From: Fragilariopsis cylindrus CCMP1102 | Lineage: Eukaryota > Bacillariophyta > Bacillariophyceae > Bacillariales > Bacillariaceae | Length of the DNA stretch: 58,781 nt | Assembly (NCBI GenBank): GCA_900095095.1 | Contig: FMBT01000179.1 | Coordinates: 1 to 58,781, forward strand | Direction: 5' to 3' | Shown here: positions 1 to 58,781 of the stretch, piece by piece | Layout of the letters: every line of letters starts with the position of its first letter | Position numbering within the stretch: position 1 is the stretch's first letter | Program-made: the position numbers and the translations under genes | The notes under the pieces: generated by a model | The model's database searches: none | What the model was told of the DNA's origin: nothing | The model's input: the letters and a program-made list of their open reading frames with translations, nothing else

Positions 1-1124
1 ACCAGTTGTATCATCAAAATTAATCTTCCAAACTTCCGCAGCACGTAGACCAACGAAGAATTCATTGATTTTTACTTTCGCAATAATTTCTTGGTCACCA
101 TATTCCGGGATGTTTTCCAGCACGGATGTAATAACAGGTTTACTAGGCGTTCGTGCGATAGCACTTTCAGTGCCCTTGGTAAAGATATATGTAGAAACAA
201 CAACAACAACAACAACAACAGCATTAGTAACCAGAACAGATATGATCAGTGATACGTACGGTACAATGGATGCAATACAATAGGATTCGTTCTATTTTCG
301 AATATAAAAACGTCGTCCGTCTTATTTTAGTAAATACTTACTGCCGATTGTACAATCACACAAACTTCACGTTCTTCCCCACGAAATAATTTGTTGGTAC
401 AATCACCACCCCATGCATATTTGTTGAGACCATCCTCATCCTCATTGGTACTAGCAACATCGACCAATTCAGATTCAGATTTGTTTCTCCTCTTCTTATC
501 CTCCTTTTCTCCCTTTTTATTTTTACTACTTTTCCTACTCTTTTTCGAACTCTTCTTTTTTTCCAAGAAACCCTATTGCGTTCAACCGATTCATTTTGCA
601 TAACATGTATGTATGATGTATGACGAGGAAACGAAACCAACAAAAAACAACATGATATATAATATATGAGAAAATTGAGTACCAAGAGAAAGAGAGATGG
701 AAAGAAAAACTTGTATACGACAAAACATAACAAAAAGGTAATGAAAAAACTAAACTAAACAAGAACATCTTACCTTGCATTTCCCATCTGGGAATCGCTT
801 TACTTTGAACGGAGAACACCGGGGAAGGAAACCTGGTTCTTCCTCGAACCCTGCTGCTGCTGCTGCTGGAAAGCCTCGCTCGGCTACGCAAGTGTAGCTG
901 AGCGTAGACATCATTGCTGCAGTTGGTTCCTGTCCCTGTAGAGCAAGTAATTCTTCACCAACACACGTCATATTGATATCCTCCATACCTTTAGTGAACA
1001 TTGACATAGGAAGAACCGTAGGATTACCCGTGTTTGTCTTGTTGGCGGTAGGCATACCAACTACTTTCTTTGTATGCAGTAGCCCCGTAAGGGCAATTAC
1101 AATAGTCGAAAAGGAAACCATCAT
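1..1124 (-). CDS. Secreted protein of unknown function, 3 exons, 3' end beyond window
   Basis: I do not recognise the family. The start at 1124 opens a protein with a hydrophobic N-terminus (VSFSTIVIALTGLL) that looks like a signal peptide. Exons read as 774-1124, 342-572 and 1-174, joined in phase 0 with GTAAG donors at 773 and 341 and AG acceptors just above 572 and 174. Exon 1 has four clustered cysteines near its end. Exon 2 begins with a Lys/Ser-rich stretch (EKKKSSKKSRKSSKNKKG) and contains an acidic linker. Exon 3 reads as a folded region (VLENIPEYGDQEIIAKVKIN) and runs off the window. About 250 residues are visible. The splice sites are inferred from consensus and frame continuity only. 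Confidence 0.55.
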
Positions 1125-1133
1125 CTCTTTCTC

Positions 1134-1171
<38 letters not shown>

Positions 1172-2356
1172 TATTATATCAAATGTGATAATATACACCG
1201 TTCCGTTTCCGACCAAAAAAATAGTTCTTGCATTGTAGCAGCAAAGAGCGAAGCGTTGACGCTACAGTAGAGGTGAAAAAAAATCTTTGTAGTCTACACA
1301 TTTTAACCTATTGTCTATGATGAATAGTTTCCTCTTTTAGCGCTAAACCAAAAACATTGCAACTATACGCGGATACGGTACTGAATTTTAATTAAAACAG
1401 AAGGCTATTCGACCCCTGGAAGTAGCGTAAGTAGACGTTTGCTGCTTTTTATAAGTAAAGGCCAATACCGTTACTTTTAGAATATTGAAGTTCTTTATTA
1501 TATTCTTCAACTCATAAAAGTATGATCAATAAATAAAACTGATTGAGCCTGAATAAGCCTAATAAAAATAATGAATAGCCTTACATCACACTTGTAAATG
1601 AATGTAATAAGCTAAAAAAAGAATTTTGAACCGCGCTATCGCCTGGAAATTTAGCGCTTGTATTAAGAAGGAAGAGTGATTCGAAACTTTCAAAATCTAT
1701 TTTATTTTTTTAATTCCTGTCGATTGAATAGATATTAAGGTTGTAGCGTGGTTTCGCTTCTTAATTTTCAAACGATAGACTGATGCGCGTTTAGCGCTAG
1801 CTGGAGAAGTATCTATATAACTAGATACTATTCATTATTACTGACCCCGTCTTGAGAATGAAAGAAAGTCCCTTTTGATAGTATGCAAACAAACTTAGTT
1901 ACATAAATCTGTATAGAGAAATAGTGATTACAAAGCTATCAAGAAATAGTACAATATATGCACATCATTCAAGTAACGTTGCACATTGCCCTTATTGTTA
2001 AAATGAAATTTACGATTATATAGATAATTATTTCCTATGCCAAATATATATTTCAACGCAATATTTTAAATATGCATTTTAGTTATTCACAAAAAACTAT
2101 CTTAAAATTCTATTCTATGTATACATACAGCTGATTATTCCACATACGTCAATGTAATTCGATGCTAATATATCAGAACATTGTTCAACCACAAAAACAA
2201 GGAATTTGCTTTGCTTGTAGTGTAGATGATTCAATTTTTCTAGTCCACATTCTTACTATTAGATGCTTCGAAGTCCATTCAGAAAATATGTTAATGCGCA
2301 GTAGCCTTCGTCGAGTTGATAAAGTGCACAATGCCCCCCTGATTTGATCCAAACGT
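1125..2356. other. Intergenic, AT-rich, no gene seen
   Basis: A CT dinucleotide run lies at 1139-1170 directly upstream of the secreted-protein start. The palindromic nonamer TTAGCGCTA occurs at 1337-1345 and 1791-1799, with a near match at 1651. I see no convincing ORF or RNA gene; the small open frames near 2162-2370 on both strands have no coding character. Confidence 0.6.
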
Positions 2357-4125
2357 TTATTTATCGTCATCTATATCAATACACTCCTCCATCGCTACAC
2401 GGAAGTCATCGTAGGAGACTTTTCCATCTCCATCTGTATCTAAGAAGTTAAAAAGCTCTTTACCCTGCGTATCTCCGTCAAATATACTATCAAAATCTGC
2501 CAGAGTCAAATAGTCTTTATTTTCACTATGGAAGAAATGATCGAATGCAAACCGGATTTTATCTTCCCGCATGACAAGATTCTTGTCTATTGTAGCAGCT
2601 AAGAATGCCTTCCAGTTAAGAGTATCATCATCAGACAATGACAAATCTTCTTTCACCGCAACCAATTTTGCTTGTATATCCGGTGGTAATTTTTCTGAAT
2701 AAAGGAAAAATGCAAATTCGTTGTTGTTTTATGCAAGATAAGATGGTTGAGAACGGAATTAAGATATTGTTAATATATATTATAAAGTCGAGAAATTTCT
2801 GGTGACGAGTACTTACCTCGCAAAATTGAATCGTTAATTTCTGTCAGGGACATCACACCATCCCCAGCCTGATCCACTTGTCGAAAGATGTCTTCAAGGG
2901 TTCCTACTTCCTCGTGGCTCAAATGCTTTGCAATTGTTACCAAAGCGACCTTTTTAAGTTTTTGCATAGCCAAATACTTTTGAAAGCTCGCCCCTCGAAC
3001 GCTTTGATTCGCTAGAATCTTCTTTTGGTCCATACTAGTCGATGGGTCAGCATCATCATTGGCCGATGTGGGGACATGCTTTGTAATCCAGGGATGATCC
3101 ATCCCTTCAAGGGCTGTTGGACGCATTTCTGGATCAATTTGCAAGAGTAATGATACAAATTGTTTTGCGCTATTACTAATTTCGTCCCATTCTGGTGAAG
3201 GATAGTCGAATTGACCTGATCGGACCGAATTGAATATTTCTGCATCGTTATCACCGTAAAAGGGGGGGTATCCACAGAGAAGAATGTAGGATATGACACC
3301 AATAGACCAAATATCACAACCCTCAGTGTAGTCTCGTCGAAGTACTTCGGGCGCCACATAATAAGGTGTACCAACCTTAGTCTTCATTGCATGATTAGCA
3401 TCATTATGTCGAGATAGCCAAAATCGATTATCTTAATGGGTGCTCCTTCGCTTTTTGTCGAAATAAAAAGTTCTCTGGCTTCAAATCTCGATGGACGATT
3501 CCTTTTGAATGACAATATGCGATAGCATCAAGGATGTCACGAATAATCAATGCTGCATCATGTTCACTATAGTGTCCCTCCAAACTTTGTGATTTCTCAA
3601 TGATCCGATCAAAGAGTTCACCACCGGTACATAATTCGGTAACTAAATGCAGATACTTCGGATCTTCAAACACATCCACCAATTCAATTATATGAGGATG
3701 CTTCACTTCCTTTAAGATAGAAATTTCACGTTTTAATACTTCAATATTTTTTACCTTATTTTTACGGATGGATTTAATTGCATAGTATTCATTAGTCTTC
3801 CGATCCATACATTTTCTTACCACGCCATAATGACCATGACCTAATTCATTTGAATTTACATGATACTTTGTACGTACATCAGCTAACGCATCAGTAACTT
3901 GTACAGAAGCACCAAGTTCTCTGTTGGTAGGTGTAAGGACAGTAAAGGAGCGAATACTCCCTTCCAAATTATGTTGGTCCTCTGGGGCTGTTACCAATGA
4001 AGTATTGCTGTCGTCGTTATTATTTTTTCCAGAAATGTCATTTTCGTCTTCTATCTGAAAATCGGGATCAGTTGATTTATTCTTCCGAGCTTTTCTTTTC
4101 TTTTCTGTGATGTGGGGGGCCATTT

Positions 4126-4165
<40 letters not shown>

Positions 4166-4368
4166 AAAAAGCGCAAATGAACAAATGAGAAAAGTAAGAC
4201 GAGGGAAAGATAACAAAACGACAATAAGGACGACAAAAGTATCAGAATTCGGAGAGAATGGACATGCCACGCACCTGCAGCATCCCGACTTGAACTACCG
4301 CAATTGTTTTTACCATCAGTCGTTACAGATGTCGACGGTTGGTTACTATTACTGTTGACATTGCCCAT
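2357..4368 (-). CDS. Calcium-dependent protein kinase (CDPK), N-myristoylated
   Basis: Ser/Thr kinase fused to a calmodulin-like domain, so activated by Ca2+. Exons are 4275-4368, 2817-4104 and 2357-2694 (introns GTGCGT...CACAG and GTAAGT...TTCAG). The protein starts MGNVNS, a good N-myristoylation signal, so it probably sits on a membrane. The kinase core shows a glycine loop (ELGHGHYGVV), YYAIK lysine, catalytic HRDLKPEN, IIDFG and the GTPYYVAPEVL activation segment. EF-hands follow an autoinhibitory region: a partial loop (DQAGDGVMSLTE), a degenerate one, and a canonical C-terminal loop (DTDGDGKVSYDDF). Two single-base losses, near 3452-3456 and 3417-3419, break the frame around IKIIDFG; reading through restores a complete kinase. 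Intron 1 carries a long AAC/GTT repeat. Confidence 0.93.
4128..4165. repeat. GTT microsatellite in CDPK intron 1
   Basis: About twelve GTT (AAC on the coding strand) units, 50 bases upstream of the intron 1 acceptor. It makes spurious poly-Val, poly-Thr and poly-Gln frames. Confidence 0.95.
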
Positions 4369-5006
4369 CCTGTTCCGCGTTGTAGACTTGGCTTATTACT
4401 ACGTTTATATGGGACTCCCCTGTCGGTTGTCAGTTGTTGTCGTCGTCGATACCGTATGGTTTTAGCTGAATGTTCGAGTGTCAATGGTACGTATTGTTAT
4501 TCAATATTAATGTGTGTGTGAGTGAATTCAAGAATACTATTGAGAAATCTTTCAGCTACGTTCTTTATGCCTGACCGCCACGACTGAGATTTCAAGAAGA
4601 TACTGTACTGTGAATCCGCAAAGAGGGCTAGTTCAGTTCTTATACTATGATTTCATTCCTATCATTCGATCATGCATGCACACAGAAATTTAGTCTAATC
4701 CTAGGGGACCAAATGAAACACTACAATTTGTTTCGATCTCATTGTTGTTGGTTAGTTTTCCTTCATGATATTCTGAATCTTGAAATAGAGCTAAAAAAAT
4801 CTACAACTTTCATCTACTGTACTGTAGTCCAAACCCAATTTTTTTCGCTACTTACCCTTCATTTGTATACTACATTGCTACAAATACGTAAAATATATCA
4901 TTACAATGCAATTTTTTGACTCTACATCCTTTATTTTATTATACATTTAAAGATCGCTGCACTGCACTGCACTGCACTGCACTGCGCTGCAATGTAATAC
5001 ATTACA
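4369..5006. other. Intergenic, upstream of CDPK
   Basis: Nothing gene-like is seen. An imperfect ACTGC pentanucleotide tandem repeat lies at 4957-4990, close to the 3' end of the next gene. Confidence 0.6.
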
Positions 5007-6173
5007 TCATATCGGCACAGGAAGTTTTTTGGAAGGGTTCGATTTGCTCCAATGACTTCCCGCTCTATCTAAAAGATGCTGTGCATTTCCTACGGGCGGA
5101 TAGGCCTGTGTGAGTGACATGAGAAGATGATTGACATTTTCTGGAGTAATATCACCAATATAAACAGTAGCAGCCATCCTCATGATAGTTTCTCCTCCAT
5201 TTTTAATAGTGGTGGGTGTTGTCGTTGTCGTTGTCGTTGTCGTTGGTTTTGATGATTGTGTTTGATAATCGCAAGATGCGGTAGCATGAAGGGCATTATC
5301 CCCTACCATCGATGCGACGTTATATTTATACTTATAATATTGAGTGAGTGTCTCATCGTCGGATAGAATCTCGAGTTCCGGACCTTCGTCTTCTTGTAAA
5401 ATTAATGGAATTATCATATTAAAAGCCTTCCTTCCCGAATCATTAACGTCAGCATGGATGAATCCTTTTTCACAATGCGATACCCCAATAAACGACAAGT
5501 GATATGCACTCAAACCTTCTAGATTGAAATACGCCCCCACCTTCTCTAATACTTCATCGAATCCTCCCGCACTTAGAACTCGTAGATAATCATCGTGTGC
5601 AGTTTCGTCCGCGGGTGACGTCCAATGCATATTGGAGGCCCAGTGTGATTTTGGACGCTGTACCATCCAGTTGTAGCCTTGGAAGTCCTTTTTATATTCT
5701 GTTCCCGGTAGTAGAGGTTGACCATCGGCTACTAGCAGTCGACGATACATATCGGTAATTCCCATCTGATCTGCATAATCCCTTAATTCCTTTAATAGTT
5801 CCTTTGGTAGATCCACACAAAAAGCATTTTTAGAAATTTGTTTCCCATCCTCCCATACCATTGGCTCACAGCAGAGAGGAGGTTGAGGTGGTTGCGAATG
5901 TGGTTGGAGCGACGCATCCGATACATGTTGTAGAGAATAAAGACTTTCTAAATAGTCAGTGGTCGCCGATGTCGCACTCAATCTCGTGTTCAGCAAGCAG
6001 TAGGAAGAACCTTCATGTCGATGTCGATGTCGATACGAAGTCTGATGAGAGATGGGAACGGGAACGGGAACAAACGACAGCACAAAAGATACAAGTGCTA
6101 GGACCAGAACGGTCAAGATAAGGGCGATTCTGTAACTTTTCGTGTTACGGCAAATGATAATGTAATATGCCAT
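5007..6173 (-). CDS. 2OG-Fe(II) oxygenase-like protein with N-terminal targeting sequence
   Basis: An uninterrupted frame of 388 codons from the ATG at 6173 (an upstream ATG at 6206 adds 11 residues). After a basic start there is a hydrophobic segment ending in VLSFVPVPVP, which resembles a signal peptide cleaved before Phe, as in diatom plastid precursors; an ER signal anchor is the alternative. The C-terminal half has HADVND near residue 239, followed about 60 residues later by NALHATASCD. This is the HxD...H order of jelly-roll 2-oxoglutarate/Fe(II) dioxygenases, but I cannot match a named subfamily and the 2OG-binding Arg is not certain. A poly-Thr run (GTT repeat) interrupts the region after the second His. 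Substrate unknown. Confidence 0.6.
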   Translation of the reverse strand: MAYYIIICRNTKSYRIALILTVLVLALVSFVLSFVPVPVPISHQTSYRHRHRHEGSSYCLLNTRLSATSATTDYLESLYSLQHVSDASLQPHSQPPQPPLCCEPMVWEDGKQISKNAFCVDLPKELLKELRDYADQMGITDMYRRLLVADGQPLLPGTEYKKDFQGYNWMVQRPKSHWASNMHWTSPADETAHDDYLRVLSAGGFDEVLEKVGAYFNLEGLSAYHLSFIGVSHCEKGFIHADVNDSGRKAFNMIIPLILQEDEGPELEILSDDETLTQYYKYKYNVASMVGDNALHATASCDYQTQSSKPTTTTTTTTTPTTIKNGGETIMRMAATVYIGDITPENVNHLLMSLTQAYPPVGNAQHLLDRAGSHWSKSNPSKKLPVPI

Positions 6174-6911
6174 TTTGATTTGTTTCCCTCTTTGTTGTGG
6201 CAACATTGAACATCTACTACAGTACTATGAACGTCATTTTAATGTTTTTCAACCACCGCCTTGTCTGGTACGGATCACGATTATTTGACGGATGACAAGA
6301 ATTCGCGGTTAATGCTCCCCTCTTTCTCATCGTCGCCCCTTGCTTTCTTTCACGGAACAATAACACCTACGATCACGGGTCGCAGTAAGCATACTGTACG
6401 TTGTAATGCCATAAATAGGACAAAGCCATCGTCGTCAACAACCTCATAATGCAAAACTGTAGGAGCATGTTCATTCCAATTATATATGAAGTATTATGTA
6501 CGACATGTATGTTTGTAGGCCTGTCTTTACCTCCATAATATTCTTCATTTAAAAAAAATCTTAATTCGAAACGCGTGAATGAATCGAATCAGTCCCGGTT
6601 TGCATTTTTATTTTTAACAGACACATCCACATATGACATAATCGACGATGGTTATGTTATGAACGTCGTATTAATCTTGCAATCATCATTGATATTATAC
6701 GGCGAAGCTAGCATCAAGCTCGCAGTGACAGTAGCAACATCCATATGAAGACATACCGGTATCAATACAGAAGAAGCTCGCTTCATAATTCAGAGAAATA
6801 AACGATAAATTAATCATTCGACCATTCCTTTAAATCTAGTAACGTTAGAAGTCAATCAATCTGTGTACAGTAGCAGCATATATTTCATTTCATATATATC
6901 AAAAATTCAAG
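6174..6911. other. Divergent intergenic region
   Basis: Lies between two divergently read genes and must hold both promoters. No ORF with coding character and no recognisable RNA gene was seen. Confidence 0.55.
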
Positions 6912-8063
6912 ATGTACGGTGGAGGAGGACTATTTGGTGACTTACCGGTGGCCAAGAAGAAGTCAGTAGTCGACGAGAAGGAGGACGGAGGACAAAAGAA
7001 TAACGAGGGAGGAGGAACAGCAGATATCAGCCACAATAATGATAATGTCAATCAAACGACGACGTCGAATAATAAGCCTGCTGCAAATACTAATATTAAT
7101 CATCATGGAAAAAAGAGGAATAATGAAACGACAGCAACAACCAGAAATTGGCTCGTTCCTCCCCGTCATGCGACAACAACAAGCAACAGTAACAATAATA
7201 GTAAGACGTCATCGAATGGTAAATCACAATTTCTTCATTTAGTTGGCAAAACCGGTACAACAATGGCATTTGTCCCCACCGCTGCATTAAAACGAAAGAA
7301 ACGACCAGCTGCTACTATAACAAGTAGCAGTAGTAGCAACCTCAGTAATATAAGCGATAGTAGTAACAAAAAAAATATTCGTTCTGAAATGGTCGAAAAA
7401 CAACAAGCCACAACATCAACATCAACATCAACGGTGGGGATGGGGGTAGTAGAAACTACTATCACGACTACGACGACAAAGAAGATTGATCGAAAGAAAC
7501 AACCGGTCGCTGTTGTTGATATTCATGGTAATTACGTTGATGGATCGAATAGTCTACCACAATCTGTGGCAGCTGATGTTGTTATTGGTATAGACGACGA
7601 CAACAACAATGAAAGTAATGAAAAAATAACTGATCCATATGATCCATTTGTACCAAATGATTTATTAGAATATTGGGAAAAACAAGCAGCAACGAGACAA
7701 CGTAAAAAGTTAGAACGTGAAACACGTGAGTCCTTAGAAAGACAAAAATCAATCAGGAAAAAAATTAATGAAGAACGATTAGAATTACAAAAAAGTGGAA
7801 ATTATTCTACTTTAATAGAACGTGAACGTGAACGAAATGAGGGTGTACGTCCATTATCGTCATCGTCGTCATCGGGACATGGGCGTGGACGGGGACGTGG
7901 ACGGGGTGGTGTATCGAATCTACCAGCATGGTTGGTCGAAAAACAACGACGAGAGGCAGAAGATTCTATTGGTGCAACAAATAGTAGTGAGGGCGTCGTC
8001 ATCGACGAGGATTCTAATACAATGATTGGAAGAGGACGCGGACGGGGTGGTGTATCGAATTAA
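6912..8063 (+). CDS. SPF45/DRT111-like splicing factor, N-terminal half only
   Basis: The start MYGGGGLFGDLPVAKKK matches the conserved N-terminus of plant DRT111/SPF45 (RBM17), whose U2-snRNP-associated members act in 3' splice site choice. A central DPYDPFVPNDLLEYW followed by a Glu/Arg/Lys-rich coiled coil corresponds to the family's YDPxxPNDY segment. Long Asn, Ser and Thr runs separate them. An Arg-Gly stretch plus GGVSNLPAWLVEKQRR occurs at about 7884-7950 and is duplicated from 8033. In the second copy the Leu codon reads TAA (8061-8063), ending the frame; 21 more related codons follow before another stop. The family's G-patch and C-terminal RRM/UHM are absent here and in the next 600 bases. 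Either a truncated paralogue or a decayed gene. Confidence 0.6.
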   Translation: MYGGGGLFGDLPVAKKKSVVDEKEDGGQKNNEGGGTADISHNNDNVNQTTTSNNKPAANTNINHHGKKRNNETTATTRNWLVPPRHATTTSNSNNNSKTSSNGKSQFLHLVGKTGTTMAFVPTAALKRKKRPAATITSSSSSNLSNISDSSNKKNIRSEMVEKQQATTSTSTSTVGMGVVETTITTTTTKKIDRKKQPVAVVDIHGNYVDGSNSLPQSVAADVVIGIDDDNNNESNEKITDPYDPFVPNDLLEYWEKQAATRQRKKLERETRESLERQKSIRKKINEERLELQKSGNYSTLIERERERNEGVRPLSSSSSSGHGRGRGRGRGGVSNLPAWLVEKQRREAEDSIGATNSSEGVVIDEDSNTMIGRGRGRGGVSN

Positions 8064-8731
8064 CCGGCATGGTTAATCGAAAAGCAACGGAATGAACATA
8101 ATAATAGTAAGGGTAGTAGTGACCATTAGTCACTATTATTTTGTGCAACAGATAGATACAAATAGACTGACTAGCTATATGCCATTCGATGTAGTACTTG
8201 TTTCTACAACACGCGTGCAGCAATTAACTTTTTTATATGTAAACTTACATTATCATTGTATCAATATTGTACCATAGTTGTTACTTATTAGTATTAGCTT
8301 TATCTTTACCTTCACTTAGTCACTCCCTTCTTTCAAATGATGGAGGAAACCTCTGTTTGTAGATATCTCTATCAATATTGCTATTGCAATATAACGGTTG
8401 TTCAAACGCAAAAGGTTGTTATTAACACACTTGTTTAATTAGTCTATGGTTATTACAATTCATCGACAATGAAAAGATAAAGATAGTTCATTTCTCGTAA
8501 TCGAGATACTCTGCTCTTTTCTTTGTACTTTAGTATTGCGTTACATGGTAACTTTGTATACAAATTCATTCGTAACATCACTTCGCCTAATACATATTAT
8601 ATATTAGCGGTTCAGAGGACACTTCTCTTGTTTGTGCTTCGACTCTTGCGGACACTTCTCTTGTTTGTGCTCCGACTTCATATATACACTTCTCTTATTC
8701 GTGCTTTTCTTATTTCGATACTAATCAATAT
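8064..8731. other. Convergent intergenic region with a short tandem repeat
   Basis: Searched for the missing G-patch and RRM exons of the upstream gene; none seen. It ends in a three-copy tandem repeat listed separately. Confidence 0.6.
8618..8708. repeat. 33-34 bp tandem repeat, three copies
   Basis: Units begin at 8618, 8651 and about 8684, each with the core ACACTTCTCTTGTTTGTGCT; the third copy is diverged (TTATTCGTGCT). Confidence 0.8.
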
Positions 8732-10153
8732 TTAATTATTTGGTACACATATAGGCTTAGGCGCAGGAAATAAATCAATCAGGCCTTTAGTTTTTGCATA
8801 ACTTTCGTACGAGGCTGCTTGTCCACCACCAACATTCGGCCCATAAAGGGGCAAGTAATATCCACAATCATCAAATTTATGATGATCGAATGCAATACCA
8901 CCTAATGGACCTGGACCAAATGGAGACGACTTGATTGCTTCGCTATCACAATAGCACCCATGCATAAATCCTTTTCCATCATCCGAGCTTTCTTCTTGAC
9001 CCGACTCGTGGTTGTTAAAACCTACGGTGCAGCTAGGAGGACCATATCTACCACCACCTTTGATACCGCATTGACAAAAAAGGTCGCAAAGTTTGTTGAT
9101 TACTCTCGGGACTTTCGGATCTTTCAAGATCCAAGGATAACCTTCGGATCCTGCATTTCTTGGTTTGGGGCAGACACCGTTGGCTGGGCATTGGGTAGCG
9201 GTTTCATAATAAGGATGTTTTTTGCAATCAATATAGGAAGGTGCACCTGTGGAATACTCAGAAAACGTAGTTCCAGCAGGACAACTCTCCATCCCACACT
9301 TCCCACCTCCTTTATCGGCACAAAAAAATCCAAAATCGTTTCCGTAACAATCACCTGCCTCTGCAGCTGTTACACTCGAACAAGGTTTTGGTGGACACTT
9401 CGAATGAACTGTGGAGCCTGGCCATCCACTACTTTCTGTGCAAGGAACATTATCAAGGGCATCACACTGGCATGTAGATTCATTTTGACTTTTATTTGGT
9501 TTCTTACAATTTCCGCAACCAGGTAGGGATGCTTGGGGGGGCTGAGCAAAATTTTTGACGCAAGTTCCCCACCAACTCGGTGGCTGAAATAAAGAGACAC
9601 AACATAAGAAGAGAAAATAGAGAAGGAAAAGAAACACGTGAGCATATTCGTATTTTAATTCTGGACTTCACATTAAATACCTAGAGTAAAAGTAAATAGA
9701 TAGAAATGTATTACTTACAGGTGCTACCGGGTGTTCACCAGGTTTACATACAGGTTGTGCTACACACAGAGCTGATGAACTAGTATAAAGAGCAGCACAT
9801 TTCTCTTCTCCGGGTCCGTCGCATATTAATTTGCCTTTTTCTTGATCTTCCGTACAATAGGTTGGTGATGGTGATTTAAAATCAGGTGGTGAAGACTCTT
9901 CATCGAAATCAAGAATTTCCATCTTGAGTTTCTTGAGGCCAATGCTCGTGCTACTAGTAGTAGTATTCGAAAGAACAGCAACACCAAGTACACCAAGTAC
10001 ACCGATCACCATACCCATCAACATCAAACGAAGATCCCTTTTATGTTGTTTTTGCGCGGTTGTAGTGTCGCATAAACCTTTCGGATTTTCTTCAACCTCG
10101 ATATAGCCTTTCAAGGGTGTAGACTCATCGTTACTGTAATTCATATCATTCAT
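8732..10153 (-). CDS. Cys-rich type II membrane or secreted protein, 2 exons
   Basis: Exon 1 is 9719-10153 and exon 2 is 8732-9583, joined in phase 0 (donor GTAAGT, acceptor TTTCAG). The predicted 429-residue protein has a short acidic N-terminal tail, then one strongly hydrophobic segment at about residues 50-70 (LRLMLMGMVIGVLGVLGVAV), without an N-terminal signal peptide, so it is probably a type II membrane protein with a long lumenal or extracellular part. That part holds many Cys in short spacings (GCGNCKKP, STCQCDA, CDLFCQCG, HGCYCDS), suggesting disulfides. I do not recognise a domain. The start at 10153 is the first ATG after an in-frame non-coding stretch. Confidence 0.7.
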
Positions 10154-10564
10154 CTTGGTAGTCGACAGTGAGAAGTAAAAAAAACAAGAAGAGGAAAAAA
10201 AATGAATGAAAATCATTAGATATGTTTGTTGGGAATCTTTTGCAAACATGTGTGTCCAACAAGCACGTGATAGGCACCGCACACAACTCTCAACGCATTC
10301 ACTCTCTAATATATTGTATGATGCTCTGGATGCAATAGAGGTTTTGCCACCAGATAATAGTTGATAATACAGTACTGTACAACGATAGCAGAACATACCT
10401 TATTATTGATTCTATCTTGTTTATAAACTTGTTAATGCAGATAATGTTGTGCTGTAGATGCTGAGGCGTGAATTTTTTATGAGAAGCGCCAAACAAAAAG
10501 CATACTTCTTGATTGTTTGTAACGAAGATTTTTGTCGCTCCAATATCTACTCTTGATTCTTCTG

Positions 10565-10738
10565 CATGATGAAAGTAGCAACATCTTTACCTTCTTCGCT
10601 CTACAGAACATTGCGTGTCAAACTTGTGTCAAACTGAGAGAAGATTGTTAACAAAGATCATGATGAAAGTGGCAACATCTTTACCTTCTTCGCTCTACAG
10701 AATATTGCGTGTCATAGTGTCAAACTATGAGAAGATTT
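10565..10738. repeat. Direct repeat A, two copies of about 80 bp
   Basis: Copies at about 10565-10648 and 10659-10738 share the core ACATCTTTACCTTCTTCGCT and a following ACATTGCGTGTCA-like end, with few substitutions. Confidence 0.85.
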
Positions 10739-10882
10739 CGATTCAGAGGAGAAATGAGTGCATGCCAAAGAAAATTCTTTAGTGTGGCAAGTAACTTACT
10801 TCTTATGTGTTGATCAATGAAGAAATTTATCTCACTAAACATTTATAAATGGTAGCTCCAAAAGCTGCATTTTCTTCCAGAG

Positions 10883-11148
10883 TGAGTTCACGCGGCATAA
10901 TAATAAGCACGAAACAGTAGCGTGATGTGAAAAAGTTCTTTTTGATTTTGCTGTCGACGACTAAAAGAAAAGCTATTCGATTGCATTAGTGACCTTAGTT
11001 TTTTTACTTAACAGACTACAGTACAGTACGTAAGGTAGCATTGTATAAGAAGAAAGCAAATCGATTCACAGTTGAGTTCACGCGGCATAATAATAACCAT
11101 GAAACAGTAGCGTGGTGTGAAAAAGTTCTTTTTGATGTTTGCTGTCGA
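10883..11148. repeat. Direct repeat B, two copies of about 75 bp
   Basis: Copies at 10883-10957 and 11073-11148 share GAGTTCACGCGGCATAATAA and continue to GCTGTCGA with three or four differences. Confidence 0.88.
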
Positions 11149-11530
11149 GTCCTCAAGGACAAATGAAATCTACTTTAGGCACTGAATGCTTACTTAGGGT
11201 ACAGTACTTAGTTTTTTTTACTTAACAGACTACAGTACAGTACGTACGGTCGCATTGTATAAAAAGAAAGCAAATCGATTCACAAGACAAAAGGTATGGA
11301 AAAACATCCTTTTTACTTGTAATATATTTTTTACTTTATACGTTAACTTACACCAAATTAAAAGCATAAACAAAAAAATTACGATTTTTTACTTAACAGA
11401 CTACAGTATAGTACGTACGGTCGCATTGTATAAGAAGAAAGCAAATTGATTCTAAAGACAGAAGGTACTACAGTATGGAAAAACATCCTTTTTACTTGTA
11501 GGAATATATTTTTTACTTCAAAAAAATTAC
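10999..11530. repeat. Direct repeat C, three copies of 70-140 bp
   Basis: Copies start at about 10999, 11210 and 11385 with TTACTTAACAGACTACAGTA followed by a GCATTGTATAAGAAGAAAGC-like block. The second and third copies extend through GGAAAAACATCCTTTTTACT. B and C alternate (B, C, B, C, C), so they arose by serial local duplication. Confidence 0.88.
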
Positions 11531-11709
11531 GATATCTATTTTAGTCGAACTAGTCCTCTGATTGAAACGCCAAAATTCGAAAATGCATGATGGCGTAAGT
11601 AATAATTTTCGAAATTCGAAATTCGACATCAAAAACACACTGGAGAAAGCAAAGCTAACTTTTTCTTATTATACTCCTTCTAGAAGTAGCAGTAGTAAGT
11701 AAGAATCAA

Positions 11710-12996
11710 ATGACGACAAGAAGGAGAAGAGATCAACCGTATATACATGAAGGCCGGGTACTTCGTGATCCTGCTACTGGATTTCAAACGTCGTATGCTC
11801 TTTGGAAGTTTGTTGAATGGAAAAGAGTCGCGTATGTATTATTTCCAATACTTGTGTTGTGGGTAACAAATCCAGCTAATGAAATTAGTATTCTAATTGA
11901 AACAATAGTAGTCTCATCATCATTGTCATCATCATTCAAGTCGTCATCTTGGATGGTTGTTGGTCGTCCTAGTGTTACGAATTATGGTTTATTTTCTTTA
12001 CAAGAATCAATGGAAGGTGTTACTGTTTCGGTATTTCTCACTGAAACATCATTATGTCCTTTCAATGATGTAACAGTTGGATCGTTCTGTGAAAGTATAG
12101 CAGACAGTATGTGTCATCGAAGACCTTTACTTCCCTTTGAATACTGGTATAGCGCTAACGCTAACAACAACATCAATATTGGTGGTAATAGTAGCAGCAG
12201 GCGGGGGGATTATAATATCAACTACTACCAAACAGCAACAAGTAATTTTCTCACTGCACTTTCCAAAGATCGCGTTCACGTTATACATCGAATGATATGT
12301 TCAATACTAATCATATCAACAATATGGAATTATTGCTGTCCACGATTTCCACCAAGACGAACATTATTTGGTGGTGTACTATTCTTACTTCCTCCAATAA
12401 TCGATGACATATTAACATCTGTATTTTTTAATAGTAATCGATCGAATAATCTTATTCGGGATTTATTACACGAAAATTTCGTTGTTTATCCTGTACTGGT
12501 CGAATTGAATCGTATCGTTCCAAAATTACGATTATCATCATGGTGGGTCCGTCCAACAGGAAATGAGACAGCTGATTTTATATTGGCCGTTATTATTTTG
12601 GTATTTGTTATCGGTGGTGGATCGAATGTATTGGCATCACATATCAGTCAACGGTATGTTGTTGGATTTTCATCTGTGTCCGCTTCAGCCTTGGGATACA
12701 TTCAAAGAATTGCAAATAATAATAGTAGTGGTTTTGGTGGTGCTGCAAGTCGAACAGCTACTCTAGCAACCTTTGGTACAGTAGGACGACGATACGCAAT
12801 CAATTCCGTGCAGGCCTATTGGAGTAATGTTGCATGGTTGTTCGTTGCATATCCGAATGATTGGTACCCGATGTTGGTTGTTTGGTTAATAGCTGGATTG
12901 GCTGGTTCAATTTATGCTGAATTCCATCTTGATAACGTTGATAATGTTGCAGCTGTTTATTATCGTGATCTTCTTAACTTTTTTGGATTGTCTTGA
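11710..12996 (+). CDS. Multi-pass membrane protein, unknown function
   Basis: Intact 428-codon frame with a clear ATG. Hydrophobic segments are visible at about residues 40-55 (VAYVLFPILVLWV), 200-215 (MICSILIISTIWNY), 225-245 (LFGGVLFLLPPIIDDIL), 295-315 (FILAVIILVFVIGGGSN), with weaker ones around 375-405 (WLFVAYPNDWYPMLVVWLIAG). The loop after the first segment is long and contains four Cys and Asn/Ser runs. No signal peptide: the N-terminus is basic (MTTRRRRDQPY). The arrangement GGGSNVLASHIS...FSSVSASALGY is faintly rhomboid-like, but I cannot place a catalytic Ser-His pair and do not claim it. Confidence 0.7.
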   Translation: MTTRRRRDQPYIHEGRVLRDPATGFQTSYALWKFVEWKRVAYVLFPILVLWVTNPANEISILIETIVVSSSLSSSFKSSSWMVVGRPSVTNYGLFSLQESMEGVTVSVFLTETSLCPFNDVTVGSFCESIADSMCHRRPLLPFEYWYSANANNNINIGGNSSSRRGDYNINYYQTATSNFLTALSKDRVHVIHRMICSILIISTIWNYCCPRFPPRRTLFGGVLFLLPPIIDDILTSVFFNSNRSNNLIRDLLHENFVVYPVLVELNRIVPKLRLSSWWVRPTGNETADFILAVIILVFVIGGGSNVLASHISQRYVVGFSSVSASALGYIQRIANNNSSGFGGAASRTATLATFGTVGRRYAINSVQAYWSNVAWLFVAYPNDWYPMLVVWLIAGLAGSIYAEFHLDNVDNVAAVYYRDLLNFFGLS

Positions 12997-13381
12997 AAAA
13001 CAAAAACAAATAAAACTAACTATATTTGATGTACAGCCAAATCCATTTCACTTGCCATAAAAGAAGTACTCTACAGAACCTGCGATGGTCTTCATACATA
13101 CCTAAACAATGGAAATGGCATTTTTCTAAAGATATATTTCACGATCATTTAATCTACGATAAAAATCGATACCGTGGAAAGAGTTTACGAATAAAGACCC
13201 GGAAAATACTACAATCCCCAATACTTGTCGGTATACCTATAGGTTGAGTATCAAGGTATGCTAGGTATGCTAGACGAGAAAGGTTGTCACTAGCGAGCAG
13301 GTGGGCCAAATTTCAAAAAAGTAGAGCGATGCTATTTCTATCGTAAATAGTATTATCTCTTCTAGCTAGAGCCAATTATTT
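12997..13381. other. Convergent intergenic region
   Basis: Holds the 3' ends of two convergent genes. A weak frame at 13026-13247 has no family resemblance; nothing else seen. Confidence 0.5.
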
Positions 13382-14851
13382 CTACCTATTCAAAAATTGA
13401 AGAAAGATTGTTTCAATTACGAATGAGGACGGTATCCCAAGTAAGAAAAATGGAAGAATTGGAAATTCTTTCAATATCATATCCCATGATTGACGACCAT
13501 CAAATAAAGCCCCAAATGGTACAAATGACGTTTCGTTATAAAATTGAAGTAATTTTTGATTTGTCTTTGTGCCGGATGCAATATTATTTTCATCGCCATC
13601 ATTATCATTAAAGGTAAAAACTGTTCCCACAGAACCCTCTTCTCGTATGATACGCAAATCTTGACAGTAACAACCGACAATAGCATATAATGCTAATCCA
13701 CCAAATAATATATAATCTTGATTGTTTCCACCTACTAATATTGATGTTGATAATCCCCATGGTACGACCGGTAATATTAATGGATGGCGTGTTATCCTTG
13801 TTAATCCTTTTGGTTCAAATTTCATACTGTCGTCACGTGTTATTCCCATCAATGTATCACCAGGAGCAATAGCAGTAGATTCGTTTACTTCTGCTATCAT
13901 CATCGTCGTCGTTGTCAAGTCACTCTTTTCTTTCTGACGAAAGGAAGGCACCAATCCCAGTGGCGATGCATTAAGTAATGATGCTAAAGAAAATGCACCC
14001 GATAAAGTAGCTACCACGTAACAAATATTGATAATAATATCACTGTCACTGCTGCTACTGCTACCAACAAGGTTATTCCAAAGAATATTGATACTATCAT
14101 GATGTTGATTGTTGTTAACGAATGATAAATAAATTGAAAATGATGAACCTAGTGTAACAAATGAAATTATTGTGTAAAATATACGATAAAATTGTCGTCC
14201 GGCTGTTTCTGTATCAGGAAACAAAACATTTCCACTAGAATCCCCGGGCCAAAAATCTGGAAGCTTCAATTTTTCATTACCAACTATACCTAATACATCA
14301 TTAGCAACGAATTGTCCAAATACATTCGTTATAAGAGTTTGGCGTATAGCAGACATGCCTATATGTGATGAAGCAAAAGCTGTTACCCAAAATAACAATG
14401 CATGTAATTGTTCTTGTTGTTCATAATAATTGTTGTTGTTGTTGTTGATGATAATATTGAAGTCTTCTATACCAGCATCACCTAGCAGTAATGTTGTCAA
14501 GAACGACGGATCCGGTAGTAATTGAAGTGCTACTATTGGATGGTGCGGCTGGTGCTGATTTTGTTCAAGCCATCGTCGCTGTCTTTGTGGATGTTGCCGA
14601 TTGTAGAGGCGGCTCTTTCCTCTAATGCTGGTGACGGGAGTTGTTGTAAATCCGTAAGCAAAGAAGCCGATACCGTTCCTATCGCTGCTACTATGGTGTT
14701 TTCGTTGGTCCAACAAGTAGTTATCATAACTACTGAATAAAAGAAGTACCATCTGAAGAATATTTGAAAGTCGACACATATTCGGCATCGTGTCAATGTC
14801 AATGTCAATAGCAGTATGGCAGTATGTGTTGGCAGTATGGCAGTATGGCAA
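13382..14851 (-). CDS. NnrU family membrane protein, zeta-carotene isomerase (Z-ISO)-like
   Basis: Z-ISO isomerises the 15-cis bond of zeta-carotene in plastids using a heme b; NnrU is its bacterial relative. The C-terminal third matches Z-ISO order: GLTRITRHPLILPVVPWGL (the RHP histidine is a heme ligand in plant Z-ISO), then a hydrophobic span, then TSFVPFGALFDGRQ, the counterpart of the family's conserved VIPFAAIFEGRQ end. An upstream ASSHIGMSAIRQTL could supply the other His ligand. Four to six membrane segments are visible. The first ATG is at 14851, but the one at 14788 gives a better hydrophobic start (MCRLSNILQMVLLLFSS). Divergence from plant Z-ISO and an Asn-rich insertion mean it may be a paralogue with another role. 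Confidence 0.72.
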   Translation of the reverse strand: MPYCHTANTYCHTAIDIDIDTMPNMCRLSNILQMVLLLFSSYDNYLLDQRKHHSSSDRNGIGFFAYGFTTTPVTSIRGKSRLYNRQHPQRQRRWLEQNQHQPHHPIVALQLLPDPSFLTTLLLGDAGIEDFNIIINNNNNNYYEQQEQLHALLFWVTAFASSHIGMSAIRQTLITNVFGQFVANDVLGIVGNEKLKLPDFWPGDSSGNVLFPDTETAGRQFYRIFYTIISFVTLGSSFSIYLSFVNNNQHHDSINILWNNLVGSSSSSDSDIIINICYVVATLSGAFSLASLLNASPLGLVPSFRQKEKSDLTTTTMMIAEVNESTAIAPGDTLMGITRDDSMKFEPKGLTRITRHPLILPVVPWGLSTSILVGGNNQDYILFGGLALYAIVGCYCQDLRIIREEGSVGTVFTFNDNDGDENNIASGTKTNQKLLQFYNETSFVPFGALFDGRQSWDMILKEFPILPFFLLGIPSSFVIETIFLQFLNR

Positions 14852-15519
14852 CGATAATCACAGTGACCGTGGCAGCGACAGTGCGAGCGAGTGTGGAGCT
14901 ATAGGAATATTCTCTTCCTCCTATCGCTTTTTGTAATACCGTAACTCGAATTGCTAGGATTCGATGACGATGTTTGGTCAAAACAAGATGGGTAGTAATG
15001 GATGAGGTATCGCATGGGAAGCAAAAGAATAAAGAATGAGAAATGAAGGAATCAATCAATCAACACAAAAGAACGACGACGATGACGTGAAAGAATTGTG
15101 GTAGGGTGCGTGCAAGACGGTGCATTCAAAACTTCAAAAAAGCGCACTCTTAACTTTTTCAAATGCATTCTAACAAAGCACACCTCGCTCACCTCATACA
15201 AGTGCTTCGTGTATTACATTTCATTACCTTTCTTTGCCTTCGATTATCTACCTCCTTTCTAGCTGTATCAGCTCTTTCTGCATCGACTGTAAATTCCCCC
15301 CACTTTCAAGCACATCCATTTGGTGGATGGGTTTGCTGCTTAAGTCAAACAGCGCCAAAAACGATCGTCGCCTTCGATCACCTTGCAATAATATCTTCTA
15401 CAAAACCAACAGGTGAAAAACAGCAGAGACTAGAAGATAATCAGCTCAAAGAGAATCGTATTTGGTACGCCTGGTAAAGTAAGCAAAGTTGAGATCCTTT
15501 TGAACATCTCCACATTATC
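14852..15519. other. Intergenic region upstream of NnrU-like gene
   Basis: Repeats of GGCAGTAT lie at 14809-14850, overlapping the possible NnrU-like start. A 104-codon frame (+) at 15163-15477 has a hydrophobic start (FLAVSALSAS) but no family resemblance; I do not call it a gene. Confidence 0.45.
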
Positions 15520-16160
15520 TATACTGGTTTGAAATTCCCAGTACATACTCCCAGGCAGTTCTATTTGATGAAAGGAATGGCAACATGAAATGGCAAACAG
15601 CAATGAAGTTGGAGATGCAACAAGTAAGTGATTATAAAGTAGTCAGTAATCAAAGCAAGTTCTGTGTTGCTAAAATACCAAAGGTTCACAAAAAGATATG
15701 TGTACACACTACTTTTGATGTGAAACATGATGGTAGGCACAAAGCTTGTGTAGTAGCTAATGGCAATCTAACTGAGGTCCCAGCTAAATCTGTTTACTCT
15801 GGAGTAGTATCACTCCATGGACTTCGTACCTGTCTTTTTCTTCTTCATCCAGGGCAACTGAAACGTAATGCATATCTGGAAGCTAAAACCACTAAAAAGG
15901 TATGTATAAAGGCAGGTCCTGAGTTTGGAGTACCTGAAGGTCACCTACTTATCATTGATCGAGCTCTTTATGGATTGCGACTTAGCGGTAAGGCATTTAA
16001 CCGATTACTTTCAGAGTGCTTGCATGATTTGGGTTCTGTACCATCTAGAGCAGAATCCAGTATATATGTAAAAATGTCCTAATCGAGATGCATATGAATG
16101 CGTTGCTACCTATGTTGATACGTTCCACAAACAATGGGTGAAAGAGATGCTATAAATCTT
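15520..16160 (+). mobile_element. Decayed Ty1/copia-type retrotransposon fragment (reverse transcriptase part)
   Basis: The translation follows the N-terminal part of copia reverse transcriptase: an NGN-x-W-x-x-A-x-x-x-EM region, then TFDVKHDGRHKACVVA, SVYSGVVSLHGLR, an LEAKT stretch, AGPEFGVPEGHLL and RALYGLRLSG. A one-base shift near 16079 moves into AYECVATYVD, the expected start of the YVDD region, where the usual DD is lost (VDT). No gag, protease, integrase, RNase H or LTR was seen nearby. So this is a partial, inactive relic lying between two ordinary genes. Diatom copia (CoDi) elements are the likely source. Confidence 0.85.
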
Positions 16161-16303
16161 ACTATTAATATGATAAGGGTTGTTACTCACTTCCCTATAT
16201 AGATTACTACGTTCACGATCGAACCAAACCGAACCAATCCGAACCGATTAATACCGACCAAAAAAAATACTATAAAGAAAGGATTTCGCTTTATTTATTT
16301 CCA

Positions 16304-18364
16304 TTAACACATATATCCAATGAAGTGACCACCAACGGTGAGAAAGGCGATTGTCAACAACGACGACGACGAAGACGAAGACGATGAAGTTAAAGATTCG
16401 TCAATGACGGGCGATGGATCTTCTTCTGGAATATCAGTTGCAGGATCAGTAGTAGCGGGTGCAGGGACGTCAGTGGTAGTGGTGGTAGCAGCGATGTCAT
16501 TGCTGATGCTCTTTTTTGGTTGGATGCAACCGTTACACTTGAATAAATTATCCGGATCAAATTTGTACTTGATATTTTCAAGTTTTGCTGTGAGGTCTAC
16601 ACCCCAGACCATTTCTTGTGAGCGATAACATTTTTCATCCTTCTCTTCGGTAGTATATTCCTGTGGACATGGCTTGGTCATGTTAGATCGAAGTGGTCCG
16701 TACGAACCAGAACAAATGTGATTGAATTCGGAAATTCCAGGGAAATTGTCTCCATTAGTGATAGCTTCATTCAGAAAAACTTGTAGTATACGTTCTTGTA
16801 GGTCGGTAGACAAATTATTAAAACCTATCTGGGTGGCTACACCAGATTTTCTTTCTGTTGCTGGAATAGCATTCATTTGATCGTGAGCGATTGCTACGTT
16901 ACCACCTGTAATATGGGTAGAAAGACCTAATGGATTCGTAAGATAGGTTTCCTTCAACAAGTCTGCAGTTGATTCGTTACTCATACCAGCAAGCCACGAT
17001 GCTGGAACTAGAGCACTGCTCCAAAAATCGGGGAAAGTACACATTGAGGGAATAATTGACGGACTCCCAGTATTTCCGGATTGTAATTGTACCACTCCAT
17101 TTACTGTTTCGCTTCTAAAGTCAAAATCTTGTGTGGGGCCGTCCAAGATATATTCATTGGGAATATCTAATCCGTAATCAAGGTATACTGGTAGATCTTT
17201 AGTTAGGCATGATACCATGTTTTCGCCGTATGTTTTTAGTAAAATATTGGCTGCATCTTCGCCAAAACAGAAACTAGATTGACGAGAGAATGATGGAGAT
17301 AAAGAGAGTGAGAAAAAAAACAAATAAGTCGTTGATACGTAAACCGAATAGTAATTGTATAGAATTCCCCTTACAAATTAATCGAATCAAAATTAAGAGT
17401 TGATTCTCCAGCACAACTATTACTAATTTCATGGGATATATTAAGATTATCAGGATTGAAGAGAAAGTCCAGAGCAAAATTCATAGTACAATAGTTATGA
17501 GCATCGTTGTATTCATTCTGTTCATCTTCCGTTAGGTTGCTTAATATTGCTTCATTCGAAATTGTAACGGGTACATCATAGAGCGATGCTTTAAAAAATA
17601 TATAATATGGCCTATTCTCATGTAGTTGTAATTTTACTGACGTGAGAACGCCGTACTACGTATTCATAGGAAGAACCAAAGAAATGTAAGGGTATAGTGA
17701 TATAAAGATAATGTGAGATTGTTGTGAGTAGAATCTATTCATTGTTCCAACAGTGCAATAACAAACATTAGCCAAGAGACTTACAGTGCCTCTGTTATTG
17801 ATAGTATATAAAATATTGGAAATAAAATAGAAGCACGTGTACAGTACAGTATGTATTGTTTGCTATTGTTAGAGCAGGAATAGTAATATGATTTTTGTTT
17901 TGATTTGTATGACGACAAAAACAAAATTGGACTACTACTTACCCACCACCTCCTCGAACCGCAAACCATAAGTCTTCGAATGGGATAGTATCTTTACAAG
18001 TCTCCCATTTCCACATCGACTCATCTTCTGCAAAGACATTCGTATTGCACAATCCTCCCACTTTGGTTGTTTTTGGATATAGGAACCCCTCAGAATCCTC
18101 CCATTCGGTGGGATAAAATTTGACGTGTGTTGTGTCCGGTAACACCATCTCAATTTCCAAAACTTGATCGACACCAAGTCCCACCATACGCTGTAGTCCA
18201 TCACTAAGACCACCACCTTGTAGCTATGATGATATGAAATTGTTTAGTTTTTGGATTTTATTGGATTGGATTAACGAATTGAGTTAAAATAAAATAATAA
18301 ACAGACAAACAAACAAACAAACGTTAGAATACGTATATATAGGTAAAAGTAAATAAATGAACAT

Positions 18365-18401
<37 letters not shown>

Positions 18402-19304
18402 TGGTACGTAGTAACCGTCCAATACTAAACTTACCCATCCACCAGCAGTACCTACGCTACCTGCACTACCATGATATAAGATGTACTTGGCATATGTTTC
18501 ATTCACAGTATCATAATTACTAAACGTCTTATTGCTTTTCAATGCAAATACTGAACTGACAGTAGTATTAAAAAGTTCACCACCACCCGCACGAATGAAT
18601 GCTTTTTTACCACGTGCCATGGCAAGTTTACATGTTGCAGTATCATCATCAGAGATAGCATTATCGATATCGATATTATTATCGCATTCCACAATTGCAC
18701 CAGGCATCGTACTATATTTGGGATAATCACGGAGATTCAATTGAACCGAATTGGCAGCAGTGAATGCACCTGTATAACTATGTCCCGTAGTTTTGATTGA
18801 TACCGTCATTCCTTCTCCTACATCCTTGGCATGTTGAATAGCTGTCACAATATCACTGGGATCGGTTGGAAATACAATTGCTTTAGGTAAATCGAGTCCA
18901 GGTCCCAAAACACTTTCTACGTCTGCATAGGTTGTGTCCGAAGTAATTGGAGTCGTCATATTGACGAAATCGGAAACAAAATTATCAATTTCTTCACAAC
19001 TAGTAGGAGATTTTTTGTAGTTGTTTGCCATACATTGAGAATAGGCACAACTGAATGATGGTACACAAAGACCGGAGGGTGCACCTATTAGATCGTACGA
19101 ACTATAATTGATAGGATACGCACCTCCTCCAGGTACGCAGGCTAGAGTGCTAGACGGATCATATAGATCTTGAAAGACACTGGCACACTCTTGAACCCAA
19201 TCGTTAGGTTCCACTGTATGAAACGTAGTAACCTTCGCGTTGACTACCGATATTGTTGGAAGGACGAATATAATGACTACTGCTGCGAGGATGGAGGAAA
19301 CCAT
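16304..19304 (-). CDS. Berberine-bridge-type FAD-linked oxidase, probable GPI anchor, 4 exons
   Basis: Secreted flavin oxidase of the FAD_binding_4 plus BBE family, which oxidises sugars or alcohols with O2. Exons are 18435-19304, 17943-18223, 17375-17655 and 16304-17273. It has a signal peptide (MVSSILAAVVIIFVLPTIS), then PKAIVFPTDPSDIVTAI and TTGHSYTG, where His is the usual flavin attachment residue. A glycine-rich AVRGGGG follows, then the C-terminal BBE signature FDPDNLFKCNGC. The last 80 residues are Thr/Pro/Ser-rich and end in a hydrophobic tail (LLTIAFLTVGGHFIGYMC), typical of a GPI signal. Phases fit at junctions 1-2 and 3-4. At junction 2-3 (17943/17655) one base is missing, probably a sequence error. 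Intron 1 holds a TA microsatellite. Confidence 0.85.
18363..18401. repeat. TA dinucleotide repeat in FAD oxidase intron 1
   Basis: About 39 bases of alternating T and A just downstream of the intron donor. Confidence 0.95.
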
Positions 19305-19892
19305 AGTATCTCAACTTTCTTCTAATGAATCTTTTGTAAACAGTGCTTTTCTTGTTTCGCGGGACGTTAACGTCAGCTTGGTAATTATAAATGATTACTG
19401 TATAAATTATTGTTATTTATATTATGATGTGAATAGAGCATTATTGTGTCCGCTTACTGTGTATCATTGGAAGATGCTCCTGAGGTGGTAGGTATTTTGC
19501 TTTCATTCGCTGGATCTTTTCATTTTTCATATCTTCTTCAATCTTCCCTTTCCTATTTCGCGCTACAGTTTAGCGCTACTACGACTCGTATACCGCTTTC
19601 AAAAAATATACTATTTCGTTTATTAAAAAATGATTATGCGCAATAAGGCTTCATCTCGATTTCCCTTTCTGCTAATTGAGTCGAGTTAATCGAATCAGGT
19701 GCGTATCTTTGTGGCGATTAGCCGATTTGCTATTTCATATTGCAACCGAGCAACATGAAAGGATGATGATGGGTAAGATGGGTAGGTAGCCCTACTGTGT
19801 ACATTGTACTATGCTGTGCCGATGGCATTGCTTTTTGAATCATCCAACTCCGACTGCAGACGAAACCAAAGTCACAATATATCGGCGGTAAT
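19305..19892. other. Divergent promoter region
   Basis: Between the FAD oxidase and the hydrolase starts. Contains TTAGCGCTA at 19570-19578. No gene seen. Confidence 0.6.
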
Positions 19893-21397
19893 ATGAATAC
19901 AACAATAATAATGACATGGTGGCAGTGGAAACGGCCACATTCACCACAGCAGCAACAGGAACAAAGGCAACGGCAACGGCAACGGCAGAGGAGACGATCG
20001 ACGACGAGAATAACATCAACATTGACTGTTCTTCTGATTTTGTTCTTCGTGCTCATCGTTGATATTCTTCTTCTTGATGTTACTGCAAACAATAATGATG
20101 CTGTAGTTCACAACGTTCACGTCGCCGCCGCCACCGCTGCTCATCCATCACGTCGTCAAAAACGTGCATCTTCTTTTCTTACCAGAAGTTTTGCTCCAAA
20201 AACACGATTAACATGGGTGAATGGGATTGGATATAATACTGAACATATGGAAAGAGATGCACCTATAATATCTGAATATTTTGGTGGTAAAAAAGTTGAA
20301 TGGTATCATAATCCAACAAGTATGGTCGATGAAACTGATACGCCAGGATTTTATCGTGATTTGACACAAGCTGGACAGCAAAAATATTTAGGACGGATAA
20401 CATCAGAAGTGAATGGATTAGTACAACATTTACGTGATGCTGTTAAATCTGTTTCATCAGGAGTTGTTGTTCATATTGCACATTCACAGGGTGCATTAGT
20501 TACATGCTTAGCAGCAAAGCAATTAACACAGTATGAAATGAATCAAATTGAAGTTATATCGTTTGGTGGTGCAACTCCTGTACGATCAACACCAGAAACA
20601 CCATGGAAACGATGTTTAAATTATTACAGTGTTAATGATCCATTATTGTTTTTAAATCCAAGTGTCGAAACTGCACTACGGTCTGGTTTTGAAGACAAAG
20701 AATTTTGTTTTTTAGCACCACGGATAGGTGATCCAGTTGCAGATCATCATTTATTAGGACCAACATACGCATCAGCATTAGAATGGGAAGGGAAACGATA
20801 TGAACATAGATATCAAAGTTATGTTCATCGCATAACAAGATTTACAGTATTATCTTCGATCTCTATTTTACAGACTATATTGAGTATACTCTCATTATTA
20901 TGGACAAAATTCATTACAGTAATGTATAATATCAGAATCCGTCGTCGATTATTGATTCGATCATTGATCTTGAAAATAATTGAAATGCGGACATGGATAA
21001 TATCAATGATAAGGATATTACTGACAGGAATAGTCTACTGTATTCGTGATAATAATATCTTTTCTTCTTCTGATGATGATGATGATGTTGTTCAGGAGGC
21101 GACTACCGGTAATGATCCACCATCACCGGTAACAACCACAACAACAAGACAAAGGGATCAACGTTGAAAGAATCTTCATCAGCTTCCCCGACGGTTGTAA
21201 GATCTGCATCTTTATTACGTTTCATATCAAAACGGAAGAAGAACGACAAGGACGATACGAATTCAACACAGGTTGCAGAATTGGAAAACGAAGACGAAAC
21301 ATCAGCTTCTACTACACCTTCTGGTTCTAGCACAGCAACAACTGCACACAAGACAACACGATTATCTATACGTGATAAATTTCTGAGTAAAAAGTAG
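19893..21397 (+). CDS. Membrane-anchored alpha/beta-hydrolase-like protein
   Basis: The frame opens with a Gln/Arg-rich tail and a hydrophobic anchor at about residues 44-62 (LTVLLILFFVLIVDILLL). A folded domain follows, starting LTWVNGIGYNTEHM. VVVHIAHSQGALVTCLAA, with Ser near residue 198, is a G/A-x-S-x-G nucleophile elbow as in lipases and serine hydrolases, and NYYSVNDPLLFLNP could carry the acidic residue. A second hydrophobic cluster lies near residues 310-345. A stop at about 21165 follows TTTTTRQRDQR, but one added base near 21150 joins it to a Ser/Thr/Lys-rich tail ending at 21397 (RLSIRDKFLSKK), which I take as the true C-terminus. Substrate unknown. Confidence 0.65.
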
Positions 21398-21491
21398 TAG
21401 GTATGAATACCCCTCATGTTAAATATAGACATCCAATCGTTTTTACTTCTTTTAGTATCATGATATTTTATTTTTATTACATGCCGCTGTA

Positions 21492-22070
21492 TTATGTTGA
21501 TTTATTTTCTGCAGTGCTGCTGCTGCTGCTGCCGCCATCGCCGTTGATATTCATTGAGGATGGTGATGAAGGAATTTCAATACCTTCACAATCTAATTTT
21601 AATAAATTTGTTTTACAACCCATTATGGATGATACACTTGGTACGGTCCTACCAAAATCACCATAAACAAATTCTTTTACATACGTACCAGCTTGTGTAC
21701 TTATTTCTAGTCTAAAATGATGATCATCGATCCTTGTTGCAGTTGCACATAAAACTTTTCGTTCACGGATCATATTACATCGTCGATGTAATACCCGAAC
21801 TGGTGTTCTTTGTTGTATCGTTAATGGAAAATCGATATTATGAAAAATGAATGATGTTATATTAGTATCATTTTTGCTGTCATTATGTGGGAGTATATTT
21901 TTGGACCAACAATAGCAACCATAATGTTTCGTTTTAGATTCTGTATCTTTCTGCAGACCTGAAAATATAGCTGCAGGAACAGGTTTGAAAGTATCTGGAG
22001 AGATCCCAACTCCCATCGGATTTCGACCATACGATATGGCATTATCATTTGAATTGGCTACTGAATCTGT

Positions 22071-22106
<36 letters not shown>

Positions 22107-23813
22107 GGCTATTGTGTGATTGATAGTATCGATTAAATCACGTAATTGCTTTGAGGATATGATAGGTCGTAATGCGTCAACGATTTGTACACAAAAGGGT
22201 CGTCCATGACACGATGACGTAGTTGTGTCTTCCACTGAATCTGAATCTATATCGGATGATCGTTTCCGTCGAACTAGCATCCGTACGTCCATATCTTCTC
22301 TACCAGATGCATGGAATTTGATCATACCGTATAAAACGCCTCCACCACTACCACTACCACCACCACCACCACCAGAAGTGTTGTCAGATCGTGATGGTAT
22401 AACATTATTAAGCGTAGAAACCCCCAACAGATCTTCAATCGGGTTACAAATTTGTTCTTCTACCGACGTTACCCCCAACGTTTCTGCTTGTTTCTTATTA
22501 GAAGAGACACCATTATTATCATCAGCGATATCTGTTGTTTTTTCTATCGTTGTTTTCTCTCTCATAACTACAAAGGGTGTCTGAGATACATCACGTCTTG
22601 ATTTAGTATAATACCCATATAAGAAAATAGGTCTACGAAAAACAGCTACATGATATTCCATCCTCATCATCGTCATTGGTTGTTCTGATGATGTGGTCAC
22701 TGTCCTACTATTATTACCATCATTGTAGAAATAATTTTCATCAAATATTGATGACATCACTGTGCTTTTCCCGCTGTTGTTGTCGTTGTTGCTGTTGTCA
22801 TCATCATCGTTCTTATTATTGTTATTGTTAGTAGTCGATGGTACTAGTAATGATACTAATTCTTCTGCAGTCGATAAAGAAATCCATTCATATCCATATC
22901 CATATCCATCATTATTCGATGATCGTAATCTTGTTTCTAAATTAGCTCGTGGATCACCACCCTGGGAAATGAATGGTTTACTTTGTTGACGTTTATGACA
23001 TCGTTTACGTTTTCTATTAATACTATTTACAGTGTTATTATTAAGTAATTCTCGTTGTAATGCATTGTTCATCGGATGGTTCTTTGGTGGTAAACATAAT
23101 AAATGAATTGATAATGAACCTTGTTCCTCTTCTTCCAATACCTTACGATGCTCTTCATCATCTTGCTGATCATCAGTATTATTATTACTACTACTACCAC
23201 TACTACTACGTTTGTGGTCAACATCAGTATCATCCTCATTATCATTATTAATAATGAATTTGATTTGAGTATGTAAATGTTGTTTAAGATCTTGTAGGTA
23301 CGTAGAAAAAAGAAGTGGTCGTCGTTGAGGCCTACTACTACTACTAAATTGCTCAAGGTAACGATATCGAAGATATAAATCTCCTGATAAAGAAACAGTT
23401 GGAATATGATTTGGTTTTGTACAAAATTTATTGTTGACATTGTTTTTTTTGCCGATTCCTCCATATGGTTGACAAGCATCTTCCAAAGCTTTTCGTAATC
23501 GTGACGACGATGATGATAATGATGATGCCGATGATGATGATGACGACTTCGTTTCATCTTCCTGCCATAATCCTAAACACAACCAACAACAAGAATCGTC
23601 GTCGTTATCACTACCTTCTACTTCTTTTTTCAACTTCAAATAGCCACGACATTTAGGACAACAAAACGCAGCAGCAGCAGCAGCAGCAGCGACTCCTGCG
23701 TTTACAGCAGCGGTCGTCGTTGTTGTATGAGCATGATCGTGATCAATTATTGCTTTTGCTGAAACGTCGTTATTCGTAGTAGACGATAATAGATCATCAT
23801 CTTCCATTTCCAT
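21492..23813 (-). CDS. PUS10: tRNA pseudouridine synthase Pus10
   Basis: Makes pseudouridine at tRNA position 54 (and 55 in archaea). An intact 773-codon frame with no intron. Near the N-terminus FCCPKCRGYL and CWLCLG give the two CxxC pairs of the family's zinc site. The catalytic half has EYHVAVFRRPIFLYGYYTK, RRDVSQTPFVV, and GREDMDVRMLV near residue 508, where the Asp is the expected nucleophile. CHGRPFCVQIVDALRP, RTPVRVLHRRC and TQAGTYVKEFVYGDFGRT then appear in the order seen in human and archaeal Pus10. It is longer than the human protein (about 530 residues) because of Asn, Asp, Ser, Ala and Thr runs between blocks. It shares a 345-base divergent promoter with the SDR gene. Confidence 0.95.
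22074..22106. repeat. GTT microsatellite inside PUS10 coding region
   Basis: Eleven GTT units read as poly-Thr on the coding strand, in the insertion before NPMGVGISPDTF. Confidence 0.95.
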
Positions 23814-24158
23814 AGATAGTAGTACTTTGATATGTTACTACTGTGTACTGCTAGCTACTAGAGTGATTGTATTCTCTGTCTATTTCTGATAAAGTATTAT
23901 TAGCTCGCTGCTTCTTTTGTTTTGTTTTTGTAAAAATTGTCTCAATGTGTCGAGAGGAAATGAATTATGTTGTCTGTCAATCGCTCCTTCGACTCCTCTA
24001 ATTATTTACGCTAAAACGTGCATTATTTACGCTAAAACACGTGCTATCCTCATCGAATTTCGAATTGCGCGGGGAGGTGGCATGGATATAATTCCGATAA
24101 AATGAAGAGGTTTGTGCGTGTTGAGCGGATAAGAATTTAAGTGGTAACAACAACAACA
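23814..24158. other. Divergent promoter between PUS10 and SDR
   Basis: Holds the shared module listed at 23972-24044. The frame at 23917-24105 is non-coding in appearance. Confidence 0.6.
23972..24044 (+). promoter_or_regulatory. Shared upstream module, copy 1
   Basis: Block 1 GTCTGTCAATCGCTCC at 23972-23987; block 2 ACGCTAAAACGTGC at 24008-24021, then a second near copy (ACGCTAAAACACGTGC) at 24029-24044. Both blocks recur exactly, on the minus strand, at 27641-27694. Confidence 0.6.
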
Positions 24159-25193
24159 ATGGCCGATACCTTGCCTGCCAAAAATGATATCAGTAAAGAC
24201 AACAATAACGACGGCCGACGCCACCAACGAACAGGAACAGGAAAACCAATCATTGTCGTAGTGGGTGCAGGTTCCAAACACATAAATAATAATGCAACAA
24301 CAGAGAATAATTCTGATAATTCCAACGGCAATGACGACGACGACGTGGCGCGATGGGGTTTAGGAGGAGCACTCGCGGTGCCGTTCGCAGAAGAGGGATA
24401 CAATATCGTACTGATGGGAAGGCGGAAAGAAGTTCTCGATGAGGTGAAACATTCGATAGAGCTTGTTCACCAGCAGTGGTGGAACGACAACAAGAACAAT
24501 TTCAATTGTGACGAAGCGCAGCAGCAGGAGGAGGAGGATGAACAACAACAACAACCGCAGCCCAAGGTACTGTCCGTACGGTGTGACGTAACAGACGACA
24601 ATTCGGTCGAACAGGCCTTTCAGGAAGTCAGCAATAATGTGGGTACATTATTTCCTCCAGATAGCTACATTGATTTAATTATATTCAATGTTGCGCCGCC
24701 CTATCCCTCTAATTTTAAGTTTGAAGGATGGGGGGACGTATTGCAACCACACCAGATCGACACCGACAACATGACATTTCAATTCGATACTCAAATCAAT
24801 GGTCTGATCCGTGTTTGCAAACAAGCCACTATGGTACCGGCTATGATAGAACGCAAACGGGGATGCATATTGCTCTCTGGTGAATCGTGTTGCAACCTGC
24901 ATGGTGGTTTCGAGTTTGGAGCCGTGGCACCGGCACGAGCAGCATTGCGATCGTTGGCACAGAGTATGTTTCAAGCGTATGGACCTCTGGGAATCCACGT
25001 CTGCAACATTAATATTGGTGGGATCATCGATTCGCCCAAAACAAGAACCTGGATGGACAAACAGAAACTCACAAATCCCTACGAGATTGCAAGACAATTT
25101 TTGAATGCCTACCAACAACCGTCCACGGTTTGGTCCTATGAAATAATGCTATCACCAGGATTTGCCGCCCGTACGGTGGACATGCGTATGTAG
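24159..25193 (+). CDS. Atypical short-chain dehydrogenase/reductase (SDR)
   Basis: Rossmann-fold NAD(P) oxidoreductase relative. The ATG at 24159 (MADTLPAKND) is the first in frame. The nucleotide loop is split: IIVVVGAGSKHI at about residue 31 and WGLGGALAVPFAEEGYNIVLMGRR at about 65 are separated by some 25 Asn/Asp-rich residues, whereas ordinary SDRs have GxxxGxG without interruption. SVRCDVTDDNSVEQAF and LIIFNVAPPYP match the usual CDVTD and NxAG positions. The active-site region reads LLSGESCCNLHGGFEFGAVA, then PARAALRSLAQS: the Ser is there, but the catalytic Tyr and Lys of YxxxK are replaced (Val and Arg by my alignment). A Gln/Glu-rich run sits in the middle. Catalytic activity is doubtful; a binding or regulatory role is possible. 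Confidence 0.8.
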   Translation: MADTLPAKNDISKDNNNDGRRHQRTGTGKPIIVVVGAGSKHINNNATTENNSDNSNGNDDDDVARWGLGGALAVPFAEEGYNIVLMGRRKEVLDEVKHSIELVHQQWWNDNKNNFNCDEAQQQEEEDEQQQQPQPKVLSVRCDVTDDNSVEQAFQEVSNNVGTLFPPDSYIDLIIFNVAPPYPSNFKFEGWGDVLQPHQIDTDNMTFQFDTQINGLIRVCKQATMVPAMIERKRGCILLSGESCCNLHGGFEFGAVAPARAALRSLAQSMFQAYGPLGIHVCNINIGGIIDSPKTRTWMDKQKLTNPYEIARQFLNAYQQPSTVWSYEIMLSPGFAARTVDMRM

Positions 25194-25677
25194 CTAGACT
25201 ACGAGATAGTGTCTGTAATTCTGCGAGCGAGCAAGAATCAATTATTTTTTATTAACGAATTCCCTTATTTAAATGATAGTCGATTGATTTCTACAGAAGC
25301 AAAAGCACATGTGAATATCTGATGCAACTGAGAATATTTACTGATGATGAAGGGCAAAAGTAATAATAGACAGAGGATAAGGAAGACGTGAGTTGTGGTA
25401 GCAAGAGAGGTGTTGAATTACTACAATAGCAACTCAAGAGAGTATGGGTAGGTAGGTTGATGATTGACCGCCACGCCACGTTTTCTACAGCCATATTTCA
25501 CGTGGATTCGATTATTCATTCGATTAAATTGTCATTCTGTCTGTCGTTTGTGCTACAGTGACTACAAGATATGAAACACTGCACTGCATTGGCAAGATAT
25601 TTGCTTTAGAAGAGCAATAAGGAGGTCGCCTAACTTTACACTCCATCATTCATATTCGTTTAGTATTGCTTAGCGAG

Positions 25678-25679
<2 letters not shown>

Positions 25680-25710
<31 letters not shown>
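25680..25710. repeat. AAT/TAA microsatellite
   Basis: Ten uninterrupted TAA units. Confidence 0.95.
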
Positions 25711-25713
<3 letters not shown>

Positions 25714-25823
25714 TGATATCTTACAGCACAGTACACACTGTTTTCGTTCTTAATCGTCCAATAATATAACTAATATAATATAGTATTAGTAACCTCTTTT
25801 TATATTCTTCTCAAAGAACAGTA

Positions 25824-25852
25824 CCCCCCCCTCCCTCCCCCCCCCCCCCCCC
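25824..25852. repeat. Poly-C tract
   Basis: Twenty-nine bases of C with two T interruptions; the other strand is G-rich and could form a G-quadruplex. Length is likely to be unreliable in sequencing. Confidence 0.85.
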
Positions 25853-26206
25853 TGCTTTTTAAATTTCCTTTCTTCCATATCATATATTCATATTGCTTTT
25901 TTTTTCTATCGGAATTGATATAGCTTCCTTGTTGATCTTCTTGTTCTGCTACATTGCAACAAATAATGTTGTTGATTCTAATGAAGAAGAATTATTTGTA
26001 TCATATATTGAGGTAATGCATCTACTTCTGTTGTTGTTGTTGTCATTACGGGTCTTATGTTGTTAGTTCTAGATGGTGCACCATAGCTCTACTACGAGAG
26101 GAATCAGAATTATTAATATAATTACTTATCTACTAGTGTCATCAATATCGATGATCTCCTTTTCCCGACGTTGGTTGATTATCATCTTTATATAGAATTA
26201 TTACTA

Positions 26207-27265
26207 TTATATTAGTACATGTAGAAGCACATGATGATGATGATGATGATGTTTTTTTTCTTCTGCTTTTTCCCATAATAATTCTTGTTCACGTTGTTTC
26301 GATATACCTGATTTATATCTTCTAAATTTACGTGTGATATTTTCATACATACAACCGAATGTATCATCTAAACCAATTTCTATCATTGATAGTGTGGACG
26401 TCTTTGATTTTGAATCTTTTTTATTTGTTTCATTGCATTTATATTGCTTGTGGTGTCGTCCTTGTTTCATTTAATATAATTTGTTGACGTATACTACCAG
26501 GTATTGGTTGCATTCTATATTGAGATTGTAAATGTTTTGCAATTTTATTACTTATAATATTATCTTCTTCTTCCTCATCATTTTGATTCTCATTATCATT
26601 ATCATTACTAATAATAGTATCATCGTTGTTGATGTTGATGTCGTTATCTTCTTTGTTGGTGATGACACTGACACATATACCATTCTCGTTACTTGTTATT
26701 ATATCATTACTATTATTGCTGTTCATAGTATTGTTAATAATAGTAGTGCTAGTGCTAGTGCTAGTGCTGTTGCTATTCGTACTGCTACCGGGTGCACTGG
26801 CTCGTCTTTTTAGTCTTTGCTGTTGTTTTGTTGTTGTAGTCTTTGTTGTTGTAAAGACACTTTAAATTGATTTTGAAATTCTTGTATTTGATTCTGTTTC
26901 TTTTCTTTTTCATATTCATCCAGTAATATAGGAATACCACCCATAATAGGACTACCATAATCTGTATAGGACCAATCTAATCCTAATGGTGGACCATTTA
27001 ATGTACATGGATGATCACCTAATAAACGTTCATGTTCACGAATTTCTATACTACAAAATTGTACCGATTTTGATTTTCTTGGTGGTCTTGTTCCTGTTCC
27101 TATTGTTCCTGTTGTTCTTGTTCCTGTTCCTGTTGTTGTTGTTGTTCTGCTACCAACGACAGCATCACTAACACGGCTTCGTCGAACACGAGCATGCTCC
27201 TGCTCCTGCTCCTGCTCCTGCTGTTGATCTTGTGGTGGTGGTGGGAGTGGTGGTGGTGATATCAT
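26207..27265 (-). CDS. Uncharacterised protein, probably a diatom-expanded family; two frame breaks
   Basis: From the ATG at 27265 the protein runs through Pro, Gln/Glu and Thr/Gly repeats to a conserved-looking core: SVQFCSIEIREHERLLGD, then HPCTLNGPPLGLDWSY. From memory, this V-x-F...R-x-Y/H...LGD-x-P...GPP-x-x-LxW pattern recurs in many diatom proteins of unknown function. One base is missing at about 26825 and another between about 26440 and 26470; reading through them continues into RLKRRASAPGSS and then SMIEIGLDDTF and ENITRKFRRYKSG. It ends at 26207 after a His run. No signal peptide or membrane segment. Total about 350 residues. Confidence 0.6.
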
Positions 27266-27640
27266 GATTTGCGATGTATGTATACGAGTCGTTTTTCCTT
27301 TAAGTCCTATATTGGCTAGTACTGTACTGTAGTAGCAATAGCTGTTTATTTCTCTTTTTCTTCGCCTCTTTCTTGTTTTTCTTCTGCCTCTCTATCTTCG
27401 TTATTATGCATCGACGTTCTACTAACTTACCGTTCGTCGTAAAGAGTATACAATCACGAGGGAGGTACTATTCCTTAGTACTTCAAGTACCGTATCTCAT
27501 TATTTTTTTAATAACAATATATTCAAGAAAAGAGGTCGTGCCTGTCATGCTGCTTTTGGAATTTGAATGGTAGATACTACTACTAGCAAATAACCGACGA
27601 CAAGTAATAACAATAATTACTTCTCGTACCGGTAGCACGT

Positions 27641-27694
27641 GCACGTTTTAGCGTGAAAACAATTTACACTATGAGTGCGGAGCGATTGACAGAC
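27641..27694 (-). promoter_or_regulatory. Shared upstream module, copy 2 (inverted)
   Basis: On the minus strand, block 1 GTCTGTCAATCGCTCC (27679-27694) and block 2 ACGCTAAAACGTGC (27641-27654), spaced 24 bases rather than 20. Block 2 lies about 375 bases upstream of the minus-strand start at 27265, the same orientation relative to its gene as copy 1 relative to the SDR. Confidence 0.6.
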
Positions 27695-27845
27695 TTCACA
27701 TCCTTTAGGCAGGGTTCAACGTGCTTTTATCGTCTACGTAATAATTCCAAGCGATAGCGCGCAGTCACTTAGCGCTCGCTGGAGGAGTACAGTACTTAAC
27801 TCGAAATGCAAATTGAAAGAATGCTAGTAACTTTACTGTAAGTTA

Positions 27846-27971
27846 GAAGATTTTTTTTCAATCGAAATAAACAAGTTAATTACTATCTATGATTTATAGG
27901 TATAACAAGTATGCTAACATAGTCTTGTTCAAATTCGAAAATATTTCTACAGTAACTAAGGCATATTTATT
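27846..27971. repeat. Direct repeat left of ERCC4 gene
   Basis: About 125 bases; core TAAGTTAATTACTATCTATG-like block and AAATTCGAAAATATTTCT, ending GGCATATTTATT. Pairs with 29710-29846 at roughly 85-90 percent identity by eye. Confidence 0.88.
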
Positions 27972-28102
27972 ATCCAACCTACGTTATTATTGTTATTGTT
28001 GTTGTTGTTGTTGTTACTGTTACGTTCATTAACGTGCTGGCAAGACGTTGACTTTGATGAACCAGTTGTTGACAAGATGATAATGATATTACCCTGTTAC
28101 TC

Positions 28103-29387
28103 TTATGTAAGATCTATTATCATGGATCGGGAAGAGTTACACAATTCACAAAAAATAAGAAATAGAGGATTGATATTATCAAATGTACACTGAGAACATG
28201 ACCAGCTTTGTACGATGACATTGATTTCGAATGTGGTGTTGACTTTGATGAACCATTTGTTGAGAACTATAAGACGATCTTTTTCTACTACTCTCTGGAG
28301 TAACAGTAGCAGCAGCAGCGACTGACGGACCTGATGCGTTGAGAAAGTTCCTCCTCGGAGCAGGTTTAGGTTGATGAGATATAGAGACAGCTGCGGACGA
28401 AGATCTAGCAGTTGGTTTATATTCATGATAGTTGGTGACAGAAGTAGTTGTAGATCTAGTAGAAGCTGATCCGATCCCATTGTTTCTCAATACACGGGGA
28501 AAGTCATCAGGTTGACCTGAATAGAATCTAGGTTGATAGATCTGTTTATCAATGTCGATGCACCTGAGATGATCAGGATGTTTGTTTTCACAGTTTTCGT
28601 AGTATGCGAACTTTGGACAGATGAAGTCTGGATATAGCATTTTCATCTTGATCATCGCACTTTCTAAGTCTTTACTGGTCTTCTTTTTGAAGTTGAGATA
28701 TTGGATGAAGGCAGCACTCTTTACGGCATTCGTCGCATTTTCTTTTACCTGTTGTGACGTAGGTGCATTTTGAACTAGTTTAGCAAGTTCATTTTCTGGA
28801 AGATTCTTAAACCGTTGCATGATGTCGAAAAGATATAAGACTGTCATGTCTTTGTTTTGAGTTTGGACTACTGTTACTTCGTGATTTCCGGGCATATTAA
28901 AATAGTATCTACCGTCCGACAACGAAGTACGAAATGTCTTGATATCCTCGCATGCTCTTTTTCCTGACCGCCTAGGAACCTTGTAATTTTTTACTATATG
29001 CCTTTCATCTCCTTCTAACAAGAAGATTTTAAATTGTACTCCATTATTGTAATGCACGTAGCATTGAATCTCGATTCTCGTGTGACCGTCATGCTTACTT
29101 TTTCGTACCAAAGAACGATTAAGATCCGCTGGTGTTTTCCGTTCTGTCGTTGCCAAAATTTTACATTCGTTAGTTTGACAATCTCGAGCAACAATGTGAT
29201 AATCCGCATCGGGGAGTTTCTTTTCCTTGCTAACCCTATCACTGGCCCCCTCAACAAAAAATTCGTACTCATGATGTTGACGACTGTGATATATGAACCT
29301 ATTTACCCAATCTTGATTTCCGTTATTGTTCTTTCCGCCGTTCCATTCCTGGACGCAAATTTTTAGGCCAATATCATAGTTCGGCAT
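28103..29387 (-). CDS. ERCC4 (XPF/MUS81-type) nuclease domain protein with C-terminal RanBP2-type zinc finger
   Basis: Start is the ATG at 29387 (MPNYDIGLKICVQEWNGG). LPDADYHIVARD followed by ATTERKTPADLNRSL (about residues 82-95) is the family's LPxGDY and ERKxxxD metal-binding nuclease signature; FKIFLLEGDE fits the later strand of the fold. A Ser/Thr/Pro-rich region then leads to a stop at 28179. One added base near 28200-28290 moves into VQSWSCSQCTFDN...CELC, a WxCxxC...CxxC zinc finger ending at 28103, so the gene is read across that break. No helix-hairpin-helix pair or helicase part is recognised, unlike XPF or MUS81, so it may be a distinct nuclease group. DNA branch cutting is inferred, not shown. 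The locus lies between direct repeats. Confidence 0.7.
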
Positions 29388-30046
29388 CTTTTTGGTAGCG
29401 ACGGACCGAATGTCCGTGATTGTTCTACTTTGTAGCACCGTAGTTTTTTATTTGCTTTGTTTTGGTAATGTTTTGCATCACTTTTATGACATCCTACTAT
29501 CTGCAGAATAGCATAAGATTTAACAACAACGATTTTAATTATATTACTAACGTCGAAATTCTAGATTCTTCGCTTCCTAACATACTGTACTATCATGTCT
29601 GATATCAAAAGTTACGTGAAACAATCATGAATGTCATCAACTTCAGAAATTCGATGTAACCTTAATTAATTGAAAGATCGATCGAACATTAAAATGAAAA
29701 ATAGAAAATAGAAGATTTTTTTTTCTTCAATCGAGATAAATAAGTTAATTACTATCTATGAATTATAGATATAAATAGTATGCTAATACAGTCTTGTCCA
29801 AATTCGAAAATATTTCTTAGGAAGTAACTTCTTAGGCATATTTATTGCTTGTCGCTTCATACAATCAGCAGTGTCAAGATGAAAGATGTCGAAGAGATAA
29901 AACAAAGGGACGTTTAAACGTACATAATAACACATACATGATACTGTATGTATCGTAATTATCTCGGCACCAGAACAATGAATCTTAATATACGGTCAAA
30001 GAAACATAATACATCGTAACAATCGACTTCATAATAATAAATACCG
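29388..30046. other. Divergent intergenic region
   Basis: Contains the right direct repeat (29710-29846). No gene seen. Confidence 0.6.
29710..29846. repeat. Direct repeat right of ERCC4 gene
   Basis: Same orientation as the copy at 27846-27971; differs by scattered substitutions and an insertion near 29815-29830. Confidence 0.88.
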
Positions 30047-30715
30047 ATGACCGATGATGATGAAGACAACGATCCTGTCGAAATTCGTAAACGAGCGCTT
30101 GCATTATTGGCTCGTAGTGGTAGTGCCGATGATGATAATAATGGCGAGGATGATTCAGATAATGATTCTTCACATGATGAGGGTGAGCAGGAGGATTCAG
30201 ATGATGACGTTGGCGTTGACGTTGACGCACGTGCCGGTATCGATGCAAAACAGCAACATCAGCAGCAAGAAGAAGAAGAAGAAGAAGAAAATCAGGATGA
30301 TTATCGCAAACGTGCATCTTTATTATTGGGACAAGAACAAGATGACGAAGAACATTACTATCATCGGCAGGATGAGGAAACCAATAAAAAATCATCCTCT
30401 TCATCGGTAGTAGCGGCGGGATCGAATACCGACGATGACGATGACAATGATAATGGCGAAATAGACTTCGACGATGAATTCTCCTATTTAATAGAATCAG
30501 TCAGGGAACTATCGGCTGCATTAGATATTGATCAAGCATCACCGTCACAGGATGAAGAAACACCAACAATGATTCGCTTTTGTCATAATAATAATAATAA
30601 TAATAATCACGTCGACAACAACAATAATAACAATAACACTAATAATTGTACGTGTTGTATGGTAATACTTTGTATAATTATTATACAAGTTGGATATTGG
30701 TACTGGATATTTTGA
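30047..30715 (+). CDS. Acidic low-complexity protein with C-terminal membrane anchor
   Basis: Intact 222-codon frame, start MTDDDEDNDPVEIRKRAL. Asp/Glu/Ser/Gln-rich throughout, with two related short blocks, EIRKRALALLARSGSA and DDYRKRASLLLGQ, that look like a repeated helix. A third possible helix is EFSYLIESVRELSAALDI. After an Asn run the protein ends in CCMVILCIIIIQVGYWYW, a single hydrophobic segment at the very C-terminus, as in tail-anchored proteins of ER or mitochondria. No family recognised. No signal peptide. Confidence 0.6.
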   Translation: MTDDDEDNDPVEIRKRALALLARSGSADDDNNGEDDSDNDSSHDEGEQEDSDDDVGVDVDARAGIDAKQQHQQQEEEEEEENQDDYRKRASLLLGQEQDDEEHYYHRQDEETNKKSSSSSVVAAGSNTDDDDDNDNGEIDFDDEFSYLIESVRELSAALDIDQASPSQDEETPTMIRFCHNNNNNNNHVDNNNNNNNTNNCTCCMVILCIIIIQVGYWYWIF

Positions 30716-30945
30716 TCATAACATAATGGATACTCAATACCCCTAACTAAAAGAACTAAGCTTAAAACTAATAGCTAATATGGGAGATAAGATATACAAC
30801 TGGGATTTACATAATATAATATGAAGATGAAGATGAGAGCCTACAGTAGAGGTGACATAATAAAATATAAATAAAACAAAATTCACGAAGTAAACCTTTG
30901 TTTTGTATTCGGAAAACACGCAAATGTCGGAATTTTCCACAGGTC

Positions 30946-32487
30946 TCACGATGCCACTGACGAGACGACGATCCTGGGTTGTTCCGTGTAGCGAGAAAAC
31001 GCCTCGTGTATCTTTGCCGCAATGTCATCGCTCGTGACCGTTTCTTCAAACATATTGAAGCGAATGTCGGCTCGGTGTTTCAATGAGTCCTGATGCCTCT
31101 CAAAGGCAGCAGCAATATGCGCCTTCAGATCTGGTTTCATGCTCCAGAGTCCATCGAATGCCTTTCGTACATTGCTATAGGAAATGAAAACCTCGTACAA
31201 GTTCACCGTGACTGTTTCTTCTTCCGGTTCGTCGTCGTGTTTCGTCTTATTCCTCTGCTTGTTCGGCTTTTGATTTTCGGTTTTAATTGTTTCCTGTCTC
31301 TTCTTCTTCTCCTTCCTATCTTGTTTCTTTGTTGTTTTTGAATCGTTTACTTTCTTCTCTACAGATTTCTTGTTCAATCTTCGAGCTCGGAGAATCTGTT
31401 CTTTGGCACGAACGGTGCGTTCGATGCATTCCAACCAATCGAAATGGCTGGTAACGGGAGGGAGCACTATCTTGTTGGATGTCTTGTTGTTGTCAATATA
31501 ATGAGGTCCGTCGATCAGATCGATACGACACAAAGGAAATTGGTGACTTGTCCGCCGTCGGACCCATTCCTCCGGATTTCGTTCCGTCAGCACAATGATC
31601 GGTTCCTGGTTGCGATGCCTCTTTGCCGAGTCGATGAGGTATGGTAAGGAATCGGTCCAAAAACAGTCTTTTGACAAAATAATTGAATGAATGAATGATT
31701 CATTGATTGGTGTCCATGCAAAACAATAATATAACAATGAACTATTGTGTGAGATATGAATTCAATTCAATTTGTTTGAATCGATGCAAAGCAGAATAGC
31801 ATAGTTCAAGTTACGTACCATGAACGGCGGCAATGTTCCGACTGGTATCGTCCGAGTACCAGCGCACTGCATCGTCGATGAGGCCTTTCATCATCAAAGC
31901 CCAAGAGGCCATGTCTTTGGCCTCCTCGGGAGGACAGTTTTCGGATTTGGGATTCATACACTTGAATATTTTTTTCACCGGGATAGAAACCTTGTACGCC
32001 GGATGCTTTTTTAACCATTCGCGTTTGCTTTTGAAATCTTTGAATTCTTTTATAGGCAAGGTAGATTTGTCAGAGGGGAGACCGTATGACCTATCTTTTG
32101 GAAACGACATACGATCGGTGGTTGGAACATAATAGGGTTTGCCCCTGTCGTAAGCGTCGTACAGAGTGGTATTGAAAATGGGTCCGTTCATTCTGTAAAA
32201 GTGGCAGCCATCTTGAAAGTGCGATGATGGTATTCCGAGGCGGCACGAAGCAAGGTGTGCCGTGTGGGTGCCGGTCGTTCCTTGTCCGGCTCCAATAATC
32301 AGCGGGGGTGGAGGTCTAATGTTACTGCAGCTGCTGCTTCGTCCTTTATTATCTCCAGGCCTTGATTTTGATGTACCAATTTATAAAGATCAAATTCAAT
32401 AAATTGATTAATAATTAAAATTGATATAAGGAATAATATTATAACCAACACGACTAGTTTCTTGTTTCTTGATGCTATTAACCTCAT
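30946..32487 (-). CDS. Sulfotransferase-like type II membrane protein, 2 exons
   Basis: Probably transfers sulfate from PAPS in the Golgi lumen. Start at 32487 gives a short basic tail and a signal anchor (KLVVLVIILFLISILIIN). After one missing base near 32323 the frame continues PPPLIIGAGQGTTGTHTAHL, the 5'-phosphosulfate-binding loop of the family. Exon 1 ends at 31819 (GTACGT donor) and exon 2 is 30946-31667. It opens DCFWTDSLPYLIDSAKRH and contains IIVLTERNPEEWVRRR, the position of the 3'-phosphate-binding segment. A Lys/Glu-rich insertion follows, then a C-terminal domain ending IVVSSVAS. Phase 1 is kept at the junction. Substrate cannot be told; carbohydrate or lipid are possible. Confidence 0.75.
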
Positions 32488-33048
32488 CGTACAAATATAA
32501 GTTATCAATAATATACGTACGGTATTTTTATCTCAACATTTAGTTATGAACAGCAGAACCACAACAATGACCCTATTACTAGCTAGCTGAATATTAAATA
32601 CTGTATCCGATAGATTCGATTAGAAAGGGTTATTTACAAAAAAATCAACGCTAAAATCAACCGTAAATAAGACGTAAAAAGCACTAAGAGTATTTAACCA
32701 GTAGAAAGCACTAGTAAGAGAACTGTGAATCAAAATTAATTTTTCCTGTTAATTACCTGCTAAATTACATGTCGGCGTATTTAATTACTTGGTAAATTAC
32801 AAATTACATAGCAAAAATTTAATTACCCGGTAAATTACAAGCAAAAAGGGATGAAAGTTACTCTTGTTGTCCACACATCACCAATTCAAAATACTGCAAA
32901 CACTTACTGCTACTACTACTAACTAAACAAGTAACTAAGAAAAGATTATACTACACCATTCACAACCATAGATAGAAATAAATTATTAATATTATAAATA
33001 TACAAGCATACAGAGACACCATTTACATCCAAAGAAAGTAATAACAGA
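32488..33048. other. AT-rich intergenic region with a degenerate repeat
   Basis: Three copies of a TTAATTACnnGnTAAATTAC-like unit lie at about 32748-32840. No gene seen. Confidence 0.55.
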
Positions 33049-34224
33049 TTAGATGAAAAAAGTGTAAATCCCAGAAAATTCCTTGGTATGATAATGGATA
33101 GGTCCATCTTGACATAAGGCAGCAGCAACAATTCCATCACAAGAAGGGATTGTTGTTGATGCAAATCTATCTTGCTGACATTTATTTCCCCAATGGAATT
33201 GATGATCAATATTGTCCTTGTGGATCCCCCGCTTCTTTGCTTGATCAGTAGAAAATTCAGTAGGTGTTGGTTCTGCTGCCAATTCATCTAAAGTCAATTT
33301 TGGACTAAATTAAGATTTTTCCTGGCATCAACTCACTGTATCAGTCAAAATCATGTCATCTCTCCTAACCAATATCCTCAGTTGAAGTTGGCCTCTTTAC
33401 TGTGTCCATTTTCCTGAAATTGAGAGGCTTATGACATTGACTTTTGTATATGTCTTTGTTTTATTTCTTAAGCTGTTATGAGAAGATTATCTTACTAGTT
33501 CTGAGGTTTCAACCACAATTGATTTTCTGAACTAAGTTGTGGACCATTGAAGCCATAACAAATATTGCACTTAGGTGAAGATGGTTTCCTTGAATTGTAC
33601 CATCTGAAGGGGTTCAAGATGATGTCAATACAGACATGATTGATTGATCATCAAGTGTGCTGTGTTCTCTAACAAAATTGAATGTAAGATCTTCAATTTA
33701 TTTCATTCAGGTTGTTTGCTTGAAACACCAATGATTTGCAATATTAGAAGGCAATTCTTTGATTAACGGAAGTATTGAGACATTCTTTTACACACATAAA
33801 TGTAGATTAAGTATACCTAGTATATCTTTATGGGGATATCTGTGATTGTTGTGGTACCTATATGCATAACATGCATCAGTGTGCAGTGTGTCAACCAGCA
33901 CTTCTCTAACTTGAGATCTCAGACTGTATTTTTTGATTATGGGCGTCAATATAATTGCTCTTGATAGAATACTTGGAAATGTTTCTAACACAAGTGTTGT
34001 CATTAATCTAATTTTTCCATCTTGCCTTATATATGGTTCCCCCCTTCTTCTGCATGACCAGCACTTTTTGTGAAATAAGAACATGATTTCTTCCTGGTAC
34101 TACCAATAGCAAGCAAATCTCTCCTCTGGTGCATGTTTCCAAAAACAAGATATGAACTAGCAGGATAGTATTTCATTTTCATCTCTAGGAATGCTCTTGG
34201 ATAACCATAAGAATTGGTTTTCAA
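33049..34224 (-). pseudogene. Decayed coding relic in several frames, possibly from a mobile element
   Basis: Pieces of one protein appear in order but in different frames. First comes SYLVFGNMHQRRDLLAIGS, leading to FTKSAGHAEEGG. A second piece starts near 34050 (QDGKIRLMTTLVLETFPSIL, AIILTPIIKKYSLRSQVREV, CYAYRYHNNHRYP). After a gap of several hundred bases there is TLDELAAEPTPTEFSTDQ, then KRGIHKDNIDHQFHWG and ASTTIPSCDGIVAAALCQDG, ending at 33049. The composition differs from the flanking spacer. I have an impression, not proof, that such blocks occur in a multicopy diatom ORF linked to transposons. Stops and shifts are too many for sequencing error alone. Confidence 0.45.
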
Positions 34225-34983
34225 GACTCAAATATAATGATGACCTCTCAATTCATTTCTAGAGCAGTTTCCATAGAAGAAAACCACAAATTACCTAAAA
34301 TAGTTCTGTTGGTGGTGGTACAGATTTATTTCCATCGCAATCTTAATAATGGACCCGTTGTTCCTTCAGCTATTAAACAGATGCATCAATTGCCTTTTGT
34401 TTGATGCATACTTGGCAGATATCATTGCTTCCTCTCCCTTCTAAAGTTCAGTGTGAATCATCATATTAGTGGATCAGCTGTAAACTGAAATTCAGATCTT
34501 CAGGCAGTTGAGGTTTTCTTTTAACATGTGACAAGTGAGGAAGGTTCCCAGTTCTTAAAGTTTGTATTTCATATATGCACTCATAAGTTCACCAAATGGC
34601 TCATAGAATGAAGACCAAACTGTGCTCTTCTATTGTATTTAAACTCATTGAACAGTTGGCAAGTGTTTCGATTATGAAATAGTTCCAAATCATGGCGAAT
34701 TAGCAGTGCCTATCAGGTGGTTTGTTGTTGACACTATGCAATCACAGTTTATTTAGAAACATATGCCTAAGATGAAAAAAAATCAACCGCCATTACAACT
34801 CAATAATTACAATACCATTGGATTCAATTAGAAGGTAATTGATCCAGTAGCATAATAGGTATTTGTCTAAGGAAGAAAGTCATTGACTGGCAAGATCATT
34901 GAATTCAATGATCATAGCACAAGGTCATTAGCCGATAAAAATAAAAGATCCAGTATAAAAAATAAATATAAAAAAGACAAAAA
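34225..34983. other. Spacer between 5S gene and relic
   Basis: No ORF recognised. The T-rich minus-strand sequence directly after the 5S 3' end (34950-34983) contains several TTTT runs, suitable as RNA polymerase III terminators. Confidence 0.6.
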
Positions 34984-35101
34984 TGAGAACAACACCTGGG
35001 ATTCCAACGTGGTCCCCCACCGTAGTACTAACCAGGCCCGAACATGCTTAACTTCGCTGAGCAGACGGGAAGCGGTGCTGTCATGTTGGTATGGTCGTTC
35101 T
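34984..35101 (-). rRNA. 5S ribosomal RNA
   Basis: On the minus strand, from about 35101 to 34984 (about 118 nt), the sequence matches eukaryotic 5S rRNA throughout. Conserved blocks include ACCATACCAACATGACAGCA, CCCGTCTGCTCAGCGAAGTT, AAGCATGTTCGGGCCTGGTT and AGTACTACGGTGGGGGACCA. The ends AGAACGAC and GTTGTTCT pair to form helix I. The internal polymerase III control region (A box, C box) is intact, and T runs follow the 3' end. Ends are accurate to one or two bases. One copy only; no 18S, 28S or spliced-leader sequence lies in the window. Confidence 0.96.
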
Positions 35102-35461
35102 CTCTTCTTCGTCAAAATTTCAAGTATATAATCTAGCATACGAGACTACTTCTAAATCATCATCATTGTAACAGTACTGTACTGTAGTTCCTTTTGTACT
35201 GTACTTGAATTGCCTACCGACTAGTTACAACCATCAGCCATTGCAAAAAGTTCCACCGAGAAGTTGAAAGTTCATACGGTAACATATATATTGTGCTATT
35301 TTGACAAGAGACAACCGCTGTTGTTTGACATAAACTTAATCAACCGAAAAAATAAATCCCATTTTCATATTGTTCTACTCCAGTACAGTACGTAACGTTA
35401 TCTATCTGGCTACAGTACTCAACAAAGTATTTCGAAGAAAAGGAAAAAGTCAAAGAAAAGC
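35102..35461. other. Intergenic region upstream of the WD40 gene
   Basis: Rich in TACTGTAC-type palindromes (35172-35205, 35383-35420). No gene seen. Confidence 0.5.
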
Positions 35462-37686
35462 ATGACAAAATCATCATCATCATCGCTATTACCTGTTTTA
35501 TGTTGGGCGACACAGGGCAAAACAGAACATATGGCAACCATTGTTGATCCTACGGTACTGGCGATGTTGAAGAAAGGTGGAGCAGCAGCAGGATCAGTAG
35601 CAGCAGAAGGTGGTGGTGGTGGTTTATTATCGACGTTACCACAAGATTCTAAAATTAAAATAAAATGGGAATCCACAACCCAAAAAGAATCTGTTTTAGT
35701 TTCATCTATCAGATTAACAAGTAATGAACAAGTAGGACGAGGTGGTGGAGTAATAGGTGCAGCAGGAGGTACACGACGACGAACTTCTTCTCGTACCAGC
35801 ACGAGAACGACTGCACCACCGGTTTCTTCTTCATCTTCACCCTCAAAGCAACGACAAAAGAAAGAAATTGAGGAGAGTCCAGAAGAAGAGGAACATGAAG
35901 AAGCGACGACGGCGACGACTAGTGAAAGTATCATGGTGACAATAGCAAGCAACAACAAAAACTCGAAAGATAAAAATAGTGAGAATGATGATGGCAAAAA
36001 TAATATTGTGAAGGAGACGAAACACGATGGAGGGCATCGATCGATGCTAACAGTAGTAGAAGAAGAAGAAGACCAAGATCATCAGAACGATGCTGCGAAA
36101 ACGACGACACTCGCAACATCAACAAAACCAAAACTAGAAAAGGCGGTTATTTCATCGTCGTTGTCATCACCAGCAAAACCATCGGCATCTCCAGCATCTT
36201 CATCTCATCATCATCTCTATTGCTTTGCCACCTCCATATTCTTATGATAATTTATACTCTTCCTATCAAAACGAATGGGATCAACAAAAAAAATAAAACG
36301 AAACAGAATAATAGCAGCGTTATTATAACAACACGATGCTGATAATAATGATAATGTTTTTGATGACAATGACGTCTCGGATCTGAAGTGGGTTGTAGTA
36401 GCCGACGACGATAACAATGATACTGTCACGTATCTATTAGCGTGTACCAGTTCAGGAGAAATTATGAGTTACCGGATGATGAAAAATAATAACATCAATA
36501 ATAATGATGATGAGGATGATGATGTCAAAAAAGTATCGTTGACACTTCTACCTTGTTATTGAAGCTACATGGTCGTTTCAAAGTTTGTTCGTCTGTGGTG
36601 GTGGTGGATGATAATGATGATGATTGTGGTGATAATAGTGTTGGAGCTTTGAATAAGATGCAGATTGTTTCAATCAATGCTACTGACGACGACGACGATG
36701 ATGACAATACCAAGAACAATGTTAACAGTCGAAAAAGACGACGGAGTCATGATTATAGTGATGATAATGATAAGCAAAAACAACAATTATTGATCATAGC
36801 AGGAGAACGTGGGCTTTGGAGTATTCCAATTTCTGACTTGTTGAAGTCAACAACAAATGATAATTGCGGTGCTTCAGCATTGTTGCAATTATCCGATCGT
36901 CCCATTGTACAACTACAAATTCCACCACCACTGGAAGAAACGAAGAAAAAAGTGGCAGCAGTAATGATGATAAGTTGTTTTTAATGGCATTAGAAAAAGA
37001 TACGAATATTGTTTCAAAATGGAACCTTCAAAAGATTATTAAACGACACAATAATGATAAGGAGAATAAAGAAGGAATAACAACAACGATGGACAGCAGT
37101 AATTGCAACAGTAGTAACTCTTGTTTGATGACGGCTGATGGGCAATTCGATCTATCTCGTTATTTTTCTCCATCGAAGACATCAAAATCGAACAAGCGTC
37201 GCAACTACAGTAGTAAAAGTTATACTAAAAGTATCAATGAACGTGCAACGACGATACTATTGGTTAAGTCGCCACCATCATCATCTTTATCGGTTGACGA
37301 TGAGGGTGAATCATCATCACCGCCATCGACATCCTGCTCGTTATCTTTACTGGTAGGAACCGATCGGTCTAGGTTAATGATTTTACCCCTGAAGAATAAC
37401 GATGCTGATGACGGCATTATTGAACATCGATTCTTGTCGTTGGAAGAAGATTCGTCTCAACAAAAGATGACGACTGCGACTACTCCTACTACCAAACCAA
37501 TCTGGAAAGTCACTGATATTATCGCAACACATGGAGGGACATGGTGGACAGTCTCCGGTGTAAGTAACAGCGATACTGGTCTTCTCGTTACGTGGCACGC
37601 CCCACGGGAATGTCTACGCTAGACGACAAACCCGAGAAGCGATCTTTAAAATAGCAACAACAGAGAATATAAGTACGGTAGATTGT

Positions 37687-37719
<33 letters not shown>

Positions 37720-37950
37720 TCATCACTCTTGATGTATAGCGTATCGAACGAAGCGGCAGTTACTATGTGGAATTCATCCTTTCAACTGGAACGAACGGGT
37801 AAATTCTGGGTTAATTCTCCATCGAGTAAAGCTGTTACAGTTTTACAAAATGAGAACAATAATCATAATTATTATGTGGCTGTTGCCGGTGTCGGTAACC
37901 GTATCGATCTATTTCTAGATCATTGTCGCGTACAAACGGTACGGATATAG
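35462..37950 (+). CDS. THOC6-like WD40 repeat protein, several frame breaks
   Basis: THOC6 is a WD40 subunit of the THO/TREX complex linking transcription to mRNA export. Start MTKSSSSSLLPVLCWATQG. Successive blade-like pieces are DLKWVVVADDDN with TYLLACTSSGEIMSYR, TLLLKLHGRFKVCSSVVVV, QQLLIIAGERGLWSIPISDL, GTWWTVSGVSNSDTGLLVTW, LLMYSVSNEAAVTMWNSS, and a last blade YYVAVAGVGNRIDLFLDHC. The final three match the C-terminal order of THOC6. Long Asp, Asn and Ser runs sit in loops. The frame breaks near 36215, 36290, 36330, 36545, 36960 and 37618; each is consistent with one lost base, and every gap falls between recognisable blades. Identity is tentative; another WD40 protein is possible. Confidence 0.5.
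37686..37720. repeat. TCG microsatellite inside coding region
   Basis: About eleven TCG units read as poly-Ser. Confidence 0.95.
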
Positions 37951-38109
37951 ACTGCTGTATTGGTCTGCCATGCATCAAATACAAGTGGGAAGAAGTTTGA
38001 GAGGAAACTGTTGCTCATATTAGGGAGAGAGATATAGGTCTACGTTTAAGAAACAAAATACATAAATAACGATTTTTTATCTTTTTAGACTTCCTACTTT
38101 TTTATTATT

Positions 38110-40789
38110 TTATACAAATGATTCGTCAATGGTTTGCAAACCACACGCGTCTGCATTCATTTCAGAATCAAAATCGAAATATTCCCTCATATCACAAACA
38201 CCAAAAGATGATGATTCTGGACTTTCTACTGCTATGTTATGATCCGAATATGTATTGTCTTCTTTAATAGTCTCTTTACGACGATTTTGAAATTTCCTCC
38301 AACACGCAATAGCACCACAGCACGACATGATCCCAAAAAATGCAATCATAAACAAAGTGATCCACCACGACTTATGATCAGACCAAATATTTCTCGATTC
38401 ATGTCCAATGGGACGGGATATCGCTGGGACTCGTATTTTGGCAACAGATTGAAAGCATCCATTACGAATCGTTGTTGGACGAGAATAATCATAATAACTA
38501 TCAAGATCAAGAAGACCACGGTGCTCGTCGTCGCTCAAGCACGGACTACCACTACCATCGAAAATATTTATAACGATGGTGTCACTTTGATTCCAATTCA
38601 AGGCGTTGTATTGCACGTTCGAAAGAATTTTAGAGACATCTGTGGGAGTGGCGAGAAATGTCATGTTGCGGTCGTTTTCCCCATTACAGATCCAAGCGAA
38701 AGGCGACGATGGCGATGACTGCGACGACAAAGAATTTGCGCCTCTTATAGAAGGAAGAGGAGGAGGGCTAGGATTGAAACAATCAGTGATTTCTAACGTC
38801 ATCGCTTTTCTCACATCGTCTTCCAAATCGATTGTTAAAGTTCCGTTGTACACCCACATTTCGACGCGAACCCGGTCGATGTCGTAATCTGCCACGTCAA
38901 GCAAGGAAATATCATTTCCCAATGTCGCATAAGGTCTAGACCCTGCTTCCGATGGTTGCAGATCCGGTTGAATTACCTGTTCGGGCGATCCTTGTAAGGT
39001 TGGTGGATGATTCTGATGAATTATCGTTAGATCTTGCCGTACCGAATCGGACCATCCCAACAAGACCGACTCTTGTTGTTTTGATTGACTGGAACTACCA
39101 GTGTCTTTTCGTACGGCCACGAGACGGTACGAAAAGGACTCACTAGGAAGGTCGACAAACGGCAGTATGGTTCCGTTGTAGGACTGAGTGGGAACGGAAA
39201 AGTAATTTTCGCCACCATTGACGTTGTTTCGATACGCGAGTTTGGTACGAAACTTGCCTTCTTCCAACGGGATCCGATCTCCAACACGACCAGTAACGAA
39301 GGTTTTACTATTATGATGGTGCAAAAATGCCAATAACTCTCCATAAATAGGAATCTCTAAGAGTTCAACCATAACGTCCCATAGTGGAGTCGATGAGTTT
39401 GAAACGTCCACCCCACCGACGCTGATCGTCACAGATTGTCCCTGCGTCACACTAACACCATCATTATTTGTTCTCGGTTGATGCTACCAATGTAAGTGGT
39501 TCGAATAATGGATTATTTACATCTTCGAAAAATGCACTAAACGGGTCGCTTCGTAATTCGACACCCTCTTGAAATAACGATTCGACTGCGTGTCTTCGTG
39601 TAAGCCTTGGTTGTATAACGCAAGATGATGAATCATTCCAGAGAACACCGCAGCAGTATCAGCGGGGGCAGCGGTACTTTCTTCCGTCAGATCATAACTT
39701 GGAACCATCGTATTTGCCGTCGTCGTCGCTGCCGCAAGCTGAACCTGATCAGAATTTGAAAAGAGCTGTAAACGATAATTTGGATCAAATGATCTCAGCA
39801 ACAGATTTCTATCATAATCATAACCATCATCGTTATCCGTACTAGTATTATCGTTATCATCATTGTCGTCGTCCCCCAAACGTGATAACAAATCAATCTT
39901 TACAATCGATTTACCATTTCCGTAGATTTGCAATACAGATCCAGATTCTTTCCAAACGGCAACTAAGTGATGGATTTCCATTCCTTCTCCCCCTCCCATT
40001 TGTGGTGCCGTCGCCGTTGTTGTTTCGAGTTTCCATTGGGTTAAATGAAGAACTCGGCATGAATATTGAGGTGCTTCATCATTGATGTTGTTGTTCTGGT
40101 TGTAATAGTCATCGTCATCAAAGAAATTATTGTCGCCATTATTTTGCTTGAGATACTCGAAATGATCTCGGTATCGTACCTCTAAAAATTTTCCACGCTG
40201 ACCAATCACAAGTTGTGATCCATTACAAGGATCGTTATTCAAATTCTCATCCATATCGAAATCGACGGGTGCCGCGATAGACACGATGGGAAGAAGTTCT
40301 AATGGTCGATCTAATACATTGTCATTGTCATCGACGTTGTTGATGTTGTCTTCATTGGTTTTATTCTTCCCCTCCTCTTCATTCTCGTTCCCAACAAATA
40401 ATGAAATTGGTGTGAACCAAACTTCCACCGCTAACATTGGTAGTGATGAGTGGGAGAACTATTGTTACTATTCTTAAGACTGCTCATTATTGTAGCAGAA
40501 TCCATATACGATAGTAGGTTTTCAATATTCCCTTCGCTTTCGAGGATTGTTTTCGATGCGATTCCATCGATGACACCATGATATGGACACGACAGTAATT
40601 CCAATTCATCCTCATTGGTTGTTGCTGGGACGGATGAATTTTGTCCCAACGGAGAAGAAGAAGAAACAATATTACCAACCCCTTAATGGGTCGAGGGTTC
40701 CGAGGTACGAGCAAGGAAATTCATAGGAAACTATCGGCTGTGGCGATAGAACATTCATTGTTGCTGTCGTTGTTGCTATTTGCTTTCAT
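38110..40789 (-). CDS. LamG/ConA-like type I membrane protein, several frame breaks
   Basis: A cell-surface-like protein. The N-terminal part (from about 40789) is hard to resolve. NEDELELLSCPYHGVIDG leads, across one missing base near 40443, into LAVEVWFTPISLFV. Later GKSIVKIDLLSRLG and AAVFSGMIHHLALYNQGL give the beta-sandwich pattern of LamG/concanavalin-like domains. Missing bases near 39598 and 39472 link it through PFSAFFEDVNNPLFEPLTLV to an intact 446-codon C-terminal part: a long ectodomain with conserved Cys (EITDCFNPSPPPLPSI, FAWICNGENDRNM), one membrane segment (SWWITLFMIAFFGIMSCC) and a cytoplasmic tail of about 70 residues. The signal peptide is not securely located. Ligand unknown. 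Confidence 0.6.
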
Positions 40790-41527
40790 TTTTTGTGTTG
40801 TTGCTATTGTAAAAGAAATGAAATCAAAAATTATGACATAAACCGTCTCGTCGTTTTGTCAATTGTGCAAAAGAATGTACATTTTACTGACTGCTTCCAC
40901 TATCGCTAAACTTTCCAAGTTGACTGCTTTACTATCGCTAAACTTTCCAAGTTTGTCTCTCACCTATAATCCACGTTCAATTATTTTTTCATGTCATGGG
41001 TTTGGCTTAAGAAAGAAACAGAAAACATGAAACGGATACAACACGATTTTTTGATAAATGAAACAGAAACGGACATAATGTCACTTACTGCTTCTGTCGT
41101 GTCTTTCTTTTTCTCTTCTTCTTCTCTTCATTACAAATGGTGAATCTCGTCTCATGTCATGCCATCGTCGTTGTGCTACTGTAGCTTTTGTTCATTTTTG
41201 TTGAATTGTTTGTAATTTTTTTGCTGAGATCTCTTCAATCTTCGAATCTTCAATCTCAGGACCCTCCTCTGGATTTGATTCATTCAATTCATTCACGTGG
41301 GACTCGTTCACACACTGTTCACATCAATGCATGTGTGTGAGTCACACAAACATTCAACAACATTTTTTTTTTTCCATGCAATGCTCTTGTCTATTCGTAG
41401 AGCTACCTTGCTTAGTTAGTTGTCCTACCTACGCCAGTAAACAACCACAAAGATAATATTGTATAGCGATCTTAAGTTTGACGTTGCAAGAAGAAAAAGG
41501 CAGATCTTATTGGTTAGTTGCAACAAG
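40790..41527. other. Divergent intergenic region
   Basis: Contains a 32-33 bp tandem duplication at 40888-40952 and several ATTCA repeats near 41275-41300. No gene seen. Confidence 0.6.
40888..40952. repeat. 32-33 bp tandem duplication
   Basis: Units 40888-40920 and 40921-40952 share TGACTGCTT and ACTATCGCTAAACTTTCCAA. Confidence 0.9.
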
Positions 41528-43526
41528 ATGATGTTTAATAACCTGCTGATGATGACGGAAACGAAAACGATATTGTTACAGGTAATATTATTGTTAACAA
41601 TAAGCAGTATCTCGTACAGCTTTCCCATTATCGTTCCAACTGCGACGACGTCAAGTATTGCTACGGCACAGGTGTTGGTCTCAGCACCAGAGGCTATTAC
41701 AAACCGAATGTAATACCCTCGACAATGATCACTCGAATGAATTCGATCTCCCCCACAGCCACTACCACATCGTCGTTGACCTCGACTTCTTCTTCTTCTT
41801 CTTCTGTTGAAGAAACTACGAACATTACCCAAAAGACACTGATAGCATTGCGGAAGAAAAACCTATGATAACACCAAAAGCTCAATATGATAGTCTTATA
41901 TGCGGGGTGGTCCCGCAGGACTTTTGGCAGCAATTATGTTGTCTCAAAAATTTGGACCCTTGCATAGGATTGCTGTTTGTGAAAATCGACCTGCTATTCC
42001 ACTATCACCATCCAATAAAGAAATATGGAATGATGTTGCAAGATTTTATCTATTGGGAATTGGGTTTCGGGGTCAACGTGCGTTAGAAAAATTCGGTGTA
42101 TTGGACGACTTTATTAAAGCAAGTGTTGCAGTCAATGGACGAAGAGATTGGGCACCTGGTAAAACCAATGTTGAGGATGGAAATATCACTCCCAGTAAAA
42201 AAGATGTTACCAGTCGGGTCCTAGCACGTGACAAGCTTGTTGGTGTATTATATTATCATATATTAGATAATTATAGTAACGCAAATATCGATCTACTGTA
42301 TGGGTATCAAGTGGAACCTATAAGCTTTGGTACCGACGAAGACGATTCTGTTAAAGTAAAGATATCCAAATGTATTGACAACGAAGAACAACAACAATCA
42401 CAAGATTCAAACGAAGAATGTGATGTCGATTCGTCCCCACAACAAGTAACAACAAAACTTTTGATTGGAGCTGATGGTTCCGCACGGACGGTTGCTAATG
42501 CAATGGAAAAATTTGATATGGAAAGATATTCACAACATAATATTGTAAAAAGTTGTTCGCTCCTAAACCATTTCGAGTAAAGCGATACGTCGATGACAAT
42601 GCAAGAGTGTTCAAATCTGTTCGAATTCAATTACCATCTGGTTGGCCTTGTGATTTGAATTACTCTGCACGATCGTCTGATAGTCGAATTACATTGAAGC
42701 CTTACCATCTGATGCTAATGGTAATCTATGTGCACTGTTGTTGATGAAACCTGATGATGAATTGGCAAAAGAAAATGCTGATCCGAAGACACTTCGTGCA
42801 TTTTTTGATAAAGAATTTCCCCAATTTGGTACACTCATTAATGATGATGAAATGGAACAAGTTGCGACCAAATCTGCATCTAGCTTACCAGCATTCCGAT
42901 ACGCAGGTCCACGATTGACCATGAAACGACGGACGTTAGTATTAGGTGACGCGGCGCACACCGTGAAGCCGTACTTCGGATTGGGTGCTAATTCCGCAAT
43001 GGAAGATATTGGAATGTTATCTGACGCGTTAGATGAAGCAGCAGCAGCAGTAGAAGAGAACGATAACAATGAAGAAGAAAACATCGTTCCTAAGGCACTT
43101 CAATTATTTTCAAATCGTCGATCTGGAGATTCGGAGGCATTGGTTATGATGTCAAGAAATATGGATCGACCTGGAAAGATGTTCTTTATCACATTTGTTC
43201 TTCCTATTATTTTAGATGGGATGTTCCATAAGATTGCACCTAAAATATTTGGCCCGAATATGTTTGGTATGTTTCAACGTCAAGATATTGGATTTAAACA
43301 GATACAACGAAAAAAACGATTAGATCGGACATTACAGGTTGCTATAATTGCATCCGTATTGACAGCTACAGGATGTGGTATCAAATCTGCTATTCGATTA
43401 CTAGCGAAAACTATCGGCACGAGTCAAATATCTGTGACGGCTTCTATCGCAGTGACTTGCGCTATAGGAATTAACTTCAAGAAGACAGTTGGAAAAAAAG
43501 AGATCCGAGAGATAATAGAGAGCTAA
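41528..43526 (+). CDS. FAD-dependent monooxygenase, kynurenine-3-monooxygenase-like, with targeting peptide
   Basis: Class A flavin monooxygenase. The start at 41528 gives a signal-like hydrophobic stretch (ILLQVILLLTISSISYSFP) with Phe-Pro at the likely cleavage point, suggesting diatom plastid import. The catalytic part shows a dinucleotide loop (CGGGPAGLLAAIML after one added G near 41907), LLIGADGSARTVANAM (the family's GADG) and TLVLGDAAHTVKPYFGLGAN (the GD motif binding FAD ribose). A C-terminal hydrophobic segment (TLQVAIIASVLTATGCGI) suggests a membrane tail, as in KMO. The frame is broken near 41703, 41833, 41907, 42552 and 42695, and one base restores it each time. Substrate cannot be assigned; other phenol or alkaloid hydroxylases are alternatives. 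Confidence 0.75.
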
Positions 43527-43923
43527 TAAGCTTCGCCTTGCATAATACAATATTATATAGTAATATCTAGCGGGGAATTGCAATACTTGTATTAGATAGC
43601 TAGTATATACACATCCGGCATCTTTTCTGGCCTAAACTATGTATCTTTTACTACTGTAGAGAAGGTTAGGATTCAATATTCCACAAAGTACTAGTATTGC
43701 ATGCTAAATTGATTAAAAGGGGGTACGAGTACATCTGGCTGCCTCCCTATAATGAATAATCAACTAACTATTAATTCCCCCGAACAATTATTTGACCCCA
43801 TCACAAAAATGCATTGTTCTAAATTCAAACAAACAAATGCTGACAGCTCGAATTTGTCTTAGCATCAGCATAGCTAACTTACCGTATTGACAACGAATAG
43901 ATAGAGAGACAGAGTTCATAAAG
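43527..43923. other. Intergenic region
   Basis: Short spacer between two plus-strand genes. No gene or repeat seen. Confidence 0.6.
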
Positions 43924-46501
43924 ATGACTTGGGCTTGTTGTTACTGTACCTATGAGCAGGAAGACGGTAATTCGACTTCCTGTGAGCTTTGTGGAATGCC
44001 AGGGAAAAGAGAGAAGTTGAAGTCGACAACAACTGCGACGAGCAGTAGTAGTAGCAGTACAAGTAGCAGTTCAAGCATCGATGAAGGAAGTATTGTAAAA
44101 AGTCGTCGAAAAAAAGAACAATCGGTGATCGATCTTACTACAACTACAAGTACGACGACTTCTTCGAACTCAAATTCAAATTCAACATCGACTTCTTCTC
44201 GTAAACGCAAGATCCCTTCTACTAACAGTGACGCTGGCGTTGTTAAGAACAGAAATAGTTACAGCAGCATCAACAACAAAACCAAGAGACCCGACAATGA
44301 TAGTGATGCTGAATCTGATCGAACACAACTAAAACCGCAACGACAGCAGCAGCAGAAGCAGCAGCAACAACAACAACAACAACAAACACAACGGCAATCC
44401 ACACTTTCATTCTCTTCTACTAATTCTAATGCTAATGCTAATGCTAATGCTACTGATAATACTAATCTTCCACAACACGGACATACGTTTGCCCATAAAG
44501 TCGTATCGTCGTCAGTATTTTCCCGAGCAAATGATAGTAAATATAACGAAGTTGAGGTACAAGAAGTGCTGGAACGTGTTTTTAAATTACAATCCTTACG
44601 TCATTTACAACCAAAATCTATCAAATGTACCATGGAAGGGAAATCACAAATGATTGTAATGGCCACGGGTGGTGGGAAATCACTTTGTTATCAATTACCA
44701 GCATGTATATTGGGTGGTGTAACAATTGTTATCTCACCTTTGTTAGCATTAATGAAGGATCAAACAGAAGCATTAAATATGAAAGGTATCCCAGCAGCAT
44801 GTATCAATAGTAGTCAAACCGAAAAACAAAACAAAGAAATCCTTGAACGACTAGTACCATCATTATATCCTAAAAGTGGTAGTAGTAGCAACAGAAAGAA
44901 AAAAGGCCCTACTAATTGTACACAAGAACAACCGACGGTATTGCTTTATATAACACCGGAATCGATCCAAACAGAACGAATGAGAGCAGTCTTGAAAACA
45001 TTATACAAAGAAAGTAGACTGGCTATGTTTGCTGTCGATGAGGCACATTGTTTATCATCATGGGGACATGATTTTCGAAGTAGTTATCGAAAATTGAATT
45101 ACTTACGAACAACATTCCCCAATACGATATGCATGGCATTAACAGCAACTGCAACACCGAAGGTTATTCAGGATATAACAAATGAATTATCATTACAAAA
45201 TTGTCCTCTACATGTTGGTAGCTTTGATAGACCGAATATATATTATAAAGTCAAATATAAGGATGCGTTAGAAGATCCCCTTGGTAATTTAGTCAAATAC
45301 GTTGTCGATCGACATACAGCACATGCTGCTGCTACTGCTGCTAATAATAAGAACGGGGGGAAGAAGACTCAAGCGTCAGAAGAATGTAGCGGAATCGTTT
45401 ACGTACATAAACGAGAAGAAACGACGATGATCGCTCGAGCAATTTCGAAGGCAGGAATTTCAGCCAGGCATATCATGGTGGACTGAAGAAAAATGAAAGG
45501 ATCGATGTTCAAGATGGTTGGAGTAATGGAACTATACAGTTGCGGTTGCAACAGTTGCATTTGGTATGGGTATAGACAGACACTGTGTTAGATACGTTGT
45601 TCATTGGTGTCTACCCAAAACTATTGAAGGATTTTATCAAGAAGCCGGTCGTGCTGGAAGAGATGGACAGGCATCGCATTCTCTTCTTTATTATTCACCG
45701 GACGATGTGGGGAAATTTAAATATTTAATTCGTATGCAAAGTAATTCTAGTAAGAACAATAACGTCAACGCTGCTGAAAAAAATATGGAACGCAAGCTGG
45801 AACAGTTAGAAGAAATGCAAGAATATTGTACCCAAATGAAATGTCGACGAAATACTTTGATAGGGCATTTCGGTGGAAGCAAAATCGATTGCAAATCTAC
45901 ATGTGACGTATGCGCGAATCCCAAGAAGGTTGAACGCATTATGCAAGCTTCAACCGCTATCAAGGACGTTAGGAGACAACAGCAGAGCTTTGGTGGTGGA
46001 GGAGGAAAACGAGGTAAGAAAGTAGAACCGTGGAATGGACAATGGAATAAAGCACACGGGGATGACGAGGATGCAATTGCGAACGATTGGGGCGATAGCT
46101 GCTTGATGGCAGGTGATTTAAGAGTAACAGGACCACTCGGGGCTGATCCAGAAGATCATTATTCGTCCGATATGAAGGGGAAGTCGGGTTTTAGAAGGGC
46201 GTCCGATATTTTGTCTAAGTACGAGTCGATGGAAGGCAAAGAATATAGATATGGGAATGATGATAGCGGTTTATATGGTGTCGAACAACCATTACATGCA
46301 AGTAGAGCAAAAAATTCTATCAATATCCCGGAACATCTCAGAGCATCACTGAAGGCTGCTTCGGATTTTACTACAGCAAACAACGTGCATCAAACGAAAA
46401 AGAAAGTAATAAAGACTTTATCAAGCGTAGACCATGCGATGAACGCAAAAGGAATTCAAGAAAAACTGGATAGAATAAAAGCAGAACGAGAGATAGGTTG
46501 A
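43924..46501 (+). CDS. RecQ family DNA helicase with N-terminal zinc finger
   Basis: ATP-dependent 3'-5' DNA helicase for recombination and fork repair. Residues 3-22 read WACCYCTYEQEDGNSTSCEL, a RanBP2/NZF-type WxCxxC...CxxC finger, unusual at this place. A low-complexity linker with Ser, Thr and Gln runs follows. Helicase motifs: ATGGGKSLCYQLPA (I), ISPLLALMKDQ (Ia), FAVDEAHCLSSWGHDFR (II plus aromatic loop), MALTATATP (III), GSFDRPNIYY, and YQEAGRAGRDG (VI). The RecQ zinc-binding region has CRRNTLIGHFG and a CxxC pair near CDVCANPKK. A further conserved stretch, NIPEHLRASLKAASDF, resembles the RECQL5 internal region. Frame losses near 45467 and 45540 lie in motif V and are each repaired by one base. 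Confidence 0.92.
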
Positions 46502-46873
46502 AATCGTTACAGGAAAAATCAATGAAAAAACCACCTCCACCCCCGCCACCCCCTCTGAGTTTTAGCCGTCGGAAAAGATGAAGGATAATATCAACAATGG
46601 AAGGATAAATCAATAGTAAAATTGTGCAACCAATTTAGCTGAGTAGGCTATTTTCTGAAGGATAAAAATGTTAGTCAATAGATTGAAAGTCAATAATAAC
46701 ACTGTGGACTCTCTCTATATTATATCTTGGATGGCTATACGTCAATGAAAAGATAGGTGCAAACTTTTGTAGTCGCGAATAATTATGACTAATATTTTGA
46801 TAAATCTAGCATGATGTAAAATATTGGTCCATCTGAACCTTCAAAAGTTTCAGCACGAATGTAAATAATTTTT
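46502..46873. other. Convergent 3' region
   Basis: Spacer between the RecQ and ValRS stops; a C-rich stretch at 46530-46556. No gene seen. Confidence 0.6.
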
Positions 46874-49800
46874 CTAATTGTCTTCCAATGTTAATAAGCG
46901 TTCGAAGTTAACAATGGCTTCTTCGATATCAGCGCACTTCTTCTTCAAACCGACTAGCTTCTCACCGTTAGCAATTTTCAAATCATCTGGGACATTTTCT
47001 TGGTATCCATCAGTTGTCATTTTATTTTCTAATTGATCCATTGGACCCTTGGTTTTCTTCAAATTTTTGTTCAGCGGCCTATTTCCGTCTTGAAATCTAC
47101 CTTGCCTTTCAAATCAACGAGAACCGTGATAGTGTCATTCACTACCATCGTTCCGACAGAATCGGGAATATCTTCATCTGGTGGATTGATGTCAACCTGG
47201 GATCCACTTCCGAGTGTCATTATGTCGTCAACCTGTGTCTGTACAACATCTGCTCCCTCGGTCATTTTGATGAAAAAGTGAGTCAAGTCCTTTGGTTGAA
47301 TGTTATAGGAAGCTCTGAGCGATCGGCATGCTTTGACAATTTCCAACGTAAGAGTCATAGATTCTTCGCATTTGTCGTTCTTGTAAGAATCAACAATTTC
47401 AGGAAACTTTGCTAACATGATGGTTGGTTTTTCGTCTTCTCCGAGTGTACCACGACCGGGTAGTCGCTGCCAGAGTTCTTCGGTAATGAATGGCATCATG
47501 GGATGGAGTCCACGCAATTGAGTCTCGAGCGCCACCCACAAAGTGGCTTGAGCAGCCCATCGGGCGTCCTTCTTTTCGTCACCTTTAGACTGAACAGTAG
47601 GTTTGATCAATTCTAGATAAACATCGCACATATCATTCAACCACAATTGATACCCAGCCTGCTGAGCGTCTCCAAATTTGTAGTTACTAAAGTTTTCGTC
47701 TATGGCCTCTGTCCCCTTCATTAGACGTGAGATCATAAATCGGTCACGGGTAGCCATTTTACCGCTAGACATCAGATCTTCTAGCATAGTGGGGGTTGGT
47801 TGGAAGTCTGTAAGATACATGAGAGCGAATCTTGTTGAGTTCCACATCTTGTTACAGAAATTTCGGTAACCTACAACGCGTTTCACGTCCAAGTTGATAT
47901 CTTTTCCCTGCACAGTGTAAGCCAATAATCCGAATCGGAGAGCATCGGATCCACATTCAGGAATACCAACAGGGAATTCGTCTTTAAGATTCTTCTTTGC
48001 TCTCTCAATTTCCTTCGGAGGCAGGTTTCCTCCGGCTATGCGATCTTGCAATGCCTGCAGAGTGCATCCGCCGATCACCTCCAACGGGTCAATAACATTA
48101 CCAAGAGATTTTGACATCTTTCGGCCCTCCTTATCTCGAACCATGGCATGAAGAAAGACAGTGTGGAAAGGAAGGGTATCGGTCAATTCCAATCCCATCA
48201 TCACCATACGAGCGACCCAGAAGAAAAGAATATCGAGACCGGTTTCTAAAAGAGACGTCGGATAAAAGGCTTTAAAATCATCAGTATTGTCAGGCCAGCC
48301 CATGACTGAAAATGGAAATAATCCGGACGAAAACCATGTATCTAGGACATCTGCGTCACGTTCCAACAAGAGTTCGTCTTCGGTACAGCCCAACAATTTT
48401 AAGCTTTTTCTTTGGCATCCTCTTCGTTTCGCGCCACGATCCAACGATCATTGTCTGCCATATTCATCTTTTGGACTGTTTCTCCCTCGGCTTTGGTCTT
48501 GCAAAACCACGCTGGGATTTGATGTCCCCACCACAACTGTCGACTCACACACCAATCTTGAATGTTATCTAGCCAATGAAACCATGTCTTTTCATGGTCC
48601 GCGGGAACGATTTTGAGTTCTCCGTTTCGGACAGCATCCGTCGATCGTTTGGCCATATTACCACAATTTACATACCACTGTGGAGTGATCATGGGTTCCA
48701 AAATATCTCCCGAACGCGAGCAAAGACCCAGTCTCATTTTGTTTGGTTCTTTTCCCTTCAAAAGACCCTGCAGAAAAAATAGTGTTGATAGTTTGTTGAT
48801 AATGTTGGTGAGATTAAAAAATAAAACAAAAAATTCAAACGTGCAAACAGACCAAACAATGCAAGCAATATTGCCGCACAATCTTTGTATTGGCGTCATT
48901 CAGTAAATATAACAATTCATCAATTACCAACACAATACTACAATACATAAAAGGAAGAAACACTTACCTTTTTATCCAAAGCCTTTTCAACAGCAATCCT
49001 GGCATCGTATCGCATTATTCCTTCAAATTCTTCACCTCCATGGTGGTTGATCGCTCCGTCAGGTGTTAATATAGTAATGAATTCCAAATTATGTCTCTTT
49101 CCACATAAGTAATCATTTGGATCGTGTGCAGGAGTAATTTTAACAGCACCCGTACCGAAAGCCATATCGACTAAAACGGGATCGGTAACGATCGGAATTT
49201 TTCGTCCCGAAAATGGATGGATAACAAATTTACCATGTAAATGCGTGTACCGAGGATCTTCTGGATGGACAGCAACAGCCGTATCACCTAGCATAGTTTC
49301 CAAACGAGTTGTTGCTACAACTAACTGTTCGTCACTATCTTCAACAGGATAAGCGAAATGGGTCAAAACACCAAATTCGTACCGTCCCTTAGGATCATCT
49401 GCGTTCCCCTTATGGGTTTTAACCTCTAAGAATGTCCGTCCCTCTAAATCGATATGATCAACTTCAATGTCTGAAATAGCTGATTTTAATGCACATGACC
49501 AATTCCCAAGACGATTTGCACGATACAATAGTCCCTTTTCATGGAAACGATTAAATGCTTCTACGACAGCCTTTGATAACATATCATCCATTGTAAATCG
49601 TTCTCTTGACCAATCAACACTCGATCCGAGACTACGTAACTGGGTTGTGATGCGTGTACCGTATTCACCCTTCCATTCCCAAACTCTTCGAATAAATTCT
49701 TCACGTCCTAAATCATGTCGAGTTTTATTTTCATTCTTCAATAATTGTTTTTCGACGACACTTTGTGTTGCGATACCTGCATGGTCCGTTCCTGGTACGT

Positions 49801-50377
49801 ACAAGGTAGCATGTCCCTTCATTCGATGCCATCGTGTTAACGTATCTTCTACAGCAGCAGTTAATGCATGACCTAAATGCAAACTACCCGTTACGTTTGG
49901 TGGAGGGATGACCATAATAAATTTTTCATCATCAGGTCGGCCCATTGCAGCCTGTGCATCACCTTTGTAATATCCTGATTCCTCCCACCAATCTTGCCAA
50001 CTAGCTTCAACAGCTTCTGGATCGTACGCATCAGCGAATGGAATTTTCGTCATATCCTTCTTTTCACCCTTCGGTGTTGGATTAACAAACACTTCCTTTG
50101 GTTTAACTTCCTTCTTTTTGGATTCCTTTTTCGCACCGGTTCCCCATTCTGGTTTCACCTTCTTTTCTTTCTTACCTTTGCCTTTGGCTAATTTTTTTAA
50201 TTGATTCTTTGACAATTTCTTTTCGCCGCCTTCTCCTTCTCCGGTCGTTGCTACTGCCGCTGCCGCCGCCGCCTCTACTGGAGGAGCTGGAGCTGTGTTT
50301 CTTCTTCGGTCATGTTTTTTCTCTTTCTTGTCGAATCTAACGATGAGACTACTATTGTAAATCAAGATTTGAGACAA
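46874..50377 (-). CDS. Valyl-tRNA synthetase
   Basis: Charges tRNA-Val. Exon 1 is 48968-50377 (or further), exon 2 is 46874-48767; the GTAAGT/CTGCAG intron is in phase 0. A Lys-rich extension ([18 protein letters not shown]) typical of eukaryotic cytosolic enzymes precedes [16 protein letters not shown] (HIGH motif). The editing domain has [20 protein letters not shown] and [15 protein letters not shown] is present. [12 protein letters not shown] is the second signature, and a C-terminal coiled-coil arm ends the protein ([20 protein letters not shown]). One-base losses near 48398 (an A run) and 47075 interrupt it. The true start is unclear: the frame stays open to 50377 without an ATG, so a short upstream exon or another frame error is likely. 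An alternative start could make a mitochondrial form. Confidence 0.95.
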
Positions 50378-50748
50378 GTCAGTTTGTTTGCATTCAAGCT
50401 TTGTGAAGGATATGCCCTCTTTTGACTTTTGCTTTGTACAGAGTATTTTGTAAGAATTTGTACCAGCGCTGTTCCGTGGTGGTTTGTGTTACAGTAAATT
50501 TGATTCATTCGAATGGATAAAACTGAGGGGTCACGATTGAATCACTACTACATTTTAGTCACTAATGAGCTTTCAGAATGGCCCTGCATCATCAAACAAC
50601 CACGACGAACCGTGCATTCGTAAAACTTGCTTTATCATTTCACATCCAATCTGTGACTGTACATACCAGAATAATTGTATTAAGACTCTCATTACATTGA
50701 CACAAATCCCTTATCTTCGACATAATTCAAATAAAATAATAGATTAAG
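50378..50748. other. Divergent promoter of ValRS and RAMP4
   Basis: About 370 bases holding both 5' regions, possibly an unseen first ValRS exon (an ATG in a minus-strand frame lies near 50514). No other gene seen. Confidence 0.5.
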
Positions 50749-51236
50749 ATGGTAAGTAAACGAGAGTATCGACGGTTCTGATACGTTTGATTCCTACTGT
50801 GGCGTACGCTGGGAACACAATTTTCTTGGACGCATCGAGATGGCAACTCACCCCATACCTTGTTCTTACCTCTCGTCATTTCCCTCCTTCCTTCTATCGA
50901 AATACCGCATGGTATATAAAACAACACAACTTGATACATACACAACTATCTTATACATACAACACGACGTCCGATACAACACAACACGACACGACACGAT
51001 AGCCCGCTCCAAGAAGTATCCGTAATAGAAGTAAAAAGTTTGATCAGAATATTACCAAACGTGGTAATGTCCATCCTGGAAAAGTTGCTGAACGGGAAGA
51101 GGATAGTGGTCCACGTATTAGTCCAACTCTTATCGTCTTCTTTTTAGTTATTGTTGTCGGGTCAAGTTTGGTACAAGTCTTCAATATGTTCTTAGGTGGT
51201 GGTGGTAAGCCCCCAGTCGATGATGACTCGAAATAA
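50749..51236 (+). CDS. RAMP4/SERP, stress-associated ER translocon protein, 2 exons
   Basis: Small tail-anchored ER protein bound to the Sec61 translocon, protecting nascent membrane proteins. The first coding exon is just the ATG at 50749-50751, followed directly by a GTAAGT donor. The acceptor ACGATAG ends at 51002 and exon 2 is 51003-51236, in phase 0. The 78-residue product starts MPAPRSIRNRSKKFDQNITK and continues with RGNV, matching the SKNITQRGNV block of animal RAMP4 and EKNITKRG of plants. ISPTLIVFFLVIVVGSSLVQ is the C-terminal membrane anchor. Length is right for the family (about 65-70 residues) plus a short Gly/Asp tail. Confidence 0.9.
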
Positions 51237-51676
51237 ATAATAATAGAATGATGATAATTCCAAATTCGGAATATTGTGGATGACAAGAAGGCAATGAAGA
51301 AGAAGAAAAAAAGAATTGCTATATATTTTACACACGCACACACACGCACACAGATAAATCTTGAAAATTATTATCACTTTTCATATAATTGTGATGATGT
51401 ATCATACATATTATATATTATATATTATTTTTTGGGCTTGTGTAACGAAATGGGTTCGTATGAAATTACATAAAGCAACGGTCGTTTTGTCGTGAAAAAA
51501 TGCTACGGAAAAAAATAATTAAAGAAACAAACATAATTTATCTAGGAAGACGCTACTAGAATACTAGTCATAGTTCAAGTACGAAAGTTGCGTTGACATT
51601 TGAGTTTTGAGTTAAGTTTTTTAAGTTCAATCTAAATAGAAAAAAAGAAGGTGGAAAAGTTCGTATTTCGTTTTTA
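51237..51676. other. Convergent 3' region
   Basis: Spacer between RAMP4 and the SLC33A1-like stop, with a CACACG repeat at 51331-51353. No gene seen. Confidence 0.6.
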
Positions 51677-53834
51677 TTATTCTATTTTTCCATCGTTCTT
51701 AGCTTCCTTCCAACTAGATAGATCAACTCCTGATTCCATCGCTCCCATTCGCAAGCTGCCACCACTTATATCGCTTAAATTCTTGTTTCGTTTCCGATGG
51801 GTAATTTTCGTTGTCGTTTTGTTCTTGTTCTTCGTCTTTTTATCATTGCTTTTGTTGTTGCCGTCATCGTCACCGTCCCCGTCTAATAAGTGTGTCCTCC
51901 ATGCATCGTCGGGTAAGGCAGCAAGTCTTCGAGTGACAGGGCCCAAGAAAATTACCCAGAGGATACCCAGAACTGAAAATATTGCTTGAACGATCTCGTA
52001 TGGATCGCGACCAGGTGCGGTCGCGTCTCCATCGACACCACTCGGTGTTAACCATCCCAACAGCTTCATGACGAAACTAGCCGGCCAAGCTGTTGTTATA
52101 CAGTAGTAGTTAGAGGAAAACAATACAAAAAGATAGAAAGGATCGTGAGGAACAACAGCAAACAGAAACACAATTGGCGACGCACACACACACAGCAAAC
52201 ACACAAAAGAATGGAGAAGATAGATCGTTGGGAATTGTGGAACTTCTCTACTCACTTCCTCCAAGATTTGCCATGTGTTCAATAATGTCATATAAGAACC
52301 ACCAATTGCAGGGTCGACTCTACTGGCAAAAAATGTCATTTGCGCATTAAATTGCAATGAGTTGCATATTGCTTGACCTGCCGTAGATGCCATCACGGCA
52401 CCCCAAAACATCGGTGTATCGTGGGGTTGACCACTTTTTAATAGACGCAACATAAATATATCCAATAAAGGTATAAGCGTGACACGCCATTCATATGCTC
52501 GCATAAATTGTCGTAATGGAGCAGCGTGCCATATTTTTGATGCAGCTATTGGGACCAATATACCCAAAGGCAAAATAAGAGTCGGTGATAAAAGTGCTGT
52601 TGTCGATTTCGACAATCCATATTCGACTGCCTTTAAGAATTTAACGTTATCACTAAGAGCAACTGGTAATCGATAAGTAACTAGAACAACAAACAAGGAA
52701 CGTACGGCAGGCAATTTACTGACGGCCCATAATCGATGATATGTTTCTTTCAATCCAATTTGAGCCGCATCGAGCTCAGCGTCGTCGTCATCTTCTTCAT
52801 CAATAACGGATGAGACGCCAACGACATCACTGCTACTTTTTAGAGGAGTAAAGAAACTGCTCCTCCTGTTGCTATTGACATCGTTGTTTTTGGTGGAAGC
52901 GACAGCGGGTGCCTTTATTTCTCGTTTGAAGAGTGCTACGACTGCCGTGGTTAGTAACATAAAAGATCCCATAAATCTTAAAAAACCTTTAAGCTGACCA
53001 AACCCCGATCGGGATTTTTAGGTAATCTCAATAAAGGACGCCATAAGTTTCGCTCGATTCAACATCATTTAATGCTAAAAATCCAACGAATGATAAAAGT
53101 ATCCAATATTTTGTCCTATAGAATTACAAATCGGACCCCGGCCACGATTTTTCTTTGATAACATTGTCAATGCCCATCCATCAACGGCGATATCTTGTGT
53201 CGCCATTAGAAATATAAAACGAAGAAAAAGCCGTAACACCTCGAACGTCCATGGCAGCGACGCTATTTGCGGCGCCTTCAGCAATAGAACCAGCATTGCC
53301 TAATCCCAATTGCCGTTCGACAAAGTCTGATCCTCCAAGCATGATTAATCCTGCCAAAGTTTGGATTGGGATCAACCATGATTTTCGTCGTCCGAATCGT
53401 TTAAAAAAGCAAGAATCAACAATCGGAGCCCATAATAATTTTAGTGAAAATGGCCAACTACATAAGGCAAAAATTGCATTGGCATTGTAGGATGCCCGTG
53501 CCGCATCTGCCGCAACTGCTGAAGCTGATGTTGCAACGACGGTAACACCTGCTGATGCTGCAGTCACGGCTGCCGCGGCTGCCGTCATTTTTTGGATCTT
53601 TTCTTGTAATAAGAAAGGAATCGATGCACTTAAACCCATTGGTATTCCCTGTAAGGTGTACAAAACAACCAGTAACGCATAATTAAATTTATCGGACGGT
53701 TCTTCTACTTCCGACGGTGGTATTTTCCATTCTTGCTGTTGCGGATCTAATAATTCATTTTTGCCGCCAGAGATCTTTGCAACATTCGCGACTCCACCAG
53801 CTTTCTGGGCCATACTGAATGGTCGGCGTTTCAT
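51677..53834 (-). CDS. Acetyl-CoA transporter of the SLC33A1 (AT-1) family, 2 exons
   Basis: Multi-pass carrier that imports acetyl-CoA into the ER lumen in animals. Exons 52256-53834 and 51677-52089 (GTGAGT donor, AACAG acceptor). Family blocks in order: VVLYTLQGIPMGLSASIPFL, CSWPFSLKLLWAPIVDSCFF with FGRRKSWLIPIQ, ATQDIAVDGWALTMLS, ICNSIGQNIGYF, SLFVVLVTYRL, GGSYMTLLNT and, after the intron, TWPASFVMKLLGWLT. An Ala/Val-rich insertion (AAAAAVTAASAGVTVVATSA) lies in the first loop, and the C-terminal tail is Lys/Asp-rich and cytosolic. Single-base losses near 53218, 53090, 53043, 52990 and 52275 split it; the matches resume in another frame after each. The Met at 53834 is the first in frame. 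Confidence 0.88.
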
Positions 53835-54695
53835 TCTGCTTATCCCAAGTGGTTAGAACGAAGTAAGTATCTATTCGCAATTGCGTTAGCGCTAATAGAT
53901 ATGAATTAATATATTATTAATACGGCACAATGCACCGTTGATGATGTTGTTGCTATCAGTCATATCCACCCACACCCGAGTCGACGAGAAATCGATCATT
54001 AAATCTCGGATTCGCGCAATTTCACATGCTCGCGCTTACGCGTGCATTTTATCCATGTCTGAACGAAAGCGAGTCACAGTTTCGAAGTTCTCTGACGCAC
54101 ACAGTTCTACCGGTAATGAAAATAATAGAAGATATGCATGAAACAACAATAACAACAACCACAACAAGAGTCCGACGACGACTCGCTCACAGCTATATGG
54201 ATCTGAAATTTGCAGTACAAGCAACTTACTTTCATCTCCATCCTATTGCTCCGCTCCCTCCGTTTTGGAATCCTTAACTTACAGCATAGTACTATATGAA
54301 CTGAATAGGAAAAATCAAAGGATTCTTATTTCTGCTTGACTCTCGATCGCATCGGCAGCCGAGGAGGAGGCACAAGTTATTATATAACTCTATTCCATAT
54401 TCATTCATATTATATCGAACTTCGAAACTATTAGCATTACGAGTAAAGAAAATAAGTAACACGTGATGGCCTTACAAGATCAGTATTGTTTCTTATTCTG
54501 TTTGTTATTACTGCCTCAATAACATTACCGTACCACATCATTATTGCTCGGCATTCCAAATTCAAATTCAACAACAACCGCAACGTTCACGTTCACGTTT
54601 CTATTCATATCCACATTCACGTATCAATAATAATCACTTCTTGAGAAACAATATCAAGACGATGATGGTCCACAACCAAAATCGACATTAACAAC
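53835..54695. other. Divergent promoter region
   Basis: TTAGCGCTA at 53886-53894, 52 bases upstream of the SLC33A1-like start. A weak frame at 54026-54277 has no family resemblance. CGTTCACGTTCACGTTTC-type repeats near 54580. No gene seen. Confidence 0.55.
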
Positions 54696-57600
54696 ATGAC
54701 GCCGGTCGATAATGTTACTGCTGCAACTGCTGCTGTTACAAGTAGCGCAATAACTGCTTCCATCGTCGATTCTTCTCCCTTCAATTATTTCGAAAGTATG
54801 TTAAATCGATGTCGCCTACCGATAATATAGCTACTACAGCAACCAGCGACGATATAACTACTACTTCTACTAAGCAATCATCGGTATCGGCATCGGCTTC
54901 AACAGCATTCACGTGTGGACTATTCCTTGTAACGACGACGATGATATCGACATGGAAATGGAAATGGACGACACTGTAATAGTGGAAATCAATACACTCA
55001 TATTCCGTCCGATAATAAATAAAGAAGAAGAAAAAATGTACAATCGGCTATAATGCCAATCTATGCTGTTGCAATCGTCCCGTCATCTAAAAAAGTTGAC
55101 GTCAAGAATTTATCATATGAATTATCTCGTATAAAAATTAAGAAAACAAAGCAAATAAACGAAGAAGAAGAAATCATAATTATGACAACATCAATATAAT
55201 GACAATGATTTCTATACTTCTTATGACAAATGGGAGTTAGCACCATCTCATACAGTAGAAGAACTTTGTGGGTTTGTACCAGGAACGATTCCACCAATAT
55301 TGACTATACCAACAACAACGACGACGACGGAAGCGACGACGAAGACGATAAATGTACCATTCTCTACTATTGTAGATAGTTCTCTCCTAACGACAACGTC
55401 ATCATCAACGTCATCATCAACATCAAATTCAAAGATAACAACGAATGTTGGAAGTAATAATGACAAAAACATCGGTAATAATAACAATACGCTACTACTT
55501 TTAGGGGTGGTGGTAACATCAACTATCGTTGTTTAATCGATTCACGATTTTTGATTGGAAATGTGCTGGGAATTGATAGAACAACAACAACTAATGATAT
55601 TATCACTACTACAACAGCTACTTCACTATTATCAAATAAGAAGACAAATTCCAATAAGATCGCCAACATTGTTAGATTCGATAGGGTTGGAGGAATAATG
55701 GCAACGACGACGACTGAACCAAAAATAATAGACCAGCGCAACAAGTAACACCGGATGACATTGACTTGTACAATTATTACAGCACAAAAAAGAAACCATA
55801 TTTCCCTATCGGTCCACCAGATATTAATAATAATAATAATAATTTTGCCGAAGCAGCAACAAGATCAAGAGCCACATAGACCTACTCCTGTAACAACTAT
55901 AGGACGACTTCTATCTGTACGACAAATTGCGAAACAATTAGTATTTGCTGATTTAGCTCCACCAGATTATAACTATCAATATTGGTTGAAAAATAGGGAT
56001 AATAATAGTAACTATAACATTAGTAACGAGAATACATACTATAAAAGAATGCTACTGATGATGGCGGCGGTATGCCTGGTCCACCATGGCGGTCTGGTGA
56101 AGATGGTGAAGACATGCACGTCAAATTATTGTTGGTAAAACATTCTGTGAAAAATACGGTACTGAACGACTTAAAAAGGAATTAAAACCTGGACGATTAA
56201 TACTAATAAAAGGCGCTGCGAATGTTGATCCGATGCAAAAAAATGGTTGGAAGAATTCTGTTGGGAATTGGGCCACAAAACGAAGTTTAGATGTTATTGT
56301 TTCATCATTTGAAATTTTGAATGAAAATGAGAATGATGACGACGACGATGAGTATAACTTGTACGACAATAACGATAATAGAGAACAACAACAACAATCT
56401 AATTGGGAAAGTTTACTACCATGGGATAGAATGCATGATTATGAACGTAGAGCCCGTGCGGGGGGTTCGTTAAAGAATGATGTCATTGATACATCATTGT
56501 CGTTGCCATCTTCATCTCATAATGGTAACACCGATACAACTAATAGCGTCCTAACTTTGGATCGGTTCAACACGAATTTGCGAGATACACCACTGAAGGT
56601 AATGATTGTCGATACGGACGAATCGATTCAGTCCATGTCGGATCATATTCGTGAGTTATCATTGAAAATCGAAGAGAATAATAGTAACGGTGGCGGTGAC
56701 AGTTTCTCGTTGTTGAAGTACGTCGCGGGTATCGACTGTGAATGGCGTCCAACGGGTGCCTACGCAGAAGCTTCTTTAGATGGGCCGGATGACAATCCTG
56801 TGGCACTCCTTCAAATTTGTATTCCAGCTATCGATCAAGTTTATCTTGTCGATACGCATCGTACAATTAGAGCTAATCTCGCAGAGACTGAATCGTTGAC
56901 GTTAAATGAAGAGATTCTCTCCGAGACTATCGGTGCAATATTCGGTTCAGATGAAATAACGAAAGTTGGATACGGCGTCACAATTGATTTTAAACGACTA
57001 GCTGGAAGCTTTCCGCATATTCCTGCATTTCGTAACGTCCGGTCGGTTGTAGAACTTTCTACATTGGCTCAACGATTGCATCCATCATCATCATCACAGC
57101 ATTCGTTTGGTTCGCTACAACGTTTGACGAAGCTGGTACTCGGATACAAAATCTCTAAGGAAGAACAGTGTTCCAATTGGGAGGCTCGACCATTAACTCC
57201 TGATCAGGTTGAATATTCGACACTGGACTGTGCTCTACCACCGAGATTGCTAGATGAAATGGCAGAGGGATCTGGAACGGCGAAGATGAAAGAGATTCTT
57301 CCACTAGTAACAAGCTCATGGCGATTCCAAACCCTCAATGGTAGCGATCGTAAGGATGCGATTCGTCTATTGAAGGCAAAACGCGTGATTGGTAGTACTT
57401 TCGTCGTTTCACAAAGCTGGTTACAGGGCAAAAATGCCCCGGCACCAACCTCGGTACCAGAAGAGGGAGGAGGACCTTATACAGATAAGAATGGTATATT
57501 ACAAATGCCCGCTCATTTTGTTTCCTTTGGTGACGGTGGTGATGCTACGAATAAGGAAGCTAAATGGAAGAAAATGTTAGGCAAAAAGATAGGAAAATCC

Positions 57601-58331
57601 AAAAGCAAATGTATAGATCTCTTAGTTGATGACATCTTACCCGTTGGTGCCAGTCTCGAATACAATCCACGATCTGGCTATGTTGCGTTCCAAGATGGAT
57701 TGGCGCTATTTGTGAATCTGCCTGGCCTTAATCCATCTCGGAGAATGCCATATCCGAACGAATGGCTACAAGATGGTCAATTCTGACCTGGTATATTCGA
57801 AACAAGGATTGGGATGATGGAAGATCTGATACAGCAAAACTGTTGGGATTTAGTGTAGATACTACTATTGCTTCTACTACGACAGAACTAACTTCAACAA
57901 ATATTATACTATTCACTCGTGCTGGAAATGGAGAGTTTGTTTGTTGCGGAAAATGCACAGCATCAATACCTGATGACGATGATGACGAAGATGCAAAACT
58001 TGTTAAGCTTCATCTTCATTTGAATGATTGGGAGACAATGAAAAAATCGAATGATTTTGCTCAAATATTCGTAACACAGAAAAGTGTAGATAAAGTTTTA
58101 GATGATGTAAGTTCATTATTACAAGAGCGTCTTTCACTAATGGTGTTGGCTGGAAACATGATTGGCGCACTGAATATGGCGCTCGATGATGCAAAAAAGA
58201 ATCCAACTGATAGATCGATTACCGCCGGTGTATCATGTCTCCGTAAAATCTTAACTAGTAACAGTTCTGACGATCCATTGGTCCTTCGAGCATTAGAACT
58301 ACTTGACAAAAAAATTAGTCATCGTTATTGA
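54696..58331 (+). CDS. YbaK deacylase-like, OB-fold and DEDDy 3'-5' exonuclease fusion protein
   Basis: From MTPVDNVTAATAAV at 54696, an N-terminal domain reads IMPIYAVAIVPSSKKVDVKN, then SHTVEELCGFVPGTIPPI and a GGGNINYR block: the order of YbaK/ProX aminoacyl-tRNA deacylase domains. Next come VTTIGRLLSVRQIAKQLVFA, IVGKTFCEKYGTERL and LKPGRLILIKG, an OB-fold-like nucleic-acid-binding pattern. The long intact part from 56233 has AGIDCEWRP (DxE), VGYGVTIDFKRLAG and QVEYSTLDCALPPRLLDEM (YxxxD): a DEDDy exonuclease as in RNase D. A C-terminal domain (FVCCGKC) follows a one-base loss near 57781. Other losses lie near 54930, 55050, 55195, 55503, 55725, 55870 and 56080. One gene is inferred from continuity; two adjacent genes remain possible. 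Likely a tRNA or RNA quality-control role. Confidence 0.65.
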
Positions 58332-58601
58332 ATAGATTTAAAAAATAAAATAAACGACCAAAATTACCATTTACTTCAAACTTCTAGATATGTGGCAACA
58401 TGTCTTGAGATTTGACTATCATTTTGGGAGGTTTAAAGTAGAAGTAATTTCCAGTTATGAGGAGAGTTCTAAACGGTACTCGTATTCAATTAAACTACTG
58501 AATATTGAAGGAGAATGCAGTAGCAAACTAACTCGTACGAGTATGAAAGACACTACTGAAAATTGCAGGAGAGTGTAGTAGCAAATTAATTGATTAATTT
58601 T
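58332..58601. other. Convergent 3' region
   Basis: Two related short stretches (GAGAATGCAGTAGCAAACTA and GAGAGTGTAGTAGCAAATTA) at 58512 and 58570. No gene seen. Confidence 0.55.
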
Positions 58602-58781
58602 CTACGAAAGCATTTCTTTCACAAGATGAGACGCTCCATCGTATTCTCCGACGAGCCATAGAATATAGCGCACATCTACACCAATGGATCGTGAGTAGTC
58701 TTTGCTCCATTTAAATTCATTCATTAGTCCTTGCCTTTGGCGATCAAAATTAATAGCAACAAACTCTCCATCCGCATTCCA
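58602..58781 (-). CDS. 3' end of an unidentified gene
   Basis: Reading leftward from the window edge, an open frame of 59 codons (AINFDRQRQGLMNEFKWSKD, IGVDVRYILWLVGEYDGA) ends at the TAG at 58602-58604. Codon use and composition look coding and it is in phase with no internal stop. No family recognised; the rest lies outside. Confidence 0.55.
   Translation of the reverse strand, partial: WNADGEFVAINFDRQRQGLMNEFKWSKDYSRSIGVDVRYILWLVGEYDGASHLVKEMLS

Follow-up and report, generated by a model that had tools for sequence, protein, structure and literature searches.

Gene structure and reading frame

The window, i.e. the whole stretch of 58,781 nucleotides of Fragilariopsis cylindrus DNA analysed here, corresponds to contig C481 of an assembly of 67.9 Mb in 818 contigs. 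Its + strand carries a gene whose limits (Table 1) were placed by alignment to a further copy on contig C159. In the C159 copy, an uninterrupted, stop-free frame without introns runs from an ATG (window position 54466) to a stop (58331) and encodes 1288 amino acids. One gene in which a YbaK-like part precedes a conserved middle part, with a DEDDy 3'-5' exonuclease after both, is established by this single frame, in agreement with the original prediction of one protein with this layout. Reading the + strand of the window itself in three frames recovers all peptides quoted in that prediction in the order claimed, spread over several frames: SHTVEELCGFVPGTIPPI lies in the frame 55186-55536, RLLSVRQIAKQLVFADLAPP in the frame 55749-56138, and LKPGRLILIKG together with the DxE / D / YxxxD set in the frame 56110-57786. 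The predicted span of 54696-58331 ends correctly at the stop codon, but by the alignment it starts 230 bases too late and omits the start codon and the presequence.

The same DNA is found on C159, with 99% identity over a query of 2222 bases, and on C510, with 100% over the first 1714 bases. The C510 copy likewise has a single open frame, of 1127 amino acids, and departs from the shared sequence at window position 57823, inside the gene.

Table 1. Features of the gene, in window coordinates.
Feature	Position	Strand	Remark
Whole gene	54466..58331	+	intron-less single frame, 1288 aa (C159); window copy with 12 single-base losses
Presequence: hydrophobic segment, then YCSA/FQIQ with R and S (putative plastid-type bipartite signal; slash, putative cleavage)	54466..54562	+	frame broken in the window
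YbaK/INS-like domain (remote), low-complexity inserts	54774..55565	+	boundaries by eye; profile match ~55080-55300
First-strand region DDTVIVEINTLIFRP, expected place of the family lysine	54967..55011	+	without lysine in both alleles
GXXXP loop (GTIPP) of the INS superfamily	55282..55296	+	retained
KPYFPI linker motif	55793..55810	+	common to the C679 paralogue
Conserved middle part, OB-like, Asn-rich insert	55890..56325	+	conserved with C679; OB label suggestive
Middle-part motifs: VTTIGRLLSVRQ...LVFADLAPP ... MHVQIIVG ... GRLILIKG ... SFEILNE	within 55890..56325	+	
DEDDy 3'-5' exonuclease	56719..57270	+	PF01612 match, solved relatives, residue alignment
DEDDy residues: D and E (DCE); D (VGYGVxIDF); Y and D (YSTLD)	56734 and 56740; 56986; 57214 and 57226	+	
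C-terminal domain	57625..58085, end estimated	+	common to the C770 ankyrin-exonuclease gene, absent from C679

Frame breaks in the window copy

Aligning window 53310-57823 to the C159 and C510 haplotypes (three-way alignment) yields 4514 columns in which both haplotypes have a base; 47 columns with a gap in one haplotype were left out of the count of losses. The two haplotypes differ at 163 of the 4514 columns. In 17 columns, 12 of them inside the gene, a base is missing from the window, and 16 of these 17 losses fall on haplotype-differing sites, where about 0.6 would be expected (chance near 10^-22 under independence). The seventeenth loss is placed at such a site in another alignment of the region. 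At the remaining 147 differing sites the window agrees with C510 at 115 and with C159 at 32. The simplest reading is that the window contig mixes two haplotypes and that its consensus lost bases at heterozygous sites; the frame breaks of the window copy are an assembly artefact. Introns as their source are ruled out, because both haplotype copies are open through the break sites and the window misses single bases there. A pseudogene is ruled out by the intact C159 copy and by the uncorrected pN/pS between the haplotypes, which amounts to 0.33 for the coding sequence that they share.

The many frame breaks, and the departure of the C510 copy from the shared sequence within the gene, might also be taken to mean that two or three adjacent genes, a pseudogene or a misassembly have been mistaken for one gene. 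Given a single frame across all parts in C159, the concentration of losses at haplotype-differing sites, the pN/pS value and a collinear paralogue on a separate contig (C679, see below), we consider this highly improbable.

The exonuclease domain

The domain in the C-terminal half of the protein can be identified as an exonuclease with certainty, from the PF01612 match and the presence of all DEDDy residues. PF01612 scores 50.3 bits on the window frame (cut-off 23.6), and 47.8 and 48.9 bits on the two full proteins from C159 and C510. Residues D209, E211, D293, Y369 and D373 (window-frame numbering) are invariant in an alignment of 27 sequences, consisting of the window and 26 sequences chosen from 80 bacterial loci. 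Across this genome 17 matches to PF01612 are listed, haplotype copies included.

The domain had been named an RNase D. The DEDDy set bears out the fold, and this much RNase D has in common with the window gene; the name itself appears too narrow, since a profile built from the exonucleases of three paralogues finds a Mut-7 homolog (1.9e-15), EXD2 (2.6e-11) and WRN (1.6e-10) as best solved relatives in the PDB, with RNase D (1.3e-5) ranking after these and after diDNase chains, and since the RNase D model TIGR01388 yields 20.7 bits, far below its equivalog cut-off of 298.95. Proteins of the Mut-7 (EXD3), EXD2 and WRN group share the fold family and all catalytic residues with the window exonuclease, whereas the window gene adds the N-terminal YbaK-like and OB-like parts. 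Mut-7/EXD3 proteins carry a Mut7-C domain behind the exonuclease; no Pfam family of this type was detected in residues 940-1288 of the window protein at E values up to 10. The substrates of the Mut-7, EXD2 and WRN relatives are varied RNA and DNA, and a tRNA substrate would hence be a guess from the neighbouring domains.

The YbaK-like domain

Standard models recognize the N-terminal part poorly. PF04073 scores 15.8 bits on the C159 domain, below the gathering score of 25.5, and 13.0 bits on the window frame; on the full-length protein Pfam reports no YbaK match, and the window gene is not among the matches of a genome-wide PF04073 search. A profile was also built from 16 YbaK sequences, 14 of them bacterial (taken from a named E. 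coli chromosome or from named plasmids, the latter picked from search matches) and two from this genome; with it the window domain scores 23.3 bits versus at most 3.2 in 400 shuffles. Profile-profile comparison (hhalign) of the window and C679 sequences with YbaK gives a score of 35.0 (E 9.5e-5, 50 columns) versus 18.4 for the best of 100 column shuffles. These values point to a remote relationship with YbaK (INS).

According to an excerpt of one study, all INS members characterised to date use a conserved lysine and the GXXXP loop to hold aminoacyl-tRNA (PMC11286415). The loop is present as GTIPP in the window gene and as GETLP in C679, and a G...P string occurs in 15 of the 16 references. 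The lysine is K in all 16 references; the window protein shows D, D, R, D and R at this column in five alignments and never K, and by eye N178 of EINTLIF occupies the place, the column being placed from sequence alignment and its exact position uncertain. The region DIDMEMEMDDTVIVEINTLIFRPII of the window gene contains no lysine in either allele. C679 has N, N, K, K and a gap at the column in the same number of alignments, i.e. a lysine in two of five. The YbaK-type deacylase of the original prediction thus survives as a remote YbaK-like part, while its activity is doubtful, as there is no lysine where the conserved lysine of the family should be. We suggest that the INS part of the window protein has probably lost hydrolysis and acts as a reader.

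Alternatively, the protein may be a bifunctional proofreader, in which the INS part would still take wrong amino acids off tRNA, the lysine being replaced in its role by another residue or standing at another place, and the exonuclease would act on the freed 3' end. The GXXXP loop in both genes and the possible lysine of C679 are compatible with this idea, as is the case of T. brucei MCP3, whose lysine was missed by direct sequence alignment and found only by structural alignment, as described in part of the same source (PMC11286415). The lack of a lysine in the window gene in both alleles and in all five alignments, set against its presence in every reference, argues against it, and a lysine-less YbaK of Leishmania was judged to be probably not functional in the section available of an earlier report (PMC3532385). 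On balance we regard a bifunctional proofreader as unlikely.

With INS/YbaK trans-editing proteins (YbaK, ProXp-ala, YeaK and T. brucei MCP3), the window gene shares the similarity to the core profile and the GXXXP loop, but not the lysine at the catalytic position. Its YbaK-like part shares a protein with an OB-like part and an exonuclease, unlike the INS/YbaK members described, which, in those parts of the literature that we cite, either stand alone (in some cases with an additional terminal domain) or belong to prolyl-tRNA synthetase.

The middle part

Conservation of the middle part with C679 is clear, with 26% identity and 45.4 bits versus at most 24.3 in 300 shuffles. The original prediction of an OB fold for it is not established, as neither Pfam nor solved structures recognise it and the shuffle tests are weak. 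Its sequence is similar in pattern to the OB strands of a putative lysyl-tRNA-synthetase-like gene of this genome. The OB comparison by hhalign is weak (E 0.013, probability 3.3%, only 24 columns). With the OB profile, 3 of 1000 shuffles score higher than the window protein, and the C679 middle part scores -0.6, among its shuffles. A search of Pfam for an OB fold (class II synthetase type, PF01336) returned no match for the middle part, and a PDB search with the OB-like alignment returned nothing meaningful. The label OB-like is thus suggestive, and we use it in this sense.

OB folds bind the CCA end and can even deacylate it, as outlined in an extract of the relevant literature (PMC12021450). 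The idea of an OB part acting on tRNA 3' ends would be common to the window protein, T. brucei MCP1 and yeast Arc1p, the last two being portrayed in that extract (PMC12021450); the window motif resembles the OB folds of class II synthetases weakly, and MCP1 and Arc1p are likened to it by description only.

Paralogues and the C-terminal domain

This genome contains two paralogues, on C679 and C770. The C679 gene has one predicted intron and encodes a protein of 782 amino acids which ends shortly after the exonuclease. It aligns with the window protein at 22% identity over 833 columns (window residues 208-995; E 4e-43 for this single comparison), and the alignment takes in the linker motif KPYFPI. 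The C679 exonuclease alone scores 122 bits against the window protein; with the exonuclease removed, 46.6 bits are retained (E 1.6e-9), and none of 300 shuffles exceeds 29.3. Taken alone, the YbaK-like part of C679 is marginal: it reaches 27.3 bits against the window YbaK part, compared with a top score of 26.2 among 300 shuffles, and it shows CGF-PGETLPPI and LLLLG at places matching the window protein. Against the YbaK profile it scores -0.3 bits, among its shuffles; no match to the Pfam YbaK families was found for C679, and a PDB search with its YbaK part gave nothing meaningful. This paralogue supports the view that the middle part and the exonuclease have long been joined.

The C770 gene combines ankyrin repeats with the same exonuclease and the C-terminal domain of the window gene, and matches the window protein at 25% identity over 520 columns (E 3e-29). 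A PDB search with the alignment of the C-terminal domain gave nothing meaningful. In C679 and C770 the intron positions differ by a single codon and agree in phase; the window gene has no intron there. At the 22 exonuclease loci of the genome (359 frames), profiles of the YbaK-like and OB-like parts match C679 and the window gene's copies and no others, in a search which covered flanks of about 1.5 kb and scored the genome exon by exon, so that distant or divergent N-terminal parts could escape it.

The presence of ankyrin repeats in C770 in place of the other N-terminal parts suggests that this family of nucleases has no fixed link to tRNA. A general plastid exonuclease for RNA or DNA, of the EXD2/Mut-7 trimming type, has to be considered, in which the YbaK-like and OB-like parts would be a generic nucleic-acid-binding region or scaffold with no connection to tRNA. 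The ranking of solved relatives agrees with this reading, and the YbaK-like part is the least conserved one between the window protein and C679. Against it speaks the variation between haplotypes: the two varying YbaK pieces have pN/pS values of 0.25 and 0.17 (four nonsynonymous and five synonymous changes in all), near those of the OB-like part (0.16) and the exonuclease (0.17), although these figures come from one haplotype pair with 0 to 10 changes of each kind per region, and some linkers are nearly as low (1.01, 0.36, 0.30 and 0.25 for the four linkers). The third YbaK piece (residues 256-300) is unchanged at both kinds of sites and uninformative; the C-terminal part has 0.03 and the presequence 0.42. 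We consider a general exonuclease doubtful, yet a serious candidate.

Presequence

Both the window protein and C679 begin with candidate plastid presequences of diatom type; that of the window gene had escaped the original prediction. The N-terminus of the window protein reaches a peak 10-residue Kyte-Doolittle mean of 3.37, followed by CSA/FQIQ, and that of C679 a peak of 2.52, followed by TTS/FFTP. No D or E occurs within the 20 residues after the F in either protein. In diatom plastid proteins, a phenylalanine at +1 after the signal peptide is regarded as a mark (ASAFAP type, with F, W, Y or L at +1), according to the literature (PMC4329603). These features are suggestive of a plastid address of both proteins, with a putative cleavage site.

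Relatives outside this genome

Comparison of the window frame with viral and bacterial genome contigs revealed no close relatives, plasmids contain no near match to window 53000-58781, and viral contigs contain no match to the YbaK of C98. A search with the alignment of the three paralogous exonucleases collected 136 loci, i.e. 56 viral loci together with the 80 top-ranking bacterial loci out of 491. The YbaK profile has no match in the 6619 frames of these loci at E values up to 1; since the same profile also misses the YbaK-like part of C679, a divergent YbaK part at these loci could escape it. The viral exonuclease frames are mostly of about 650 amino acids and presumably represent family A DNA polymerases, and the bacterial ones mostly comprise 205-240 amino acids. 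Among stand-alone 3'-5' exonucleases of Bacteroidota (about 200 amino acids), the full-length matches show 25-33% identity across most of the exonuclease; unlike the window gene, their loci show no match to the YbaK profile. In the open-access literature, as judged by titles and the openings of abstracts, we found no description of a YbaK-exonuclease fusion; subscription literature was mostly outside this search, and such a fusion may be described there.

Proposed function

Based on this dataset, we hypothesize, as the most likely reading, that the gene encodes a plastid 3'-5' exonuclease which is aimed at tRNA-like 3' ends by a reader derived from an INS domain. We give this reading a probability of slightly less than two in five; at the same odds, and as part of the same explanation, the locus would be a nuclear gene encoding one large protein destined for the plastid. 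The plastid location is suggested by the presequence, tRNA-like 3' ends as target by the company of domains, and reading rather than hydrolysis by the lost lysine.

The protein would be imported into the plastid, where the INS-like and OB-like parts may hold the 3' CCA end and the acceptor arm of a tRNA or tRNA-like RNA. The DEDDy domain would then remove nucleotides from the 3' end of the RNA so held. The INS part of the window protein would serve as reader, its hydrolysis probably lost; the C679 paralogue, with its candidate lysine (EIKVFY), may still deacylate. In this manner the protein may trim or destroy plastid tRNAs or transcripts with wrong 3' ends. An enzyme surveying mischarged or damaged tRNA had been proposed for this locus before; of that proposal the layout in one protein is retained, whereas the active deacylase and the RNase D are not, at least as they were written.

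A more specific version can be formulated, in which a tRNA proofreading domain turned reader has lost its catalytic lysine, kept its CCA-holding loop and presents plastid tRNA 3' ends to a DEDDy exonuclease of the same chain, and in which the sister protein keeps a lysine and couples deacylation to trimming. That all of this applies is rather improbable. If the reader case is true, it would amount to a system by which complex plastids survey tRNA 3' ends, and for which we found no counterpart.

As a rule, research treats editing domains as one layer of quality control and nucleases that degrade tRNA as another. With both joined in one protein, the way in which editing and degradation are coupled becomes testable with a single enzyme. 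Little is known of tRNA metabolism in secondary plastids of the red lineage, to which the protein would contribute a further component. If our reading holds, the fusion of an editing domain with an exonuclease would represent RNA quality control of an unfamiliar type.

Haplotypes and neighbouring genes

Alignment against both haplotypes places 16 of the 17 single-base losses in window 53310-57823 at heterozygous sites, and the contig appears to be a blend of the two haplotypes in which bases were dropped at such sites. Further broken genes of the window may therefore be artefacts of the same type. The C510 haplotype diverges from the shared sequence within the gene under study, at window position 57823 (near 2215-2225 of the C510 stretch, L015), which would reflect either structural heterozygosity or misassembly. 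The C510 copy would yield a predicted protein lacking most of the C-terminal domain.

Upstream lies a gene which we take to resemble acetyl-CoA transporters; its reading is broken over several frames. The downstream gene has a peptide that resembles the final stretch of a serine peptidase, presumably S46-like.

Flanking genes and the C770 paralogue
Feature	Location	Strand	Position relative to gene	Peptide
Membrane-transporter-like gene	window 51677-53852	-	upstream	LLVVLYTLQGIPMGLSASIPFLL
Serine-peptidase-like gene end	window 58600-58781; L014 (C159 haplotype) 5324-5860	- (window)	downstream	GGNSGSPVMNADGEFVAINFD
Ankyrin repeats, DEDDy exonuclease and C-terminal domain, one gene	L010 (C770) 487-3235			

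Related genes of the genome

YbaK domains are found at three further loci, L001, L002 and L003 (contigs C83, C493 and C98). On both C83 and C493 the domain precedes a gene that we take to be prolyl-tRNA-synthetase-like, the C493 copy of which is divided among several frames; the additional domain on C98 retains the conserved catalytic lysine. The paralogue on C770 carries the same uncharacterised C-terminal domain as the window gene, and its predicted intron and that of the C679 paralogue lie one codon apart, in identical phase.
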